From positions 32,501 through 95,870 of the forward strand of contig JAJHQM010000001.1 in NCBI GenBank assembly GCA_020833345.1: a DNA stretch of 63,370 bases, given 5' to 3'. The translations under genes were made by a program, and so were the position numbers. The stretch's first letter is position 1. The number at the start of each line of letters is the position of its first letter. Source of the DNA: Ignisphaera sp. GTDB lineage: Archaea > Thermoproteota > Thermoprotei_A > Sulfolobales > Ignisphaeraceae. The notes below the pieces were generated by a model. That model saw only the letters and a program-made list of their open reading frames with translations, ran no database searches and had not been told where the DNA came from. Shown in pieces: positions 1-63,370 of the stretch.

Positions 1-76
1 CGGGATTTGAACCCGCGCGGGGTGGTCCCCCACCGGCTTAGCAGGCCGGCGCCCTACCAGGCTAGGCGACCCCGGC
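1..76 (-). tRNA. tRNA-Ser(GCT), 3' end cut by window edge
   Basis: Read on the minus strand, the acceptor GCCGGGG starts at 76. The anticodon stem CCGGC/GCCGG encloses loop CTGCTAA, giving anticodon GCT (Ser). A long variable arm and the T-arm with TTCAAAT follow, as expected of a class II serine tRNA. The 3' acceptor strand lies beyond base 1, so the gene is incomplete here. No intron is visible in the anticodon loop. Confidence 0.95.
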
Positions 77-100
77 TTACCTTAACAGTTATTGTATTAG

Positions 101-112
101 GCGTTATAAGGT
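101..112 (-). promoter_or_regulatory. TATA-like box for tRNA-Ser(GCT)
   Basis: The minus strand reads CTTATAAC at 110-103, centred about 30 bases before the tRNA 5' end, the usual archaeal TATA spacing. This is inferred from position and composition only. Confidence 0.5.
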
Positions 113-179
113 TTTCACATAATTGTTTTGTGTTCGTTTTCAAAAATTCTCTTTCTTTCACTGTGTTTGTGGGGCTAGG

Positions 180-1238
180 TTGCCTAGAATTGATATTGGT
201 AAAGCTCCTGTTGATTACCTTGAGCTGAATTCGAAGGAACTTATTGAAAAGTTTTTAACTATTTTAGAGGCTGCTGGTGCTGATGAGAAGACTGTAAAGT
301 GTTATAGAGTTGCTTTAACAGACTTCTTTTCCTTTGTTAACTGGAAAAGCGTAAAGGAGCTTGGCCAGGAGGATGTGTTCAAGTGGAGAATTGAAAGGCT
401 TAAGAGCGGTTTTCCAGGTGAAAAATATGGTGATAGAAAGTCAAGAGAGGCTACACTCTACTACTATTCCATCTTCCTTAAGCGATTTTTTGAATGGCTT
501 GGTTTAGGGCTTAAAGTGCCTCAGGTTAAAAGGCCTAAGAGAAAGGAGATTCAAGCGCTAAAGCAGGATGATATTGTTAAGCTCTTTAATGCTTCCAGAG
601 ATCTCCTGGATCTTCTCATACTTGCACTAATGCTAGAATCAGGGCTACGCTCTGAGGAGTTACTAGGCCTTAGGGTCAGCGATATTGATTTGGAGTCTAG
701 GGAGATTCGAGTTAAGAATGCCAAGTATGATGAGGAAAGAATTGTTGTAATGGGGGATCTAACATATCAGCTCCTGCAACAACTAATAGCATTAAAGCGT
801 TTTGATTCTGAAGCGAGGATTATACCTTTAAGCTACAGTGGGTTGTATAAAAGGCTAAAGAGTTTGGCTAAAAGGGCTGGAGTAAATCCTTCTAAAGTAA
901 GGCCACATATATTGAGGCATACATTCGCTACAGAAGCCCTAAAGCGAGGATTAAACATAGTTTCTTTGCAAAAGCTTCTAGGGCATAAAGACTTGAAAAC
1001 TACTCAAGTATACCTGCACTTAATGAGAGAGGATGTTAAGAATGAGTATATGAGGAGCTTTAAAGGTATACTAGTACCTGCTCAGCAGCCAACACAAGCA
1101 ATGGTATCACCTGCACCCATATTAAATTACTTGCCAAACCATGTACTGCCATCATTTAAGCTATGTCCTCGCTGTAATACTAAGATTCCTTACGATGCTA
1201 AGTTCTGCCCCTATTGCGGAACTAAAATGGAATTGTAA
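180..1238 (+). CDS. xerA: XerA-type tyrosine recombinase with C-terminal zinc ribbon
   Basis: Tyrosine recombinase, probably the archaeal XerA that resolves chromosome dimers at dif. From the TTG at 180 (352 aa) the catalytic residues are R157 (GLRSEE), H243-x-x-R246 (HILRH), H269 (GHKD) and nucleophile Y278 (TTQVYLHL). The N-terminal 100 residues look like the SAM-like core-binding domain. A C-terminal tail ends in a four-cysteine zinc ribbon (CPRC...CPYC), an addition to the bare Xer core. The upstream ATG at 123 is less likely because a TATA-like element near 148 would start transcription near 174. It sits next to a tRNA gene, but there are no other mobile-element genes, so a housekeeping role is preferred. 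Confidence 0.85.
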   Translation: MPRIDIGKAPVDYLELNSKELIEKFLTILEAAGADEKTVKCYRVALTDFFSFVNWKSVKELGQEDVFKWRIERLKSGFPGEKYGDRKSREATLYYYSIFLKRFFEWLGLGLKVPQVKRPKRKEIQALKQDDIVKLFNASRDLLDLLILALMLESGLRSEELLGLRVSDIDLESREIRVKNAKYDEERIVVMGDLTYQLLQQLIALKRFDSEARIIPLSYSGLYKRLKSLAKRAGVNPSKVRPHILRHTFATEALKRGLNIVSLQKLLGHKDLKTTQVYLHLMREDVKNEYMRSFKGILVPAQQPTQAMVSPAPILNYLPNHVLPSFKLCPRCNTKIPYDAKFCPYCGTKMEL

Positions 1239-1240
1239 AG

Positions 1241-1639
1241 CTAGTAGAGGTCTATATATTCCTCCTCTTCCCTTGCACCTCCGTCAAGCTCTTCTGCCCC
1301 AAGTAGCCTGTATTTCCCATCGTCATCCACAATAACAATGCCTTCATCCATTAACTTAACTAAACACCTTCTAATCTTGTCTTCACTAGCTATACCAGCA
1401 AGCTTTGAATGTATATCTTTAAGAGTTTTAGGGCCTTCCTTCAGCATGTTTAGAACTATTTCCCTAAGCTCATCCTCATTAGGAGCTGTAACCACTATGA
1501 TGTCTGGGTCTTCGTAAAGCACCTTCAAAGCTATATTGCTTTCCTCTACATGCATTCTCAATGCCTTTTCAGTTCCATATGATCCTTTTGTCGAGCTGCT
1601 TTTTGGGGGCATAACTATGTACACCAAAAGTTTTTTCAC
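1241..1639 (-). CDS. Small winged-helix protein, function unknown
   Basis: A 132-residue protein. Residues about 55-112 read as a winged helix (alternating helices, then GIVIVDDDGKYRLL as the wing), and the C-terminus is acidic (REEEEYIDLY). I do not recognise a named family. It may begin at the GTG at 1639 or at an internal ATG at 1612 (MPPKSSST). A TATA-like element around 1686-1697 on the minus strand fits either. It ends 3 bases from the 3' end of xerA, so the two genes converge. Confidence 0.65.
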   Translation of the reverse strand: MKKLLVYIVMPPKSSSTKGSYGTEKALRMHVEESNIALKVLYEDPDIIVVTAPNEDELREIVLNMLKEGPKTLKDIHSKLAGIASEDKIRRCLVKLMDEGIVIVDDDGKYRLLGAEELDGGAREEEEYIDLY

Positions 1640-1776
1640 TTCTCTTAAGCTCGTTCTGGCGATCTTTTTGCTTTTCTTCTAGAGTAGCTTATAGGTTTTA
1701 AGTAAACTACAAGTGTAAACTACGAGTAATACTGTTTATAAAAATTTGCCTAGAGTATTTAAGATAGGGTTCTGCC

Positions 1777-2142
1777 ATGCCTTGTCAGTGGTACCAACAC
1801 GGTGTATGCACTTCTCCAAAGCTTCCGGAGCCTACAGATGCTGTGGTGAATGTAGCTAGATGCCTCTCAGAAAAAGAATGCAAAAGCTGTGCATACTATA
1901 CTGAAGCTATTCAATCTTCGCAAAGGCTCTTCCGAAAAGAAAGGTTGAAGGTGTACACACCTATTCATGCGCTCCCCTCAACAATTGCTATAGAGTGCCC
2001 CGAGGCTGTGGTTACAAAAATAGAGACAGGTGTTGTCATAGCATATTGCCAGATACTCGATAGACCCTTAACAAAATTTGAAGCAGAGTTATGCAACAAG
2101 TTCTGGAGAGAGTGCCCATATAGGTATATCGAACATACTTAA
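1777..2142 (+). CDS. Cysteine-rich conserved hypothetical protein
   Basis: A 121-residue protein with ten or so cysteines. Three near the N-terminus (CQWYQHGVC and a later C), a C-x3-C-x2-C block (CLSEKECKSC) and further cysteines at the C-terminus (CNKFWREC) suggest metal binding. I do not recognise the family. A TATA-like element (TTTATAAAA, near 1735) lies about 40 bases upstream of the ATG, supporting its own promoter. It converges on the aRF1 gene with 18 bases between. Confidence 0.7.
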   Translation: MPCQWYQHGVCTSPKLPEPTDAVVNVARCLSEKECKSCAYYTEAIQSSQRLFRKERLKVYTPIHALPSTIAIECPEAVVTKIETGVVIAYCQILDRPLTKFEAELCNKFWRECPYRYIEHT

Positions 2143-2160
2143 TAACTTGTTATTCTATCT

Positions 2161-3306
2161 CTATACTGCTAAAGGATACCTTGTTATAGCTGCTATACAC
2201 GCAAATGTGTCCTTAAACCACTGGTACTCATCTATAGAACTCGGAATGACCACTACCTTACTCCCTCTATCTGTTGCGAGCTTCTCCAGCTTTTCAAAAT
2301 CTGGGTGATCATCGCATATAAGTAGCTTGTCTACAGCACCATTGTTTAAAGCCTCTTCAACATCCTTCTGCCCGTAAACAACAAGACCATCGTCTTTAGC
2401 TATGTGGTATTTAAACTCTTCAAATATATTGAGAACCTCTACATACCTCTGCTTAGTTAGCATATCCTTAGCTCTCATAACGACTTCTCTAAGCCCTACA
2501 ATACCCTGGTAAGCAACATCTATTGGTTCACCTATTATCAGGTTCCTTATTCTGTAATCAAGATTGTCTGCCTCCTTAAGAAAATCGTGCTTTGCGTATC
2601 CAGGCCCAGCTATGATAACTCCCTTAAGCTTTCCAGACTCGACGAGAGGTAAGAAATAGCTATTCACTTTTTCTGCAACATGCTTATAGAACTCCTCGAC
2701 CATCTGTTCTATTATTCTATCAAATCTTCGCTGGCTCTGCCCACCTTTATGGTGCTTCCCAGGTATGAACCACTCTATCTCGTCGAGTACCTGTACTCCA
2801 GAAGGCTTTAATAGTCCTATCGTAGCTTCATCTCTTTCTATGATAACTATGCCATAAATTTCAGACTCCTCAATCATGGGCTCTAAGAACTCTGTGTGAA
2901 ACTCCTTGTCTGTTCGGTAGAAGTAAACTGGTACTGGATCTGGTGGTGAAAACACTAGTACTATACTGTCACCTGTATCCCTATTCAATCCGGCAAACAC
3001 TACCAGACCATTTTTCGGAGTTTCCCTAAGCATAGATAGTCTCTCAATAGCTGTTGTTAAAGCCCATTGAACAGCGTCTCTTGTTTGCTTAAGCTTTATG
3101 TTCTCTGTTATTGCAAGCTCTTGCCTAAGCATATTAACAACATCGCTTATTGGTCTTCCAGGCGGTATGTAAAGGCTTAGTAGTGTTGTTGCATGGGCTC
3201 GCCATTTCTTCAGCTCCTTTATTATCTGCCTCAAAGCCCTCCTATCAACAGAAAGCTTCTCATTTACACTAAATAGGCATCCCTCTGCACCTAATAGCGT
3301 GAACAA
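2161..3306 (-). CDS. prf1: Peptide chain release factor aRF1
   Basis: Archaeal class I release factor that recognises all stop codons and triggers peptidyl-tRNA hydrolysis. The GGQ motif (HHKGGQSQRR) is at residues 188-190 counted from the TTG at 3306 (381 aa). The N domain has NIKL at 69-72 in place of the usual NIKS, and YRTDKEF where many members have YxCxxxF. The C-terminal domain keeps the expected layout. The longer frame opening at ATG 3348 overlaps a TATA-like box (centre about 3340) that would start transcription near 3314, so the TTG at 3306 is preferred. The gene is divergent from the WhiP-like gene. Confidence 0.92.
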   Translation of the reverse strand: MFTLLGAEGCLFSVNEKLSVDRRALRQIIKELKKWRAHATTLLSLYIPPGRPISDVVNMLRQELAITENIKLKQTRDAVQWALTTAIERLSMLRETPKNGLVVFAGLNRDTGDSIVLVFSPPDPVPVYFYRTDKEFHTEFLEPMIEESEIYGIVIIERDEATIGLLKPSGVQVLDEIEWFIPGKHHKGGQSQRRFDRIIEQMVEEFYKHVAEKVNSYFLPLVESGKLKGVIIAGPGYAKHDFLKEADNLDYRIRNLIIGEPIDVAYQGIVGLREVVMRAKDMLTKQRYVEVLNIFEEFKYHIAKDDGLVVYGQKDVEEALNNGAVDKLLICDDHPDFEKLEKLATDRGSKVVVIPSSIDEYQWFKDTFACIAAITRYPLAV

Positions 3307-3394
3307 CTCTAAGTGTGTAAGTAGCTTAAAAGCATTATTTATATGCACTGCGCTATGTGAAATATATTGCGTTTCTAACTATATTCTATTTTTT

Positions 3395-4249
3395 GTGACT
3401 GCGTTGAAACCTAAGGGCTCTGCAGACCAGGAAACAAGTGGCGTTCTCAAAGAATTTGAAGGTGCCTTCTTGACACGTGGTAAAGAGGAATTTAAGAATT
3501 TTGAACAACTTGAACTCAGGGCTACAGGTACAAGCGATAAAGGGCCCAGGTCTAGGGTTGTTGAAGCAATTCTTCTATTACTGTACACAAGACCTATGAG
3601 AAGTTCTGAAATTGCTGGTTTGCTAAGAAAGAAAAACAAAGTTATTAGTAGCTACTTGAGCTATTGGAAGGTTCGTGGATATGTAGAGTTCAGATCTGGT
3701 TACTGGGTTTTGACGAAGAAGGGAGAGGAATATGTTGCAACACTTCTCCACACCCTAAATGTACACGTTTTAACTCCTTACACTGTGGTTCAGTTAGCCC
3801 AGAAACTAGTATTAGAATCAGTTCCTTGGACTGAAAACCACTGGAAAACACCAGAGGCTAAACAAGGTGAGACAGAAATACAGTCTTTTGCTGTTAGGCA
3901 TACTAGTTCAAATGTGGGTAAACAAGTACCTAGTCCCATAACTGAGCAGGCACAGGTAGAGAGGATATTAAAATGCTTGGAAAGAATTGTGAACTCAAAG
4001 GATCTTTCTGAAGAAGAAGCTTATATCCTAAGACATATGGTAAAACACTATACAGAATGGGGCAGTACGTACCTATACCTTGACCAGCTAAGCGAGGACC
4101 TTCACTACCAGCCTCAAGAACTCCTCTTAATTTTGCGAAAGCTACAGACAAAGAAGTTACTATACCTCTATACTGATAAGAGGTTTGGCATACGAGTTGG
4201 CTTAGGAAAGAGTTTGAAACAGCTGTTAGACACCTGTGCAGTTAAGTAG
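3395..4249 (+). CDS. whiP: WhiP-like winged-helix replication initiator
   Basis: A 284-residue protein with two winged-helix domains. The first, about residues 45-115, reads GPRSRVVEAIL...RPMRSSEIAGLL...SSYLSYWKVRGYVEFRSGYW, the pattern I associate with crenarchaeal WhiP, a Cdt1-like protein found beside replication origins. The second lies about residues 185-270. A linker of low conservation joins them. The GTG at 3395 is chosen because a TATA-like box (AAATATAT, centre about 3364) is 31 bases upstream; the ATG at 3299 would lie before the promoter. The alternative is a generic two-domain transcription regulator. Confidence 0.65.
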   Translation: MTALKPKGSADQETSGVLKEFEGAFLTRGKEEFKNFEQLELRATGTSDKGPRSRVVEAILLLLYTRPMRSSEIAGLLRKKNKVISSYLSYWKVRGYVEFRSGYWVLTKKGEEYVATLLHTLNVHVLTPYTVVQLAQKLVLESVPWTENHWKTPEAKQGETEIQSFAVRHTSSNVGKQVPSPITEQAQVERILKCLERIVNSKDLSEEEAYILRHMVKHYTEWGSTYLYLDQLSEDLHYQPQELLLILRKLQTKKLLYLYTDKRFGIRVGLGKSLKQLLDTCAVK

Positions 4250-4264
4250 TAAACAGATAAGCAA

Positions 4265-4442
4265 CTACAATAACAATAACTGTAGCACCTTTGCAAGTAG
4301 CTTACTCACAATCTATTCTAATGCGATATAACATTGCATTTAATTCCTTGTTATTGTTAAAAACACATTAAGATGCTTCATTATACAAACTGCTATGATA
4401 TACAGGTACAGGCACTTATTACCCGCTTTGTTGTAATTGTAG
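4265..4442. repeat. Two nested inverted repeats downstream of whiP
   Basis: In the 227-bp spacer between whiP and pcm, CTACAATAACAA (4265-4276) faces its reverse complement with one mismatch at 4431-4442, and AACAATAAC (4272-4280) faces GTTATTGTT at 4350-4358. The two genes converge here, so these are not promoters. They could be protein-binding sites or terminator remnants; function is not known. Confidence 0.4.
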
Positions 4443-4476
4443 TAGTCTCTAGCTTTAACCTGATAAGCCAAGCAAA

Positions 4477-5172
4477 CTATTCATAACCATATCTACTCCA
4501 TCCATATTCTCCGATAAGAGGTACAAAAATACATGGCACAGATTCTTTAATTCTTATACTGCCATCCCTCAGCTTATCGATAACCAGCAGTACTTGGCTC
4601 CACCTATTACCTACAGGTATCACAAGCCTTCCACCAGGCTTTAGCTGGTTTATGAGAGGCTCTGGAATTGTAGGTGCAGCGGCTGTTACCATTATTTTAT
4701 CATAAGGTGCAAAGAGCTCCAGACCCTTGCTTCCATCGCCTACAACAAAGGTTGCGTAGTTTAACAGCTCTGGGGCAGCCTTTGCAAAGTTTTCTACAGC
4801 CTTCTTACTAAGTTCACGCACAATTTCTATCGTATACACATGACCTCCTCCCTTAGCCACTATATACGCTAGTATGGCTGCTTGATACCCAGACCCTGTA
4901 CCAACTTCTAGTACAATGTCATGTGGTTGTACAGCAAGCTCTTCAGTCATTATTGCAACCATGTGCGGAGCACTAATTGTTTGACCAAAGCCTATCGGAA
5001 GAGGGCTATCGACATACGCATAGCACCTGAGGTGCTCTGGTACAAAACATTCCCTAGGTATATTCAGAAATGCTTCTTCAACAAGCTTACTCCTTATCAC
5101 TCCTTCGCTCTTCAAATCTTCAACAAGCCTTCTCCTTTCTTCATAGAACTGCAAGGTACGCCACATAAACAC
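4477..5172 (-). CDS. pcm: Protein-L-isoaspartate O-methyltransferase
   Basis: SAM-dependent enzyme that methylates isoaspartyl residues to start their repair. The 231-residue length is typical. The substrate loop PLPIGFGQTISAPHMVA lies at about 57-73, and SAM motif I is EVGTGSGY at 89-96. Motif VVGDGSKG and the C-terminal RLVIPVG follow. A second ATG two codons in (MWRTLQ) is an alternative start. It is divergent from the DUF371 gene with only 46 bases between them. Confidence 0.93.
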   Translation of the reverse strand: MFMWRTLQFYEERRRLVEDLKSEGVIRSKLVEEAFLNIPRECFVPEHLRCYAYVDSPLPIGFGQTISAPHMVAIMTEELAVQPHDIVLEVGTGSGYQAAILAYIVAKGGGHVYTIEIVRELSKKAVENFAKAAPELLNYATFVVGDGSKGLELFAPYDKIMVTAAAPTIPEPLINQLKPGGRLVIPVGNRWSQVLLVIDKLRDGSIRIKESVPCIFVPLIGEYGWSRYGYE

Positions 5173-5218
5173 TCTTTACTCTCTACACTCTTTAACTTTA
5201 AACAGGTATTAACCTGAA

Positions 5219-5791
5219 ATGCCTCAAGAGCAATTAGTAAAGGCGTACGAAATTCTTAGAGCAAGAGGTCATGAGAGTATAAGAGCATTGCATAGAACAA
5301 CATTTGAATTTACAAAAGATAGCGAGGTAACTCCACGAGGGGACTGCATACTGGGTGTAAAGCTAGATAAAGCAGTTGCAGACCTCAGTCAAGAGTTTAA
5401 GAAAGCTATTAAAAGAAACAGTGCAATAGTTATCATTGTGCTTGAGGTTGAGGAGTTCAAAGATGTTGTACTGGCCAGAGGAAGCAGTAAGCTTGTTTTA
5501 GAGGATGATAAGAGAGTTGTTGTGAGAAGAAGTAAATTCATAGGCAAAGAAACCCTTGCCATAGAGTCTAACAAAGCTGCTAAAGACATTGATCGAAGGC
5601 TTATTGAAAAGCTTAGGAATAGGAGTGTAGAGCTCATAATTCATCTTTATGTGCTTGACCTAAGCGATGTGATAAAGCAAAGTCCTGTACAAAGCTTTGA
5701 GGACTTAACAGTTAAAAAGTGTTGTAAAGCTGTAGCCAATAGCGGTGTTAAGCTGAGTGAGAGTTGCAATAACTTTAAAAAAGAATTGTGA
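5219..5791 (+). CDS. DUF371 family protein
   Basis: A 190-residue archaeal protein of unknown function. The N-terminal part GHESIRALHRTTFEFTKDSEVTPRGDCILGV is the conserved signature I associate with DUF371. The C-terminal third is divergent. It is first in an apparent operon with the NAD kinase gene, which overlaps it by 35 bases, and the Nob1-like gene. Confidence 0.75.
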   Translation: MPQEQLVKAYEILRARGHESIRALHRTTFEFTKDSEVTPRGDCILGVKLDKAVADLSQEFKKAIKRNSAIVIIVLEVEEFKDVVLARGSSKLVLEDDKRVVVRRSKFIGKETLAIESNKAAKDIDRRLIEKLRNRSVELIIHLYVLDLSDVIKQSPVQSFEDLTVKKCCKAVANSGVKLSESCNNFKKEL

Positions 5792-6581
5792 TATATGCAG
5801 GGAGCTTGCATGGAAGGTTTTAGAGCTTGGGGAAAGAGAGCTAGGGCTAGATATGTACATAGATGTAGAGGCAGTAGACGAGATTGCATGGAGCAAAATC
5901 TATAAGCCTGGTAGTGACAAAGTTAATGCAGTAATTGTGATAGGCGGCGACGGCACACTCTTTCGCTTTCTTCACAAGCTTCGCGAGTGTTGCGATATAA
6001 CACTGCTTACAGTAAAGGCTGGCAGAAGAAACTTCTTCATGGAGGTAAAACCTGAGGAACTTGAGCAAAGGTTGAGGGATTTTGCTGAGGGTAAGTACTT
6101 TATAGAGGAGTTTCCCAGGCTTAACGTAGTTATTGCTGAGAGAGATGTTATAGCACCTCCAGCTCTAAACGATGTTGTTATAGCAAGTTGGGGGCCCTAC
6201 AGATACAAAGTGATAGGCTTGGAGGTGCATATTGATGAGGAGAAACTGTATAGTGTTGCCTGTGATGGCGTTGTGATAGCAACACCTGTAGGCTCCACAG
6301 CATATGCTCTCTCAGCCGGAGGCCCCATAGTGGATCACAGACTAGGTTGTATGGTTGTAGTGCCAATAGCACCAATACAGTTTAATGCAAAACCTGTAGT
6401 GATATCTCTCGATAGAAAGCTCAGAGTCGGGGTGATACATGGTGATGCAGCTCTCGTAGTCGATGGACAATTAGTGGATAGGCTGAAGGCAGGGGAGCAC
6501 GTAGAGATAACCGGAAGCAAGTGTAGTGCTAAGCTAGTAAGATTTTCAAGGTTTTCTACCTATGCAAGGCTCTCCCCATAA
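5757..6581 (+). CDS. nadK: NAD kinase
   Basis: Makes NADP from NAD using ATP or polyphosphate. The 274-residue protein has the GGDG motif (VIGGDGTLFR, 63-66) and the NAD-site motif TPVGSTAYALSAGGPIV at about 180-196. The N-terminal domain is short, as in other crenarchaeal enzymes. The start is a GTG inside the end of the DUF371 gene (35-base overlap), and its own end overlaps the next gene by 20 bases, so translation of the three is probably coupled. Confidence 0.92.
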   Translation: MRVAITLKKNCDICRELAWKVLELGERELGLDMYIDVEAVDEIAWSKIYKPGSDKVNAVIVIGGDGTLFRFLHKLRECCDITLLTVKAGRRNFFMEVKPEELEQRLRDFAEGKYFIEEFPRLNVVIAERDVIAPPALNDVVIASWGPYRYKVIGLEVHIDEEKLYSVACDGVVIATPVGSTAYALSAGGPIVDHRLGCMVVVPIAPIQFNAKPVVISLDRKLRVGVIHGDAALVVDGQLVDRLKAGEHVEITGSKCSAKLVRFSRFSTYARLSP

Positions 6582-6975
6582 GAAGAAGGTTTTAGTATTA
6601 GATACAGCAGCATTTTTAGCAGCGGTACAGCTCCTCATGTATGGAATAGAGCTGTATGCTCCAATCACTGTCATAGAGGAAGTCAAGGATTTTGAAAGTT
6701 TGCATCGTCTACACCTTACTGAGGCTATTGAGAGGGTAAGGATTGAGAATCCTACAAATACCTTTGCCTCAAAAGCTGTGGAGATAGCAAAGAGCTATGG
6801 CGTGCTAGAGAAGCTTTCGAAAACGGATCTGGATGTGCTTGCCCTGGCTCTTCAACTCTCTTCACAGGGGTATGAAGTAATTGTTTTGACAGACGATTAT
6901 GTACTACAGTTGGTTTTAGCTAAGCTGGGGCTAGGCTTTAGACCTGTAAAGACCCTGGGGATAAAGAGGAGGTAG
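6562..6975 (+). CDS. Nob1-like PIN-domain endonuclease without zinc ribbon
   Basis: PIN-domain RNase related to Nob1, which makes the 3' end of 16S rRNA. The acidic residues are in VLDTAAFL, the E of VIEEVKD, TDLDVLALAL and LTDDYVLQ. The usual Nob1 C-terminal zinc ribbon is absent: the frame stops right after GIKRR, 137 residues in all. It is third in the DUF371-nadK operon. It could be a short crenarchaeal Nob1 or a related PIN protein. Confidence 0.75.
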   Translation: MQGSPHKKKVLVLDTAAFLAAVQLLMYGIELYAPITVIEEVKDFESLHRLHLTEAIERVRIENPTNTFASKAVEIAKSYGVLEKLSKTDLDVLALALQLSSQGYEVIVLTDDYVLQLVLAKLGLGFRPVKTLGIKRR

Positions 6976-6982
6976 AGGCTCC

Positions 6983-8149
6983 TCAACACTTTTTCACAAG
7001 CTTTGCTATGAAGTAGCCTGAGGTATTGTGAATGTGAGGATGGAATCTTATAAACGCATTACTGTACCTGTAGCCGCTAACACCCCTTACACCTCTACTA
7101 ATATTTATACTAACTATCTCAGCACACTTTACTTCTTCAACAAAATTCTCAACTACCTCCTCATTTTCCTCTACCGTTACTGTACATGTAGAGTATACAA
7201 GCACACCTCCAGGTTTCAGTATGTGAAAAGCTGAGCGTAGAAATTGCACCTGATATTTTGCAGCGTTTCTAACATCTCTATAGCTTTTAAAATCAAGTAT
7301 TTTTGGTCTTACGCCAAGCGCTGTACAAGGGGGATCTACAACAACCTTATCTGCTTTTATCCATGGGAAGTCTATGTGGAGATACCTGGAATCAGCTCGC
7401 CATACTTCCGCAAAACACTCCTCTCCCAACCTCTCTAAATTGCTCATAAGTTCACCAAGCTTTCGTTGCGAATGATCAAAGGCTATTACATAAGCTTTAC
7501 CCTTGGAGTACTCAATTATATGAGTAGTCTTTCCCCCTGGAGCAGCACAAGTATCCACTACAAGCTCTCCTGGTCTTGGACTAAGAACATGAGTTACATA
7601 CATTGCGGCAAGGCTTTGAGGATATATAAGCCCTTCTCGGTACTCAGGCAATTCCCTAATTTTAGGAGCCCTATACACAGAGTTTACAGTCTCTGCAACA
7701 ACACCTCTCCTAACACCAGCCTTTAACACCTCTTCGCAATTCACTACAGCTACAGCATTGGCCACAGGTGTGCCATCCTCTGCAACAACCGTTGCTTCAT
7801 CACCCTTTCTCACATCCCTACACTCAACTAGCCCAGGAGCGTAAACATTAGCCCCCATATATATGGACTCAGCAGCCCTCTTATCTACAACAATCTTCTT
7901 GTCTAACAGCCTAACTTTGAATGGACCCTTAACTGGAAAGTATAGCGCTTCCTCAAGTTCCTCATCTGCATACACCTCTACACCTCTCTCCCTAAGCCTA
8001 TCAATAACAATACCAGTTGAAGTCCGTAAAACGTTAACCCTTACATAAAGCCTAGAACCAGGGCTTGTAATAGAGTTAAGAAAGTTCGCAACCTCCTTAC
8101 CATAGACACGCTCTAAGGCTCTTAGAAGCCCAGCATCATAGTGAAGCAA
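6983..8149 (-). CDS. NSUN-type RNA (cytosine-C5) methyltransferase with PUA domain
   Basis: SAM-dependent m5C methyltransferase of the NOL1/NOP2/Sun family acting on tRNA or rRNA. A PUA domain spans about residues 90-170 (AAESIYMGANVYAPGLV...GDEATVV). Motif I is DTCAAPGGKTTHI, motif IV is VDPPCTALG and motif VI is YSTCTVTVEENE, so both catalytic cysteines are present. The 388-residue length and PUA position resemble archaeal NSUN6-like enzymes. The target base is not predictable from sequence alone. It converges on the Nob1-like gene. Confidence 0.88.
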   Translation of the reverse strand: MLHYDAGLLRALERVYGKEVANFLNSITSPGSRLYVRVNVLRTSTGIVIDRLRERGVEVYADEELEEALYFPVKGPFKVRLLDKKIVVDKRAAESIYMGANVYAPGLVECRDVRKGDEATVVAEDGTPVANAVAVVNCEEVLKAGVRRGVVAETVNSVYRAPKIRELPEYREGLIYPQSLAAMYVTHVLSPRPGELVVDTCAAPGGKTTHIIEYSKGKAYVIAFDHSQRKLGELMSNLERLGEECFAEVWRADSRYLHIDFPWIKADKVVVDPPCTALGVRPKILDFKSYRDVRNAAKYQVQFLRSAFHILKPGGVLVYSTCTVTVEENEEVVENFVEEVKCAEIVSINISRGVRGVSGYRYSNAFIRFHPHIHNTSGYFIAKLVKKC

Positions 8150-8225
8150 TGTAAAACACTACATACAAAATATTAATAACCCTAATAAAACTTTATAGAT
8201 GTGTGCAGCACCATATAATACTGTT

Positions 8226-8313
8226 GCCGGGGTGGCCGAGCGGTCTAAGGCGGTGGGCTCGAGACCCACTGGGGCTCTGCCCCGCGCGGGTTCAAATCCC
8301 GCCCCCGGCGCCA
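8226..8313 (+). tRNA. tRNA-Ser(CGA), CCA encoded
   Basis: Acceptor GCCGGGG (8226-8232) pairs with CCCCGGC (8303-8309), followed by discriminator G and an encoded CCA. The anticodon stem GTGGG/CCCAC holds loop CTCGAGA, giving anticodon CGA. The long GC-rich variable arm identifies a class II serine tRNA. A TATA-like element (CTTTATAG) lies about 30 bases upstream. No intron. Confidence 0.96.
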
Positions 8314-8420
8314 CTCTAAAAATAGTGAAGTGCTAAAGTTAGGCATTTGAGATGTCGTATGCTCTAGCTTTGAAGAGCTTTAATAATGGCTCAAAAACGT
8401 CACTGGCTCTCTCCAAAGTT

Positions 8421-9023
8421 TTACTCATTTTGCACCACCTTTGTGATGCGCTTTAGCGCTAGGTTTGCTATGTGTGCTGAAAGTATACCTACTAGAATAC
8501 CCCCGAGTACATCGCTAAGCCAGTGTACACCTAGAAGAAGCCTCGATACAGATATCCCCAACGCCCAGAGGAATACAGGTGTGACAACCTTTCTTGTCTT
8601 TAACCTTGTGAAGAAATGTGTAGCTAGTGCAAATGCTCTAGCTGTATGCCCTGATGGATATCCATATACTTCAGCACTCAAGATCTCTACAGCTTGCTTA
8701 GCATATAGAACCCCAGGTCTATAGATTTGTAAATACATCTTCAATACGTATACAAAGAGAACGTTAATAGCAATAGCTATGATAAGTCCTTGTGAAAAAG
8801 TACTTACTTTTCGCAACCTAGTCAAATCCATAAGTATAATGGCTCCAATGATTGCTATAAAAGCTGGTATGCTAGCTGTCTCCGAAAAAAGATGAATCAC
8901 GTAAGAATCAATATGCAGAGCCCTATACACATATATGTTGACATCATTAAGCAGGCCAAGCTTAACTACGACTGAGAATACTACAAGAACTGCTACTTCT
9001 AACAATATCATAAACTTTCTCAC
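8421..9023 (-). CDS. PAP2-family membrane phosphatase
   Basis: Integral membrane lipid or diphosphate phosphatase. The three PAP2 motifs are visible: YRPGVLYAK region, YPSGHTARAFA, and SRLLLGVHWLSDVLGG. About five to six hydrophobic segments cover the 200 residues. The substrate is probably a polyprenyl or lipid phosphate, an inference from the family. It stands alone between tRNA-Ser and cren7. Confidence 0.85.
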   Translation of the reverse strand: MRKFMILLEVAVLVVFSVVVKLGLLNDVNIYVYRALHIDSYVIHLFSETASIPAFIAIIGAIILMDLTRLRKVSTFSQGLIIAIAINVLFVYVLKMYLQIYRPGVLYAKQAVEILSAEVYGYPSGHTARAFALATHFFTRLKTRKVVTPVFLWALGISVSRLLLGVHWLSDVLGGILVGILSAHIANLALKRITKVVQNE

Positions 9024-9182
9024 TTTGCAACACCAAAAGAGCCTCTAGCTACTAAGATTAAAATCATGCATTTGCTTTAAGTTGCAATCAATATAGACAG
9101 CTAATAATAGCACAGTTAGAGCATTGATGAGGTTTTACGAGAAATATAACTAAAACCTTTAGATGTGCATAGGGAGATGTGT

Positions 9183-9210
9183 AAAAAAGTAAAAATTATT
9201 TATTTTTACT
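9183..9210 (-). terminator. Hairpin plus U-run after cren7
   Basis: AGTAAAAAT (9188-9196) and ATTTTTACT (9202-9210) form a 9-bp stem with a 5-base loop. On the minus strand it is followed by six T residues. It lies about 30 bases past the cren7 stop, so it is a plausible terminator. Confidence 0.55.
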
Positions 9211-9239
9211 TTTAGTTACAAGTTTTCTAGTAGCCTAAT

Positions 9240-9431
9240 TTAGCTGCACTCTGGGTAGTCGTCTGGAACCTTGGCTCTAAAGTACTTACCAGTTGCAGGG
9301 TCCTGGAACAAACCTATCTTAACACCCTTCCTACCCTTAGGAGACAGAGCCCACACTTTCTTTGGTACTAGAGTTGCTTCTGTGCCAGCTGGTGTCTTTA
9401 CCTTAACAGGCTTTGTACATGCCATACTCAA
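9240..9431 (-). CDS. creN7: Chromatin protein Cren7
   Basis: Small DNA-binding protein that bends and compacts the chromosome in Crenarchaeota. The 63-residue sequence has the family core [32 protein letters not shown] and [13 protein letters not shown], an SH3-like fold. Unusual are two cysteines (residues 5 and 62), one in the last two residues (CS). A TATA-like box near 9460-9477 on the minus strand would start transcription about 11 bases before the ATG. Confidence 0.95.
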
Positions 9432-9593
9432 TTCACCGCGAACAGCAGTATCACTTCAAGGTTAATAAATATATTGGTTAGAATTGATTGAACTAAATAG
9501 AAGTAGCTCTATATAGATAAAAAAGAAGTTAACATGTCTATTAATAATAAAAGGTGTTGAAATACCTGTGTATAGATTTGTTAGAGTATGCAT

Positions 9594-9606
9594 AAAGTTT
9601 ATTAGA
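9594..9606 (+). promoter_or_regulatory. TATA-like box of the SRP RNA gene
   Basis: AAGTTTATTA is centred about 28 bases before the predicted 5' end of the SRP RNA at 9629. The assignment is by spacing only. Confidence 0.45.
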
Positions 9607-9628
9607 CACAGAAATAGTACGAATATCT

Positions 9629-9946
9629 GGTGCACGGGTAGGGCCTGGGGGGCTCGCCCTCCCCTCATGCCGAAATGGGCGTCATGCGGGGGCCAGTAAC
9701 CTATACTACTAGTGTAGTGGGCTTTGGCAAAACCCACCACACCGTTATGAACCCCCGCCCCGTGGGGCCGGTGGTGGTGGGGTCACCTCTGGAGGGAGGT
9801 GGCTACCACCTTTGCAGGGGGATGGTCAGGTCCGGAAGGGAGCATCCTAACCCCTGACATCGGCGTTCACGGGTCTACGGGGGAGAGTCCCGGTGTGGTG
9901 GGTTTTGCCAAAGCCCACTACACTAGTAGTATGGGGGCCGTGCACC
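9629..9946 (+). ncRNA. ffs: Signal recognition particle 7S RNA
   Basis: Archaeal SRP RNA of about 318 bases. Helix 1 is formed by GGTGCACGG (9629-9637) and CCGTGCACC (9938-9946). Helix 8 carries the signature GGTCAGGTCCGGAAGGGAGCA around 9829-9849 with its returning strand TCCTAACCCCTGACA. Helix 6 is the GC-rich hairpin ending GGAGGTGGC near 9795-9810. Helix 5 is a perfect 42-bp duplex. The RNA binds SRP19 and SRP54 and targets membrane proteins. Its 3' end is 3 bases from the pelota start codon. Confidence 0.95.
9703..9932 (+). repeat. Perfect 42-bp inverted repeat forming SRP helix 5
   Basis: Bases 9703-9744 and 9891-9932 are exact reverse complements over all 42 positions, separated by 146 bases. 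They form helix 5 of the SRP RNA with no visible bulge or mismatch; a G-U pair could extend it outward. Confidence 0.95.
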
Positions 9947-9949
9947 GCA

Positions 9950-11032
9950 ATGTCTTGGTGGGCTTTTGTGAGGCTTGAGATTTTAAATGAGAGGGATGGT
10001 GTGCTTAGGGTTAGAGTTGATAGTGATGATGATTTGTGGTTGCTGAGTTTACTTATTGCTAAGGGTGATGTTGTTAAGGCTCGTACTACAAGAGATGTGA
10101 GTATTGGTAATGTGAAGAGGAGGGTTCCTATGATGTTAGCTATTAGTGTTGAGAAGTTGGAGTTTCAGCCTTTTACTAATAGGCTGAGGGTTCACGGTGT
10201 TGTTGTTGAGGGGCCTGATAGGTTTGGTGTTAAGGGGTCTCACCACACAATAGCAATTGGTGTAGGTGATGAACTTACAATATTTAAATCTTCTTGGAGT
10301 CCGAGGCTTATTAATGACATTTTGAAGATTGTGAGACCTCTCAATATACTTCTTGTTGCTCTGGATTTTGATGAATATGCTATAGCTATTCTACAAATGC
10401 AGGGTATGAAGATTTTAGATTCAGAGGTAGTATCTCTTCCACTTAGTGATGAGGGGTTTGAAGAAGCTGAGGAGAGGCTTGTCCAGGACCTGGCTAAGAA
10501 AGTTGTGGAAATAGCTCACAGGTTTGGTGTCGAGGGTATTGTCGTAGGCTCTCCAGGAGAGCTAAAGAACAAGCTTAAGAAAGCTATTGAGGCTATTAAT
10601 GGAAGGCTGAGAGTGTATGTAGATACTGTAGCTAACGGTGGGTATGCAGGACTTCAAGAGCTTTTGAATAGAGATGTGGTAAGGAATATTATCAGAGATT
10701 CCGCAGTTGAAAAAGCATCTAAAGTACTTGAGGAGTTTGAATACATGCTTATAAAAAATGTGAATAAAGTGGCCTATGGACTAGAACATGTAGAACTTGC
10801 TGCAAACCTGGGAGCCGTTGAAAAGCTTGTCGTAGTTGATGAAATGTTGAGCGGGTTTAACGAAGCTCGTGGAAGAGTTGAGGATGCGTTGAGGAAGGTT
10901 GTAGAGAAAAGTGGCGAGATAGTGATTGTACCAGGCAATACACCTGTAGGTGAAAGAGTCAAGATGTTAGGAGGCATAGTAGCAATTCTAAGGTATGATG
11001 TAGACATAGAGCTTTTAAGAGATACTAAATAA
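9950..11032 (+). CDS. pelA: Pelota (Dom34) homologue
   Basis: Ribosome-rescue factor, structurally like aRF1 but lacking GGQ, that works with an aEF1A-type GTPase to split stalled ribosomes. The 360-residue protein has the Sm-like N domain (RLEILNERDGVLRVRV...DDLWLLSLLIAKGD...ISVEKLEF), the central domain (GIVVGSPGELKNKL) and the C domain (AANLGAVEKLVVVDE...GGIVAILRY). ATG 9950 is used; a GTG at 9968 is the alternative. It starts at the end of the SRP RNA with no room for its own promoter outside that gene. Confidence 0.93.
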   Translation: MSWWAFVRLEILNERDGVLRVRVDSDDDLWLLSLLIAKGDVVKARTTRDVSIGNVKRRVPMMLAISVEKLEFQPFTNRLRVHGVVVEGPDRFGVKGSHHTIAIGVGDELTIFKSSWSPRLINDILKIVRPLNILLVALDFDEYAIAILQMQGMKILDSEVVSLPLSDEGFEEAEERLVQDLAKKVVEIAHRFGVEGIVVGSPGELKNKLKKAIEAINGRLRVYVDTVANGGYAGLQELLNRDVVRNIIRDSAVEKASKVLEEFEYMLIKNVNKVAYGLEHVELAANLGAVEKLVVVDEMLSGFNEARGRVEDALRKVVEKSGEIVIVPGNTPVGERVKMLGGIVAILRYDVDIELLRDTK

Positions 11033-12375
11033 TGCTTATTAAGTAAGTTTACCTCTCCACTTAATTCTCAATTAATGCGTTTAGTTGTGTCACAATTTTT
11101 TGCGTAAGGAGCTACACATATTCGTAATATCCACAGTTATGCACTAGTTTGTACACTGATTCACCTAATGGTCAGTACGCTGTTCACAATTATTGCGAAT
11201 TTCTGTTCATAAGCTGCACTATTTTCACGAGCTAAGGCCTCAGTATAGGACCTTACTTTAGGTGTGTATGTGAAAGCAGTACAACGTTATTTATGTATAG
11301 AATGTGTTACACTACTAATAATTAACCTAGGCCTAAAGATTAAGTATGTGGAGGCCTTCAGATTCATGGCGTTTCATAAGCTCTCATCAACTGCATGTAG
11401 CCTTCAAGACGCTTTAACTGGGTTTGTGAGTCCTATGTGCAATTATGGTGAAGTTAAGTGGCGCTTAACTTTCCACCAGTAAAGTTAAGCAGAGCTGATT
11501 TAGGACCTTAAGCTTAATGTCTCTCATGGAGCTGCATAAAACAAATGGTTGCTCATGGACAGCCTTAGCAATTAAAGCAAGTTTTATGTACTTAAAAAGG
11601 GTGTGGATCGCATTCGCTCTACACACTTTATGCAACATTCTAACATTCCTTGACTAAATGTATAGCCTCTCCTAGTGCTAAAATTATTGTGCATTGCTAG
11701 TAGTCTTCTTTCTTACTTTAATAGGCATTATATCTATCCTCTCTTTAAGTATCAGAGTGTGAAACTCGTAATAGGACTTTTTCATTGGAAGTATGCTAAA
11801 TCTTTCAGCATCTCTACTGTAAAGAATGTGTAATACTTTATGTACGCTTTAAATTGTTAATCTCTTAGCTGATGTACTGAGGAATGCACAGGTCTATTAT
11901 CAGTTCTTCCCATATTTTATAAAAGGAACATCCTTATTGATTGAGTAGTCTTCTCAACATCTTCATAGCTATTTAAATGTGTAGTGACATTAGGTACTCT
12001 AACTACATTAGGTATTTCAGAGCTGGCCTAGATAAGATACGTGAAGTTTCATAGCAAACTTTTTCTGTGTTTGAATAGCATTACATTCATGTTAAGTAGT
12101 TGAATGGTTATGGCGCACCAGATGTATGTATATACGAGTAATGCATTTACTGAGCTACTGCTTGAGGTACTAATAAACAGCTCAAGGACTTGTTCTTTCT
12201 ATTTACGGACTTCTTCATTAGCTAGGCAATTTCATGTCTTAGTATGCTTCTGAGAATATAGCTTCATTCTTATAGCTTTAGGCATTTGCCTGCTAGTGTG
12301 CTTAAATGAAGTGGTACTTGCTCTTGCTCAAAATTTTTAATTTTACTTATCTTTTAGTTTCCTAGGTGTTTTATT
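11033..12375. other. Gene-free 1.34-kb segment
   Basis: No frame longer than about 72 codons and no RNA gene signature was found on either strand. Base composition is close to that of coding DNA, not the very AT-rich spacers seen elsewhere, yet all frames are riddled with stops. It contains the AAGTTAAG repeat cluster at 11451-11490, a direct repeat ACATTAGGTA at 11987 and 12005, and an AT-rich end near 12335. Possibilities are decayed genes, a replication origin or a long RNA; none is proven. Confidence 0.6.
11451..11490. repeat. Triple AAGTTAAG repeat with mutually exclusive hairpins
   Basis: AAGTTAAG occurs at 11451-11458, inverted (CTTAACTT) at 11464-11471, and direct again at 11482-11489. 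The first pair forms an 8-bp hairpin with a 5-base loop. The second pair extends to a perfect 10-bp stem (11463-11472 with 11481-11490) around an 8-base loop, so the two hairpins compete. Confidence 0.7.
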
Positions 12376-13062
12376 GTGAGTATCGATAGGGTTTTATTGA
12401 AGATCTCTGGTAAGATTATCAACCCTGAGAATGCTGAGCTTATAGAGAGGTATGCTCTGGTTGTCAGTAAGCTTGTTGATGAGGGGTATAGGGTGGCTGT
12501 AGTTGTTGGGGGAGGACCCTATGCTAGGAGCTATATTAAGTGTGCAAGAGCTTTGGGTTTAAGTAATGCGCAGGCAGATATGGTTGGAATAGAGGTTTCT
12601 AGGGTTAATGCTCTACTCCTCGCCTATGCTCTTGGAGAGCGCGCCTATGTGCCAATACCTAGGAATATAGAGGAGGTTGAGGAGGCATGGAGCACACGTA
12701 AAGTTGTTGTTGTTGGTGGGTTGCAGCCTGGTCAATCAACAGCAGCTGTAGCTGCTATAGTTGCAGAGACTCTGGGTATAAAGAGAATTCTTTATGCAAC
12801 TGATGTGGAGGGTGTTTATGATAGGGATCCCAGGAAGTTTTCCAATGTTAAGAAGCTCGATAGTATAACTGTTGATGAGTTGGCAAAGGTGTTAAGTCAG
12901 AAATTTGAAGCAGGTGGTTATGAACTACTAGACCCGCTTGCTATGCAAGTAGTTAAGAGGAGTTGTATAGAGGTTATAGTATTCAACGGTTACAATATTG
13001 AGAATGTTGTGAAGGCTGCTAGAGGAGAGGCTGTAGGTACACTAATTGTTCCGTGCCCTTAG
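12376..13062 (+). CDS. pyrH: UMP kinase
   Basis: Phosphorylates UMP to UDP; amino-acid-kinase fold. The 228-residue protein has LLKISGKII at the N-terminus, VVVGGGPYARSYI at about 50, VVVGGLQPGQSTAAVAA near 115-130 and the ATP-site YATDVEGVYDRDPRKF near 140. The start is a GTG; an AT-rich TATA-like stretch lies near 12335. It is the first gene after the gene-free segment. Confidence 0.93.
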   Translation: MSIDRVLLKISGKIINPENAELIERYALVVSKLVDEGYRVAVVVGGGPYARSYIKCARALGLSNAQADMVGIEVSRVNALLLAYALGERAYVPIPRNIEEVEEAWSTRKVVVVGGLQPGQSTAAVAAIVAETLGIKRILYATDVEGVYDRDPRKFSNVKKLDSITVDELAKVLSQKFEAGGYELLDPLAMQVVKRSCIEVIVFNGYNIENVVKAARGEAVGTLIVPCP

Positions 13063-13108
13063 AGGCTCCGTGAAAACAGCTTATTAGGTTTGCTTTCATA
13101 TTTACTTA

Positions 13109-13168
13109 CAGGATGATGTTAATCCCGACCGCTACCGAGCAGTGAGGTTGCGGTGGCTGGCTGACACT
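13109..13168 (+). ncRNA. C/D box sRNA, predicted 16S rRNA guide
   Basis: Box C ATGATGT (13113-13119), D' CCGA (13134-13137), C' GTGAGGT (13142-13148) and box D CTGA (13161-13164) have archaeal spacing: a 12-base D guide and a 4-base D'-C' gap. The D guide (13149-13160) can pair with CCAGCCGCCGCG of 16S rRNA, the universal 515-primer region, through 12 pairs including two G-U. A TATA-like element near 13082 gives a start near 13108. It lies just before the methyltransferase gene. Confidence 0.65.
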
Positions 13169-13187
13169 CTTCTCTTGGTGATTGTTA

Positions 13188-14345
13188 GTGAAGCTGCTTG
13201 TTACCTGTGACACAGGGTTTGAAAGTGTGTTAGCTCATGAGCTTGTGGAGCTTTCTGAGGCTAGGGTTATGGGTACTGCAAGTGGTAGGGTGTTTGTAGA
13301 GGTTACCCCGCATAGACTTGCTGATGTGCTTAGATCACGCATAGCGAATAACGTCTACAGCCTGGTAACCATAGAAGAGAATGTTAATAGTCTTGACGAC
13401 ATTTACAGAGCTGTTAAAGGTCTCGACTTTACAACAATAATTGAGCCCGAGCAGAGTTTTGCTATAAGACCTGAAAGAATAGGAGTGCACAGCTTTACTA
13501 GTATGGATATTGGTAGAGTTGCAGGACAGGCTGTAATTGATAGCTACATGCAGACTCGCGGTACAAGGCTTAGGGTAGATCTTGAAGAGCCTGATGTTGA
13601 GATATATGTTGAGCTTAACAATTCAAGGTTTGTTGTAGCTCTTTCACTAACTAGAGCCTCTTTACACATGAGAAACTACAAGGTTTTTGCACACCCTGCT
13701 GGGCTAAAGAACACAATAGCAAGTGCTATGCTAAAGATATCTGGGTGGAGGCCTGGTGTAGGAATTTACGACCCAATGTGTGGAGGGGGCACAATAGTTA
13801 TAGAGGCTGCTCTACAGACTAAGGGAATTGAGGTGCCGTGTATAACTAGGAGGAACATAAATTGGAGTATCCTAGCAAAGATTTTTCCTGAGGCTGTTGA
13901 TGTGTTGAGAAGGTTGTGTTCTAGGGGCGTTAAGGAGGGGGAAAGAGTTCACGTTGGTGTAGATATAAATCCGGTTTTTGTTGAAGGAGCTGTTATAAAT
14001 GCTAAGAGTGCTGGTGTTGATGATTCTACACTGTTTATAGTAGGTGATTCGCTAGAGTTCACACCAAGACTAAGAGAACTTGAGGTAGAGTTAGGCACAG
14101 ACTTTACAATAGCTGTCTTTAACCCTCCATATGGCTATAGGATGAGGCCAGGTGCTCTGGGTAAACTCTATAGAAGGATTCTAGCTGTGCTTAAAAATAG
14201 TGGATTTGCAGTAGCTGTCTTTATAACATCTGCAATTAGAGTTTCAGAGGTTATTGTGGGTGAACTTCGTGATGTTAAGGTTGAGAGGCTTAGGGTAATG
14301 CACGGCACGCTTCCGTCTATTGTTTATAAGCTACACTTTTCTTAA
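13188..14345 (+). CDS. THUMP-domain RNA guanine-N2 methyltransferase (Trm14/TrmG10-like)
   Basis: SAM-dependent RNA methyltransferase making m2G in tRNA (position 6 or 10) or rRNA. A THUMP domain covers about residues 50-165. The Rossmann domain has IYDPMCGGGTIVIEAAL (motif I) and FNPPYGYRM (motif IV, NPPY), the hallmark of N2-guanine methylation. The GTG at 13188 is chosen over a TTG two codons upstream because GGTGAT precedes it and the family usually starts MKLLVT. Paralogous specificity cannot be decided here. Confidence 0.85.
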   Translation: MKLLVTCDTGFESVLAHELVELSEARVMGTASGRVFVEVTPHRLADVLRSRIANNVYSLVTIEENVNSLDDIYRAVKGLDFTTIIEPEQSFAIRPERIGVHSFTSMDIGRVAGQAVIDSYMQTRGTRLRVDLEEPDVEIYVELNNSRFVVALSLTRASLHMRNYKVFAHPAGLKNTIASAMLKISGWRPGVGIYDPMCGGGTIVIEAALQTKGIEVPCITRRNINWSILAKIFPEAVDVLRRLCSRGVKEGERVHVGVDINPVFVEGAVINAKSAGVDDSTLFIVGDSLEFTPRLRELEVELGTDFTIAVFNPPYGYRMRPGALGKLYRRILAVLKNSGFAVAVFITSAIRVSEVIVGELRDVKVERLRVMHGTLPSIVYKLHFS

Positions 14346-14348
14346 CGA

Positions 14349-14413
14349 AGATCAGTTCGTCGCGGGTTCTTCACGAAATCAAGTTTTACTGCTTGGAGCG
14401 GCATCATCATCTG
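14349..14413 (-). ncRNA. C/D box sRNA
   Basis: On the minus strand, box C is ATGATGA (14410-14404), D' TTGA (14382-14379), C' GTGAAGA (14374-14368) and box D CTGA (14355-14352). The D guide is 12 bases (ACCCGCGACGAA) and the D'-C' gap is 4. The C-D' interval is 21 bases, longer than usual. It lies between the convergent methyltransferase and inositol phosphate synthase genes. Target not identified. Confidence 0.65.
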
Positions 14414-14485
14414 ATTGTATACCGGGTTGGACTGTTGGTACAAGAAGAAGTAGAGTTTTAAGCAGGTAAAAAGCGATTATACTCT

Positions 14486-15607
14486 TTATTTCTTTAAGTA
14501 GTGCCAGAAGTATAGCCTCTTTGGCTCTATTTCTATTCCAAGCTCTTCTAACTTTAAGTAAAGGTTGAGAAGGGCTTCTTCATCACTTTTTGCTTGCTTT
14601 GGTGGGTACTTGAAGTAAAAAGCGGAAGCCCAATCAGGAGCACCTTTAACATCTTTGTCCCTCAATGCCTTTGCTAACCTTATTACATCTACCAGTACGG
14701 CAGCAGCCATGGCTTTGTCGTCTACAGATAGCTTTAGATCTATTGTTACAGGTAGTCCCATGAAGCCCAGCGCCTTTATGTATATGTACGACACCTTTGT
14801 ATTGCCAAGGAATGGTATATAGCCGCTAGGTCCTGCAAACAGGTTGCCTAAAAGTTTTTCTGGCTCTGGCTGTGTTGAGGCTACCGCCATGGTTTTACTA
14901 ATCTTCTTACTAGTTAGCCTGCTGTGGTCCAACATGTTTTTGAAGTCTGTGTTCCCGCCTACATTAAGCTGATAAGACTCTACTATTTCAGCACCTCTTA
15001 TTGTTATGAGGCTTGCAAGTGCTCTGTGGATTATTGTTGATCCTAGTTGCCCTTTTATGTCGTCTCCTAGTGCTAATGCGTTGTTTTCTTTGAACATGCT
15101 TGCATAATAGGGATCGCTCGCTATGAACTCTGGTATACAGTTAATGAAAGCAACGCCGGCTTTTGCAGCGGCTTCAGCATAAAATCTGCTAGCTTTTGCA
15201 CTACCTACAGGGAGCAGGTTTATGAGCACATCTACATCATGTTCATCAAGCTCTCTAACTATATCCTTTTCTGAAGGTTCTAGCTCACTCGCAGGTTCAA
15301 AATCTTCAATCATGTGTTCAGCTACGCCGTCTAATACCTTACCCATTCTAACTACTACTCCTGTCTTCAGTACGTCTATGTATTTCGGGACCTTATTCGG
15401 CTTTGCAAAAATGGCTTCTGCAAGGTCCTTGCCAACCTTGTGCTTTGATACGTCAACTGCATATGCAAACCTTATGTCATCTGCTCTGTAGCCCCCAATG
15501 ACGTGGTGTATTAGTCCATTAGTTCTTTCAGTCCTTCTATAGAATTCTACAGCTTGAACTAACATAGCTGCAATGTTTCCTACGCCAACAATTCCAACTC
15601 TAATCAT
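14486..15607 (-). CDS. ino1: Myo-inositol-1-phosphate synthase
   Basis: Converts glucose 6-phosphate to inositol 1-phosphate for archaeal phosphatidylinositol lipids or inositol solutes. The 373-residue protein starts with the NAD-binding GIVGVGNIAAMLVQ and carries the family signatures NCIPEFIASDP, GDDIKGQLGSTIIHR, QLNVGGNTDFKNM and YIPFLGNTKVSYIYIKALGFMG. The length is that of the short prokaryotic form. Confidence 0.93.
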   Translation of the reverse strand: MIRVGIVGVGNIAAMLVQAVEFYRRTERTNGLIHHVIGGYRADDIRFAYAVDVSKHKVGKDLAEAIFAKPNKVPKYIDVLKTGVVVRMGKVLDGVAEHMIEDFEPASELEPSEKDIVRELDEHDVDVLINLLPVGSAKASRFYAEAAAKAGVAFINCIPEFIASDPYYASMFKENNALALGDDIKGQLGSTIIHRALASLITIRGAEIVESYQLNVGGNTDFKNMLDHSRLTSKKISKTMAVASTQPEPEKLLGNLFAGPSGYIPFLGNTKVSYIYIKALGFMGLPVTIDLKLSVDDKAMAAAVLVDVIRLAKALRDKDVKGAPDWASAFYFKYPPKQAKSDEEALLNLYLKLEELGIEIEPKRLYFWHYLKK

Positions 15608-15694
15608 ATTTACGCGCCTAAATATTTCTGGCTGTATATATTCAAAGGCAGTGCACTTTTAAACTTTTATAGCTGTTAAACAGGTTGATTGTGT

Positions 15695-16009
15695 ATGGAG
15701 TCCAGGGCTTTAAGGAGGCTTAAACGAAAGCTTACAGTAGAGGTTCTGTGGCTTTATGTAATAAAAGCGTTGTTGGGCTCTGAACCTATGAAGGCTTACG
15801 ATATTGTTAAGGTGCTGAAAGGTGTGATGGGGTTAAAGGTGTCCACAATTACTGTTTACAGTGTTGTGTATAGGATGGTTGGAGAGGGATTAATTGAGCC
15901 TGTTAAAGTAGGTGGTGAGACTCTTTATAAGCTATCTGAGAAGGGTAAGTCGGAGTTTGAGAAGGCAATAAAATTCTTAGAATCTGTAACGCAAATGTTA
16001 AGATCTTGA
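15695..16009 (+). CDS. PadR-family transcriptional regulator
   Basis: A 104-residue winged-helix protein: LYVIKALLGSEPMKAYDIVKVLKG...STITVYSVVYRMVGEGLIEPV...YKLSEKGKSEF is the PadR pattern of helix-turn-helix followed by a wing. It lacks a separate C-terminal effector domain. The ATG at 15695 is preferred over TTG 15689 because of the TATA-like CTTTTATAG about 25 bases upstream. It is divergent from ino1 and might regulate it, an inference from position only. Confidence 0.8.
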   Translation: MESRALRRLKRKLTVEVLWLYVIKALLGSEPMKAYDIVKVLKGVMGLKVSTITVYSVVYRMVGEGLIEPVKVGGETLYKLSEKGKSEFEKAIKFLESVTQMLRS

Positions 16010-16023
16010 GGAGATAACATCTT

Positions 16024-16488
16024 TCAGTAAATCCACTTCCTTAATCGTGAGAAGAGTCCTGAGGTTCTTACTGGTATAGCTATGCAGTCGCCAAAGAGTA
16101 TATGCTGTATTGAAAGAGCCATTAATACTCTCTTAAAGCATCTGTAGTCCCCTAAAACCCTTACAATCATTCTATTGGAGGTTTTCGAAATACTTGCAAT
16201 TGTTAAGCTACACTCAATTCTTCCTATATCTCCTAATAACTTAGAGATTCTCTGCTCAAAATTCCGTATAAATGTCTTTACATCAGCATCCTCACTGCAT
16301 ACAGTTTTGAGCAGTATATATCTCTTAACCCTTCTGCTTTTCTTGCGAATCAGAAGTGCTACAGCTAATTCGTCAAGAAGAACACCAACACTCTTTTTTA
16401 GAGATAGTGTTATGTATATCGCTATGAGCATAGAGGCTACGGCAAGCGCTATGGCTATTATGCTGAGGTACTCCAAATTACTTCTCAC
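16024..16488 (-). CDS. rnp2: RNase P protein component 2 (Pop5) with N-terminal membrane-like helix
   Basis: Protein subunit of RNase P. Residues about 54-150 (KRYILLKTV...LLGDIGRIECSLTIAS...RVLGDYRCFKRVLMAL...CIAIPVRTSGL) match Pop5/Rpp14. The first 31 residues contain a strongly hydrophobic stretch, LSIIAIALAVASMLIAIYIT, not expected in a soluble RNase P subunit. The start overlaps the end of rnp3 by 11 bases. It is last in the GTPase-COG1325-rnp3-rnp2 operon. Confidence 0.75.
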   Translation of the reverse strand: MRSNLEYLSIIAIALAVASMLIAIYITLSLKKSVGVLLDELAVALLIRKKSRRVKRYILLKTVCSEDADVKTFIRNFEQRISKLLGDIGRIECSLTIASISKTSNRMIVRVLGDYRCFKRVLMALSIQHILFGDCIAIPVRTSGLFSRLRKWIY

Positions 16489-17122
16489 CTAACCACGTCT
16501 TCAATAGTTCCAGAGGGTAAACCTCTAATATCATTCTTCTCTCTCTTTTTGAGAAACCCATGGAGAAGAGCAGCACGTCTATATGGTTAGTGAATAAGCA
16601 CTTTGGGTAATTTTCAACAGCTCCCGCTACAGTAACTCCTATATCAAACTTCAGGGCCCTCTCTATGACGTCTCCAAGCCTGTCAAAGACCTTGCTCATG
16701 TTTAAGGGTTTAGTACTTGGCAATAGCAAGAGCTTTATGAATTCTCCAAGGGCAACTTCAAGAAACTTGCGTATGTGGGATTCCTTAAGAAAGTTTATTT
16801 GTGCTTCATCAACATACTTTATAGTGTCTGGTGAAACAAGTAGTACAATATTTTTTCTGATTTTAGCCAAGACCCTAGCGGATTGAGTGTCACAAGGTTT
16901 AAAGGTGGTTAACTTAAAACGCCTCTGGTGTTTTATAGCTAGCCTGAGGGATCTCCTGTCAACAGTAATTACATGCCTTGGTATGATGGCAACCTCTTCT
17001 TCAATTTGCGCCAAAGTGTCTTTACATAGCTCAAAAAAACCTTCGTCTAGACCTAGTATAGAGACGCTGTCTTCAGCAATGTACTTTTCGACATCCTTGC
17101 AGGACTCGAAAAGCACAAGCAT
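16478..17122 (-). CDS. rnp3: RNase P protein component 3 (p30)
   Basis: RNase P subunit related to eukaryotic Rpp30, a TIM-barrel-like protein that pairs with Pop5. The segment DVLLFSMGFSKRERRMILEVYPLELL is the family C-terminal signature, and VDRRSLRLAIKH and NIVLLVSPDTI are consistent internal strands. ATG 17122 is used: it is one base past the stop of the upstream gene, better placed than the TTG at 17146 that would overlap it. Confidence 0.8.
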   Translation of the reverse strand: MLVLFESCKDVEKYIAEDSVSILGLDEGFFELCKDTLAQIEEEVAIIPRHVITVDRRSLRLAIKHQRRFKLTTFKPCDTQSARVLAKIRKNIVLLVSPDTIKYVDEAQINFLKESHIRKFLEVALGEFIKLLLLPSTKPLNMSKVFDRLGDVIERALKFDIGVTVAGAVENYPKCLFTNHIDVLLFSMGFSKRERRMILEVYPLELLKTWLGEK

Positions 17123-17123
17123 G

Positions 17124-17603
17124 TTAGCCCTGGGCTCCCTTACCAAGGAAGACCTCCTCCAGGAACTTTTGAACTCCCTCTACGGACTTAAGTATTGAAA
17201 AGGATATCACGAGCTTAACCACATCATCGCCTTCAGATACTGTTGGTTTACCTAAGTATGCGCTCTGCTTATCAATTCTTATAAATACCTTATTTGCCTT
17301 TTGGTCGTATCTTATCTCAAGAGAGCTCACTATGTACTTCTTGTCGAGTTCGTGCAAGAGAAGGGCAATGTGCTTTAAAACGCTGTAAGCTTCTTCACCT
17401 TTGAATCGCGCTTCAAGCACAACTATAGGATTTCCATAAAAGCCCTTTACAGTGTTCTCTACTATTTGTATATGTGAGGCTATATGTGAGGGTACTAAGT
17501 TTAAAATTGCTTGCTTAACTTTGTTACAGTCTTCTGTTGCGTGGCAAAGAGTAGAAATAACTACTTCTGACAGCATTACCCTTCTACTTTCAGGGCTTTG
17601 CAT
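17124..17603 (-). CDS. Exosome-associated RNA-binding protein (COG1325)
   Basis: A 159-residue protein of the archaeal family described as exosome-subunit-like. The start VVISTLCHATEDCNKVKQAILNLVP and the centre FYGNPIVVLEARF...YIVSSLEIRYDQKANKVFIRIDKQSAYLG follow its pattern. The conserved archaeal neighbourhood with RNase P proteins and L15e supports a role in RNA processing. It lies directly between the GTPase gene and rnp3. Confidence 0.78.
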   Translation of the reverse strand: MQSPESRRVMLSEVVISTLCHATEDCNKVKQAILNLVPSHIASHIQIVENTVKGFYGNPIVVLEARFKGEEAYSVLKHIALLLHELDKKYIVSSLEIRYDQKANKVFIRIDKQSAYLGKPTVSEGDDVVKLVISFSILKSVEGVQKFLEEVFLGKGAQG

Positions 17604-17606
17604 TTG

Positions 17607-18837
17607 CTATACCGCGGCAACGATTTTTATCACGTCTCCCTCTTTAAGCTCATAATCTTTACCTATGCGTTGCTTCGTTTTAGCATTAATTGCGTAGAGA
17701 AATCTCTTACCCAAGTCTGTGTGAACAGCGTATGCTAAGTCTATGGCTTTAGAGCCTCTGGGCATGAGGAATGAGTCTGGAAGTATGTTTCCCTTACTAT
17801 CACTATACCTATTTTCATCTTCTACTGGGTAAACAACAATTCTTCTTAATGCATCAAAAACAACGCTGTTTATAGCCTTCTGAACTCCTGTTCCACCAAA
17901 CTCCTTCATAATATCTCTAAGCATCTCCAGCCCCTTGAACTGCTGTTGAGTAAGAGCGGAGCTATTCTTTATTTTGAACTCTGGGTCTCCAGGCAAGTAC
18001 TCTACATACCCTTTTTCAGCAAATCTCCTAAGTACGAGTTCTCCAAGAGCTGTTACAGGCACTATTATTCTATTTGATAATTCTCTCATCATCTCCTTTA
18101 GCATATCTCTAGCCTCGGGCACATCTATTTTGTTTGCCGCTATAACTATAGGTTTAGCAATTTCTCTAAGGGTTTTTATGAAAAGCTTCAGCTCTTCTTC
18201 TCTCCAGCTAGAGGGCTTTAAACTCTCGAGTTTTGTTAAAGAAAGTGTCGTGGAAACATGCTCTTTAGTTATTGAAAGACCTGAAAGCCTTTGCGCAAGG
18301 GCTTCAATAATTTGGCTCTTGTTCATGGTGTCAAGAGCTCTAGCAAAGCGGCTCCAGTCCTTTGATATTATCCCATACATCCACTCATCATATTCTCTCT
18401 CTATTTCAAGCACATCCTCTACAGGATTTCTGTAACCAGGTCTCACAGGCTTCCCATCTTCGTCTGTGGATCCAGAAGCATCTACAATGTGTATTAATGC
18501 ATCTGCTTGCCTAATTGCGTCTAGGAATTTGTTTCCAAGACCTCTGCCTTTATGAGCGTCCTTCACCAAGCCCGGCAGATCCACAAGTATTATAGGAATG
18601 AATCTCTCACCATTTATACACATAGAAGTTATGGGAGTGCACTTAGGCAAGCCTAGTTCCTTATGTACGCAAGTTTTCCTAGCGTATGCTACTCCTGTAT
18701 GAGGTTCTAAAGTAACAAACGGTCTGTTTTCTATTTTTACTGGTATAAGCGTAGCTGCAGAAAAGAATGTTGATTTTCCAACATTTGTTTTGCCCAGTAA
18801 CCCTATGTATATCTTTGGCGGTGGCGTTGTTTTTCAC
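17607..18837 (-). CDS. OBG/YchF-type GTPase with TGS domain; start out of frame by one base
   Basis: Ribosome-associated GTPase. Reading from 18650 down gives VDLPGLVKDAHKGRGLGNKF (G3), AANKID (G4) and a C-terminal TGS domain (AYAVHTDLGKRFLYAINAK...DYELKEGDVIKI). The P-loop GLLGKTNVGKST lies upstream in the same frame at about 18803-18768, but that frame meets a TGA at once and has no normal start. Removing one A from the A5 run at 18834-18830 joins GTG 18837 to MKTTPPPKIYIGLLGKT, a standard N-terminus of about 409 residues. Either a sequencing error, a mutation or slippage is involved. It leads the RNase P operon. Confidence 0.82.
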
Positions 18838-18865
18838 CTGAGTTCCTATTTTCATTATTGCTTAA

Positions 18866-18881
18866 ATTTCGTTATAAATGC
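18866..18881. promoter_or_regulatory. Shared TATA-like region between GTPase operon and L15e
   Basis: GTTATAAATGC around 18870-18880 reads as a TATA-like box on both strands. It is about 26 bases before a predicted start near 18848 on the minus strand, leading to GTG 18837, and about 26 before 18901 on the plus strand, leading to TTG 18916. Confidence 0.45.
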
Positions 18882-18915
18882 ATAAATGGTGTAAAAACAG
18901 TAATGGGGGTTTTTA

Positions 18916-19584
18916 TTGGCGCACTCAATGTATCACTACATGGCTATGGCATGGAAGAAGCCGTATGAAGGAGAGCACGGGCTGTTAATGAAGCAGAGGC
19001 TGGTGGAGTGGAGAAGGCAGCCTTCAATAGTAAGAGTGGAGAAGCCTACGAGAATAGATAGGGCTAGGAGGCTTGGTTATAAGGCTAAGCAGGGATTTGT
19101 AGTTGTTAGGGTAAGGGTTAGGAAGGGTGGATTGAGGAAGCCTAGACCCAGTTCAGGCAGAAGACCCAAGAGAATGGGCATCTATGGTCATGCACCAAAA
19201 AAGAGTTTGAGGCTTGTGGCTGAGGAGAGAGCAGCGAGAAAGTATAGGAATTTAGAGGTCTTGAACAGCTATTATGTTGGTGAAGACGGGCTTTATAAGT
19301 ACTACGAAGTTATCTTAGTGGATCCGCATCATCCAGCTATACTCAGCGACCCAGATATAAATTGGATAGCAAGTCCAAGTCAGCGTGGCAGGGTGTTTAG
19401 AGGCAAGACCTCAGCTGGTAGAAAGATGAGAGGGTTGGTGACGACGAGGCTGAGAGAGACTCATAGGTATAAGTGGAAGAAGAAGCAAAAGGAGAGAGAG
19501 TTAAAGAAGAGACACGAAGCGAGCCGTGGTGCAAGATTGATAGCACCTAAGGAAGTTTACGAAGAGCTTGGAATAGAGAAGTAG
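18916..19584 (+). CDS. rpl15e: Ribosomal protein L15e
   Basis: Large-subunit protein. The sequence [73 protein letters not shown] and the basic C-terminus are the family's. TTG 18916 is used; ATG 18928 is an alternative. In many archaea L15e leads the RNase P/exosome gene set; here it is transcribed away from it from an adjacent promoter. Confidence 0.96.
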
Positions 19585-19589
19585 TGTTT

Positions 19590-20660
19590 TTAAGTTAAGG
19601 GGTCTATGTAAATATAGAAGGGTTTTTCATAAGGATATAGCCTAGCAACAGCCATTCCTTGCCCTACAAGCTTCAAAGCATTTTCAATACCTTTCTTGCT
19701 GAGGTTTAAGTACCTTGAAAGCCTTATCCAATAACCCCTAGAGGGTGAGGATAATGCTATTACAGCGCCGCAGTTTTCAGTAATAGTGTCGGCATAGGGA
19801 TTTAAATCGTCTATGCTTTGTGTCGCCATTGCTAATACTACTCCATATCCACGTCCATATCTAATAAGTATGTTAGTAAAGTCTTCTACAGCACTTTGCG
19901 CTATATACCATAGTTCATCAAGAAGCACCACCTTTGTAATATAACCTAAGTTAAGATTTTGTAGGGTCCTCATAATTCTCTTCAATATGTAGAGTACGAC
20001 AGTAGCTGTAGCTTTGGGGTCTAGCAGAAACAATTTGCTAAGGTCTACAACGACGTTTTTCTGATTGAGTAAGTGAAGAGGTAAGGAGGGTGTATAGCCA
20101 GCGCTAAAAGCACTTAAAGTTGTGTGAATAGATTCTGTCTCTTCTATCCAATAATTTCGAAGAGCGTCGTCTAGAGAGGTAGTGTAGCAGTACTTACATA
20201 ATTTTATGAGCTGTTCACGAATTTGGTCTCTTACATAGGTAGGAAGTTTATAGAGAGAATTCAATGTATTTATGAAGAGATTTACATTATATGCAGTATC
20301 TTCATCAGCTTCATTACAAGAGCATATGGGTATGGGAATTTGTGACACATCCCATATAACAGTGGCATCCGATGTGAAGAGCTTTAATAAGGAGGCGTAC
20401 TCGCCCTTAATGTCAAACACTGTTAATGTTACATTGAATAAGTTTGATAGTCTTGACGCTATGGCCGTAAGCGTGATGGTTTTTCCAGACCCTGTAGGCC
20501 CTACAACAAGTATGTGATGTCTTGGTGAAAGTTTTGCATTCCAATGAATTGCTCTGCCAAAAAATACATCTATGCCTATGTAGACTCCTTCACGAGCATC
20601 TTTTGTTGTTGTGTTTAGTAGCATGTGTGGAATGGTATAGGCTACGGAGTCTAAGAGCAT
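19590..20660 (-). CDS. VirB4/HerA/CedB-type ATPase, motor half
   Basis: FtsK/HerA-superfamily ATPase of 356 residues. Features are VYIGIDVFFGRAIHW before Walker A GPTGSGKT (54-61), HerA-type DIKGEY (83-88), Walker B VVLLDE (244-249), RYGRGYG with possible arginine finger (267-273), and ATQS (279-282). This corresponds to the C-terminal two-thirds of VirB4, TraC or the crenarchaeal DNA-import ATPase CedB. The preceding gene resembles the missing N-terminal domain and ends 10 bases before this ATG. It is last of three genes. No membrane partner such as CedA is next to it. Confidence 0.8.
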   Translation of the reverse strand: MLLDSVAYTIPHMLLNTTTKDAREGVYIGIDVFFGRAIHWNAKLSPRHHILVVGPTGSGKTITLTAIASRLSNLFNVTLTVFDIKGEYASLLKLFTSDATVIWDVSQIPIPICSCNEADEDTAYNVNLFINTLNSLYKLPTYVRDQIREQLIKLCKYCYTTSLDDALRNYWIEETESIHTTLSAFSAGYTPSLPLHLLNQKNVVVDLSKLFLLDPKATATVVLYILKRIMRTLQNLNLGYITKVVLLDELWYIAQSAVEDFTNILIRYGRGYGVVLAMATQSIDDLNPYADTITENCGAVIALSSPSRGYWIRLSRYLNLSKKGIENALKLVGQGMAVARLYPYEKPFYIYIDPLT

Positions 20661-20670
20661 TATTTTAGAT

Positions 20671-21297
20671 TTATACTTGACAAAAATTGCTTAGCTGAGT
20701 AGCTATGCCAGGGTTCTTTACATGGCTTAGCGATATGTTTAACATTTGCTTAGCTAGCCCTGGAATTTTTACTAGGCTTTCTCTGTAGATGTTGAGATCT
20801 CTACACACTATAGCTATGATGCTCGATATTTCGAAAGGTATCATTCCACTCAATATGCGCTTCCTGACCTCCAGCAGTTTCTCTATAGATGCTCTAAGTC
20901 TAGTATTTGCCTTGTCTTGCTCCAGTTCTACTAATCTCATCTGAAGCTTGCCATCTATGTTGGACAAGAACTTGTCAGTGTTTATGGGCTCTATTTTTGA
21001 CAGTGTCATTAAGTGACAGCCTGGCGGGATAATAGTGTTCAGATATCTCTTTAAGTGGCTTAAGAAGTCTAGATACTCTAATTCCTCTAACCTAATGTTG
21101 GCCTCCTCTATAGTGTAAAGAGCTATGAGTTTTGAACTATGGTCATCACTACACTTATAGATGCCTCTGCTCAGTTCTTCGCATAGAGAACGATTTTTCC
21201 ATGAAATAAGCCTTCTAAGGGAGTTGCCTAGGGAGATGCTAATAGCCTTTACCTTTCCTCTAGCTTTAGCTAAAGCATTGGTTGCTATTTTCATCAC
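20671..21297 (-). CDS. VirB4/CedB-like N-terminal domain encoded separately
   Basis: A 208-residue protein with no ATPase motif. The run YLDFLSHLKRYLNTIIPPGCH followed by a long helical stretch (LVELEQDKANTRLRASIEKLLEVRKRILSGMIPFEISSIIAIVCRD) resembles the N-terminal part of VirB4-like ATPases just before the motor. Together with the next gene it would total about 564 residues, near CedB size. The stop is a clean TAA and the next ATG is in another frame. It overlaps the preceding gene by 4 bases (ATGA-type coupling). Confidence 0.6.
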   Translation of the reverse strand: MMKIATNALAKARGKVKAISISLGNSLRRLISWKNRSLCEELSRGIYKCSDDHSSKLIALYTIEEANIRLEELEYLDFLSHLKRYLNTIIPPGCHLMTLSKIEPINTDKFLSNIDGKLQMRLVELEQDKANTRLRASIEKLLEVRKRILSGMIPFEISSIIAIVCRDLNIYRESLVKIPGLAKQMLNISLSHVKNPGIATQLSNFCQV

Positions 21298-23570
21298 CTT
21301 CTGAGCCCAAGCCCAATACTAGCTGAGATTTTTAAAGCGACTTGGTGTGCCAACCAAAGCAGATAAGGTAAATTTATTGGAAACATAAGTACGCTTGCTT
21401 TTACAGGTTCTATCACTCCAATAACCTTACCCCCTCGAATAATATCATCTAAGCTTATCGAAAGGGTTAGAGCTTTTTCAGAACCTGGTGTGAGAATGTA
21501 TGCAGAATTTTGCATTAGAATTGTGAGAGCTAGGTTATGGCACAAGTTCTTTATCAAGGCATGTAACTGCAGATCACTATCGTAAATAATTTTTGCAGAA
21601 GGAATAGCTACACATATATGTGGTAACACAAGTTTGTACAGCACACCCTGCTCCATTAGTGCTTCAGGCACATCATGGTGAAATAGCTCTGCTTCAATAT
21701 TATAATGCATTGGTACTCTGTTTTCACAGTTTCCATCCCTAGATCTGGCAGTGATTGTCATGGTGAGGAAATCACAGTCTCCATCTAACTTTATGCAACC
21801 ACTTTCAAGTGTGAGAATTTGAGATTTGCAGAACACCTCCAGCTTTAATTCAATGTTTTGCAATGTTGGAGGATAGAAGCATATAATTCTCCTTTTTAAG
21901 TCTACAATAGGGTGTACATCAACTTTTACAATGTTTTTTACAATAACTAATGAAGGCTCTATAACTTCTTCTTTAAAGTCTTCTGAAGATGCACTTTCAT
22001 CTACGCACAGAGCTGGGAAACTATCTTTACTTGCAAATAATAATGTTTCTAAGCATTTCTTCAATGCATGCTTTACTTCTTTATTACAAACAATGGGGGT
22101 GTTGTTTATCAGTGTAAGCTTTTCAATGTAGTAAACTTTAGCTGAGGATGCTCTAAATGGAAAGCTGGGCTGTAATTCAATTGAACGCTCCTTCGCGTTT
22201 ACAATGCCATATATTACCATATTTAAGGTAATGGGATATTTTTGTACTGTCTTAATAATGATTTCAGATGTTATAGCGTTGTAACGCTGAAAGGTTATGT
22301 GAATACCTTCGCTTGGAACGATTTTTAATGGGTAACCTGGGATATACAATAATGTTAGCATTGAGGGATAGGGAGCGCACCTACATTTGTGTATTCTTGG
22401 TTGAATTCTTAAGACATCATCTATGGGTAATACAATGATTCTTCCTAGGATATCTACGCATACCACCTCTTTATTACTATTCCCAGTACAGCTTACAAGT
22501 GCTGAAGGGCCCTCGTAGAGCATTTCTATCGTAAATGTGTTTTTGACTTTGTTTAGCGCATATATGCTAAGCTTATTCTTGTTAAGAAGTAAGAGTCTTG
22601 AACTAGCCAAGACAATATCGTGAGCAACTTTCCTCAATTTGAGAATTTTTTCACTTTCAAGATCTAACAACATTACTCCATCTTTTTCTACTATAGCAGC
22701 AATTTCCTCGCATGGCCACACTTTTGTATGAGCTGATGCTTTCAAACTCAAGATTTTTAACTCATCCTTCTCGGCATTATATAGGGCTAAATAATTGCCA
22801 GCTTTTCCAAGGAATACACCATTATATACGTGGACAGGATTTTCAATGTGGTAGCTAGTTTCATACAAAAATTTCCTTTTGTGGTCAAAGCCTGCGAGAT
22901 ACGTTCCTCTATCGGTATTAAAAGCCATTGTATTGTAATACCATGTAGCGTTTATAATATGCTCGAAGTTATTACCTTGAAATTCATATACATCTCCATA
23001 CAAACCATCACTTAAGATAACACTTTTTTCATCTTGGTTGTAGCATATAATTAACTTAATGCTCTTAAACTCTGCGTACTCTACACGCTGGCAATTCATA
23101 ATGTGCTCAATGTGTGAAAGCTCTTTGGCAAAGAGTAAGCGGTTTTTTGTGTCTATAATGTAGCTGAAGAGCCCCTGAGGCATTATGTACTTCACATGCT
23201 CTAAATTGCTATACTCAAATTCTCCTGAGGAACTTACTGCTATTACTCTTGCTAAGGTGGATTGCTGTGAAAGCATTACTATGCTGTTTTCTGTGAAAGG
23301 TAGAATTAGGGCATCACTATTCAGTTCTTGACCTAGTTCAATGTTTTTATTAGGTGCTAAAATACTATACAGTCTAATCTTATTGCCCTGTCTGTAGACA
23401 AAAGGAGCCGGTGAAGTAAGTAGTATAGTTGAATGTAGCATAGTGTGAGGATGAGCTACAATCATGGAGTTGCAAAGTCTTAAGAGTTTTTGACCAAAAT
23501 TGTATAATGATAGCTTTGTATCTCTTGTTAGGATAGGGATGTCAAATTCTATTACATTTAACTTTTTCAT
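21294..23570 (-). CDS. Large beta-propeller-like protein of the ATPase cluster
   Basis: A 758-residue protein I do not recognise. Residues about 50-400 are repeated short beta-strand units (for example IVMLSQQSTLARVIAVSSSGEFEYS, GNYLALYNAEKDELKILSL, DGVMLLDLESEKILKLRK), suggesting a propeller. The remainder looks like beta-sandwich domains. There is no clear signal peptide and only a weak hydrophobic stretch near the C-terminus (LPYLLWLAHQVALKISASIG). It is first of a three-gene unit with the split VirB4-like ATPase, overlapping the second gene by 4 bases. It is probably a structural or DNA/protein-contacting partner, an inference. Confidence 0.6.
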   Translation of the reverse strand: MKKLNVIEFDIPILTRDTKLSLYNFGQKLLRLCNSMIVAHPHTMLHSTILLTSPAPFVYRQGNKIRLYSILAPNKNIELGQELNSDALILPFTENSIVMLSQQSTLARVIAVSSSGEFEYSNLEHVKYIMPQGLFSYIIDTKNRLLFAKELSHIEHIMNCQRVEYAEFKSIKLIICYNQDEKSVILSDGLYGDVYEFQGNNFEHIINATWYYNTMAFNTDRGTYLAGFDHKRKFLYETSYHIENPVHVYNGVFLGKAGNYLALYNAEKDELKILSLKASAHTKVWPCEEIAAIVEKDGVMLLDLESEKILKLRKVAHDIVLASSRLLLLNKNKLSIYALNKVKNTFTIEMLYEGPSALVSCTGNSNKEVVCVDILGRIIVLPIDDVLRIQPRIHKCRCAPYPSMLTLLYIPGYPLKIVPSEGIHITFQRYNAITSEIIIKTVQKYPITLNMVIYGIVNAKERSIELQPSFPFRASSAKVYYIEKLTLINNTPIVCNKEVKHALKKCLETLLFASKDSFPALCVDESASSEDFKEEVIEPSLVIVKNIVKVDVHPIVDLKRRIICFYPPTLQNIELKLEVFCKSQILTLESGCIKLDGDCDFLTMTITARSRDGNCENRVPMHYNIEAELFHHDVPEALMEQGVLYKLVLPHICVAIPSAKIIYDSDLQLHALIKNLCHNLALTILMQNSAYILTPGSEKALTLSISLDDIIRGGKVIGVIEPVKASVLMFPINLPYLLWLAHQVALKISASIGLGLRR

Positions 23571-23714
23571 AGAGCCCCAAAGTTATAGAATTCTTTTATA
23601 GTGTAGAGTACAGCATTCTTAGCCAAGTCCAAGGAGTAGCTCATAAAGATTGTGCCAATTTGTCTAGCTCTTTATAACTCTCTTTCCTAGGCAACACTTT
23701 ATTGGTGAAACGTA

Positions 23715-24029
23715 TTGGCATCACGTGAAAAGCTTATGATGATATTAACTGCTTTAAAGGATAGAATAGTATCGCCAAGCGATGTTATAGCATCAACAGG
23801 CTTACCCAGATATGAAGTCTTGGCCTCTTTTCACATTTTAGAAGCACTAAATATAATTGAGGCTGTTTATGTGAGAGGAAATTACAAATTGTACAAGCTT
23901 TCAGAATTAGGTAAGAAGTTATTAGATGCGTTAGCAAATGGTAAAGAGTTTGACTTAGTTGTAAAATCTAGTGAGGGCTTGCAAACCCCCAGCAACACTG
24001 TTCATAACATTGCTGAAGCAACAGCGTAA
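23715..24029 (+). CDS. Winged-helix DNA-binding protein
   Basis: A 104-residue protein: IVSPSDVIASTGLPRYEVLASFHILEALNIIEAVYVRGNYKLYKLSELGKKLLDAL is a winged helix followed by a polar tail of about 30 residues. The start is a TTG, with a TATA-like CTTTATAAC around 23670-23680. It is divergent from the three-gene ATPase cluster and could regulate it. No named family recognised. Confidence 0.68.
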   Translation: MASREKLMMILTALKDRIVSPSDVIASTGLPRYEVLASFHILEALNIIEAVYVRGNYKLYKLSELGKKLLDALANGKEFDLVVKSSEGLQTPSNTVHNIAEATA

Positions 24030-24203
24030 TAGAGATATGCACATCTTTTAATTATCAGGGGTATCGGTAGTAATGATCACTAGGTAATAGAGTGTAGAAA
24101 TGTTTATATGCACAGTGCAGGTCGAAGACTTGAAGAGGCATTTTAGTTATTTACTGCTTAAATGAAGTAAGGTATAATAGTTTGCTTTACAGATTAATAC
24201 ATA

Positions 24204-25238
24204 ATGATGACACTTGCCTCAGACGTTTTACAATGTGTGCTTTTGTATTTTGATGTAAGAGAGATAGCTTTAAGTAATAAGTTTTATAGAACTTTGGTCA
24301 GGGAATTGCATGGACTTAATGTAAGTCATGAGATACTTCACCTAATAGCTGAGAAGTTGTTAATATGGCGTGCAAGAATCTGCAGAGAAAGTGTTTATGG
24401 TAAGACTATAGGCTTCTATAAAGGAGTTGTAATAGGCAGAGAACGTCAAGGAACAGAGCACTACGACGTGGTTGTGAAAGACTCTAGAGAATCCTGTGTA
24501 TACGATATGACGCACTTAGTTAGCGAAGCGTTCATAAAGCTTTATCCAAGGAGTCCATTAATAGTCTTTGACGCCATTTTATGGGAGCTTCATCACAATA
24601 AAGAGAAGAAGAGAGCCTTACAGCAATTTCTTTTTTCATTAAATATTGTGAGGAGGTACCTTACAGACTTAAATGTAGCAGTGATTTCCCCATCTGATGA
24701 ATTAAAGAATATCTTGAAAACGATTAAGAATAGAATTGAAATTATAAAGCGTGTGAACACAATTCAATCTAAATACAATTCAATTGTAGTCCTAGACCCT
24801 TACGCAGATAAGGCTTTAACAGAATCTGAGATTATGAAAGCAGATGTTTTTATAATAGGGCTTTTGGTTGACGACATGTTTCCAAGGCCTTTTGCTACCT
24901 ACACTATGTCACTTTTAAGAAGTCTTGATGCTTATGAGAGGAGGGCCATAATTTATAAAAACCATGTTATTGGAGTACCTAAGGAAATTAATAAAATTGT
25001 TGAGATATTGTTAAAGGTGAGGTTTGAAGGGAGAAGCATTGATACAGCTATAAAAGAAGCTATGGGTGTAGACGATAAGATTAAGAGAATAATTTATGAA
25101 GCCTTAAGGCACTGCAGCATGGGTAAGGTAGTTAATGAAAGTATCTTACGGGATCTCATGAATGAGTTGAAATTAGATGAAAGATATTATAATAAGGTAT
25201 TAGCTAGAGTTAGAAAGCTTTCTTGCTGGAGGAGTTAA
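24204..25238 (+). CDS. Trm10-like SPOUT tRNA methyltransferase
   Basis: Probable tRNA position-9 purine N1-methyltransferase of the crenarchaeal Trm10 type. The SPOUT-like part includes SIVVLDPYADKALTESEIMKADVFIIGLLVDD, with a C-terminal helical domain (SILRDLMNELKLDERYYNKVLARVRKL). The N-terminal 100 residues are poorly conserved. At 344 residues it is larger than typical archaeal Trm10. Its last 39 bases overlap the convergent GTPase gene. Assignment is by pattern, with moderate certainty. Confidence 0.6.
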   Translation: MMTLASDVLQCVLLYFDVREIALSNKFYRTLVRELHGLNVSHEILHLIAEKLLIWRARICRESVYGKTIGFYKGVVIGRERQGTEHYDVVVKDSRESCVYDMTHLVSEAFIKLYPRSPLIVFDAILWELHHNKEKKRALQQFLFSLNIVRRYLTDLNVAVISPSDELKNILKTIKNRIEIIKRVNTIQSKYNSIVVLDPYADKALTESEIMKADVFIIGLLVDDMFPRPFATYTMSLLRSLDAYERRAIIYKNHVIGVPKEINKIVEILLKVRFEGRSIDTAIKEAMGVDDKIKRIIYEALRHCSMGKVVNESILRDLMNELKLDERYYNKVLARVRKLSCWRS

Positions 25239-26051
25239 ATAAAATCTTATCTTTCCATCTAGGTAATCCCTAATTACAGCCCTTGCGGCCTCCTCTATAT
25301 TTGGCTCCCCATCCTTCTTATAGAACCATCCTCTTTTAATAGCTATGTGCATTAGTATCTCTAAGGGATCTGAAGAGCGCACTGTATAGGCTCTTTCAAT
25401 TGATTTCGCATTGTGCTTTAAAACAAGTTTAAGAAGCTCTGTAGCAGCACGTACTGGGTTGTTGATGAGCTCCACCGGCTGGCTTCTAATTAAAACCTCT
25501 AGTCCTTTGACATCAAATGGGATGTAACCCGGGGTGTCTATGATGTAAATACCTGGTGCAACTTTGTATATTGTAACCCCCTTGGTATAGCCCCACGAAC
25601 CGGGGTAAGGGCTTGTAGGAGCAGAATCCTTTTTCTTCAAAGCGTTTATGAGTGAGGACTTTCCCACCTTTGGTAAACCAAATAGAGCTACGTTTAGAGA
25701 GTCCACTTTCTTTAGTTTATCCATAAATACTTGCATCAACTTCTTAATGCCTACTTTCTTCACTGTGGACACACATATGGCATTAATGCTACGGTTTGAG
25801 GCAAAGTACTCAACCCATTCTCTACAAATGTTTTGCGGAACAAGGTCGCATTTATTAAGAATTAAAAGGTAATCTCTACTGAATTTCCTAGCAATACCCT
25901 CTACTATACCACTTTTTAATGCTAAAGGAGCCCTAGCTTCTACAACTTCTGCTACAATGTCTGCCTTAGCTATGATTTTTGAAATTTCTGAAGTCTTCAG
26001 AAGCCTCATAATGTAATCAAGCCTGCTTTCATATAAGTGCAGGCTCTTCAA
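25200..26051 (-). CDS. Circularly permuted GTPase of the YlqF/YawG type
   Basis: Ribosome-assembly GTPase with the G4 motif (LNKCDLVP) before G1 (GLPKVGKSSLIN) and G3 (IDTPGYIP), the permuted order of the family. A TTG at 26051 starts it, with TTTATAAG about 36 bases upstream. The 3' end overlaps the Trm10-like gene by 39 bases in tail-to-tail orientation. Length 283 aa. Confidence 0.88.
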   Translation of the reverse strand: MKSLHLYESRLDYIMRLLKTSEISKIIAKADIVAEVVEARAPLALKSGIVEGIARKFSRDYLLILNKCDLVPQNICREWVEYFASNRSINAICVSTVKKVGIKKLMQVFMDKLKKVDSLNVALFGLPKVGKSSLINALKKKDSAPTSPYPGSWGYTKGVTIYKVAPGIYIIDTPGYIPFDVKGLEVLIRSQPVELINNPVRAATELLKLVLKHNAKSIERAYTVRSSDPLEILMHIAIKRGWFYKKDGEPNIEEAARAVIRDYLDGKIRFYLTPPARKLSNSS

Positions 26052-26230
26052 TTACAAGTATGATAAACATCTTTAATAACTTATAAACTTTCAAGCAATT
26101 ACAATACGGCTTGCCAAATCTACATCATTAAAGTTGCAAACTCCTCTAAACGTTATTCATGATGGCGTTATTATAAAGGAGAGTGAAGATAAAGCTTTAT
26201 TTTGTACTATGCATTAAGTATATATGGAGG

Positions 26231-26287
26231 GCAAATGATGAGCTCTGCGGTGTTGAGAGGATGATAGAGGTCTTGAGTGCTGATAGA
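26231..26287 (+). ncRNA. C/D box sRNA
   Basis: Box C ATGATGA (26235-26241), D' TTGA (26253-26256), C' ATGATAG (26261-26267) and D CTGA (26280-26283) with 11- and 12-base guides and a 4-base D'-C' gap. A TATA-like TTTATTTT near 26200 would start transcription close to 26227. A 52-codon frame also covers this stretch (26183-26341), so the RNA call is not certain. It lies in the 354-base spacer before the TFS gene, which otherwise holds nothing I can identify. Confidence 0.55.
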
Positions 26288-26405
26288 GTTGACTTAGGAG
26301 CTGTTAGAATAGATCAAGAAAATTACCAAGCATGTCTATAGTTCTAAAATATATATTCTGGTTTAGGCAGTATATTAATCTGCCCGAGTTTCTACGGTGA
26401 GGTCA

Positions 26406-26747
26406 ATGAAGTTCTGTCCAAAGTGCGGTAGCCTTATGGTTGTAAAGGTTATAAATAATGCCTCTGTATTTTATTGCCCTAGATGTGGTTATAAAGTGGA
26501 TGTGATAAAGAATTCTGTATTTCTAAAGAAAAGCGTATCCTTTGAAAAACGTGTAGAAAAGCGTGAGGAAATAGCTGTTGACATTCCTTTAGGAGCTATT
26601 TTTGTAGAGTCTATTGTTTGTCCAAAATGTGGAAGAAGTGGTGTTTATTACTGGAGGAAGCAAGTTTCCTCAGCTGAAAGCTCTGATACTATAGCTAAGA
26701 CATATAAATGCTCTAGTTGTGGATATACATGGTCAGAGCTTGAATAA
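26406..26747 (+). CDS. Transcription factor S paralogue lacking the catalytic DE pair
   Basis: TFIIS/RPB9-like RNA polymerase cleavage factor fold. The N ribbon is CPKCGSLMVVK...CPRCGYKVD; the C ribbon is CPKCGRSGVYYWRKQ...YKCSSCGYTW. Ordinary TFS has Q-T-R-x-x-D-E-P before the last cysteine pair; here it is QVSSAESSDT, so the acidic DE that reaches the polymerase active site is replaced by ES and two residues are inserted. It may resemble the non-cleaving TFS paralogues. The ATG at 26406 is preferred (MKFCPKCGSLM, preceded by GAGGT) over GTG 26397. Confidence 0.85.
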   Translation: MKFCPKCGSLMVVKVINNASVFYCPRCGYKVDVIKNSVFLKKSVSFEKRVEKREEIAVDIPLGAIFVESIVCPKCGRSGVYYWRKQVSSAESSDTIAKTYKCSSCGYTWSELE

Positions 26748-26748
26748 G

Positions 26749-27660
26749 CTATAAAAGAGTAGAGATCGCTTCTACAACTCTCAAGAAGCTTACAGCATCA
26801 GTTAAATTTGGCTGGTAATGGATAGGTCTTGCTTTCACTACCTCTATAAACCATTGCACCTCTTTCTTTAAAGGCTCGTACAACTCTCCATGAATTGTTT
26901 TCTCGCCGGTAGAGGAATACACAGTTATTTTGTTTGTATTTGTATCGGCTCTTATAAAGCTGTGACTTGTTACCACATCTATCTCACGCACTTTATACGG
27001 TGAAACACCATCTACATGTATATGACAGTACGTACCTCTATTCATTTTCAATGTTGCCATAATAACTTCATCATAACATCCTAATACAAATCTATGCGCT
27101 TTTACAACTGTCATTACATCATCTTCTGTGAGGTATCTGCATAGGTCAATATCATGCACTCCTAAGTCAAGTAATAGAGGGTAGGAGACCATGTGTTTAG
27201 GTCTTCGCGACAATCTTTTGAAGACTATGTATAATGGTGGCTCAGTTCTTAAAAGCGTCTTAAGTGTGCTTACAGCGCTGTTGAATCTCATAATCATTCC
27301 AGGCACTGCAATGACTTTGCTTTCTATAGCTAGTCTATAAAGCTCTTCAGCTTCTCTAGATGCAGTAGCTACAGGCTTTTCGATTAAGGCGTGCTTTTTC
27401 TCAGATAGAGCCTCTTTAGAGACCTTGGCAAGAACATCTATAGGTGTAGCTATAATAACAGCATCAACATGTTTTAAAAGCTCAATATAGTCAGTTTTTA
27501 CCATAGGTACGTTGAACTCTTTTTTAATCCCTTCTAATACCTCCTCCCTAATATCACATACAGCCTCTAACCTAACCTCCATACTTCTCTCCAGCTCTTT
27601 TAGCACCCTTACGTAATTCTTTCCCCACCTACCAACACCTATAACTCCTATTTTTATCAT
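26749..27660 (-). CDS. Gfo/Idh/MocA-family oxidoreductase
   Basis: NAD(P)-dependent sugar dehydrogenase or reductase. GVIGVGRWGKNYVRVLKE is the dinucleotide-binding motif and LIEKPVATAS the family's EKP motif; LGVHDIDLCRYL matches the substrate-site histidine region. The 303-residue protein is encoded 2 bases after the membrane glycosyltransferase-like gene, suggesting joint work on a surface glycan, which is inference. Confidence 0.85.
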   Translation of the reverse strand: MIKIGVIGVGRWGKNYVRVLKELERSMEVRLEAVCDIREEVLEGIKKEFNVPMVKTDYIELLKHVDAVIIATPIDVLAKVSKEALSEKKHALIEKPVATASREAEELYRLAIESKVIAVPGMIMRFNSAVSTLKTLLRTEPPLYIVFKRLSRRPKHMVSYPLLLDLGVHDIDLCRYLTEDDVMTVVKAHRFVLGCYDEVIMATLKMNRGTYCHIHVDGVSPYKVREIDVVTSHSFIRADTNTNKITVYSSTGEKTIHGELYEPLKKEVQWFIEVVKARPIHYQPNLTDAVSFLRVVEAISTLL

Positions 27661-27662
27661 TC

Positions 27663-29081
27663 TTACTCACTCTTTAACACGTTAGAGTGAAGATATATTA
27701 AAGAAATTAACAAAGGTTGAGCAAGTATTATGAGTATTGCTACAAGAATCCTCTTTATAGCATTGAGCATCTTTATTATTTCCAAAAAATCTAACACATC
27801 ACTTGGAACATACATACGTATAGGCATAATAGCGTATCGCTGAAATACACCTGCAGTGTAAATAATGTAATAGTTTATAGATTGTGTAAAAACCGTTCGA
27901 GCATCCCAATACCCAACATCTTCAGCTATAAATGATTGCCTATAATCTGTTGCAGGAATGCACCATAACAATAAGCTATAAGGTAAAGCAATAAAGAGTA
28001 CAAGTATTGCGGTTAGGGAGACAAAGCTCTTTATTTTACGGAGATTTAATGCAATAAGTGATGTGGGTACAAACCATACTAAGTAATTTAGATTACCCAC
28101 TTTGTTAAAGGTTATGAAGAGCAAAAGTAAAAGTGAGGTAAAGAGAGCTATTGATGTGAGAGTATCATCATGTTTCAACATTTTTTTCATCTCCTTTTGT
28201 GCTATGTAGAGAGTAGCAAGATATGTTACAGCGAGAGGTACTATCCATAATATATTGAGAATACTGCTATATGTGCTAATGTCATATTCAAGTAGATATG
28301 TAGGCAAAGCCCATATTGATAGATCTTGTGGAGGTCGTGAGGCGTGAAAACTTATCAGATTGTTTATGAAGTCTTCTCGAGATACAATATAGAATGGCAT
28401 ACAGAAAAGCAGTGCTATCATTGAAAACGTCAGTAAGTATTCAAATGCCTTTCTAAGCCCATTCTCTCTATAGGTAAAAATGATATGCAAAGGTAATATA
28501 ATTACACAAATGTGTTTAATTAACGTAGCTAAGGCTAATACTATTGAGGCTTTAGAATACTCCTTCTTCGTAATGTATATTGTTGAAAGCAGTATTAGCA
28601 TTGCGATTAGTACATCAAATTGAAGAGCAAACAGCACCTGTATTAGTGGCAAACTTAGTAGCCAAATAAGGGCTATGTCAAAGCCTCGCCTCTTTTTAAT
28701 TATGTAAAAAATTATGAGCGCAGGTACTATAACAAGGCAAAGCTTTAAAATAATGTATCTGAATTGATACGGCACTAGCATTGCAATAGCGTACACAGAA
28801 ACAAATATTAATACCGCTAAAGGGGGGTATGGAACTTTACATGTGGGGGGCTGGCAGAGAGTATATATAAACAGAACTGCCGAGGCACCCTCTCTTTGCA
28901 CAATTCTATACCAAGAAACCCACCACATTATATCATAGTAGTTCCATCCAATTATGAGAGAGGACATTATCAGAATCAATGCCAGAACAAAAGCCATCTT
29001 TCTATGCTTACCGCTAGCAAAGTATACATCTCTGCTAGGAATTTCAAATAATTTCTCAAAAATCTTAAACACCTTTTTCAT
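27663..29081 (-). CDS. Polytopic GT-C-type glycosyltransferase-like membrane protein
   Basis: A 472-residue integral membrane protein with about ten hydrophobic helices. The first extracytoplasmic loop holds NYYDIMWWVSWYRIV, an acidic motif placed as in GT-C transferases that use polyprenyl-phosphate sugars (for example GT87 mannosyltransferases). A further loop has SFHASRPPQDLSIWALP. It would act at the cytoplasmic membrane. Donor and acceptor are unknown. It is first of a two-gene unit with the Gfo/Idh/MocA gene. Confidence 0.65.
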   Translation of the reverse strand: MKKVFKIFEKLFEIPSRDVYFASGKHRKMAFVLALILIMSSLIIGWNYYDIMWWVSWYRIVQREGASAVLFIYTLCQPPTCKVPYPPLAVLIFVSVYAIAMLVPYQFRYIILKLCLVIVPALIIFYIIKKRRGFDIALIWLLSLPLIQVLFALQFDVLIAMLILLSTIYITKKEYSKASIVLALATLIKHICVIILPLHIIFTYRENGLRKAFEYLLTFSMIALLFCMPFYIVSREDFINNLISFHASRPPQDLSIWALPTYLLEYDISTYSSILNILWIVPLAVTYLATLYIAQKEMKKMLKHDDTLTSIALFTSLLLLLFITFNKVGNLNYLVWFVPTSLIALNLRKIKSFVSLTAILVLFIALPYSLLLWCIPATDYRQSFIAEDVGYWDARTVFTQSINYYIIYTAGVFQRYAIMPIRMYVPSDVLDFLEIIKMLNAIKRILVAILIILAQPLLISLIYLHSNVLKSE

Positions 29082-29157
29082 AAATACCTTGACCTAAGCT
29101 TATAGTAGAAATATAAGGGGATTAATTTAAAGCTTTTGATTTTCTTCATACAACAGC

Positions 29158-29556
29158 TTAACACTTTAAGATTTCTGTAACTACTTCAGTAAATGTTTTT
29201 CCTTTCTCATCAACAACTCTCTTTATTCTTTGATATAGCTCCAGATGAGCTTTATCCCTTTGTCTTACATAGAACGTTATGTGATTAACTAAATGCTTAA
29301 CATCGGTAAATGTTTTTCCACAGGCTTCACATCTCCAGCAAGGACCTTCTACACTAGTCTTCACTTTCTTATCTTCAGTAATTGAAGTTTGTGATGTTTG
29401 TATGGTACTAATAGTTGCTAGCTCATACCATAAGCTATAAGCATTTTCTCCACAGATTGTAGCAATAGATTTGACCACCTCTATAATTAATGGGGCACCT
29501 GCAGCTCTAGCAATCTCTATAAGTTTAACACTGCATTCGTTCAACTTTCCCGCCAA
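29158..29556 (-). CDS. Small protein with C2H2-like zinc finger
   Basis: A 132-residue protein. The centre has C-E-A-C-GKTF...H-x3-H spacing (CEACGKTFTDVKHLVNHITF) flanked by an extra CWRC, and a long C-terminal helix (DKAHLELYQRIKRVVDEKGKTFTEVV). The N-terminal helical part is not recognised. A nucleic-acid-binding role is likely from the finger. It is divergent from the C/D sRNA and tRNA-Met. Confidence 0.65.
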   Translation of the reverse strand: MAGKLNECSVKLIEIARAAGAPLIIEVVKSIATICGENAYSLWYELATISTIQTSQTSITEDKKVKTSVEGPCWRCEACGKTFTDVKHLVNHITFYVRQRDKAHLELYQRIKRVVDEKGKTFTEVVTEILKC

Positions 29557-29607
29557 TACTTTTTTGCTGCTTTACTAAATTTAATAAGTTTAGGGCAGCA
29601 TAATAAG

Positions 29608-29666
29608 CAAGGTGATGAATGTGGCGGCTTAACTGAAATATGATGTTGCTTAGAAGGGCTGATAAA
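29608..29666 (+). ncRNA. C/D box sRNA
   Basis: Box C GTGATGA (29612-29618), D' CTGA (29633-29636), C' ATGATGT (29640-29646) and D CTGA (29659-29662). Guides are 14 and 12 bases with a 3-base D'-C' gap, a textbook layout. A TATA-like AATTTAATAAG near 29580 fits a 5' end near 29606. Guides are ATGTGGCGGCTTAA and TGCTTAGAAGGG; targets were not recognised. Confidence 0.78.
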
Positions 29667-29751
29667 ATCGTGAAGTAATAACTCTGGTTGGCTACATTAT
29701 TTTAAGTTTAAGACTTATAAAGCCTTGCTACCTCTACTAATACTGTATCAC

Positions 29752-29845
29752 GCCGCCGTAGCTCAGCCCGGTAGAGCGCCGGACTCATATGCTATAGTGT
29801 GGTTGGGAGATCCGGTGGTCGCGGGTTCAAGTCCCGCCGGCGGCA
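29752..29845 (+). tRNA. tRNA-Met(CAT) with 20-base intron
   Basis: Acceptor GCCGCCG (29752-29758) pairs with CGGCGGC (29838-29844), discriminator A, no encoded CCA. The anticodon stem CCGGA (29779-29783) pairs with TCCGG (29811-29815). Anticodon CAT is at 29786-29788. The extra 20 bases at 29790-29809 fit an intron at the canonical 37/38 site. It may be elongator Met or, if lysidine-like agmatidine is added, Ile2; the acceptor is not initiator-like. Confidence 0.92.
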
Positions 29846-29919
29846 CTATATCAATTCTAATATTTGATTTCGTTCTAATAAATAATGTATTATTGAATAC
29901 TGATTTCGGTGTTTTAATA

Positions 29920-30384
29920 ATGTCGAATATTGATACAGAGCTTGACAACATAATAATATGCTTATATACATTAGAAAACGCATCAGAAGATGACTGCATC
30001 TCTGGTTCACTGCACTCTTTGTATACTATCTCATTATACCTTGGTGTTAGGATAAGATATTCAACGCTTCAATCACTGACTAATTATGTGAGAGAATGGA
30101 GTAGTCTTGATGAGCTTGAACAAGAGCTTGTAATAGACCTTCTAAGGAATCTCATTGAGAGCTACAAGGTATCTGATTATGCTCGAGTAAAGGATATCAC
30201 AAAAAGAATCTTTAGGATGCTAATTGGTACTGGCATAGATACTAAAACAGTTAAGGATGCTATAGAGCTTACTTTAAACACACTTTATGCTGTATTAGTG
30301 GCATCTGTTGCAGATGTAGTTACAGAAACTACGTTACTACAAGTTCAAGGTGCGCCAGCAATATCTAAGGTGCACGCCCTTTAA
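29920..30384 (+). CDS. Conserved hypothetical helical protein
   Basis: A 154-residue, mostly helical protein I do not recognise (MSNIDTELDNIIICLYTLEN...). The frame extends upstream through the tRNA gene, so the ATG at 29920 is taken as the start. AT-rich sequence with a TATA-like ATTTGATTT/TAATAAATAA lies 30-50 bases upstream. A short gene of unknown function follows on the same strand. Confidence 0.6.
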   Translation: MSNIDTELDNIIICLYTLENASEDDCISGSLHSLYTISLYLGVRIRYSTLQSLTNYVREWSSLDELEQELVIDLLRNLIESYKVSDYARVKDITKRIFRMLIGTGIDTKTVKDAIELTLNTLYAVLVASVADVVTETTLLQVQGAPAISKVHAL

Positions 30385-30444
30385 TGTATATTGTAACCAC
30401 ACATTTAATAACTTAATAAGATTTTCCTTGATGCAAAATCTCTT

Positions 30445-30696
30445 ATGACTACAATTTTAAACTACATGTTCAAAACCATACTCAGCAACTATCTGCAAGT
30501 CATAGACATGAGGATTAGAAATGAAATGGGTGAGGATCTAATAAATTACTATGTTGAGCGTTGTAACTCAATGGGACTTTTTAAAAAGTTGGCAAGTAGA
30601 TTAATTGCAGGTCAAACAAAGATCATTTCTGCTACTAGAATTCTTTTGTTATTAAAGGCCTCAAGTACTGGCATTACGTGTGCAGAGAATTGTTAA
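30445..30696 (+). CDS. Small hypothetical protein
   Basis: An 83-residue helical protein (MTTILNYMFKTILSNYLQVIDMR...). No family recognised. It follows the 154-residue gene by 60 bases on the same strand and converges on dcd. Coding status rests on composition and frame length only. Confidence 0.4.
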   Translation: MTTILNYMFKTILSNYLQVIDMRIRNEMGEDLINYYVERCNSMGLFKKLASRLIAGQTKIISATRILLLLKASSTGITCAENC

Positions 30697-30762
30697 GTAA
30701 AGTAAATGATGTTGTAGGGTTAATGAAAGGCGAGGTAAAGAACACTACTAAGATACGTAAGC

Positions 30763-31293
30763 TTATGCTATTGGGAGTTGTGGAGGTCTGGCTCCCCGCT
30801 GACCTTGGTATTTACCTGAGTAAGGTTTTTGTATAGGTGTTGAAACCTTTGAGAACACAATATGCAAAAACCTCGTCCCCCTCCTTATCTTAATTGGAAA
30901 TGTAGATGTATGTATTTCTATAGTTATCTGCCCTTCAAAACCCCCATCAATAATTGTTGGTGGAATAGAAAGCCCCATTCTTGCGAAAGTTGATCTCAAT
31001 TCCACAAAAGCCATGAGCTCTGGAGGCACTTTAATGTACTCAATAGTTGTTGCAAGGTATATACTTCTTGGTTCGAAAATGAATTCTTCAGCTTTAAAAC
31101 ACCTATAAAATAAACTTAAGTCTGTAGTTGTGCTATAAGGGTCTAAAACAGCATTAGTATTGCTTAATATGCATACCTCGCCATCTATCCTAAGGTCAAG
31201 ACCGTTTTCTCTTACAATGTCCTCAGAAAAGGGCTCTACAACAAGTCTCCCACTCTTTATGTAGTTAATGAGATCAAAATCTGATAATATCAT
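30763..31293 (-). CDS. dcd: dCTP deaminase
   Basis: Deaminates dCTP to dUTP (some archaeal forms also cleave it to dUMP). The start MILSDFDLINYIKSGRLVVEPF and the motifs LRSTFARMGLSIPPTIIDGGFEGQ and YSGKYQGQRGARPPQL are diagnostic. The ATG at 31293 is preferred over the upstream 31308 because it gives the family N-terminus. It is last in a minus-strand series with AMMECR1, Mut7-C and RNase HII. Confidence 0.93.
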   Translation of the reverse strand: MILSDFDLINYIKSGRLVVEPFSEDIVRENGLDLRIDGEVCILSNTNAVLDPYSTTTDLSLFYRCFKAEEFIFEPRSIYLATTIEYIKVPPELMAFVELRSTFARMGLSIPPTIIDGGFEGQITIEIHTSTFPIKIRRGTRFLHIVFSKVSTPIQKPYSGKYQGQRGARPPQLPIA

Positions 31294-31348
31294 AGAACTT
31301 AACACCAATAACGAAGATTTATGCTTCAGTTTCTATTAAGCACGAGCC

Positions 31349-32017
31349 CTACGTTAAACCACACCGGTATCTCAATTCCTGCTCTAAGTCTCTCTCCTTA
31401 ACAACGCCCCTAGGGCTCTCTTCATAAAATATCCTGCCATCGTATACAAAGATTTTTGTCTTTTTATCTAACCAGCAATCAGCTTCTAGCCCGGCTTTTA
31501 AGCAACCTTCAGCAAGGAATGTTTCAACATCCCAGCAATACTCTACAGGAACTTGTGGAAGTAAGGTGCCTGTATGCCATCCTCTGGAGATTATTATTCC
31601 ATGCTTACCTATAACAATGTCGCTAGGTCTCCTTACAGGTATTGGTGTAGATAGTACAGAAACTTCAATAACTATAGTATCAAGCTCATCGAGCCTCAAT
31701 GGAGGAAATCTCGGATCCTCTGTTGCAGCCGCTATAGCAGATTCTATAATGACTTTAATTAGAGGTGAAATTGGCTGGAGAAAGCCTATACAGCCTCTAA
31801 GCTCTTTTTGTTGTGGTCCTACAACCCTGTCTATTGTTACAAAAGCCATACCATTCTTTAAAAATTTTTTATCTACGTTCCTATCAGGCTCTATCTTAAT
31901 GTTCTTACTAAGATACTCCTCTATAGCCCTTCTTGCCAGTCTCACTAGGTAAGTTCCATCCTCTAGCGTTAGCTCAGAAGGTGAGACAGTGTTATGTGTG
32001 CTCAATCTTTTCACCAA
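31349..32017 (-). CDS. AMMECR1-domain protein
   Basis: A 222-residue protein of the conserved AMMECR1 family, function unknown. KELRGCIGFLQPISPLIKVIIESAIAAATEDPRFPPLRLDELD and GIIISRGWHTGTLLPQVPVEYCWDVETFLAEGCLKAGL are its hallmark segments. It overlaps the Mut7-C gene by 26 bases, so the two are probably translated together. Confidence 0.9.
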   Translation of the reverse strand: MVKRLSTHNTVSPSELTLEDGTYLVRLARRAIEEYLSKNIKIEPDRNVDKKFLKNGMAFVTIDRVVGPQQKELRGCIGFLQPISPLIKVIIESAIAAATEDPRFPPLRLDELDTIVIEVSVLSTPIPVRRPSDIVIGKHGIIISRGWHTGTLLPQVPVEYCWDVETFLAEGCLKAGLEADCWLDKKTKIFVYDGRIFYEESPRGVVKERDLEQELRYRCGLT

Positions 32018-32552
32018 CTTCTGAAATCTCTATTTTACGTTCACTAATACTAACTTTACTAATTAATTTAGCCTTCTTAATTTTTGCGCCTTCTAATACT
32101 TGGTTTATGCTTTTCCAGTGAGTACCTTGCCAGTATACCTTCTTACATAAAGGACATACCCAAAACTCTTTATATCTCAATGTTATAGGTTTGCTGACTT
32201 TATGTGCTATTTCAGCGATTGATGTTGTATATGCAAGTCTTGTATTACAGTGGGGACATCGGGTATCATCTTTGTGGAACTCCAGTTCCACACCAAATCT
32301 TTTTGAAAGTTCTGCCAAAACATCCTCTACATTAGGATCTTCAACGAAAAAAGCTCTTAAGCCTTGCTTTCTAGCTCTACGATAAAGGCTGAGATCACGA
32401 GTAATTAAAATTCTATCTTCTTCTTTAGAAATCTTTATGAGCTTCCAATCATCTACTTTCCGAAAGTATAGGGTATCATAACCTAAAAGCCTAAGCCAAC
32501 GAGCTACGTGACCTAGCATTGAATCTACTATAAAGCGTGGGTGACTTGGCAT
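31992..32552 (-). CDS. Mut7-C RNase-domain protein with zinc ribbon
   Basis: A PIN-like ribonuclease domain: FIVDSMLGHVARWLRLLGYDTLY, DRILITRDLSLYRRARKQGLRAFFV, then a zinc ribbon CPHC...CPLC at about 98-139. This is the Mut7-C (DUF82, COG1656) layout. An RNA-processing or decay role is inferred from the fold. Confidence 0.85.
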   Translation of the reverse strand: MPSHPRFIVDSMLGHVARWLRLLGYDTLYFRKVDDWKLIKISKEEDRILITRDLSLYRRARKQGLRAFFVEDPNVEDVLAELSKRFGVELEFHKDDTRCPHCNTRLAYTTSIAEIAHKVSKPITLRYKEFWVCPLCKKVYWQGTHWKSINQVLEGAKIKKAKLISKVSISERKIEISEVGEKIEHT

Positions 32553-32652
32553 TGTTATTATCCTCTAAATTCTGGAATACAATATTAATTTTCAAACTTA
32601 AAATGTTTTAGCGGATAAACAAATGCAACTTCCTATGTCTTAAAATACAAAC

Positions 32653-33345
32653 TCAGTCTACTCTCTCTAAGTTATTACTAATGTATTCAAGCAGAGATTT
32701 ACTCTTCTTTGAATCAATTTTGATATTTAAAACTCTTTCTATTGTTTTCCACGACTTTCTTACTATAGGTGGCAATATTTTGAATTTTTCATAGTAATGC
32801 CTGATCCAGTCTAAGGTTTTAGTATCACTAGGATATCCACTACCCAAATCACCGTAAATACTTTTAAGCTTGTCTATGTGCTTATCACGTAAAACCTTTG
32901 CTACAATGCTTGCTGCAGCTACGGCAAGGTATTTGCTATCAGCCTGGAACTCTATATGCAGCTTTACATTATTAGCCACATCATTTAGTCTCTTCATAAT
33001 CCTTTCCGGGTTTGTGAATGCATCAATGTATACCTCTTGGATTAAAATACTTCTAAGGGCCTTGCGAAGAGCGTCTGCAATGGCTTGCAACTCTAGTTCA
33101 TTGATATTGAATTCGTCTATTTTATCTGGAGTTATTCTGTGTACTATCACCAACTTAGAAAGTGAGATTATGAATGGAAAAAGGCTTTCTCTTCTTGTCT
33201 TCGTCAATTTTTTGCTATCTTTAACACCTAGAGCTTTTAATGCTTGTAATGCTTGATCCTCTAAAGCCACTAAGGCTATGAACATGTCCCCTACTAGAGG
33301 GCCTCTGCCAGCCTCATCAATACCTGCTATAACACGGCTTTGCAT
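32653..33345 (-). CDS. rnhB: Ribonuclease HII
   Basis: Cleaves RNA in RNA-DNA hybrids. The catalytic start VIAGIDEAGRGPLVGDM provides the DE pair, VYIDAFTNPE the third acid, and VAAASIVAKVLRDK the fourth region; SGYPSD is also conserved. The ATG at 33345 is preferred over the TTG at 33357. It follows the DUF354 gene by about 15 bases. Confidence 0.93.
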   Translation of the reverse strand: MQSRVIAGIDEAGRGPLVGDMFIALVALEDQALQALKALGVKDSKKLTKTRRESLFPFIISLSKLVIVHRITPDKIDEFNINELELQAIADALRKALRSILIQEVYIDAFTNPERIMKRLNDVANNVKLHIEFQADSKYLAVAAASIVAKVLRDKHIDKLKSIYGDLGSGYPSDTKTLDWIRHYYEKFKILPPIVRKSWKTIERVLNIKIDSKKSKSLLEYISNNLERVD

Positions 33346-33360
33346 TATTTCACACAATAC

Positions 33361-34428
33361 TTAAAGCACTCCCAACATTTTTAATACTTTGCTAAGAGCT
33401 TCAGAAGGTGATTCAAGATTTTTCAAAAGCATTTTTACATATTCTTTATATAACTCAATGCTATTAACAGAAGATTTCAATATGTTCTTAATGTTATTAT
33501 AAGCTTCATCAAGATCCGTTAAATGCGATAATGGAAAGCCCCAGTCCATAACACACCTATTTACATAAAGTTCGCTGGGAAAGATGGAGATAGCAGGTGT
33601 ACCAAGTAAGGCAGCCTCTCTAGCCATGGTTCCTCCACCACTAATTATAACCTTAGCGTAATATGCAACTTTTGTCCCATCAACACCTTCACCTTTAGGT
33701 ACGATGAATTCCTTCATATCTTTAAAGCTCTTCATTACATTATCATCATTGTACCTTGGTAAGTAGAGTACCTTATAACCATTTTTAATAATCAATTCAA
33801 TAATCTTTATAATAAAGGTAGGCACGCGATGATCGCTATACTTATAATAGGAAGCTTTAATTTCAGGAGGCCTGATTACTACATAATTGAATGGCTCTAA
33901 ATCCCATTTCCTTAAATAAGCCGCATCTGGGGAGAAGCTCTTTAACCACTCAATTTCATCAACGCCATTAAATTGTACTAACAGAGCTTTATCCTTCATT
34001 ACATACCTTTCAATTTCGCTTTTGGGAATACATGATGAGAATATAACAGCTGTTGCGAGGGGCAGTGAAAGTCTGGAAGGAGCTTCGCTATGAGGACTAT
34101 CAGTAAACGCTATATATGTTCTTCCTAATCCAAATGCTATTCTAGCAGCAACAGGGTTTGGAAAGGCAAGCAAAATATCAAAGTCGTTAATGATTTGCAG
34201 AAGCTCTATGGTTCTTCTTGCCTCTTCTAAGACTTTTTCCCTTAGCCCTTCAACATACTTGCCGATGGCCACAAAGTTTACTCCTATATTCCTTAGAACA
34301 GGTAATGTGTACTCATAGTCTCTAGCAGTTATTATAACTTCAAAGCCTTTCTTCATTAATTCTAAAGACATGTGGCCAAAAAGTTTTGCTTGTTTTGGCG
34401 TCAGAATGTCAAACCATAGCTTTGCCAT
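33361..34428 (-). CDS. DUF354 glycosyltransferase-like protein
   Basis: A 355-residue protein with GT-B-like layout. It opens with KLWFDILTPKQAKLFGHMSLELMKKGFEVIITARDY and has the nucleotide-sugar-site segment VIISGGGTMAREAALLGTPAISIFP, as in DUF354. Reaction unknown. The ATG at 34428 is preferred because a TATA-like box near 34455 makes the ATG at 34461 unlikely. It is divergent from the phosphohexomutase gene. Confidence 0.78.
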   Translation of the reverse strand: MAKLWFDILTPKQAKLFGHMSLELMKKGFEVIITARDYEYTLPVLRNIGVNFVAIGKYVEGLREKVLEEARRTIELLQIINDFDILLAFPNPVAARIAFGLGRTYIAFTDSPHSEAPSRLSLPLATAVIFSSCIPKSEIERYVMKDKALLVQFNGVDEIEWLKSFSPDAAYLRKWDLEPFNYVVIRPPEIKASYYKYSDHRVPTFIIKIIELIIKNGYKVLYLPRYNDDNVMKSFKDMKEFIVPKGEGVDGTKVAYYAKVIISGGGTMAREAALLGTPAISIFPSELYVNRCVMDWGFPLSHLTDLDEAYNNIKNILKSSVNSIELYKEYVKMLLKNLESPSEALSKVLKMLGVL

Positions 34429-34499
34429 ACTTAAATAATCGCCGGACTCTAAAAACCTCATAAAGTTTTTATGTTTTTACTAAAATTTTGTGCTGGGAT

Positions 34500-35891
34500 A
34501 TGGCAATGAATGTGAGTGATAGGAAACTCTTTGGTACGGATGGTGTTAGGTGGATAGTTGATAGAGGCGATCCAGAATTTCCACTGAGGTTAGCCATGGC
34601 TATAGCGAGCAGCTTTCCGGTAGGAGCAAGAGCTTTAGTGGGTAGAGATGGAAGGATAGGCAATAATGCGATATATCATATTGTTATAGGAGGTCTTGTC
34701 GCGGCTGGCACTAAAGTCTATGACGCTGATTATATACCGACACCCGCACTTCAATATTGTGTTAAAGAGTTAGGTTTTGATTATGGTGTTATAGTGACGG
34801 CTAGTCACAATCCACCAGAGTGGGTTGGTGTGAAGGTGGTACTAAGCGATGGCATAGAAGCTCCACCAAACATTGAATTAGAGATAGAGTCCATATTATT
34901 TGAATCCAGGTTTAGAAGAATATCTTGGGTTGAGCTAAAGCCTATTGAAAGATTTGAGTCAGCTATAGATTATTATGTTAAGGGTGTTAAAAAGCATATA
35001 GATAGTGAGAAGCTTAAGAAAAAAGGGTTGAAGGTGGTTGTAGACTGTGCTAATAGTGTTTCAGCTCTTACTACACCACGTGTGCTAAAAGAACTTGGTA
35101 TTAAGACCCTTACAATTAATGCAGAACTGGGAATGCCTTACAGGTCTTATGAGCCAACACCAGATTCGTTAAAGGAGCTGATGCAAGTAGTTAGAGCTGT
35201 TGGAGCGGATTTCGGAGTGGCGCACGATGGTGATGGTGATAGAGCTGTGTTTATTGATGAAACAGGCAACTTCATATATGGCGACATCTCTGCAATTATC
35301 TTGACACAGTATATAGCGCAAAAACATCCTGAGTTGCCTAGAAGAGTTGTTACAGCCATTTCAACAAGTCACCTGCTTGCAGAAAGGTACTTCATTGATA
35401 GAGGTATAGAGGTTGTGTGGACAAGAGTAGGGTTTCTAAATATAGCTAGAAAGATAGCCGAGTTGGGTGGCGCTCTTTCTGGTTTTGAAGATAATGGCGG
35501 ATTTGCTTATGTGATTCATCAACTCGTAAGAGATGGTACAATGACAGCAGCGTTAATGGCCGAATTAATTGCAGAAAATAGCAAAACTTTATCTCAATTA
35601 GCTAATGAAATACAAAAACCGCATATAGTGAGAACAAAGGTGCCCATCACGGGTAGGGAGGAGGGTAGAATCATTGTAGAGAAGGTGAGAAAGCATTATC
35701 AAGGCTATAAAACGTTTGATATTGATGGCGTAAAGGTTTTAATGCCTGATGTAGTGTTTCTTGTTAGACCAAGTGGAACAGAACCGCTATTGCGGATCAC
35801 CGTAGAATCTTGGAATCAATCCCAAGCCGAAGCGTTGTTATCAGAATTACTTAAACTAGTGGAGGAAGCCAGAGAGGGTTTAAGTAAATGA
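34500..35891 (+). CDS. glmM: Phosphohexomutase (phosphoglucosamine/phosphomannomutase)
   Basis: Interconverts hexose 1- and 6-phosphates. LFGTDGVRWIVD, catalytic TASHNPPEW, metal site AHDGDGDRAVFID and the phosphate-binding VRPSGTEPLLRI are all present. The family cannot be split by eye into GlmM and ManB. ATG 34500 is used; a TATA-like GTTTTTATG is about 33 bases upstream. Its stop overlaps the Trm112-like start by 4 bases. Confidence 0.9.
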   Translation: MAMNVSDRKLFGTDGVRWIVDRGDPEFPLRLAMAIASSFPVGARALVGRDGRIGNNAIYHIVIGGLVAAGTKVYDADYIPTPALQYCVKELGFDYGVIVTASHNPPEWVGVKVVLSDGIEAPPNIELEIESILFESRFRRISWVELKPIERFESAIDYYVKGVKKHIDSEKLKKKGLKVVVDCANSVSALTTPRVLKELGIKTLTINAELGMPYRSYEPTPDSLKELMQVVRAVGADFGVAHDGDGDRAVFIDETGNFIYGDISAIILTQYIAQKHPELPRRVVTAISTSHLLAERYFIDRGIEVVWTRVGFLNIARKIAELGGALSGFEDNGGFAYVIHQLVRDGTMTAALMAELIAENSKTLSQLANEIQKPHIVRTKVPITGREEGRIIVEKVRKHYQGYKTFDIDGVKVLMPDVVFLVRPSGTEPLLRITVESWNQSQAEALLSELLKLVEEAREGLSK

Positions 35892-36301
35892 AATATAGAC
35901 TTCTAAACTACCTAGCATGCCCCTATTGTAAAGATAAAGGCTTTCCACTAAAACTTATAGTAATTGAAACTATTAGATATGAGCAGAGAAGGTTACCTCA
36001 AAGCCCTCAGAAACCATTATGTGACTTATATTGTGCTTACAAAGATAGCTTAGTTAAAGAACTCTATGAAAAGGGTGTGGAGGTGCCATGCAATGAGTGT
36101 ATAAAAATTGAAGTAAAAACAGGTGTACTCTTTTGTTTTAGCTGTAGCAGGTGGTATCCTATAATTGATGAAATTCCCAGGCTTCTCCCTGATAACTTCA
36201 GGCAGAAAGAAGAGGATCTCGAATTTCTACAGCTTCATGAAGATAAAATACCTGATAATATTAAAAAGAATGGAAAACCTTACAACTTATTAAGCAGATA
36301 A
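35888..36301 (+). CDS. Trm112-like zinc-finger protein
   Basis: A 137-residue protein with YRLLNYLACPYCKDKGFPLKL at the N-terminus and LFCFSCSRWYPIIDEIPRLLPD near residue 80-100, the Trm112p signature, and a longer insert with two extra cysteines. Trm112 proteins activate several tRNA, rRNA and release-factor methyltransferases. Several methyltransferase genes are in the window. The 4-base overlap with glmM suggests co-translation. Confidence 0.82.
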   Translation: MKYRLLNYLACPYCKDKGFPLKLIVIETIRYEQRRLPQSPQKPLCDLYCAYKDSLVKELYEKGVEVPCNECIKIEVKTGVLFCFSCSRWYPIIDEIPRLLPDNFRQKEEDLEFLQLHEDKIPDNIKKNGKPYNLLSR

Positions 36302-36353
36302 AAATAACTATAACTCACAAATCTCTGAAATTTAATGAATATTGGGTGCTAAG

Positions 36354-36770
36354 ATGTCAACACTCTATGAGAGTTTAACACAATGGATAGAAATGCAGAA
36401 AAAAGTTAGAGAATGGTTTAGCAATGTAAATGAAAATGCTAAGAAGGGGGACAGACTTGAATTAATACTGTATACGAGAATGGCATTTCAGCACATGATC
36501 AGAACCCTAAAAGCGTTTGATAGCTGGCTTCAGGATCCATTTATAATCAGCAACATGCCTAAAGATGAACTAGAGTACGTATGGGCTACAATTTATAACA
36601 TACTTCAACAACTCATAGAATTAGACATAAAACACACTTCAGAGTTTAGAGATTACATAAATAAGTTAGAAAAGGAAGGGAAGCTTAGCCCACTTCTCCT
36701 TGAACTCTTTGGCGAGAGCGGTGGTAGAAGGAGAAGAGGAGAACGTGAAGGAGTTTCACTATCAATCTAA
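36354..36770 (+). CDS. Crenarchaeal hypothetical protein (DUF2153-like)
   Basis: A 138-residue helical protein (MSTLYESLTQWIEMQKKVREWF...RMAFQHMIRTLKAFDSWLQDP). It resembles the crenarchaeal DUF2153 family as I remember it; function unknown. The C-terminal tail is Arg/Gly-rich (GGRRRRGERE). The ATG at 36354 follows GGGTG by 6 bases and is preferred to the frame opening at 36342. Confidence 0.65.
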   Translation: MSTLYESLTQWIEMQKKVREWFSNVNENAKKGDRLELILYTRMAFQHMIRTLKAFDSWLQDPFIISNMPKDELEYVWATIYNILQQLIELDIKHTSEFRDYINKLEKEGKLSPLLLELFGESGGRRRRGEREGVSLSI

Positions 36771-36847
36771 TTAAAAAGCCTGAATCACGTATACAGCGAT
36801 GCTGCGGTTTTAAAGAATATCACATCTTTTTGCATAGAGGTAAAAAT

Positions 36848-37336
36848 TTATCTTCTTCTCGCACTTTGCTGTGAAATCTGAATTACAGCGGAAACCTCTT
36901 CATCTATTGCTATAATTTTACTTTTTTGTTCTTCAACAGTTTTTAATATTTCATTTAACTTACTATCAATTACTTGGAGCCCCTCCAGAAATTCCTTTCC
37001 CTTACTCGTTAACTGAAGTTTCTTAGATTTTGGCTCTGTTTCAATAAGACCTACATATAGCAATGCTTTTATATCTTCACTCAGCTCTCTCACAATAATC
37101 CTATTACCTAGCTTTACAATGTTATAGCCCAAATCAACTTTCTTTTCTTCGCGTAGAATATTAATTAGGTGCGTCAATCCTTTTTCACTTACAGAATTTA
37201 ATATCTTTATTATGTGTAGTAATGTTAGTTTACGTTTATCATTCTTTATAGTATCTAATGTCACAACTTGAGCTGAGAATGTTTTTAACTCTTTTGTTTT
37301 TTGCTGTTGTGTTTTCTCAGGCATTTTAAGCACCAT
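36848..37336 (-). CDS. Winged-helix protein with C-terminal coiled coil
   Basis: A 162-residue protein. Residues about 35-115 form a winged helix (LTLLHIIKILNSVSEKGLTHLINILREEKK...IKALLYVGLIETEPKSKKLQLTSKGKEFL), followed by a probable coiled coil (LNEILKTVEEQKSKIIAIDEEVSAVI). It follows the PMT-like gene and a membrane-protein gene closely and may regulate them, an inference. Confidence 0.68.
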   Translation of the reverse strand: MVLKMPEKTQQQKTKELKTFSAQVVTLDTIKNDKRKLTLLHIIKILNSVSEKGLTHLINILREEKKVDLGYNIVKLGNRIIVRELSEDIKALLYVGLIETEPKSKKLQLTSKGKEFLEGLQVIDSKLNEILKTVEEQKSKIIAIDEEVSAVIQISQQSARRR

Positions 37337-37345
37337 TTAGGTGTT

Positions 37346-38173
37346 CTAACTAATTCCCATAATATCTCTCACATACTTAATAAGCTCAAGATATTCATAA
37401 CCATATACCTTTTTAAAAGTATCTTCGTTCACCTCTGGCTCTTTCCTCTTCAAGAACCTTTCTGCATAACTCTTTAAGGAGTTCAAAGTGTTGTACATGT
37501 GAATAACTATTGTCATAGCTTTTTTGTAAGTAGAGCTTTGCTTTATTAAGAAAAGCAAGGAGAAAAATGACATTGCTAAGTTAATCATAATTAAAGTCAT
37601 TAACATAACTTCTGCATGATTATAGGTGATAATTAAAACTGCTACATGGCTTGTGGACAGAATTGGAATGACAAGCTGTAGAAATAGCGAAATTAAGAGC
37701 CTAAGGTAGACTGTGATCAGGGTCACCATGGTCAAGAATAGTACCGTAAAGATTAAGAACACTGCTTGTGGGCTTGTCAGCAGTCCTCTGGTTATAACAT
37801 ACCATAGCGTTGTCATACTAGCGAACATGAAAGATATTGTCATAACTGTTAATAAGCAAATGATTTTATTTGTTGCTAGCTGAAATTCTGTAGCAACGTC
37901 TTTAGCTGTCTTGGCTATAGTTTTCACAATTTCTTTTAGACTACTCCTTAAATCAGCACCACTATTTTTGATTGCATCCTTAAGTCTTTGCAGGTTGAAA
38001 TAAAGTTGGTTTAATAAGTCTAACAACTTCTGTGTGAATAGAAATTGTTGAGCTCTCTCTAACTCACTAATAGCGTTAATTAACTCTTTACTGTACACAT
38101 CCTCTAGACTCAATAAAATTAAAACTTCTACGCATTGCTTTAGAATTGCAGTTAGATCTCTCTTCATTAGCAT
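37346..38173 (-). CDS. Membrane protein with helical cytoplasmic domain
   Basis: A 275-residue protein. The first 100 residues are amphipathic helices; four hydrophobic segments then span about 105-215 (IICLLTVMTISFMFAS, PQAVFLIFTVLFLTMVTLITVYLRLL, and so on); the C-terminus is charged. No family recognised. It lies 1 base after the PMT-like gene and 9 bases before the winged-helix gene. Confidence 0.65.
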   Translation of the reverse strand: MLMKRDLTAILKQCVEVLILLSLEDVYSKELINAISELERAQQFLFTQKLLDLLNQLYFNLQRLKDAIKNSGADLRSSLKEIVKTIAKTAKDVATEFQLATNKIICLLTVMTISFMFASMTTLWYVITRGLLTSPQAVFLIFTVLFLTMVTLITVYLRLLISLFLQLVIPILSTSHVAVLIITYNHAEVMLMTLIMINLAMSFFSLLFLIKQSSTYKKAMTIVIHMYNTLNSLKSYAERFLKRKEPEVNEDTFKKVYGYEYLELIKYVRDIMGIS

Positions 38174-38174
38174 C

Positions 38175-39632
38175 TTAACCTAATAACAGCAGTAATCCTT
38201 TCCAAAGCAGTTCAAAAGCTTTTTTCCACGCAATAAGTACATTAATTATGCTGTTTCTGTTTAAGAATTCGTAAATTTGTGTGATTAAATATATGTGAAT
38301 AAAGGGTGCTAATTGGACAGCGTAAAAACTGTATTGCGTTTTTGCCCCCGCAACCCATAAGAGCATATATGAAATGAATAGACCGCAAAGAATCATCCAA
38401 GGCTTTTTACTTATGGACCTCGCGTCTTGAAATCTGTAAGCAAAAGTGAAAATCATTAAAATAAAGCTTAGCATGTATGTAGGTACAAGCCCTTGCGCAT
38501 ATAAAGTAATGCCATCCGAGTATACATATAAAGGAAAGGAGTTTATTCCAAAGAACCAGTCCCACGGAGCTGAAGCTATAGGGCATTTACCTCCAACACA
38601 CTTTACACTTAAATGCCAGGATATAGCTCCAAAAATGCTCTGTTGAAACCATGAACTAAATCCTATTCTAAGTATTATGGGGATTGATGTGAGTATTTGA
38701 AAGAATAAGAATGAAGCTACTGTAAGCAAAAACAACTCTACAATTTCAATCAATACCTCTCTAGCTCTATTAATACCCCTCCTCACCAACTCTCCTATAT
38801 AAAGAAGTAAAATCGGGGTAAAAGCCAGTAATGCTGTAAACTTAAATGTTGAGGCAAAGCCTAACATTAATAAAGATTCTTTGTATTTCTTACTTACTGC
38901 AAGAAATATAGCTAAAAGTGTAAATGCTGTAGTATAAATGTCTAGCAATGCTACTGAAGCCAAGTTTCTAATAAGGGGATCTACAGCCGCTATAGCCATA
39001 ACAACAAGACTAATCTCCATATTTCCTATAATCCTCTTTGCTATGATAAACGTTAAAATAACTACGAGCATGCCCATTACTATTGACGGCACTCGCCAAT
39101 AAAATGGTCTATCACCTAGCACTAGCATCGTCAATGCAATTAGATACTTGGACATGGGTGGGTGTTCCAGATTAAGATAATTGTTAATTCCCACAGCATC
39201 CCCCAGCATCCAGCCAAAGACTATGTCTATGGCATTAGTGACTTTACCAAAGGCTTCTATACTTTCTCTACTTTTTGCTGATACATATATAGCGCTAAGG
39301 TTGCTAAACAAAGTGTTAACTATCGTTACTCCATATACCTGTGCATAGGTTAGCGCCTTTACAACTTCTTCCCTTGTAGAATACACTAGCGTTGCATTAT
39401 ATGTAAAGCCTGCACGTTTCGGTTCAAGCCCAAATACCCTTCTTAAAATGTTTCTAGCTGCATCTACATACCATACCTCATCAGATACATAACCCTTTGC
39501 ACCCATTTGAAAACGTCTGATTTCTTCATTTTCAAGATTTATTGCTTGAGTTACCGTAAGGTACGTATAAGTAACCAGTATTAGGATTAATATTGCAAGC
39601 TCAATGTAGCGATCTAGGAAATACTGGCTCAA
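38175..39632 (-). CDS. PMT-family glycosyltransferase
   Basis: A 485-residue polytopic membrane protein of the dolichyl-phosphate-mannose protein mannosyltransferase type. The catalytic acidic pair is in YVSDEVWYVDAARNIL (DE at about 50-51). EHPPMSKYLIALTMLVLG and a long first external loop are typical, with roughly ten transmembrane helices. It would transfer a lipid-linked sugar on the outer face of the membrane. It leads a three-gene minus-strand unit. Confidence 0.8.
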   Translation of the reverse strand: MSQYFLDRYIELAILILILVTYTYLTVTQAINLENEEIRRFQMGAKGYVSDEVWYVDAARNILRRVFGLEPKRAGFTYNATLVYSTREEVVKALTYAQVYGVTIVNTLFSNLSAIYVSAKSRESIEAFGKVTNAIDIVFGWMLGDAVGINNYLNLEHPPMSKYLIALTMLVLGDRPFYWRVPSIVMGMLVVILTFIIAKRIIGNMEISLVVMAIAAVDPLIRNLASVALLDIYTTAFTLLAIFLAVSKKYKESLLMLGFASTFKFTALLAFTPILLLYIGELVRRGINRAREVLIEIVELFLLTVASFLFFQILTSIPIILRIGFSSWFQQSIFGAISWHLSVKCVGGKCPIASAPWDWFFGINSFPLYVYSDGITLYAQGLVPTYMLSFILMIFTFAYRFQDARSISKKPWMILCGLFISYMLLWVAGAKTQYSFYAVQLAPFIHIYLITQIYEFLNRNSIINVLIAWKKAFELLWKGLLLLLG

Positions 39633-39736
39633 AATAGTGCTCCTCTCAAGTTTTCTAACTTTGAAGGAAGGTTTATAAGCCTCTAACTTGTAAGGATATA
39701 TTGTTCCTAATACAATGTGGTAATAAGGTGACTTAC

Positions 39737-41113
39737 TTGAGCATTATAAGAGAGGTTAAAGAAGAGTCAAAGAAACAGGCATTGAAGAGAATAAGCACTC
39801 ATAGCCACATTAGGGGGCTAGGTCTTGATGAAAAAGGTGAACCTGTTTACATTGCTGACGGTCTTGTTGGGCAGCTAGAAGCGAGAAAAGCGGCAGGTAT
39901 AATTGTTAAGATGATTAAAGAGGGCAAGCTTGCTGGAAGGGGTATACTTTTCGTTGGACCTCCCGGCTCGGGAAAAACTGCATTAGCTATAGCTATTGCC
40001 AGAGAGCTTGGAGAAGATACGCCGTTTGTAATGATTAATGGTGCAGAGCTATATTCAGCAGAGGTTAAGAAAACGGAGATCTTGATGAGAGCTGTTAGAA
40101 GAGCTATTGGGATTAGGATAAGGGAGTTCAGAAGAGTATATGAGGGTGTTGTGAAGGAGCTGAAGTTTGCATTGGCAGCGCATCCGTTTAATCCATATGT
40201 TAAAGTTCCTAAAGGTGCTAGGATAACCCTATCCACAAAAGATGAGGAGAAAACATTGGAAGTAGATCAAAGCATAGCAATGCAGCTAGCTCAACTAGGC
40301 ATTAAGAGAGGGGATTTAATAAGTATTGATGCTGATAGTGGTGAGGTCTTTAAGTTAGGTAGGGTAAAGGGAATTGAGAAAGCTAAGTACTATGATGTTG
40401 AAACAGCGAGGGTTTTTGAAGAAATGCCTAAGGGAAAGATATTTAAGGAGAAGGAAATTGTAAGAACGGTCACACTTCATGACCTTGATGAAGCTTATGC
40501 AGCTCAAAAAAGAGCGCTAATTTCATTAATTGGTGTGGGGGCTGAGGAAAGAGAGATAGACCCAGAAATCAGGAAAGCTGTTGATGACACAGTTAAAAAG
40601 GCATTAAGTGAAGGCAAGGTATCGTTAGTACCTGGAGTACTGTTCATAGACGATGTACATATGCTAGACATCGAGGCATTTAGTTTCCTATCAAGGGTTT
40701 TAGAAAGCGAATTTTCACCTATAATTATAATGGCTACAAACAGAGGTATAACTAAGATACGTGGAACAGACATGGACGCACCCCATGGTATACCCCTAGA
40801 CCTGCTTGACAGGCTCTTAATAATAACTATGCGTCCTTATACACCAGATGAAATGAAAGAAATAATACTAATTAGAGCTGAGGAAGAAGATGTAAAGTTA
40901 TCAAAAGACGCCGTAGATCTTCTTGTCAAAATAGCAAGTGAGAGAAGCTTAAGATACGCTATACAGTTATTGCAACCAGCAAGAATCGTGGCCGAGAAGA
41001 GAGGGAGAGAAGAGATTAGACCAGAGGATATTGAGGAAGTGAGTAAGCTATTTGTAGACGTTACACAAAGTGTTGAAGTGGCTAAGAAATGGGAGAGCAA
41101 ATTCTTAAAGTGA
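39737..41113 (+). CDS. TIP49 (RuvB-like) AAA+ ATPase
   Basis: Archaeal homologue of eukaryotic RuvBL1/2. THSHIRGLGLDEKG at the start, Walker A GPPGSGKTALA, the OB-fold insertion domain (about 110-280), Walker B VLFIDDVHMLD, sensor ATNRGI and HGIPLDLLDRLLII are all typical. Role in chromatin, RNP or box C/D RNP assembly is possible. The TTG at 39737 is preferred (MSIIREVKEE, preceded by GGTGA); GTG 39728 is an alternative. A small winged-helix gene follows by 9 bases. Confidence 0.9.
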   Translation: MSIIREVKEESKKQALKRISTHSHIRGLGLDEKGEPVYIADGLVGQLEARKAAGIIVKMIKEGKLAGRGILFVGPPGSGKTALAIAIARELGEDTPFVMINGAELYSAEVKKTEILMRAVRRAIGIRIREFRRVYEGVVKELKFALAAHPFNPYVKVPKGARITLSTKDEEKTLEVDQSIAMQLAQLGIKRGDLISIDADSGEVFKLGRVKGIEKAKYYDVETARVFEEMPKGKIFKEKEIVRTVTLHDLDEAYAAQKRALISLIGVGAEEREIDPEIRKAVDDTVKKALSEGKVSLVPGVLFIDDVHMLDIEAFSFLSRVLESEFSPIIIMATNRGITKIRGTDMDAPHGIPLDLLDRLLIITMRPYTPDEMKEIILIRAEEEDVKLSKDAVDLLVKIASERSLRYAIQLLQPARIVAEKRGREEIRPEDIEEVSKLFVDVTQSVEVAKKWESKFLK

Positions 41114-41122
41114 TGTAAAGCA

Positions 41123-41377
41123 ATGTCACAGCAGCAAGATTTAGTGCTGAAGGTCATGGAGCTTCTCAGATATGCTGAGGCACTTGAAGGCGATGAAAAA
41201 TTCTCACTTACGCTTGATGAGCTTTCAAAGAAATGGAATGTTGACATAGATAAAGCTAAGGGAATACTAAGAAAATTGAGAAGAGAGGGATTTGTAAGAA
41301 GAACAAAAAGTGGAAGATATAAATTAACACTAGCTGCAAAACTTCTCATTAGGATATATAAGAGAGTGAAGAGGTAA
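41123..41377 (+). CDS. Small winged-helix protein downstream of TIP49
   Basis: An 84-residue protein: LTLDELSKKWNVDIDKAKGILRKLRREGFVRRTKSGRYKLTLAAKLLIRIYK is a winged helix with a basic C-terminus. It is 9 bases after the TIP49 stop, so the two are probably co-transcribed. No named family recognised. Confidence 0.7.
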   Translation: MSQQQDLVLKVMELLRYAEALEGDEKFSLTLDELSKKWNVDIDKAKGILRKLRREGFVRRTKSGRYKLTLAAKLLIRIYKRVKR

Positions 41378-41381
41378 TAGT

Positions 41382-41464
41382 AGTAGTGATGAGCACGGCT
41401 GTAAGCTGAGGTATTAAAATGTGAAATATAATATAGCATGATGATAGCCTGTGTTACTGATGTC
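41382..41464 (+). ncRNA. Candidate C/D box sRNA with long D'-C' linker
   Basis: GTGATGA (41386-41392) and CTGA (41406-41409) enclose a 13-base guide; ATGATGA (41438-41444) and CTGA (41457-41460) enclose a 12-base guide. The two halves are 28 bases apart, much longer than usual, so this may be one sRNA with a long linker or two half-units. It lies in the spacer before the Cas4-like gene. Targets not recognised. Confidence 0.5.
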
Positions 41465-41505
41465 GCAATTATTCCGTTAAAAAGCCTGCATAATAGCCTT
41501 ACGGT

Positions 41506-42138
41506 ATGAATATGGAATTCGATATTGTAAGCCTTATCTATAGTTGGAGGGTTGAGGATGCTAGGAAGAGGATAGAAAAGAAACTTGAGAATGAGATTTA
41601 CGTTACAGACCTCATATATTGTCCATTAAAGTACTACTTTCAAAGAATATATAAAGAAATAGCTCTAGCAGAGGGCTTTAATCCTGTGACTATATACGGT
41701 GAAGCAGTCCACATAGGTATTGAAGAGGTTTTGAAGAGGATTTTTGGAAGTGATAATGTTAAGACAGAAGTAGAGTTTGAGAAAGAGTTTGGAGTTGAGG
41801 GTAAGGTATTTATTGTTAGAGGACGTGTTGACGCTATTGTAGGAAACTATATAATTGAGATAAAGTCTGGCAGGTCTGATGCAAATATTCCACATCAACA
41901 TCATGTTTTACAAGCAAGACTTTACCTATGGCTTACAGGACTCAAAAAAGCAATACTCTTGTACATAACACCTAACAGGGTTTCGCAATACATTGTAACA
42001 GAACCTAGTTCAGATGGTGAAGTATCTGATCTTATTCGTAGCTTATTAATGCGAAGTCCCGCCCCTCGATATAATTGGGAATGTCTACACTGTTCTTATG
42101 CAATCCTGTGCCCAAGTAAGAGAACTAGTGCTGTTTGA
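41506..42138 (+). CDS. Cas4-like PD-(D/E)XK nuclease with iron-sulfur cysteines
   Basis: A RecB-family nuclease of 210 residues. Motifs are LIYCPLKYYFQRIY (first cysteine), GEAVHIGIEE, GRVDAIVGNYIIEIKSGRS (D and E-x-K), QHHVLQARLYLWL (Q-x3-Y), and the C-terminal C-x2-C-x5-C (CLHCSYAILCP). The four cysteines fit a 4Fe-4S cluster. No cas1 or CRISPR array is nearby, so this is a stand-alone Cas4-like enzyme, perhaps in DNA repair. A TATA-like TTAAAAAG at about 41480 gives a leaderless ATG. Confidence 0.85.
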   Translation: MNMEFDIVSLIYSWRVEDARKRIEKKLENEIYVTDLIYCPLKYYFQRIYKEIALAEGFNPVTIYGEAVHIGIEEVLKRIFGSDNVKTEVEFEKEFGVEGKVFIVRGRVDAIVGNYIIEIKSGRSDANIPHQHHVLQARLYLWLTGLKKAILLYITPNRVSQYIVTEPSSDGEVSDLIRSLLMRSPAPRYNWECLHCSYAILCPSKRTSAV

Positions 42139-42248
42139 CCAAAATCTAATTTAATAGTTTTGCTCTTAATAGTTCTGTACCTGCATAGAGGCATAAGGCT
42201 TATAAGTGTATTAGTAAGCGTTACACTTTCATTAGGCGTCAAGAAAAA

Positions 42249-42653
42249 ATGAATAAAGAGGGAAGTAATAGAGATACTATGAGTGATAGAGTAGTAGGAA
42301 AGCATGTCTATGGAAATCTATATGAAATAGACGTGAATGTCGCTGAGAACGAGGAGAGACTTAGAGAAATAGTTACTGAAGCAGCAAAACTCGCAAATAT
42401 GACGCTGTATGATATTAAAAGCTGGAGCTTTGGTGGAAGGAAAGGAGGAGTTTCAGTAATAGCCTTGGTTCTCGAAAGTCACATTGCTGTACATACATGG
42501 ATTGAGTACAGATACGCTACAGTTGACGTATACACCTGTGGAGAAAGAAGCGATCCTTGGAAAGCCTTTGAATATATTATCAAAAACTTAAAGCCTAAAT
42601 ACTATACAATTAACTATGCAGACAGAAGTAGTTTTGGAGCTATAAGAACGTAA
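42249..42653 (+). CDS. Pyruvoyl-dependent decarboxylase, AdoMetDC family (probably arginine decarboxylase)
   Basis: Small proenzyme that self-cleaves at serine to form a pyruvoyl group. LVLESHIAVHTWIEY contains the cleavage serine, and ATVDVYTCG the catalytic cysteine region. Crenarchaea use one branch of this family as arginine decarboxylase for agmatine and polyamines. The 134-residue length and C-terminal YADRSS favour that branch over true AdoMetDC, but the choice is not certain. An internal ATG (MSDRVVGKH) is another possible start. Two C/D sRNAs follow. Confidence 0.8.
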   Translation: MNKEGSNRDTMSDRVVGKHVYGNLYEIDVNVAENEERLREIVTEAAKLANMTLYDIKSWSFGGRKGGVSVIALVLESHIAVHTWIEYRYATVDVYTCGERSDPWKAFEYIIKNLKPKYYTINYADRSSFGAIRT

Positions 42654-42654
42654 G

Positions 42655-42711
42655 AGTTATGATGATGGTAAAGGCGCTGATGATGTGATGTAGCTGAGCT
42701 ACTCTGAATAA
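42655..42711 (+). ncRNA. C/D box sRNA predicted to target a tRNA D-arm
   Basis: Box C ATGATGA (42659-42665), D' CTGA (42677-42680), C' GTGATGT (42685-42691), D CTGA (42704-42707); guides 11 and 12 bases, D'-C' gap 4. The D guide AGCTGAGCTACT is complementary to AGTAGCTCAGCT; 10 consecutive pairs match GTAGCTCAGC in tRNA-Met of this window (29758-29767). The D+5 rule points to G10. It may be made with the decarboxylase transcript, whose stop is 2 bases upstream. Confidence 0.8.
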
Positions 42712-42756
42712 ATGGCTCTTAAAAATTAATGACTTCAGCTTTTTAACACTTATACT

Positions 42757-42814
42757 CAGTGTGATGTAGGCGTCCTAGACTGAGTCATGATGACTTGGTT
42801 CCGGCACTGAATTA
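42757..42814 (+). ncRNA. C/D box sRNA
   Basis: Box C GTGATGT (42761-42767), D' CTGA (42780-42783), C' ATGATGA (42787-42793), D CTGA (42807-42810); guides AGGCGTCCTAGA (12) and CTTGGTTCCGGCA (13), D'-C' gap 3. A TATA-like TTAAAAATT near 42723 fits a 5' end near 42749. Together with the preceding sRNA it fills the spacer between the decarboxylase and dehydrogenase genes; the remaining 157 bases hold nothing I identify. Confidence 0.8.
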
Positions 42815-42971
42815 CATAACTTCATATGAGTGGACACCCCTAGGATAATACATCGTTAAACCTCACTTACGCTCTTCTTGTCTGAGAAACCGTAAGGAAA
42901 TCAGCGTCTTTTTAATATTTAAGATATTTTACTCTTTATGAAATCTTAACGCATAAGAGTGTGATTTTAAA

Positions 42972-43796
42972 ATGGAGAAAGTAGTTATCATAGGTTTGGG
43001 TGAGGTTGGAAGTGCCTTACACTCTTTTTTCAAATCTAGTGGTAAGTTTGAAGTGTATGGTTATGATGTAGACCCTCAAAAATCTATAAATAAATTAGAT
43101 GAAATACCAAGAAATGTAGATTTCTTGCACATAGCATTACCGTACACAGAAAAATTTGTTGATATGGTGAATTACTATGTTTTCTTACTCAATCCTCAGC
43201 ATATTGTAATTCACTCAACTGTTGCTCCAGGAACTACAAGAAGAGTCTTTGAGAAGGCAGGAAAACCTACAGCATTTTCACCGGTTCGTGGAAAGCATCC
43301 AAATATTCTAAGACACCTATCCTTCTGGCCAAAATGGATTGCAAGCTTACCCCAAGGCTCTCTTTCAGTCTTTGCACTACATCATACTTTGGCAGGTTTT
43401 AAAGTCAGAGAATACTATGGCGATCCAGAATCTCTAGAGCTCGCAAAACTGTGGGAGACAGTATATAGAGCAATAATGATAGCCTCATGGCAAGAGATTC
43501 ATAGAATAGCCATTAAATTTAATGCCGATATTACAACCATAGCAGAATTCGTAGGGGAGGTTCACAAAGTCTTATATGACAGACCCATATATTACCCAAG
43601 TTATATTGGGGGACACTGCCTCATACCTAATACTATGATTTTAAACAGCGTCGCCCCCTCTAAACTCTTTGAATTTGTTCTAGAATCTAACGAAAAGAGA
43701 TTAAATGAATTAAAGAATGAGAAGATTTATAGAGATGTTGAAAAGCTGAAGCAAGTAGTGCAAGAGTATATTAATAAAGAGTACTATAGTATATAG
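42972..43796 (+). CDS. Nucleotide-sugar-dehydrogenase-like protein, short form
   Basis: A 274-residue Rossmann protein: VVIIGLGEVGSALHSFF (NAD), HSTVAPGTTRRV, SPVRGKHP and YIGGHCLIPN, the last carrying the cysteine seen in UDP-glucose/UDP-ManNAc dehydrogenases. The usual C-terminal nucleotide-sugar domain is missing. Substrate unknown. TATA-like TATTTAAGATATTTT lies about 40 bases upstream. Confidence 0.68.
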   Translation: MEKVVIIGLGEVGSALHSFFKSSGKFEVYGYDVDPQKSINKLDEIPRNVDFLHIALPYTEKFVDMVNYYVFLLNPQHIVIHSTVAPGTTRRVFEKAGKPTAFSPVRGKHPNILRHLSFWPKWIASLPQGSLSVFALHHTLAGFKVREYYGDPESLELAKLWETVYRAIMIASWQEIHRIAIKFNADITTIAEFVGEVHKVLYDRPIYYPSYIGGHCLIPNTMILNSVAPSKLFEFVLESNEKRLNELKNEKIYRDVEKLKQVVQEYINKEYYSI

Positions 43797-43883
43797 TATA
43801 TAGCACTATAAAAGCTATGAATGTCACATGAAAAACATTTTTAAGCATTGTTTTATGAAGTAATACTAGTTATGTGATGTACA

Positions 43884-44609
43884 ATGCCTTCAGACTACAC
43901 CATACCACCTTACATTGAAGATATGTTTAAAGTGGATTTTACAGAAAGTGATATTGAATTATTAAGAGACGCTTTAAAGGAAATGAAATCAAAGGTAAAG
44001 TTAAAACTTTTTACTTCAGGAGATAAAACAAAGTGCTTTTCATGCGCAGAAACAGAAAAACTTGTAGACATTTTAATAAGTGCTAGTCCTTTAATAGGCG
44101 CTGAAAGAGCTATTTCTGTTGAGAAGTTATACATAGAGAAGGATTATGAGCTCTTCAAGAAATTTGGTATTGAGAGAGTACCAACAATAGTGCTCTTAGA
44201 GGGAGCTATTCAGTATTTAGGTATGCCAGCAGGAGAGGAAATCAAGGCATTCATTGAAACCATTATAAGGTTAAGTACGAATGATCACGGTCTCTCAAGT
44301 GAAACTGTTGAGGAGCTTGCTAAATTAGAAGGAAAGGTTGCTATAGAAACCATTGTAACACCAACATGTCCTTACTGTCCTTACGCTGTGCTATTAGTGA
44401 ATATGTTTGCTTATGTAAGTAGACTATATGGAATGGGCAATGTTACATCCATTGTTATAGAAGCTTATGAAAATCCTGATATAGCTGATAAATACATTGT
44501 AACAACAACTCCCACAATAGTAATAAATGGTAAAGTGGTTTTTGTGGGATTGCCGTACGAGAAGCAACTCTTAAAAGCAGTTAAAAGGTTAGCCAGTCTC
44601 TATGCTTGA
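43884..44609 (+). CDS. Protein disulfide oxidoreductase (PDO)
   Basis: Two tandem thioredoxin folds in 241 residues, the layout of hyperthermophile PDO, which forms and isomerises disulfides in the cytoplasm. The N unit has KCFSCAE as its CxxC, the C unit TPTCPYCPYA (CPYC). Cis-proline segments are RVPTIVLLEG and TTTPTIVINGK. Such proteins are linked to intracellular disulfide bonds in Crenarchaeota. Confidence 0.9.
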   Translation: MPSDYTIPPYIEDMFKVDFTESDIELLRDALKEMKSKVKLKLFTSGDKTKCFSCAETEKLVDILISASPLIGAERAISVEKLYIEKDYELFKKFGIERVPTIVLLEGAIQYLGMPAGEEIKAFIETIIRLSTNDHGLSSETVEELAKLEGKVAIETIVTPTCPYCPYAVLLVNMFAYVSRLYGMGNVTSIVIEAYENPDIADKYIVTTTPTIVINGKVVFVGLPYEKQLLKAVKRLASLYA

Positions 44610-44635
44610 GATAATCCACTCAAGTTACTTTCTAT

Positions 44636-45541
44636 CTATAAAGGTGTAAGGCATAGCTTGGTGTAACTAATTGCATGAGGTGCTAAAGCAAATCTAATTA
44701 TCCTATGCCTGTATACATGCTCAACTTCATTTACAACAACTCTTGTTATTAACCCTTTATACACCTTTACAATAGCGTTAAGAGCTTCACTAGTAATATT
44801 TATAGCAAGCATGCTAACACAGTTTCTCTCAAACATCCATGGAAATAGAAGCGTGTAGTTATCTAAAGTTTCGATTAAAGGAGTGCTATGACATTCATTA
44901 ATAGAAGCACCTAGCATTATTATATGTTTTTCTACAATGGCTCTTCTAACAGATTGTGTGATAATTTCGTTAGATATGTACATGTGATGACCGTAATGTT
45001 CCAGCATAATGTGATTTCTACTCAAGGAAACTAGCCTGCTTAAATCATCAAAGGACACAGTTAATGCTAAACCATTGCTAGAAATGACTGTAATAGCTTT
45101 AACACAACGAACCTCTTTGAAGACATTAGCAGGCAGTTTTTGAAGTCTTAAAGGGCTTGCTGTAATAATGATTAGCTCTCTTAGACCTTCTCTATGGTAT
45201 ATACTAACAAGACCTTGGACATTATATACCTTACAAAGTGTGTTATTCGTGTTCTCAATGCAAACCAACTCAGTATTTCTTGGCAGCTCCATGATGAAGC
45301 CGTTATAGCGAAAAGTGCTCGAAGAAAGTGAATGAGTATTGAATTTTTCCTTTACACATGAGAACATACCTAAACATTGTAAGGGCTTTTTGTCAATAAT
45401 AATGGAGGTTGTATATGGAAACATATTTAAAATACCATTTTGTATCTCCTTCTCAAGACTTAAAGCCTTGAGAAACGCCACGAAGTCTTTCTTAAGTTGG
45501 TCAGTACGCGATAATATCTTCATCAAATCTGTAGGGGGCAA
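44636..45541 (-). CDS. Hypothetical protein
   Basis: A 301-residue protein I do not recognise. It has eight cysteines, no clear signal peptide or membrane segment, and alternating beta/helix texture. It converges on the PDO gene with 26 bases between and starts just past a C/D sRNA on the same strand. Coding status is supported by its length and composition. Confidence 0.6.
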   Translation of the reverse strand: MPPTDLMKILSRTDQLKKDFVAFLKALSLEKEIQNGILNMFPYTTSIIIDKKPLQCLGMFSCVKEKFNTHSLSSSTFRYNGFIMELPRNTELVCIENTNNTLCKVYNVQGLVSIYHREGLRELIIITASPLRLQKLPANVFKEVRCVKAITVISSNGLALTVSFDDLSRLVSLSRNHIMLEHYGHHMYISNEIITQSVRRAIVEKHIIMLGASINECHSTPLIETLDNYTLLFPWMFERNCVSMLAINITSEALNAIVKVYKGLITRVVVNEVEHVYRHRIIRFALAPHAISYTKLCLTPL

Positions 45542-45552
45542 GTCTCTTCATC

Positions 45553-45613
45553 CCATCAGGGGCTACCAAATACCACATTATATATTTCGGTAACGGCCAA
45601 GATCATCATCTGG
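45553..45613 (-). ncRNA. Candidate C/D box sRNA
   Basis: On the minus strand, box C ATGATGA (45609-45603), D' CCGA (45590-45587), a weak C' ATGTGGT (45578-45572), and D CTGA (45559-45556). Both guides are 12 bases (TCTTGGCCGTTA and ATTTGGTAGCCC), with an 8-base D'-C' gap. It ends about 12 bases before the start of the hypothetical gene at 45541. C' is poor, so confidence is moderate. Confidence 0.5.
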
Positions 45614-45705
45614 CTTCTGTATTAACTAGCTTTTTACTGCCTTAATAATCTTTATACTATAGGAGACTTATTATATTCAAATGTATTTTATGATTAGGAA
45701 GCTGA

Positions 45706-45939
45706 TTATATCTTAAGTGCTTTGCGTAATGCAAAATAAGTACAATATGTTACAGCGGTGATAATAATAATTGCTATAGCAATTGTAAATCCATCACCAA
45801 GGATGTCTCTAAACAACATCACCAAGCGTAATAAAACTACAATGCTAGCATCTATTGCTAGAATCACAATTAGCATGTAAGTAAGTGCTTTTAGAACACC
45901 TTCAAAACCTCCACATTTTACTATTTTTCTGGACTTCAT
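45706..45939 (-). CDS. Small two-helix membrane protein
   Basis: A 77-residue protein with two hydrophobic segments (ALTYMLIVILAIDASIVVLLRLVML and GFTIAIAIIIITAVTYCTYFAL) and basic ends. No family recognised. It is divergent from leuS. Confidence 0.55.
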   Translation of the reverse strand: MKSRKIVKCGGFEGVLKALTYMLIVILAIDASIVVLLRLVMLFRDILGDGFTIAIAIIIITAVTYCTYFALRKALKI

Positions 45940-46039
45940 ATAAATACCACTTTAATGCATCTATGTTCCACTTATCATAATTTGAAAACTTAAAACTGTG
46001 TTTCACGTACTAAAGTTTTATCAAATAAGGTACACGTAT

Positions 46040-48961
46040 ATGAGTAGCACTACGACGCAATACTTCGTTCAACTAACATACAAATGGAGTGAGGTACTAT
46101 TTGATAAGGAAAGAATCTATGATGCTAATGTGGATTACAGTAAGCAAAAATTCTTTATCACAGCTGCTTATATGTATCCAAACAGTCCTATTCATATTGG
46201 GCATGGCAGAACATATCTCATAGCAGACATCATTGCTAGGTTTAAAAGACTTCAAGGGTACAATGTTTTGTTCCCCATGGGATTTCATTACACAGGCACC
46301 CCTATAATAACTATGGCTGAAGCTATAGAGAATGGAGATGAGGACCTTCTATACCTATTTAAAAATGTATATGCAGTGCCTGATAACGAAATAGAAAAGA
46401 TGAGGGATCCGCTCTACCTTGCTAAGTACTTTCACAGCATTTCAAAGGAAACTATGAAGTTGTTTGGTCTTTCAATTGACTGGAGGAGAGAGTTCACAAC
46501 TATAGATGATGATTATAAATCATTTATACACTGGCAATTTCTAGAGCTTTATAATAGAGGGTACATAGAGAGGGGTACTCATCCGGTTGGTTGGTGTCCA
46601 AAACATGAGATGCCTGTTGGAATGCATGATACGAAGGGCGATGTAGAGCCTGATATTGGCGAGTTTATAGCAATATTCTTTAGAGATGAAGAGGGAGTTA
46701 TATACCCCACAGCAACGCTCAGGCCAGAGACCGTTTTCGGTGTTACTAATATTTGGGTTAATCCGAACGAACACTATGTAGAGATTGTATTAAGCAATGG
46801 TGATAAATGGATAGTAGGTAAAAAAGCTGTAAATAGATTGAAGTATCAAATGGATTTTGAAGAAAGAAGGGAGTTATTGGGTTTGCAATTAATTGGAAAG
46901 TATGTTATGAATCCAGTGACTGGAGAAAAAATACCAATACTGCCAGCAGCATTTGTGGACACAGCATTTGCAACTGGCGTAGTAATGAGTGTACCAGCAC
47001 ATGCACCATACGATGCAATAGCTTTAGAAGAGCTAAAACGTGTTAAAGAGTACAGAGAACTTACAGAGAAAGTTATTCCTAAAATAATAATAGAGGTGAA
47101 TGGAAAGCGCGTTGCTACAGCTTATGAAGCTTTGAAGCAATTCAATGTAATGTCACAAATAGAGAGAGAAAAGCTTGATGAAGCAACCAAATATGTCTAT
47201 GGATTAGAGTATCAAAATGGGTACATGGTTCAAGATATACCAGTACTTAAGCACCTAAGTGATGTAATTTTAGCTAAGGTTAGCGGTAAGGCTGTGAAAG
47301 ATGCAAGAGATGTTATGAAGGAGCTCATAGTAAGTAGAGGTTTGGGGGCAATAGTATATGAGCTTTTAAATAAGCCTGTTTATTGTAGATGTGGTACAGA
47401 GGTTGTTGTCAAGGTTCTAAAGGATCAGTGGTTCATAGATTATGGAAAGAATGAGTGGAAAGAGCTAGTTCGAGAGGCATTGAAAAGTATTAAGATCATG
47501 CCTTCAGAGGCTCGAGCACAATTTGAAGCGACAATAGATTGGCTGAAGAAAAGAGCGTGTGCTAGGACTCGAGGTCTTGGAACACCATTACCGTGGGATC
47601 AGAAATGGGTAATAGAAAGCCTTAGCGATTCAACAATATATATGGCTTTCTATACTGTAGTACACAAAGCTAGGGCTACATTAGGAGGATTAAAGTATTT
47701 GCCAAAGGAGTTCTGGGACTATGTGTTGCTTGGCAGGGGTAGTGCGGAGGAGATTGCCAAAATGCTTAATGTAGATGCAGAAAAAATTGAAGAGATTAGA
47801 AAGGAGTTCATTTACTGGTACCCACTAGACGTTAGAGTTAGCGGTAAAGACCTTATACCAAACCACTTAACATTCTTTATATTTAATCATACGGCATTAT
47901 TTCCTCAACAGCTATGGCCAAGGGGGATAATAGCAAATGGTTGGGTATTAATAAAGCAGCAAAAGATGAGTAAGTCAGCAAGAAATATAATTCCATTGAG
48001 AACCCTCATCGAAGAATACGGAGCTGATATAGTGAGGCTAATACTAGCACTAAATGCTGAGGTGCACCAAGACGAAAATATTGATTTAGACATGCTTCAA
48101 AGACTTGGAAAAGAAGAATATCCACAGTTATTGCTAAGCATAGAGAAAATTGTTGTAGACATCTATAACAGTTTAAATAAGTTAAAAGACTATGAGACCA
48201 TCATTGATAAGTGGTTTCTAAATGAATTTAACTTTCTTGTAATGGAAATTGAAAAAGCTTTAAATGAGTTCAGAATACGTGATGCTGGCATAAAAATATT
48301 CTATGGCATAAAGAACTTATTTGAAGAATACTTGAAGTTTGTTGAAAAGCCCTCTAAACAAATTCTTGAAGTGCTTAAACTATGGATTGCACTAATAAGC
48401 GTCTTCGCACCTTATGTAGCGGAAGAGATATGGAGTAAGACATTTAAAAATGGTAGGGTATCTGCTCAAAGCTTTAAATTGCCGAGGGGCTATGATAGGA
48501 ACATCTTAATGGCGTTCAGATATGCAAATCACATTATAAACTCCATAGCTGAAATAATGCGAGCTTTGAAAAAAACTTCACTAACTAATGTTATAATTTA
48601 TGTTGCTTCCCAAAAACATCAACAATTAATGAAATACGTCATAGAGGCGATAAACCAAGGACTTAAACTCGGTGAAGTAATAGAATTTCTCTCAATGAAA
48701 ACAGGCTTAAGCAAAAAGGAATTAGGAAGATTTGCTAAAGCTTTATATGATGTTGCAGTTGTGATTCCAGAGGATTTGAGGAAATTGTACTTAGAAGCCA
48801 CAACAGATGAAATGGAAGCCATGAATATGGTAAAAGAATACATAGAGAGGAGTATTGGAGCAAAAGTAACTATATATAATTCTGAAGATCCTGCAGCCCC
48901 TAACTATGGTGGTAAAAAACTTGTAGCATTACCTCTTAGACCCGGTATTTATGTCGAGTAA
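46040..48961 (+). CDS. leuS: Leucyl-tRNA synthetase
   Basis: Class I synthetase, archaeal type, 973 residues from ATG 46040. HIGH is in PNSPIHIGHGRTYLIAD, KMSKS in KQQKMSKSARNIIP. The CP1 editing domain includes TLRPETVFGVTN and AFATGVVMSVPAHAPYD. The zinc-like cysteines CRCG lie before the catalytic second half. ATG 46040 (MSSTTTQYF) is chosen over the upstream 45998 as it lies after the TATA-like region. Confidence 0.96.
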   Translation: MSSTTTQYFVQLTYKWSEVLFDKERIYDANVDYSKQKFFITAAYMYPNSPIHIGHGRTYLIADIIARFKRLQGYNVLFPMGFHYTGTPIITMAEAIENGDEDLLYLFKNVYAVPDNEIEKMRDPLYLAKYFHSISKETMKLFGLSIDWRREFTTIDDDYKSFIHWQFLELYNRGYIERGTHPVGWCPKHEMPVGMHDTKGDVEPDIGEFIAIFFRDEEGVIYPTATLRPETVFGVTNIWVNPNEHYVEIVLSNGDKWIVGKKAVNRLKYQMDFEERRELLGLQLIGKYVMNPVTGEKIPILPAAFVDTAFATGVVMSVPAHAPYDAIALEELKRVKEYRELTEKVIPKIIIEVNGKRVATAYEALKQFNVMSQIEREKLDEATKYVYGLEYQNGYMVQDIPVLKHLSDVILAKVSGKAVKDARDVMKELIVSRGLGAIVYELLNKPVYCRCGTEVVVKVLKDQWFIDYGKNEWKELVREALKSIKIMPSEARAQFEATIDWLKKRACARTRGLGTPLPWDQKWVIESLSDSTIYMAFYTVVHKARATLGGLKYLPKEFWDYVLLGRGSAEEIAKMLNVDAEKIEEIRKEFIYWYPLDVRVSGKDLIPNHLTFFIFNHTALFPQQLWPRGIIANGWVLIKQQKMSKSARNIIPLRTLIEEYGADIVRLILALNAEVHQDENIDLDMLQRLGKEEYPQLLLSIEKIVVDIYNSLNKLKDYETIIDKWFLNEFNFLVMEIEKALNEFRIRDAGIKIFYGIKNLFEEYLKFVEKPSKQILEVLKLWIALISVFAPYVAEEIWSKTFKNGRVSAQSFKLPRGYDRNILMAFRYANHIINSIAEIMRALKKTSLTNVIIYVASQKHQQLMKYVIEAINQGLKLGEVIEFLSMKTGLSKKELGRFAKALYDVAVVIPEDLRKLYLEATTDEMEAMNMVKEYIERSIGAKVTIYNSEDPAAPNYGGKKLVALPLRPGIYVE

Positions 48962-49012
48962 AGCAGTTACTTACATAAAACTTATTTTTGCTCACCTATT
49001 ACTATAAATCCT

Positions 49013-49279
49013 ATGGTGAGAAATAGCATGGATACACAAATGCTTCAAAAAACTAAGGCTAGAATCGTTGAGGTAAGAAGAGTTATTGGGAAAAAACATG
49101 TGAAAAACAAAACCTATAGCTATGACTATTACACACTCTCACTAAATCTCTATGTACCTAGAAATATTGTTGAGAAATATGGAAAAGAGTACGTAGTTAT
49201 TAAAGATGAAGAAAGTGGTATAATAACTGTGATGCCAAGGAAAGTGGCAGAAGAAAGAGGTATAAAAGTTGAGACATAA
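49013..49279 (+). CDS. AbrB-like small protein
   Basis: An 88-residue protein. The second half (LSLNLYVPRNIVEKYGKEYVVIKDEESGIITVMPRKVA) has the looped-hinge AbrB/SpoVT pattern; the first half (KARIVEVRRVIGKKHVKNKTYSYDYYT) is basic. A DNA- or RNA-binding role is likely. It lies 43 bases before pncB and 51 after leuS on the same strand. Confidence 0.6.
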   Translation: MVRNSMDTQMLQKTKARIVEVRRVIGKKHVKNKTYSYDYYTLSLNLYVPRNIVEKYGKEYVVIKDEESGIITVMPRKVAEERGIKVET

Positions 49280-49322
49280 GAATTGCAAGTAATAGCAGTA
49301 CTACAAGAAGGTAAGAGGTTTT

Positions 49323-50516
49323 ATGGTTGAGCCTATACCAAGACTTTATATTTTTAGTGAAAATGAGCTGAGAAGTGGCAATGTAACTGATATATATTTT
49401 ATTAGAAGTAAGCTCATTTTAGAGAAGTATGGACTTTGCGATAAAATTGTAAGATTTGAGGTTCACGCATACAGCCTTCCTAAGGACTATAAATGGGCCT
49501 TGTTTACAGGACTTGAGGAGGTTTTGGCATTACTTCGCAATAGACCTATTACTCTATATAGTGTTCCTGAAGGTACAGTATTTGCCCCACTTCACCCTCT
49601 GGCAATAATAGAGGGGAGAATATGCGACATAATAACATTTGAAACAGCAGTTTTAGGCATATTAAGATTCCATACAAGTGTTTCTACAAAAGCAGCCAGA
49701 ATTAAGAAGAAGGCGGGTGAAAAGGAGGTACTATTTTTTGGTTTAAGAGCCCAGCACCCAGCAGTTGCTGCAGCACTAGATAGAGCTGCTTATGTAGGGG
49801 GTTGTGATGCTGTTTCAGGTGCCTTTAGTAAGGAAATTCTCGGAGTTGAGCCTAGAGGTACAATACCACACGCATTAATAATAGTATTTGGCGATCCTGC
49901 TAAAGCGTGGAAAGCTTTTGATTCTGTAATGCCTGAAGAGGTTCCTAGGATTGCCCTTGTAGACACATTTTATGATGAGCGTTTTGAAAGTCTATTAGCA
50001 GCTAGGACCCTAGGTAAGAAGTTATGGGGAGTAAGACTAGACACGCCGAGGAGCAGAAGAGGAGACATGTACTTAATTGCAAAGGAGGTTAAATGGACTC
50101 TTAAACTGCATGGCTTTGAAAACGTTAAAATTGTTATTAGTGGGGGGCTAGATGAGGATGATGTAGAAAAGCTTAAGGAAGTAGCAGACGCCTTTGGAGT
50201 TGGAACAACAATTGCATTTCCTCCATCAGTTGACCTGAGCATGGATATAGTGGAAGTATATGATGAAAAAGAAGGTAAGTGGATACCCATAACTAAGAGA
50301 GGCAAGCTCCCTGGCATGAAGCAGCTTTACAGATGCATACCGATATACGAGGATTACATAGACGAACCAAATAAAACAATTAAGTGCCGTGATGGAAGCT
50401 TAGCTAAGCCATTATTAACCAAGATCATGGATCAGGGCAAGATACTCCAGAGTATACCTAGACCTAGTGAGATAAGACAATACGTGTTAGAACAATTAAA
50501 GTACATAGATATGTAG
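49323..50516 (+). CDS. pncB: Nicotinate phosphoribosyltransferase
   Basis: Makes nicotinate mononucleotide in NAD salvage. VTDIYFIRS, the histidine-bearing [42 protein letters not shown] and [14 protein letters not shown] are family motifs. 397 residues, TIM-barrel type. It complements the NAD kinase gene at 5757 in NAD(P) metabolism. GAGG precedes the ATG. Confidence 0.92.
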
Positions 50517-50578
50517 TTAAAAATTTTTAGATAATGCTTTTAATTTTATTAAGGCTCTAAAGTTTACTAGGTTAAAGA

Positions 50579-51280
50579 ATGAGGGTCATTGTAATAAAAA
50601 TTGATGAAAAAACGTATGAAGAGCTAGTTTCAAAAGCTAAAGCAGAGGGATTGCTAACAGCATCAGAATATGTAAAAGTATTAATATTGAGAGAACTAGG
50701 CAAAGTAAAACAAGCAGAAGCTGAGGCAAAAGCTGGGGTAAGTGGTGTTGACAAGTTAGTTCAATTGTTAGAAAGAAAACTATTAGACAGGGTTAATCCG
50801 TTTACATCAAAAGTAGATGAGCTTGCGAGAAGGTATGGAGAACTTGTTGAAAAGATTGAAGTACTTGAAGAAAGGTTGAAGGATCTAGAGGAAAAAGTTG
50901 CATCACAACAAGCTCGGAAACCTGAGAAGGCTGTTCAGAGCGAGAAGAAGGAGCACAGAAAATCAGCTATAGAAATTTTGCAGGAGCAGAAGGTAATATT
51001 TGAAAGAGATATTGCGCCAAGATTAAGGGATAGAGAAAGCTTTTTCAATAAATTACAACGTTTAGGAGCAAAGATAATTGAGGCTAAAGATGAGAGAGTA
51101 GTTGTAGAGCCAGCTTTTTGGAATGAATTTACTAAAAAAATTAATGATTTAAATACACAAAATGAAGATGAAATTCGCAAGGTTTTAGATGATATAGAGT
51201 TACGCTTATTTAAAAAACTCAAAGAATCAGCTTTACTAATATACAATACTACTGCCAAAAAATGGCAACTAGTATTATAA
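50579..51280 (+). CDS. Ribbon-helix-helix protein with coiled coil
   Basis: A 233-residue protein. Residues 1-43 (MRVIVIKIDEKTYEELVSKAKAEGLLTASEYVKVLILREL) form an RHH DNA-binding domain. A charged coiled coil follows (about 65-115), then a Lys-rich linker and a folded C-terminal domain (about 120-233, KSAIEILQEQKVIFERDIAPRLRD...). Architecture suggests a DNA-bound scaffold or regulator; no family name recognised. Confidence 0.7.
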   Translation: MRVIVIKIDEKTYEELVSKAKAEGLLTASEYVKVLILRELGKVKQAEAEAKAGVSGVDKLVQLLERKLLDRVNPFTSKVDELARRYGELVEKIEVLEERLKDLEEKVASQQARKPEKAVQSEKKEHRKSAIEILQEQKVIFERDIAPRLRDRESFFNKLQRLGAKIIEAKDERVVVEPAFWNEFTKKINDLNTQNEDEIRKVLDDIELRLFKKLKESALLIYNTTAKKWQLVL

Positions 51281-51316
51281 TAGCACATACTTATTTTTAT
51301 TTGCAATTTTGTGCCT

Positions 51317-51325
51317 GGAGGTGAT
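51317..51325 (+). promoter_or_regulatory. Strong Shine-Dalgarno of the YkgJ-like gene
   Basis: GGAGGTGAT ends 6 bases before ATG 51332 and is a near-perfect anti-16S match. It decides that ATG over the in-frame GTG at 51311. Confidence 0.8.
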
Positions 51326-51331
51326 AGAGCT

Positions 51332-51934
51332 ATGGTAATGTTTCAATGTTTACTAAAAGGTTATTGCTGTAAAAAGTACTGGATTCCAGTAACACACTTA
51401 GATCTTCTTAGAGTAGAGCTTTATACAAACTTCAGGGTCAGTTCGAGAATGATTAACTTATATGAGGTTTCGCTGTACGAGGATCTTTCATACCCCTACG
51501 TAACATTTAGTGGAGAAAAATACTTCCTAGCCTTGAGCTCAAAAGAAGACGGTTCATGCATATTCCTTTTAACTAACGGCAGATGCTCTATACATCCATA
51601 TAAACCCCTTGTCTGCAGATTTTATCCATTTGTCTACATTGAAAAAGGTAATGAAATTGAAATAGAACTCAACGACAATGCGATTGGCGAGTGCCCTGGA
51701 GTGATATTAGATGGGAAGCCCATCCCTGAAGACGTAAAGAAAGACTTAGCTAGGTTAGCTCGAGCCAGGTTACTAGAACTCAAAATGTGGAACGATGTGG
51801 CAATGCAATGGAATGAGAGTCCTTACAGCAAAAAGGACTTTGAAAGTGTTAGCCCCATATTCATAGACTTTATTTTAAGGCTTGCAAAGGAAGATTTAAA
51901 AAAGCTTATGGAAATGAAACTGTGGATACCATAG
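51332..51934 (+). CDS. YkgJ-family cysteine-cluster protein
   Basis: A 200-residue protein with LLKGYCCKKYWIPVT at the N-terminus and GSCIFLLTNGRCSIHPYKPLVCRFYPF in the middle, the metal-cluster pattern of the YkgJ/FliB-like family. Function unknown; possible metal-dependent modification enzyme. Start fixed by the Shine-Dalgarno. It ends 44 bases before the aKMT gene. Confidence 0.83.
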   Translation: MVMFQCLLKGYCCKKYWIPVTHLDLLRVELYTNFRVSSRMINLYEVSLYEDLSYPYVTFSGEKYFLALSSKEDGSCIFLLTNGRCSIHPYKPLVCRFYPFVYIEKGNEIEIELNDNAIGECPGVILDGKPIPEDVKKDLARLARARLLELKMWNDVAMQWNESPYSKKDFESVSPIFIDFILRLAKEDLKKLMEMKLWIP

Positions 51935-51978
51935 TCTTCACGTAAAGGCTTATAAATGCGTACTGAAAGGTGAATAAT

Positions 51979-52503
51979 TTGTGGAGCTATGAAGAGGTGT
52001 TAGGCTTGGTTTCAACATATTATGAAGGTGCTAGGGTGCCTTGGGTTCCTACAAGGGAGGAGCTACTTGACATAATTATGAAGCTTGCTAACTTAAAGCC
52101 TACTGACGCCTTCTACGACCTTGGATGTGGGGATGGTCGTGTTGTTTTAAAAGCTGCAAAGGAAGGAGTTAAGAAGGCGGTATGTATAGAGATAAACCCT
52201 ATGCTTATAGAAAAAGCTAAAGAGAGTGCAAAGGTAGAAAACTTGCTAAATAAGATAGAATTCATAAATGAAGACTTCTTTAAGGTCAGTTTATCAGATG
52301 CAACAGTTATTTACATGTACCTCTTAACATCGGTTAATAGAGCGCTAAGACCTAAGCTAGAGAGCGAGCTAAAGGAGGGCACAAGGGTAGTGACACTGGA
52401 TTTTGAGATTCCAGGATGGAAACCTGTACAAATAATTGAAATAGCTTTACCTATGAGAACTGCAAGATTGTACCTCTACGTTAAAGGTGTTAGTGATAAA
52501 TAA
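51979..52503 (+). CDS. aKMT-type protein lysine methyltransferase
   Basis: Small SAM-dependent methyltransferase of the crenarchaeal aKMT kind, which methylates lysines on many proteins including Cren7. VPWVPTREELLDIIMKLANL, YDLGCGDGRVVLKAAKEGVKKAVCIEINP and ATVIYMYLLTSVNRALRPKLESELKEGTRVV correspond segment by segment to that family; about 174 residues. GTG 51970 lies only 17 bases after the TATA-like CTTATAAAT (centre about 51953), so the TTG at 51979, 26 bases away, is preferred. Confidence 0.82.
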   Translation: MWSYEEVLGLVSTYYEGARVPWVPTREELLDIIMKLANLKPTDAFYDLGCGDGRVVLKAAKEGVKKAVCIEINPMLIEKAKESAKVENLLNKIEFINEDFFKVSLSDATVIYMYLLTSVNRALRPKLESELKEGTRVVTLDFEIPGWKPVQIIEIALPMRTARLYLYVKGVSDK

Positions 52504-52516
52504 GCAAGCTATTTCA

Positions 52517-53005
52517 CTAGTTCATTCGAAGAAATGCTTTAATCTCTTTAATGATTCTTTTAGCCTCATCAGATGCAACTATAACCTCCTTTTTGCTTTG
52601 CTGAAATTGTAAATGATGTACGAGATCATTTGTAATACTGTTAAGTCTGTCAATATAAATATCCATAGTTGGAATGCTGCTACCAAGCATATACTTCAAT
52701 TCCTTTAAAAATTCTTTAATGAGCATTACCGACAAGGTCATGCGTTCAGAGAGTACTAAGGTCTCTAATCTTATGATAACTTCTTCTAGAAAGATATCAA
52801 TAATTTCGATGCAACTCCTTAAATCTTTTAAATTCTGCAACTCCTTATTCACATCAACTTTGTCCCATTTTAAATCATAACGTGCAGCAAGCTCTAATCT
52901 TTTTATATTATTTTCAATTATAGTCTTATAATACCTTACTTTATTGTGTAAATCTCTTAAAAGGACAATGCTCAATAATAATTTTGATTTTGGACTCATA
53001 TACAC
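52517..53005 (-). CDS. ESCRT-III-like CdvB paralogue
   Basis: A 162-residue all-helical protein. KVRYYKTIIENNIKRLELAARY, LRSCIEIIDIFLEEVIIRLETLVLSERM and FLKELKYMLGSSIPTMDIYIDRLNSITNDL follow the helix pattern of CdvB proteins used in crenarchaeal cell division and vesicle budding. No winged-helix or MIM tail is visible, as in short CdvB1/B2-type paralogues. cdvA and cdvC are not in the window. Confidence 0.65.
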   Translation of the reverse strand: MYMSPKSKLLLSIVLLRDLHNKVRYYKTIIENNIKRLELAARYDLKWDKVDVNKELQNLKDLRSCIEIIDIFLEEVIIRLETLVLSERMTLSVMLIKEFLKELKYMLGSSIPTMDIYIDRLNSITNDLVHHLQFQQSKKEVIVASDEAKRIIKEIKAFLRMN

Positions 53006-53056
53006 TCCAATGTATATATTTTCCTCTTAAAGTATTAAAGGTATACAACAGTAGGC

Positions 53057-54631
53057 TTAAGTTTGGCATACATATTTAAGCTCACTTTCTGACATTTTCA
53101 ACGCTAGTTCTTTACCGCTGAACTGGGGCAAGAGGTTTAGCTCTAAATCCCTCATTTTCTTTTTAGCAAACCATAGAAAAGCCTTTATTATGAGCTTTAG
53201 GGGCTCGTATTTCAATCCTTTCATGTAGAAGTTATGTATTATGTCTTCTGCCCATGTAACAGTATGCCAGAAGGCTTTCCTCATAGCCTCTGCATGTTCC
53301 TGTGTTATTTTCATTCCTATAACACCACCTTCCTCACTTTTTAAAGCACCCATAGGTACAAATAGCATCGGGACTATAAGGCTTCGATATTTCTTTAAAC
53401 GGTCCAGAAGCTCTAGTGTTTTGATAACATCATCCGGCTCCTCACCAGGGAATCCTAATATAAAAGTAGCAGCGGGTATTATTTTGTGGTCATGCATTAT
53501 AGCAAACGCCTCTTCAACAATATCTGGCCACTCCTCAGCTTTGAAAGGCGCTGCTTTAGCCGGCATTATTATCTTTGCTAATCTAGGTGAGCCTGTTTCA
53601 ATACCTACCTCAACACCCAAGTAGTTTTGATCAAGACGAGAATAAATAATATCTGTTAATCTCGATATCAATTTGTATTTTCTTTGAGCATAGACTATTG
53701 CTGCAAGAGATGCGTGAGCCCATGCTAAACTTTTCACATTCTTTGTTACAGTATCATGCAGTTTTATCAAGGCGTCCTCACTTATCTCTATACCTTTTGC
53801 ACCATATAGTAAAACGTCTTCGCTGTGCAGAACAGTATTATTCACACCAAATTTCTTATTGACTTCTATTTCCCTTAGTATAGTGTCAATTGGAATATGC
53901 CTTAGAGGTCTTAACGTAACACTACAAAACTTGCAACCTCTTGGGCAACCTCTCATTATTTCAATAAGACCATTAACACTAGCACCTTTTATCACAGGTA
54001 TTTTTTCTACTGATGGAGACTCATGAGCTCCTACATATATATACTTAGGCACCTCATCACCTCTCATAAGCTTTTCAGTAATATCAACTATTATCTCGTC
54101 AGCCTCACCTTCAACTATCACATCAATACCCCACTTTTCAACAAATTCAGGCTCCCAAAGCCATTGCCACGCAGCTGGACCTCCAACAACAATTTTAACT
54201 CCTCTCTGTTTCATCTTTCTTACAGCTTTGCTTTCCATTAATTTAAAGAAACTCTTTCTATTAACAGGCTCTCTTCCCGTAATGAGCCACCATTCAGAGC
54301 TTGGAGGGCCAAATGCAAAGAAGTCGTGGTGCCCTATCATAAGTATCTTTGCCTTATTAGCATATCTATCTAAGTAATCAGGATCTATGATATGAGCTTC
54401 AAAACCAGCATTCTGTAGTGACGCTTCAATTTTTCTCAAACCATAGGGAGCTTCAACAGGTCTCCCAAATTCATCTATCTCAGGCTTTGGACAGCACAAA
54501 TACATCCATAGCGATTCAGGAACATAAATTGCAGGACCTGTTGCGAGAAATCCTAGAAATTCTCTTCTATGGTGATTTGTCATCATGCTTCTATCCGTTG
54601 TTATAACAATATCAACATTCAGGCTCTTCAT
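53057..54631 (-). CDS. Radical SAM protein with B12-binding-like N-terminal domain
   Basis: A 524-residue protein. The cluster motif is MRGCPRGCKFCSV (CxxxCxxC) near residue 230, preceded by a Rossmann-like domain (VKIVVGGPAAWQWLW...GIDVIVEGEADEIIVDI) as in B12-binding radical SAM proteins. Later segments LGVEVGIETGSPRLAKIIMP and AATFILGFPGEEPDDVIKTLEL match the family's TIM barrel. Reaction unknown. Confidence 0.85.
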   Translation of the reverse strand: MKSLNVDIVITTDRSMMTNHHRREFLGFLATGPAIYVPESLWMYLCCPKPEIDEFGRPVEAPYGLRKIEASLQNAGFEAHIIDPDYLDRYANKAKILMIGHHDFFAFGPPSSEWWLITGREPVNRKSFFKLMESKAVRKMKQRGVKIVVGGPAAWQWLWEPEFVEKWGIDVIVEGEADEIIVDITEKLMRGDEVPKYIYVGAHESPSVEKIPVIKGASVNGLIEIMRGCPRGCKFCSVTLRPLRHIPIDTILREIEVNKKFGVNNTVLHSEDVLLYGAKGIEISEDALIKLHDTVTKNVKSLAWAHASLAAIVYAQRKYKLISRLTDIIYSRLDQNYLGVEVGIETGSPRLAKIIMPAKAAPFKAEEWPDIVEEAFAIMHDHKIIPAATFILGFPGEEPDDVIKTLELLDRLKKYRSLIVPMLFVPMGALKSEEGGVIGMKITQEHAEAMRKAFWHTVTWAEDIIHNFYMKGLKYEPLKLIIKAFLWFAKKKMRDLELNLLPQFSGKELALKMSESELKYVCQT

Positions 54632-54760
54632 ATGGCTATGCCCACGCTTTGAATTATTGATATTGAGGTAGTGTATTAAGGGTATATATACCTAGTCACC
54701 ATAAGGAATAGTGAAACTTTATTTAATACCTTGAGAGAAGCATTTGAAGGGTGTTATTAA

Positions 54761-55492
54761 GTGAATCTAAGAAGAAAGAGAATAGAGGCATTAACAACAG
54801 TGTGGAGCATAATAGTCTCAAAACCTGTGCTAAAAAGGGAAGAGGTTGTAGAAATTTTAAAGAGCGTTTATGAATCTATGAATGTAGAGCCAATTAGAGG
54901 AGCAAGTAGCCCTCCAGACCTCTATGAAAAAGAGCTCTCCTCATTATACATCATAGGGAGGTGGGGGCTTGGAATAGATAAGGACCTCCAAGAAGATGTT
55001 CTTAAAAATGTTTTCTCATTAGAAATACAGTTTGAACAAATGTGGAACTCTCTTAAGAAAGCAAGTTCGCAAGAGGAGTTTTGCAAAGAATTGAGGGAAA
55101 TATGCAGTAAAATAAGTGAAGGTATTATGGCAAGGTTTCTCAGGTTCATCTTTACACTATACTATTTCGGATTCATAAAATTTGAAGAATTAATCTCATC
55201 ATTAAGAAAATTGTATAGCTTCTTTAATAATTTGCAAGATACAATTAAAAGATTTACAAAGTTTGTTATAGCATATGAAATAGGCCTTAGAATTGAGTCA
55301 GGGAAAATCAAAGCTCCACTGGAGTTAAACATGGAAAAGAATTTATTAGCACTTAATATAGGTATACCAAAAACTGTTCCCTCTACGAGCTATATAATTG
55401 AAGTAAGCAAACACTTTTTTACTCTGCCAAATAATGTAATTAAGAGTTTGCTAAAGGCGGGAAGCAAAGAGGGGGGAGAAGCCAATGTATAA
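54761..55492 (+). CDS. Crenarchaeal hypothetical protein (DUF2192-like)
   Basis: A 243-residue helical protein. RRKRIEALTTVWSIIVSK, NVEPIRGASSPPDLYEKELSSLYIIGRWGLGID is a segment I associate with DUF2192. Function unknown. The start is a GTG. It overlaps the next small gene by 8 bases. Confidence 0.7.
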   Translation: MNLRRKRIEALTTVWSIIVSKPVLKREEVVEILKSVYESMNVEPIRGASSPPDLYEKELSSLYIIGRWGLGIDKDLQEDVLKNVFSLEIQFEQMWNSLKKASSQEEFCKELREICSKISEGIMARFLRFIFTLYYFGFIKFEELISSLRKLYSFFNNLQDTIKRFTKFVIAYEIGLRIESGKIKAPLELNMEKNLLALNIGIPKTVPSTSYIIEVSKHFFTLPNNVIKSLLKAGSKEGGEANV

Positions 55493-55730
55493 ACTGTCTG
55501 TTGAGAAAAAATACATTGTTAAAAAAGGCAATAGAAGAATAGTAGTAGAGCTATGCAGATCGCAAGACGGTAAACTATTTGTAGTCCCCATGTATGTTAT
55601 TAAACATGCGTATGCGGCTTCTGATGGTTCAGAAAAAGAGTGGGAATACGATACAAAGGGTGCTGAAGAAGTAGATTACATGGCATTGCCACAAAATATA
55701 AGAGAAGCTTTATCCAGGGCAGGAATTTAG
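55485..55730 (+). CDS. Small conserved hypothetical protein
   Basis: An 81-residue protein (KKYIVKKGNRRIVVELCRSQDGKLFVVPMYVIKHAY...), probably a small beta-rich fold. No named family. The 8-base overlap with the DUF2192-like gene suggests translational coupling. Confidence 0.6.
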   Translation: MYKLSVEKKYIVKKGNRRIVVELCRSQDGKLFVVPMYVIKHAYAASDGSEKEWEYDTKGAEEVDYMALPQNIREALSRAGI

Positions 55731-55814
55731 CGAAGTTTCATAAATCTAACATTTAATAAGGTCTTAACGTAATTTAAGCAAGAGTAATGAAGAAGTGTCT
55801 TCAGTTTAGCTTCG

Positions 55815-58538
55815 GTGCTACCATTGAAGCGAGAGCTCTCACTTGATTTTTCAAATGGAATTGCGTATGCTCATGAATTTGGTGATGCTGAGGTTCTAAG
55901 CCTTCTCATTCCTCAAATTGCTCAATGGTTTAAAGGTAAATACGGCTCCTTGACCCCCCCGCAAAAAATGGCCATACCCTACATAAAGGCTGGTTACAAT
56001 GTTTTAATATCTAGTCCTACAGGTACGGGAAAAACCTTAGCTGCATTCTTGCCCATAATTGATGAGCTTTTTCGATATGCTTTAAGTGGCGAATTAAAGG
56101 ATCAAGTATACGTGGTATATGTTTCGCCATTAAGGGCTTTAAATAACGATATGCAGAAGAACCTCATACAGCCGCTTTCTGACATTAGGGAGCATATTAG
56201 CAAGGAGCTTGGAGTAAATGTGGATGTAAGAGTTGCGGTAAGGACTAGCGATACGCTACCTCATGAAAAATCTAAAATGGTTAAGACACCTCCGCATATC
56301 CTTATTACAACACCAGAGAGCCTTGCTCTTGCTTTAAATGCTCCTAAATTTAGAGAAAAGCTTGCTACAGTGAGATGGGTTATTGTAGATGAGGTTCACG
56401 AGCTTGCATCTAGCAAACGGGGAGCTCATTTATCGTTATCTCTTGAAAGGTTAGTTGATCTTGTTGGCAATGACTATCAGAGAATAGGTTTAAGCGCTAC
56501 AATAGCACCGCTAGAAGAAGTTGCAAGGTTTTTAGCAGGTTATGATGATGGTGGTGTCCCAAGACCTATAGTAATAGCTGATGCAAGGTTCTCAAAACCT
56601 ATAGACATAAGGATTGCTGTACCCCGCTTTGACTTGGTCTATACGCCCGCTTCTGTACTTAATGAAGCAATATATGAAGAGTTAGTGAAGCTGGTTTTGC
56701 AACATAAGACTACGCTTGTGTTTACTAATACAAGAAGTGCTACAGAAAGAGTTGTGTACAAGCTCAAGAAAAGCTTAAGCTCAAATGGAGTATTAGACGC
56801 TGATGAAATTGAGGCCCATCACAGTAGCTTAAGTAGAGATTTGAGACTTGAAGTTGAGGATAAGCTTAAAAAAGGGTTTTTGCGAGTAGCAGTTTCTTCA
56901 ACAAGTTTAGAGCTTGGTATTGATATAGGGTACATAGATCTTGTAGTACTGTTAAGCAGTCCAAAAAGTGTTACAAGGCTTTTGCAAAGAGTTGGTAGAG
57001 CCGGGCATAACGCTTATGCTGTTAGTAAAGGAGTTATAATAGTAGTGGATAGGGACGATTTAGTTGAGTGTACAGTACTAGCAAAACTCGCAATTCAGAG
57101 AAAGATAGACCGTGTGAAAATACCTAAGAAACCCCTTGATATTCTAGCACAGCACATAGTTGGGATGTCTCTTGAAAGGCCTAGAACTATTGATGAGGTT
57201 TTTAGAGTCATTAAGAGAAGTTACTCTTATCACGAAATTACAGAGGAGGAGTTATTAAGCGTCATTAAGTATCTTAGTGGTAAGTATCCTGGTCTAGAGG
57301 ACTACAGTGTCTATGCTAAAATACGGTATGATGAAGAGTCAAAGGTTATTGGAAGGAAGAGAGGTGCCAGAATGATATACCAGCTTAATGTGGGAGCAAT
57401 ACCTGATGAAGCAAAGGTTATTGTAGTGGCTGTGGTTAACGGAAGGAAGAGGTATATTGGGGATCTAGAAGAGGGATTTGCAGAAATTCTGGCACCGGGG
57501 GACATCTTTGTTCTGGGTGGCAAGACATATAGAGTTTTATCTCTGTACCCAACATATATTGTTGTTGAGCCTGCTGAAGGAGAAAGGCCGACTGTTCCCT
57601 CATGGTTTTCTGAAATGTTGCCACTAGCTTACGATTCAGCACTTGAAGTAGGAAAGTTTAGAAGAATAATCGCTGAACTAATTAATTTCATGCCTAGGGA
57701 GTATGTTATATCATGGATTATGAAAGAGTACAACATTGAGAGACATGCAGCTGAGCATATTTACGATTACGTGTATCAGCAGATGGTTTTTACAAACAAT
57801 AAAGTTCCTTCAGATAGACTCATATTAATTGAGCTATGGTTTGACACTGAGAAAAGAACTACAAACATTATATTTCATAGCCTATTTGGTAGAAGGGTAA
57901 ATGATGTACTTTCAAGAGCATATGCATATGTTTTTGCCAGGTATCTTAGGGAAGGCGTTAAGGTAACAGTAACAGACAATGGCTTTATGCTGACATTTTC
58001 AAGCCCAATAAAGGTAGATGAAGTTTCAAGGCTCGTATCTATGGTGTCTCATAGAAATGTAGAGGATATTGTACGGAAAGCAGTAAGAGCAACAGAGTTG
58101 TTTAAGAAAAGGTTTAGGCATTGTGCTGAAAGAGCATTTATGTTACTTCGACGCTATAAAGGTGTTGATGTCTCAATTATGAGAAGACAAGTAAATGCTG
58201 AGAAGATTATACAAGCGCTTGAAATATACGATAAATTTCCAATAATAGAAGAGACATACAGGGAGATTTTAGAAGACTTCATGGACTTAACTCACGCCAA
58301 AGAGGTTTTAAAGAAAATAGAAGACAGTGAGATAAAGGTAGAAATAATAGAGAGCGATATAGTGCCAAGCCCATTTGCACATAACATAATAGCTTATGGA
58401 TATAGCGATGTTGTTTTAATGGAAGATAAGAGAAAGCTTATAGCAAAACTGCAAGACATGGTCAAGAAGGTTCTGGAGGAGAAAAGCAAGACCGCTAAAG
58501 AAGGCATTTACCACGAAGCACTACCCACAATTACATAG
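55815..58538 (+). CDS. lhr: Lhr-type superfamily 2 helicase
   Basis: Large ATP-dependent helicase of 907 residues, involved in DNA repair or RNA metabolism. Q-like motif LTPPQKMAIPYI, Walker A SSPTGTGKTLAAF, DEVHE box (VDEVHELA), SAT motif (LSATIAP), motif V SSTSLELGIDIG and motif VI QRVGRAGH are present. The C-terminal 450 residues correspond to the Lhr-core winged helix and Lhr-specific domains. The start is a GTG; TATA-like TTTAATAAG lies about 60 bases upstream. Confidence 0.93.
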   Translation: MLPLKRELSLDFSNGIAYAHEFGDAEVLSLLIPQIAQWFKGKYGSLTPPQKMAIPYIKAGYNVLISSPTGTGKTLAAFLPIIDELFRYALSGELKDQVYVVYVSPLRALNNDMQKNLIQPLSDIREHISKELGVNVDVRVAVRTSDTLPHEKSKMVKTPPHILITTPESLALALNAPKFREKLATVRWVIVDEVHELASSKRGAHLSLSLERLVDLVGNDYQRIGLSATIAPLEEVARFLAGYDDGGVPRPIVIADARFSKPIDIRIAVPRFDLVYTPASVLNEAIYEELVKLVLQHKTTLVFTNTRSATERVVYKLKKSLSSNGVLDADEIEAHHSSLSRDLRLEVEDKLKKGFLRVAVSSTSLELGIDIGYIDLVVLLSSPKSVTRLLQRVGRAGHNAYAVSKGVIIVVDRDDLVECTVLAKLAIQRKIDRVKIPKKPLDILAQHIVGMSLERPRTIDEVFRVIKRSYSYHEITEEELLSVIKYLSGKYPGLEDYSVYAKIRYDEESKVIGRKRGARMIYQLNVGAIPDEAKVIVVAVVNGRKRYIGDLEEGFAEILAPGDIFVLGGKTYRVLSLYPTYIVVEPAEGERPTVPSWFSEMLPLAYDSALEVGKFRRIIAELINFMPREYVISWIMKEYNIERHAAEHIYDYVYQQMVFTNNKVPSDRLILIELWFDTEKRTTNIIFHSLFGRRVNDVLSRAYAYVFARYLREGVKVTVTDNGFMLTFSSPIKVDEVSRLVSMVSHRNVEDIVRKAVRATELFKKRFRHCAERAFMLLRRYKGVDVSIMRRQVNAEKIIQALEIYDKFPIIEETYREILEDFMDLTHAKEVLKKIEDSEIKVEIIESDIVPSPFAHNIIAYGYSDVVLMEDKRKLIAKLQDMVKKVLEEKSKTAKEGIYHEALPTIT

Positions 58539-58632
58539 AGATGTCGCTTTACAGCTGAAAGCCTTGCTTTTTAAGGTGAGGCTTTCATTTGAGTGGAAAA
58601 GCTTATAAGCTTTCCTTGCTTTAATTGCTTTT

Positions 58633-58840
58633 TATGAAGAGTAATTGAAAACTGTGGTTGCCTCTAAGCACATGGATACGGGATTAGCAACCACTTAAAC
58701 AAGTTAAGATGGGGAAGCTCTGGCTCTCCCAACTACTCCTCAGAGGATGGATGTAAACACGAATATATGAAGGGAACCGATGAGCCGCCCCAGGAGAACC
58801 CTCACCCCTCAGGACAGGGTGGAGGTCATATAGGCATACA
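58633..58840 (+). ncRNA. Unidentified structured RNA candidate
   Basis: Between two convergent genes, a stretch of about half G+C by hand count stands out from AT-rich flanks. GTGGTTGC (58654-58661) pairs perfectly with GCAACCAC (58687-58694); CCTCACCC (58799-58806) can pair with GGGTGGAGG; GGGAAGC and GCTCTCCC form another hairpin near 58712-58730. A TATA-like AGCTTATAAGC at about 58602-58612 gives a 5' end near 58633. It has no C/D layout, is not tRNA, SRP or 5S RNA, and I do not see RNase P signatures. The rest of the 374-base gap shows nothing I identify. Confidence 0.5.
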
Positions 58841-58912
58841 TGTGTAAATCATAAACTTAAATGCACCCTAAGTACCTATACAGAATGGGGATAAGCTAAG
58901 CAGCATAGTTAT

Positions 58913-59161
58913 TTATGATGAGTGTATTAGTCCGCTCTGAGCAGATGATGGAGTCGGCACCCACTGACAGTCAATTGCGCCATATGGGCACACCAAAAAG
59001 CATACACTACAAAGACTACATTTATTATAATTAATTTTAACATGGTCATCTATATCAATATATATAGCATTATACGGGCATAGCTTTAGGCATGAAAGGC
59101 AATTGTTACATGCTATATAAATAATCTTAGGATAGCATTTGCCAACTCTCTTAATTTTCAC
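58913..59161 (-). CDS. Ferredoxin with two 4Fe-4S motifs
   Basis: An 82-residue electron carrier. CNNCLSCLKLCPYNAI and CSLCSVCFLVCPYGAI are two complete CxxCxxCxxxCP motifs. The frame extends upstream through tRNA-Leu, so it must start later. A TATA-like CTTATAAATAG (59197-59187) lies only 10 bases before ATG 59182 but 31 before GTG 59161, so the GTG is used. The C-terminal 20 residues (VPTPSSAQSGLIHSS) are a non-conserved tail. Confidence 0.8.
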   Translation of the reverse strand: MKIKRVGKCYPKIIYIACNNCLSCLKLCPYNAIYIDIDDHVKINYNKCSLCSVCFLVCPYGAIDCQWVPTPSSAQSGLIHSS

Positions 59162-59246
59162 AATAACACCCCTCAGCACCATAGTACTATTTATAAGGTC
59201 TTGATTGAACACCTCACGATATATCAGCAGGAGGTATAAGAGTTGT

Positions 59247-59334
59247 TGGTGCGGGGGGTGGGATTTGAACCCACGCAGGCCTACGCCATCGGGTCCTGAG
59301 CCCGACCCCTTTGACCTGGCTCGGGCACCCCCGC
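59247..59334 (-). tRNA. tRNA-Leu(CAG), CCA encoded
   Basis: On the minus strand, acceptor GCGGGGG (59334-59328) pairs with CCCCCGC (59257-59251), then A and encoded CCA. The anticodon stem TCGGG/CCCGA holds loop CTCAGGA, anticodon CAG. The long variable arm fits class II leucine tRNA. No intron. Confidence 0.95.
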
Positions 59335-59405
59335 ATGACACTTTGTTTGAGCTAGACCTTTAATACTTAATACTTATTGCCTGAAAAGTTTTAATTGTAA
59401 ATTAC

Positions 59406-59657
59406 TTATGGCATTTCTTTAAAAAGTTCATCAACTTTTTCTCTATTGTTAAAATGTTTTAGAGCCTTTATATAGAACTGGATGGCATCTCTAATGAATT
59501 CTGACCTACTTTTATAATTGAATTTTTTATAGAGTTGCTCTATTTCATTGAGGGTCTCTATATCAAGCTTTAATGAGATAACTTTTGTAAGTGTAATACC
59601 TAGCTCTATTATAGTACTTCTAGAAGTCTCATTTTTATTACCTGAAGCCATACACAT
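59406..59657 (-). CDS. Ribbon-helix-helix transcriptional regulator
   Basis: An 83-residue CopG/NikR-type DNA-binding protein: KVISLKLDIETLNEIEQLYKKFNYKSRSEFIRDAIQFYIKAL is the RHH domain. No NikR-like metal domain follows. It starts at GTG 59657 or ATG 59651. A palindrome over its TATA region suggests autoregulation. Confidence 0.82.
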   Translation of the reverse strand: MCMASGNKNETSRSTIIELGITLTKVISLKLDIETLNEIEQLYKKFNYKSRSEFIRDAIQFYIKALKHFNNREKVDELFKEMP

Positions 59658-59686
59658 CCCCTATTTCCTGTAAGACTATGAGATGA

Positions 59687-59712
59687 GCTATTTATAAATA
59701 TTCATAAATAGC
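59687..59712. promoter_or_regulatory. Palindromic operator over the RHH gene's TATA box
   Basis: GCTATTTAT and ATAAATAGC are perfect 9-bp arms around an 8-base centre. The element covers the TATA-like sequence about 30-35 bases before the RHH gene start, the place where a repressor would block TBP. Binding by the RHH protein is inferred. Confidence 0.55.
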
Positions 59713-59930
59713 ATTTAACATACGCTACGGAACTTACTTTAGAGGTTGTCAATAGAAATATGTGAGGGACAGAATATGCTATTTTATGGTATTACTTATA
59801 GAAAGGCATAAGGAATGCTTAAAATAATATTGTATTGTAAGATAATGTAAGTAGTTTATAAACTTTTTGCAGTATTTGTTATTTAGCTTATATATTTTTA
59901 TGAAGTTAAAGTTGTAGGCGGGAATATTCA

Positions 59931-60353
59931 GTGAAAACGTCTATAGAAGGCTTACTTGAATACCTTATTGTAAAAGCTTTAGCAGGCAAAGAGAACGTTA
60001 TAAAGGCTTTAATGGACTATTTTGTGTATAGCGAAAGCCCTAGTATTGTGGCATTAAAGTATGGGCTCAGTAAACACCAAGTAAGAGGTTATGCGCAAAG
60101 AATTGTTGAAAAAACTGGTTCTGTAACAAGAGCTAAGGTTATTTTAAAGTACGCTACACCAATTGTCTTAAAAATAAAGCCCATTACAAAAAAGCTGAAT
60201 AGCTCCTTTATTAAATGTCTTTTATGTGGTGAAGAGCTGCCATTACAAATAGTTGAAGATCACATCAGGAAGAAGCATACATCTATTGTTGAAGATTATC
60301 TCCAATCTACAGTTGAGTTAATGCGTAAGAACATTGTTGTGGATCGCCTATAA
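59931..60353 (+). CDS. HTH protein with C2H2 zinc finger
   Basis: A 140-residue protein. Residues about 15-60 form a helix-turn-helix (VIKALMDYFVYSESPSIVALKYGLSKHQVRGYAQRIVEKTG), and CLLCGEELPLQIVEDHIRKKH at about 95-115 is a C2H2 finger. A crenarchaeal regulator is likely. The start is a GTG, preceded by AT-rich sequence with several TATA-like boxes; the 273 bases upstream hold only the operator noted above. Confidence 0.7.
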   Translation: MKTSIEGLLEYLIVKALAGKENVIKALMDYFVYSESPSIVALKYGLSKHQVRGYAQRIVEKTGSVTRAKVILKYATPIVLKIKPITKKLNSSFIKCLLCGEELPLQIVEDHIRKKHTSIVEDYLQSTVELMRKNIVVDRL

Positions 60354-60390
60354 CTAGGTTTATTAAGTCTCTTAAACTTTGTATTACGTG

Positions 60391-60810
60391 ATGATCAAAG
60401 TATTAAACGAAGTGAGGTCCTTAAGCGAGATTAAAGGTAAGAGACTTGCTATACTGATTTCTATAGTTACTAAAAATTGCGAAAGTACATGCCCATTTAA
60501 ACACTTAATTGCGAAGAATGATAATATTGAAAATGTGATAACTGAGGCATTAAATTACATAAAATCAGGTAATGAAATAACGTGTACCGTAAGTTTATGT
60601 AAAATCAGTACAGTAAAAAATATCACATTATGTACACCCAATTCACTAAATGTGGCTAAACATAAATATGATGAAGTTTTAAAATGTTTAACATTCTCAG
60701 ACATCGTACTCATTATAACTAAAGACATGAGTATTGTAAAATTGCTTTCAAACCTTGTATGTTTAGCTAAGATAGAAGGTATTGAGATCATTTTACTTAG
60801 TGTAGGTTAA
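60391..60810 (+). CDS. Hypothetical cysteine-containing protein
   Basis: A 139-residue alpha/beta protein with eight cysteines (for example CESTCPFKH, CTVSLCK). It has no membrane segment and no recognised family. The ATG at 60391 is preferred to the frame opening at 60379. It converges on the acetyltransferase gene with 6 bases between. Confidence 0.5.
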   Translation: MIKVLNEVRSLSEIKGKRLAILISIVTKNCESTCPFKHLIAKNDNIENVITEALNYIKSGNEITCTVSLCKISTVKNITLCTPNSLNVAKHKYDEVLKCLTFSDIVLIITKDMSIVKLLSNLVCLAKIEGIEIILLSVG

Positions 60811-60816
60811 GAAATG

Positions 60817-61311
60817 CTACTTTAATTGCTTAGCCATGAGGTACGCGTCTTCGCCATCCAAATAATATTCAGGTAGTACTTGAATTATTGTAAAACCAAA
60901 TTTCTTATAGAGATTGACTGCCACTACATTACTTACCCTGACTTCAAGATATACCTCAGTTACATCATACAATTTGCTTAAGATACCCAAAATTGTTGAT
61001 AATAGATAAGATGCTATCCCCTTACCTCTATACCCTTCTCTTACAGCAAAACTCACTATATGCCCCTTCTTAACCTTTTTACTATGCTGAAAAAACGATG
61101 CCCCTTCTTCAATGCGCGTTAAAATGTATCCAACAACCTTTTCATCAACTTCAGCAACATAAAATACATCACCAAACTTATTTAAATGCTCTATCCAAAA
61201 GGATAAAGGGTAATGTTCTGGAAGACTCTCTATATTAATAGCAATTACGTAATCTAAATCCTTATCAGTAGCAGGCCTTATCTTAACGTAATGTATTTTT
61301 TCTGTAGACAT
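60817..61311 (-). CDS. GNAT N-acetyltransferase (RimI/Ard1-like)
   Basis: A 164-residue GNAT enzyme. IRPATDKDLDYVIAINIESLPEHYPLSFW, the acetyl-CoA loop VREGYRGKGIASYLL and YLEVRVSNVVAVNLYKKFGF match archaeal N-terminal protein acetyltransferases. The ATG at 61311 is used. An insertion (HSKKVKKGHIVSFAV) is typical of the archaeal Ard1 form. Confidence 0.88.
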   Translation of the reverse strand: MSTEKIHYVKIRPATDKDLDYVIAINIESLPEHYPLSFWIEHLNKFGDVFYVAEVDEKVVGYILTRIEEGASFFQHSKKVKKGHIVSFAVREGYRGKGIASYLLSTILGILSKLYDVTEVYLEVRVSNVVAVNLYKKFGFTIIQVLPEYYLDGEDAYLMAKQLK

Positions 61312-61467
61312 ATATATCAATAATGGAGACTCTAGAACTGAGATTAAATAACTTTATAGACTCTAAAATGTTCCTTACTAATGCTATATTGGAATATTGT
61401 TTTTCTCTTTATTACCTATTTGGCAATTCTTTTGCTAATTCAATATGAAGATGTGTGCATGTTTTAC

Positions 61468-61722
61468 TTAGTGAATTGCCTCTATACGCTTCTTGCTTCT
61501 CTCTTCCAATTCCTGCAACCTCTGCTCGAATTCCTTGAGTGTGGAGGTTACTGCTTTTTCAAGATCTTTTTGATCTAAATACAATACCATGCTTTTAACA
61601 AACTTCAGTGCACATGATTTTGAATGAAAGTAGAGTTCCTTTCCTCCCAATACTAGCTTTACTCCTTGTCCTTCAAAAAAAGTCCTATTACAAACAATGC
61701 ATTTAATTCGTTTAGTAGGCAA
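61468..61722 (-). CDS. TRASH/L24e-like zinc protein with coiled coil
   Basis: An 84-residue protein: CIVCNRTFFEGQGVKLVLGGKELYFHSKSCALKFVKS resembles the TRASH/L24e zinc fold (C-x2-C ... H-x3-C), followed by a coiled coil (KEFEQRLQELEERSKKRIEAI). Function unknown. It follows the 71-residue gene by 2 bases. Confidence 0.65.
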   Translation of the reverse strand: MPTKRIKCIVCNRTFFEGQGVKLVLGGKELYFHSKSCALKFVKSMVLYLDQKDLEKAVTSTLKEFEQRLQELEERSKKRIEAIH

Positions 61723-61724
61723 TT

Positions 61725-61940
61725 TTACAAACCTCTACTTTCCTTGCTTTTTTCAACACCACTTAAATACTTATCAAGTTCTAGCTTTTTTACAATTTGT
61801 TCAGCTTTTTTAGTTGCCTCCTCAAGGTTCAACGCAGTAACATTAAGATACATCTTAGTATCTTTAATTCTAAACCTATACCTAACACCAGGTACACCTT
61901 CATATCTGTAAATTTCAATAAGTTCAAGTTCTATCTTCAT
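61725..61940 (-). CDS. Small hypothetical protein
   Basis: A 71-residue beta-alpha protein (KIELELIEIYRYEGVPGVRYRFRIKDTKMYLNVTALNLEEATKKAEQIV). No named family recognised. First of a two-gene unit with the TRASH-like protein. Confidence 0.6.
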   Translation of the reverse strand: MKIELELIEIYRYEGVPGVRYRFRIKDTKMYLNVTALNLEEATKKAEQIVKKLELDKYLSGVEKSKESRGL

Positions 61941-62119
61941 AAATCTACGCCAAGAAAATGTATTATATTATTAACGTATTAAAGGCTTATTAAAGTTCTA
62001 TAGAAAGTGAGACCAAATTGAATAGTCCGAGTAATTAAAGAGTGGTAATAAATTTCTTAGATTATTTATTAGAACTAAAATCATACCCTACACCTCCTAT
62101 TAAACGAACTTTATTAAGA

Positions 62120-63370
<1,251 letters not shown>

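Follow-up and report, generated by a model that had tools for sequence, protein, structure and literature searches.

Two described systems lie closest to the locus considered here. The Ups system, said to be restricted to the Sulfolobales, is encoded by the operon upsX-upsE-upsF-upsA-upsB. That UpsX favours DNA exchange and leaves pili unaffected has been recognised since 2013, and neither a domain nor a mechanism has been assigned to it: deletion of upsX in Sulfolobus leaves the pili in place and roughly halves UV-induced DNA exchange, and after UV the protein shifts partly to the membrane (PMC3892339). The Ced DNA-import system of Sulfolobus acidocaldarius and Saccharolobus islandicus includes CedB, a VirB4-type ATPase that drives DNA through the CedA channel.

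Programmed frameshifting offers a second set of precedents. In bacterial prfB (+1), a tRNA paired with a wobble codon in the P site shifts to pair one base further downstream, and in bacterial dnaX (−1) a single gene gives long and short products with a common N-terminus. Downstream RNA structure is frequent at such sites, not obligatory, and some known +1 sites work without it. For archaea, reviews of recoding report one experimentally confirmed programmed frameshift, the −1 event in fucA1 of one species, and a merely predicted use of +1 in a haloarchaeal virus (PMC8211752, PMC5009743); interruption of fucA1 is confined to strains of S. solfataricus (PMC8211752).

Here we analyse a stretch of 63,370 nucleotides from the hyperthermophilic archaeon Ignisphaera sp., hereafter the window, which probably carries the upsX-cedB operon of a Ced DNA-import system whose CedB would be made by programmed +1 frameshifting. 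Sequence comparison supports the CedB and UpsX homologies, the gene order, the frame relation, and the conserved site on which this reading is built. The three open reading frames of a preliminary description (758, 208, and 356 aa) were all recovered at the same positions on the minus strand, and the locus is laid out as follows.

21294..23570, minus strand: UpsX-like beta-propeller protein of 758 aa, whose gene opens the operon and overlaps the following start by 4 nt
20671..21297, minus strand: CedB N-domain ORF, frame 0, 208 aa; residues 1-205 would be common to the full-length product
19590..20660, minus strand: CedB motor ORF, 356 aa counted from the first ATG; its frame (+1) is open between about 20690 and 19590
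20680..20688, minus strand: proposed +1 frameshift site AAT-TTT-TGT, from sequence comparison; P-site Phe TTT at 20685-20683 and A-site TGT at 20682-20680; base 20682 would be skipped, giving GTC at 20681-20679 as the next codon
19590..21297, minus strand: predicted full-length CedB, 568 aa, by +1 frameshift after F205
23715..24029, plus strand: divergent winged-helix-type gene of the SSO5209 family, 104 aa (89.8 bits, cut-off 140)

The propeller, N-domain, and motor arrangement is kept in all five Ignisphaeraceae genera sampled and is thus not due to chance. In the window, the N-domain and motor do not form two neatly distinct genes: their open frames share 20 nt, with the motor frame at +1 to that of the N-domain. 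The tail C-Q-V of the 208-aa ORF is confined to the short product. The SSO5209-family gene, which is divergently placed and conserved in the family (a cluster of 15 ORFs across the family loci), is a possible regulator of the operon.

By profile and tree, the window CedB is a divergent homologue of the CedB family. The motor retains whole motifs (Walker A GPTGSGK, DIKGEY, and Walker B VVLLDE, in columns also conserved in homologues), has NF041017 (CedB) as its best family at 123 bits, and, in a midpoint-rooted tree, belongs with 100% support to the CedB clade, away from CedD and HerA. In profile comparison, the N-domain scores 96.8% against the N-terminal portion of fused CedB and 0.1% against CedD, and a Foldseek search with an AF2 model of the 208-aa protein returned R388 TrwK/VirB4 for all of its top 14 matches, the remainder being noise. 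Both identifications in the preliminary description, a VirB4/CedB-like motor with intact motifs and a VirB4-type N-domain, are thereby upheld. The joined product gives a single unbroken match to NF041017 (145.9 bits, E 1.7e-42, profile positions 117-588). Neither it nor the motor reaches the NCBIfam CedB equivalog cut-off of 700 bits, which only 2 of 41 relatives in the order pass and which therefore covers Sulfolobaceae-like members only.

With the CedB of the described Ced system, the window protein shares its two-domain plan, its clade, and the co-occurrence of CedA1, CedA, and CedD. It differs in that its coding sequence spans two frames joined at a conserved slip site, that it stands directly behind an UpsX-like gene, and that, like the split relatives scanned, it has no clear N-terminal membrane helix by simple hydropathy. 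The scan flagged only residues 147-165 of the window N-domain (1.66), away from the N-terminus, whereas two Sulfolobaceae-type CedBs have an N-terminal hydrophobic segment by the same scan. TedB and bacterial VirB4 (TrwK) belong to the same ATPase superfamily, and the modelled N-domain matches TrwK structurally, but the sequence groups with CedB and no TedA/TedC-like genes lie alongside.

The locus had earlier been placed outside known Ced and read as possibly a new DNA-translocation or defence machine, an idea to which we assign very little probability. In its favour are the lack of an adjoining cedA or pilin gene, a propeller partner not described for Ced, and hits of PADLOC models for mad8 and HerA. 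Yet the supposed new machine consists of halves of CedB, falls within the CedB clade, and has a homologue of UpsX beside it (see below). Moreover, the search for cedA elsewhere in the genome, proposed in the same description, found CedA as well as CedA1 (above its NCBIfam cut-off) and CedD, which makes the Ced gene set complete; cedB also lies apart from cedA in two Sulfolobaceae-type genomes examined. A defence role finds no support: the PADLOC matches on the locus, partial only, were mostly to the shared HerA-type ATPase core, with mad8 besides, and when a full-length match and partner genes of anti-phage HerA or Mads systems were sought, no partner genes were recognised in the neighbourhood. 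A 19-bit match between the N-domain and Csx1 was put down to chance.

The 758-aa protein is predicted to consist almost wholly of beta structure in regular blades, and tandem beta-propellers are its best matches in the PDB; its weak model (pLDDT 65, TM ~0.2) supports the fold class only, and to that extent the propeller-like partner first described is confirmed. By profile comparison through intermediates in families f2 and f4, it is homologous to Sulfolobales UpsX. The f2/f4 propellers match UpsX at 99.3% (E 7.7e-21, local hhalign) and the Ignisphaeraceae propellers match those of f2/f4 at 98.2% (E 4.6e-14); the direct match of the Ignisphaera propeller to UpsX is weak (49%, local), and twelve comparisons with unrelated families all gave 1% or less. 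It is an UpsX profile from thirty sequences that links to the propeller, a two-sequence profile giving no link. Similar size, a lack of predicted membrane spans in most members, and the connection to DNA exchange are further likenesses.

An UpsX-like gene lies directly upstream of CedB in the Ignisphaeraceae, in f4, and in part of f2, and the order in f2/f4 is pilus ATPase, pilus platform, UpsX, CedB. The f2/f4 platform protein F matches UpsF at 98.2%, UpsF being the only platform protein compared. The pilus ATPase was considered as UpsE and rejected, as it falls outside the UpsE clade in a tree. In contrast to the ups operon, pilus genes do not adjoin X in Ignisphaera (no E/F genes lie beside it in the window), where its partner is instead CedB, directly downstream. 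Ahead of X in the window operon, the UV-inducible promoter hexamer of Sulfolobus was looked for and not found.

The split of CedB is the unexpected feature of the locus. The motor frame is exactly +1 to the N-domain, with overlapping open frames, in 20/20 split loci, and in 20/20 a conserved AAT-TTT-YGN or TTT-TTT-CGN site marks the end of the N-domain, although these genomes are related and do not amount to 20 independent trials. In a 21st genome, kept aside and examined afterwards, the site reads AAT-TTT-CGG and the +1 frame stays open as far as Walker A. At the site, Phe is TTT in all 20 split loci and Arg is CGN in 16/16, against a local CGN share among Arg codons of 4-43%. Control gene pairs differed from this pattern, with offsets of 12/7/1 (X-N), 8/5/2 (a-b), 12/3 (b-c), and 6/6/3 (c-d), pair b-c being also skewed to a single offset (12/15). 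Alignment of the joined product to fused CedBs continues across the junction. Many of the genomes are metagenome-assembled, which would invite an explanation by sequencing or assembly error or by a decaying pseudogene; this has next to no probability and is refuted by conservation, as the same +1 relation recurs in 20 genomes, one of them a single contig of 1,875,953 bp, with ATPase motifs intact and the motor frame free of stops.

The frame switch is most probably, on these comparisons, a programmed +1 frameshift and not a boundary between two proteins. Of the split VirB4 first described, the separately encoded N-domain and motor stand; the two proteins probably give way to overlapping frames and a +1 slip site. 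Were CedB truly split, two proteins with separate, overlapping, or coupled starts would assemble non-covalently, and the site would be a relic of the mutation that broke the gene into two frames. We consider this unlikely. Most genomes do have some ATG/GTG/TTG before Walker A, within the first 30 codons after the site in most motor ORFs, so that independent or coupled initiation may occur in them, and these operons often contain coupled genes that overlap, as most X-N pairs do. A relic, however, should lose its +1 lock through non-triplet indels, whereas the distance from slip site to Walker A (57-76 codons) varies solely by multiples of three. In the single-contig genome G010, the stretch from slip site to Walker A contains no ATG/GTG/TTG, the first canonical start of locus L050 comes 8 codons ahead of Walker A, and the slip codons are kept even in fused genes. 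A Shine-Dalgarno-like core is missing from 17/20 motor starts and present at 13/15 and 12/15 starts of two downstream operon genes.

The T run at the site also raises slippage by RNA polymerase in place of the ribosome. The six Ts in f4 and f2 sites would suit it, but most Ignisphaeraceae sites have only four (AATTTTCG), which is short for transcriptional slippage, and the conserved feature takes in the codon register and the following YG; we hold this reading to be quite improbable. A general four-base Phe codon (TTTT read as F over the whole gene) fails at a second in-frame TTTT downstream.

We infer that programmed +1 frameshifting proceeds as follows. A ribosome on the N-domain frame would arrive at AAT-TTT-YGN, where tRNA-Phe (anticodon GAA) on the wobble codon UUU could slip one base forward onto UUC or UUU while the A site fills slowly, being occupied by a rare Arg CGN, Cys UGU, or the stop UGA. 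The A-site codon is UGU in the window, neither a rare Arg codon nor a stop, and UGA in two genomes. A slipped ribosome would go on in the +1 frame into the motor and yield full-length CedB; those that do not slip would stop 0-9 codons on and leave the VirB4-like N-domain alone, so that cedB may give two products in some ratio, the short one perhaps with a role of its own. The UpsX-related propeller would be a probable cytoplasmic scaffold or adaptor in contact with the motor, serving DNA import in this species. As proposed, the slip resembles prfB in its P-site wobble re-pairing and in the UGA of two genomes, and dnaX in long and short products sharing an N-terminus. Unlike those genes, cedB has no noticed Shine-Dalgarno-like stimulator upstream of the slip site, and folding of 14 loci gave no consistent signal of a downstream RNA structure. 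Like fucA1 of Saccharolobus solfataricus, it is an archaeal chromosomal gene in two frames with a slippery site and a rare codon; in contrast to that −1 case, its proposed shift would be +1, and the site is conserved over many genera.

Fused CedBs of f2 (14 genomes, 8 genera) also keep TTT-TTT-CGN. Both Phe codons are TTT in 14/14 and Arg is CGN in 14/14, and the two Phe columns are among only three codon-identical columns in 54 invariant ones, synonymous sites elsewhere being scrambled; this comparison points to selection acting on the nucleotides of the site in addition to the protein. Slipping at the f2 site would end translation 2-15 codons later. TTT-TTT-CGN, or AAT-TTT-YGN in the Ignisphaeraceae, is likely to be an old programmed +1 signal that sets the ratio of N-domain-only to full-length CedB in at least three crenarchaeal families, with frame roles swapped between lineages: the short form would be frame 0 in the Ignisphaeraceae and f4, and the long form in f2.

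Gene calling reports Ignisphaera CedB as two genes, and surveys of Ced distribution may consequently miss or misread it. If true, our reading would make this the first +1 frameshift known to be conserved in a chromosomal gene of archaea, and its site, kept over about 15 genera that probably include a cultivated type species, would make a strong model for archaeal recoding. A homologue of UpsX is found outside the Sulfolobales, and its place directly before CedB points to UpsX as a part of the import motor. The VirB4 N-domain without its motor would then, together with UpsX, be a working part of the import machine.

The three minus-strand ORFs at 19590-23570, encoding a 758-residue propeller-like protein (X), a 208-residue N-domain and a 356-residue ATPase motor, were confirmed at these coordinates with the ATPase motifs intact. 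CedB is the top NCBIfam model for the motor (1.4e-35, profile positions 250-589 of 590), and the 208-residue protein gives a weak, collinear match to the same model (117-184); joined, the two window products yield a single continuous CedB match. In comparisons using a profile made from 11 relatives, the N-domain scores 96.8% against fused CedB and 0.1% against CedD. The VirB4-type N-domain proposed in the preliminary description was borne out by an AF2 model, all of whose top 14 PDB matches are TrwK/VirB4 of the R388 secretion system. Among 52 motor domains placed in a tree, the window motor groups with CedB, and the midpoint root separates this clade from CedD and HerA. The suggestion that the locus falls outside the known Ced system was not supported by a search for cedA elsewhere in the same genome (G000; 1.3 Mb, 102 contigs, 93.6% completeness), which encodes CedA1 (101.3 bits, above cut-off), CedA (6e-34) and CedD (6.8e-69). 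Given the CedB clade membership, the N-domain matches and the presence of these three proteins, this locus carries the cedB portion of a Ced system, with its remaining genes dispersed. Because it scores far under the equivalog cut-off, as do nearly all non-Sulfolobaceae members, the window CedB is filed as a divergent homologue.

Around the dispersed genes, an Lhr-type helicase gene (~960 residues) adjoins cedA1-cedA in several Ignisphaera genomes (L156:12602-15502 on G000:C18, and loci L158, L159, L164 and L165), close to a ribosomal-protein cluster; a repair link to DNA import is possible. A lone type II/IV secretion ATPase (L156:5997-7457; G000:C18:22516-23151) lies ~9 kb from cedA without an adjacent platform gene; its best NCBIfam model is BasE (238.7 bits), and it groups with UpsE/BasE in the tree.

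The central observation concerns the junction between the N-domain and the motor, compared across 20 split loci, 16 from the window's own family (f1, here Ignisphaeraceae; family labels follow the search output) and four from f4. In all 20, the motor frame is +1 relative to the N-domain frame, the two open frames overlap by 11-92 nt, and the +1 frame is open from the proposed slip site through Walker A, a distance of 57-76 codons that differs only by whole codons. At the end of the N-domain, Asn-Phe is conserved in f1 and Phe-Phe in f4 and G012, with a tail of variable length (0-9 codons) after it; the slip-site codons are AAT-TTT then CGN, TGT or TGA at 15 loci and TTT-TTT-CGN at five. Joined split products align through the junction with the in-frame fused CedBs of f2. 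In G010, a single contig of 1,875,953 bp, no ATG, GTG or TTG occurs between slip site and Walker A, and G013, outside the 20-locus set with a contig that stops within the motor, reads AAT-TTT-CGG with the +1 frame open into GPSGVGKT. The cedB locus of G012 (L044; 11 kb contig), counted here with f1, groups with f4 rather than its assigned family, through transfer or binning error, and retains an UpsF-like gene end upstream.

Frame offsets between other adjacent genes are mixed (12/7/1 for X and the N-domain, 8/5/2 for the pair a-b and 6/6/3 for the pair c-d), and one control pair is skewed toward one offset, 12 to 3. A Shine-Dalgarno-like core is missing from 17 of 20 motor ORFs and present for two downstream operon genes in 13/15 and 12/15; since fewer than half of the X and N-domain ORFs carry one either, this contrast is supporting evidence only.

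Codon usage points to selection on the site itself. The slip-site Phe codon is TTT at all 20 split loci, and the A-site Arg is encoded by CGN in 16 of 16 cases, against a local CGN share of Arg codons of 4-43%. Furthermore, f2 CedB is fused in frame 0 and keeps TTT-TTT-CG[A/T/G] at the equivalent position in 14 genomes of eight genera, with the site lost in two f2 genera. Among these 14 fused genes, only three of 54 invariant residues are codon-identical, two of them the slip-site Phe codons; the slip-site Arg is CGN in 14/14, and AGA/AGG predominate in the remaining invariant Arg columns. A +1 slip here would terminate 2-15 codons on, giving an N-domain-only product. UUU is decoded by tRNA-Phe (GAA) through a wobble pair, and after a forward shift of one base this tRNA can pair again, with UUC or UUU. 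Most genomes have a rare Arg codon in the A site; in two, including that of the window, the codon is Cys UGU, and in two others it is a stop, an arrangement that can be likened to prfB. We infer the slippage, its efficiency and a role for the short form.

Neither Pfam nor NCBIfam gave a match for X, whose named relatives come from crenarchaeal MAGs, one of them an Ignisphaera. The structural model consists almost wholly of beta strands, with its best part near residues 90-390; its Foldseek matches are tandem beta-propellers, at low TM-scores. An ORF of 720-830 residues lies directly upstream of the N-domain in every complete split locus examined. The f2 and f4 counterparts, weak UpsX matches in a first search, match a profile of 30 Sulfolobaceae UpsX sequences over most of their length (99.3%, E 7.7e-21) and the Ignisphaeraceae proteins match them in turn (98.2%, E 4.6e-14), with 12/12 control comparisons to unrelated families at <=1%. 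Homology with UpsX is thus drawn via intermediates, as the direct comparison reaches only 49%. The f2 and f4 operons run small one-TM protein, T2SSE ATPase, platform protein, X, CedB; the platform protein resembles UpsF (98.2%), and the ATPase, considered as UpsE, falls outside the UpsE clade. UpsX is cytoplasmic and in part membrane-bound following UV; it is not needed for pili or aggregation. Without it, the increase in DNA exchange that UV induces falls to about half (PMC3892339).

Other loci touch on these families. In f2 genus g16 and in f8 (L224, L228, L229, L231, L232), distantly HerA/CedB-like ATPases of ~600 residues form a separate long branch near UpsX-like genes, in several cases also near pilus ATPase and platform genes, possibly a second, related system. 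One Ignisphaera genome holds a second cluster of pilus ATPase, platform and short UpsX-like (389 residues) genes ~10 kb from its cedB locus (L225:3662-7902; G007:C6). In the window, an SSO5209-family winged-helix-type gene (23715-24029) is divergent from the upsX-cedB operon, a position kept across the family, and a tRNA gene at 29752-29846, backed by an Rfam match (64.2 bits) and with an unusual anticodon call (atgc), is probably an intron-containing tRNA, mis-resolved.

According to reviews, -1 frameshifting is confirmed for archaeal fucA1 (PMC8211752) and suspected for Mg-chelatase genes, and +1 frameshifting is predicted in virus HSTV-2 (PMC8211752, PMC5009743). Neither a cedB frameshift nor an UpsX-CedB operon is reported in the searched passages of openly accessible Ced and Ups articles. 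On sequence comparison, the locus is a known system in a new variant form, with a probable recoding event of a kind that would be new among archaea; the conservation evidence is comparative and strong, and the frameshift product itself is predicted. The simplest account would be that both CedB products matter, and that which frame encodes which differs among lineages; the short VirB4-type N-domain could fill positions in the ring or cap them, or could have a regulatory effect on the motor.

Follow-up and report, generated by a model that had tools for sequence, protein, structure and literature searches.

The window, i.e. the whole stretch of 63,370 nucleotides analysed here, originates from a draft crenarchaeal genome (G000) of 1.3 Mb in 102 contigs. 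The stretch 58633-58840 of the window sits between an Lhr-type helicase gene on the plus strand, whose closest named homologue is found in an Ignisphaera MAG (84% identity), and a 4Fe-4S ferredoxin ORF on the minus strand. The flanking genes are convergent, as stated in a first-pass annotation of this DNA, and its conclusion that the stretch is not a 5′ leader is shared here. The GC island described there is found as well: G+C amounts to 0.48-0.51, thus about half, in 100-nt windows from 58650 to 58849 and exceeds that of most adjoining windows, which mostly lie at 0.29-0.45 with the exception of the stretches harboring a C/D sRNA and a tRNA.

The box C/D sRNA is located at 58913-58971 on the plus strand (ATGATGA, CTGA, GATGATG, CTGA), where it overlaps the ferredoxin ORF at its 3′ end in antisense. 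Its guide stretches TTAGTCCGC and GTCGGCACCC are kept with small differences in the related loci L066, L067, L068 and L080, and its Rfam matches to sR2/sR12 are weak only. At 29752-29846 of the plus strand, ARAGORN reports a tRNA without identity and with a four-base anticodon (Rfam tRNA, 64.2 bits), for which an intron or misreading of the anticodon loop is the likely cause.

Comparison with other copies places the annotated coordinates within a larger unit, a repeated mobile element at 58553-58829. The features of the locus are as follows.

55815-58538, plus strand: Lhr-type helicase gene.
58549-58552, plus strand: TTAC target tetranucleotide to the left of the element, where the TAM of the empty site would lie (alignment of copies).
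58553-58829, plus strand: very probable IS200/IS605 element without tnpA and tnpB (PATE), 277 bp, ending in TCAT (aligned copies).
58557-58586, plus strand: left-end subterminal palindrome GAAAGCCT...AGGCTTTC (sequence and consensus of 91 left ends).
58602-58609, plus strand: TATA-like box of the left end, with a transcription start predicted near 58628-58635.
58653-58701, plus strand: PATE-specific hairpin module of 49 nt, with the stem 58654-58661 with 58687-58694 and the inner stem 58662-58664 with 58680-58682.
58707-58828, plus strand: putative omega-RNA scaffold, homologous to the tnpB 3′ end and the right end.
58712-58730, plus strand: stem H1 (58712-58715 with 58727-58730) with the loop element CTGGCT at 58720-58725.
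58736-58774, plus strand: stem H2 (58736-58742 with 58768-58774), with six of seven pairs in the window copy.
58800-58819, plus strand: right-end hairpin, degraded in the window copy.
58824-58829, plus strand: the pseudoknot's 3′ arm, GGTCAT where the consensus has GGTCAG; its partner is 58720-58725 (five of six pairs in the window copy).
58830-58849, plus strand: predicted guide, i.e. the host DNA that adjoins the right end on its 3′ side, from the omega-RNA anatomy given in two reports (PMC10097598, PMC11043419).
58913-59341, minus strand: 4Fe-4S ferredoxin ORF.

Eight matches to the stretch with E ≤ 6e-12, itself included, are found in its own genome, the seven others being 68-79% identical. 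Strong matches in multiple copies occur in several of 98 genomes (own included), e.g. G004, G053 and G060; 78 of the 98 were tallied with matches at E ≤ 1, a count that includes chance hits. Alignment of 16 sequences (15 copies and one tnpB right end) yields the boundaries TTAC followed by A(A/G)CTGAAAGCC...GGAGGAGGTCA(G), with unrelated sequence beyond, and TTAC is present on the left side only. The ends were surveyed in 100 of the 110 copies of the hairpin module described below, the 10 others being left out. A left end was located in 91 copies, a right end in 90 and both in 81, some of the nine and ten failures being due to contig ends. Copies with both ends are 189-283 nt long (median 263) and, like the 277 bp of the window element, too short to encode a transposase. 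TTAC directly precedes 71 of the 91 left ends, and GGTCA followed by G is found in 80 of 90 right ends, where the window copy has TCAT instead. Palindromes are located near both ends, that of the left end with perfect 8-bp arms in the window copy; the right-end hairpin is kept in most copies and degraded in the window. The TATA-like box claimed at first pass is present (CTTATAAG) about 25-30 nt ahead of the claimed start at 58633, and such a motif occurs in 46 of 91 left ends, compared to a shuffled mean of 13 and a maximum of 20.

Four relatives (L066, L067, L068 and L080) display the same neighbourhood with the element absent. The spacing between an anchor in the helicase and the C/D sRNA, obtained by subtraction of coordinates, is 426-443 nt in the window versus 156, 107, 50 and 69 nt, respectively, and in the closest relative, L066, it is 274 nt shorter than in the window. 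Upon joining of the flanks, the alignment score exceeds that of 200 shuffles for L066 only (83.5 versus 78.5), those of L067, L068 and L080 being no better than the 200 shuffles, and no base-exact empty site was found from the joined flanks of the four. The empty site therefore rests on spacing and not on a base-by-base match.

The parentage of the element is illustrated by contig C37 of the same genome, which harbors a 386-aa TnpB frame that is open and scores 61.4 bits for the TNB domain. Ends matching those of the element flank this frame, the left one near 6021 and the right one near 7444. The stretch 58707-58828, or part of it, matches 11 of 30 loci chosen for tnpB, the left part of the window element matches three, and two sister-copy queries match further left ends among these loci. 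Sister copy L063 and tnpB locus L154 are 91% identical over 126 nt, and several TnpB tails finish with ...APQMTDVNPNR or similar, coded by the scaffold stretch. Sequence comparison thus assigns the 3′ ~120 nt of the element to the tnpB 3′ end and the right end. Since both ends are common to full-length tnpB elements, tnpA and tnpB would have been lost and the ends retained. TNB-domain matches are present in all 20 genomes searched, 19 of them over the cut-off; in the own genome PF07282 is matched and OrfB_IS605 (PF01385) is not. A Y1 transposase is found in only six of the 14 PATE genomes and was not found in the draft of the own genome, so that movement at present would need a TnpA absent from the draft or lost. 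In the same C37 locus (L046), a 40-aa zinc-ribbon ORF lies between left end and tnpB (6101-6223). Directly upstream of the open-frame element, at about 3960-5515, a decayed tnpB element with left and right ends of its own is located, which contains a similar zinc-ribbon ORF (near 4058-4183).

On its own, the plus strand folds no better than shuffled sequence (z = -0.08, 85 of 200 dinucleotide shuffles as good), and for the minus strand the signal is weak (z = -1.52). RNAalifold predicts no structure on 88 cores and a weak one on 27 sequences. The stems of scaffold and module were named by eye after RNAalifold and then counted and tested. Of the structured non-coding RNA locus claimed at first pass, the comparison among copies upholds what single-sequence folding does not, and the proposed structure is supported solely by this comparison. 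Covariation in relatives, which had been suggested as a check, is seen in scaffold as well as module stems.

Among 27 sequences, one pair of H1 (73/85) is G-C in 14 and A-U in 8, and one pair of H2 (98/128) is U-A in 11 and G-C in 9. Both-sided changes within the scaffold stems amount to 25 cells versus 13.8 upon shuffling, with none of 500 shuffles attaining 25, and 87.3% of the stem cells are paired versus at most 57.8% when slid; the pair-count and type-count measures are unexceptional, being attained by 160 and 389 of 500 shuffles, respectively. At one position of H2, all four Watson-Crick types are observed among tnpB loci, seven of nine of which pair (G-C in L147, L157 and L165, T-A in L151, A-T in L153, C-G in L164 and L166), with mismatches in L154 and L041. 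These nine loci were chosen by eye for a GATGACAGATG-like core from 66 matches to a loose pattern, most of them chance; L019, a PATE, as well as L020, L022 and L023 were left out as not being, or not being confirmed as, tnpB loci.

The two ends of the scaffold are connected by a predicted pseudoknot. In 62 of 88 cores, the final six nucleotides have a fully complementary six-mer on the 5′ side, as opposed to seven of 88 after shuffling; the search for the six-mer covered the first 60 nt of each core, and only that part was shuffled. The partner is mostly found at -110, where the H1 loop reads CTGACC or CTGGCC; in seven of eight tnpB loci tried it is located at -108 to -112 and in L166 at -126. 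In alignment A1, 96.1% of the pseudoknot cells are paired. Because position, covarying stems and pseudoknot resemble those of ISDra2, the 3′ part is called an omega-RNA scaffold. Judged from its sequence it is that of a TnpB omega-RNA, for which host DNA starting at 58830 would serve as guide.

A further hairpin, GTGGTTGC...GCAACCAC with inner stems, separates the left end of the element from its scaffold. A model of 49 positions (R1) built from this hairpin detects 110 places, which fall in 14 of the 214 genomes searched within the order and are spread over five families and eight genera; the same 14 genomes of 229 are obtained at class level. No R1 match is found in 29 tnpB-chosen loci (two of which, L041 and L046, overlap), and the only match in 22 further loci, L019, is a PATE copy. 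On this basis, the module is no longer regarded as a coding tail of tnpB. Both-sided changes in the module stems amount to 28 cells versus 10.0 shuffled, and 88.1% of cells are paired versus at most 56.6% when slid, both from an alignment adapted to the structure; a free alignment gives both-sided changes of 8 versus 3.3. Read on the plus strand, G-U pairs outnumber A-C (96 versus 52). As the module is missing from the tnpB-chosen loci and yet covaries, selection would have acted on it within the PATE lineage.

Rfam HgcC is known from GC islands in AT-rich archaea. HgcC matches at E ≤ 1 are found in five of eight sister-copy loci scanned, all below the cut-off (E of 6.7e-6 to 6e-4 in L276, L176, L264 and L184, just 0.55 in L190), and in 10 of 14 mostly tnpB loci. 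The tnpB-linked L164 attains 51.3 bits, over the cut-off of 50, and two places in G072 attain the cut-off as well. L159, L156 and L019 match HgcC and also sot0042, the first two at the same place. Across 20 genomes, 95 HgcC places are found at E ≤ 1e-5. At least 21 of these are preceded on their own strand by a TNB domain at a distance of -15 to 120 nt, eight of them at exactly 24 nt, whereas the control arrangements, i.e. a TNB domain downstream or on the opposite strand, occur in none of the 95 among the matches listed. Seventeen follow the module and lie in PATEs, and 57 follow neither module nor TNB domain among the matches listed; unlinked places such as L302, L313 and L316 may be chance matches, decayed elements or further lineages of solo omega-RNAs. 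Most likely, these sequence matches mean that HgcC is an archaeal TnpB omega-RNA. The window copy shows no HgcC match at E ≤ 10, let alone one at the cut-off of 50 bits, and since the model misses it the copy is not filed as HgcC.

Taken together, the feature, formerly annotated as of unknown class, is very probably, both in identity and in anatomy, an IS200/IS605-type palindrome-associated transposable element (PATE) that lacks tnpA and tnpB and whose TnpB omega-RNA scaffold is akin to Rfam HgcC.

The following working would be consistent with this anatomy. In an Ignisphaera-like crenarchaeon, the PATE would have entered the spacer between helicase and ferredoxin genes, directly behind a TTAC. 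With tnpA and tnpB lost, a promoter-like left end, the hairpin module and the scaffold would have been kept. Transcription would proceed from the left-end promoter with the guide read from adjoining host DNA, and the RNA would be loaded by a TnpB encoded at another genomic locus. The latter would cut element-free copies of the site (TTAC followed by the flank), which would favour restoring or keeping the element, and movement would depend on TnpA acting in trans. Trans-acting omega-RNAs are an idea familiar from IscB work. Tentatively, and with a chance that we put somewhat below one half, crenarchaeal PATEs are stand-alone trans-acting TnpB guides in which a promoter-led module replaces the tnpB-coding 5′ part, by which the element is defended or restored, and HgcC belongs to the same class. 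That RNAs of this element family are active at all is close to an even call, and for the window copy the chance is lower: given its broken right-end hairpin, the mismatch in H2, TCAT in place of TCAG and the missing HgcC match, it may be a diverged, inactive fossil.

An alternative that agrees on the identity of the element and opposes its activity is a dead remnant spread by TnpA in trans, whose RNA-like features are tnpB leftovers and hairpins for single-stranded DNA transposition and whose RNA has no function. The palindromic ends of IS200/IS605 elements are DNA signals, which counts for this alternative, as do the degraded state of the window copy, the divergence of the seven other strong matches in its genome and the Y1 transposase not found there. 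It accounts less well for module stems that covary though the module is absent from the 29 tnpB-chosen loci, for the internal pseudoknot kept in 62 of 88 copies and for the promoter-like box retained in the left end; moreover, the excess of G-U over A-C in the module mildly favours a plus-strand RNA. The covariation may, for its part, have been inherited from active tnpB ancestors. On balance a functionless remnant is quite conceivable, if a little less than evenly probable.

A structured RNA whose class has nothing to do with transposons, as seen by the first-pass annotation, is very improbable: the Rfam search proposed there indeed yields no family attaining its gathering score within the stretch, and matches at low threshold within the element are at chance level, but the repeats, the element boundaries, the homology to both ends of tnpB elements and the site vacant in four relatives stand against it. 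Although the locus is structured and GC-rich within an AT-rich genome, the chance of RNase P RNA (a candidate named at first pass), H/ACA RNA or another known housekeeping RNA is practically nil, with the genome's RNase P RNA on C17 (11027-11338, 169.7 bits), the SRP RNA at 9631-9944 of the window, archaeal RNase P (RF00373) not matched by the element and, for H/ACA RNA too, no such Rfam match at E ≤ 10.

In order to relate the PATE with its omega-RNA scaffold to known systems, it was compared with the accounts available in part for each. PATEs of Haloquadratum walsbyi (PMC3119063) share the transposase-less length, near-terminal palindromes, IS605-related ends and high copy number, and some of them arose by deletion of the core. 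Unlike these, the present elements harbor an omega-RNA scaffold with a kept pseudoknot, a promoter-like box at the left end and a covarying hairpin which was found in none of the tnpB elements searched; the available part of the H. walsbyi account leaves guide RNA unmentioned. The PATE-like element of Halanaerobium hydrogeniformans (PMC7290912) is similar in its length of ~271 nt, its left-end hairpin, its last 58 nt of tnpB and its whole right end. It differs in being bacterial and present in one copy, with no extra module described, and its RNA is undiscussed in the part available. A search of the literature outside subscription sources, with several queries narrowed by extra terms, found no paper on a PATE-borne omega-RNA.

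The omega-RNA of ISDra2 (PMC10097598, available part) is alike in its 116-nt scaffold, its stems and its overlap with the tnpB tail. Its pseudoknot connects -5 to -3 with -105 to -103, and here the partner lies ~110 upstream. Contrary to ISDra2, where the omega-RNA is encoded together with tnpB, the scaffold here is tnpB-less behind a promoter-like left end. Halobacterium sotRNAs, sense transcripts from the 3′ end of IS200/IS605 tnpB, are now treated as omega-RNAs (PMC12558985, in part); these are tnpB-linked and haloarchaeal, whereas the present element is tnpB-less and crenarchaeal. Rfam sot0042 (RF02656), the haloarchaeal omega-RNA family, matches L159 and L156 where HgcC does.

HgcC itself (RF00062) resembles the present family in that sister copies and tnpB 3′ ends match its model, some over the cut-off, and differs in that the model fails to detect the window copy. 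In Thermococcus kodakarensis, HgcC1-3 begin within transposase genes and HgcC4-5 do not, according to the part of PMC4247193 available. No paper naming both HgcC and TnpB was found in the literature outside subscription journals. With the assignment proposed here, HgcC would gain a testable function, described so far as unresolved (PMC5732400) or unknown (PMC5496347) in the available parts of two reports. Furthermore, the omega-RNA scaffold proves to be conserved on elements that have shed tnpB, and if solo guides of this kind act in trans, non-autonomous elements could recruit an RNA-guided nuclease in order to be retained, much as MITEs recruit transposases. Compared with these systems, PATEs and omega-RNAs are each known, and what is new is an omega-RNA without tnpB that comes with a conserved module of its own.
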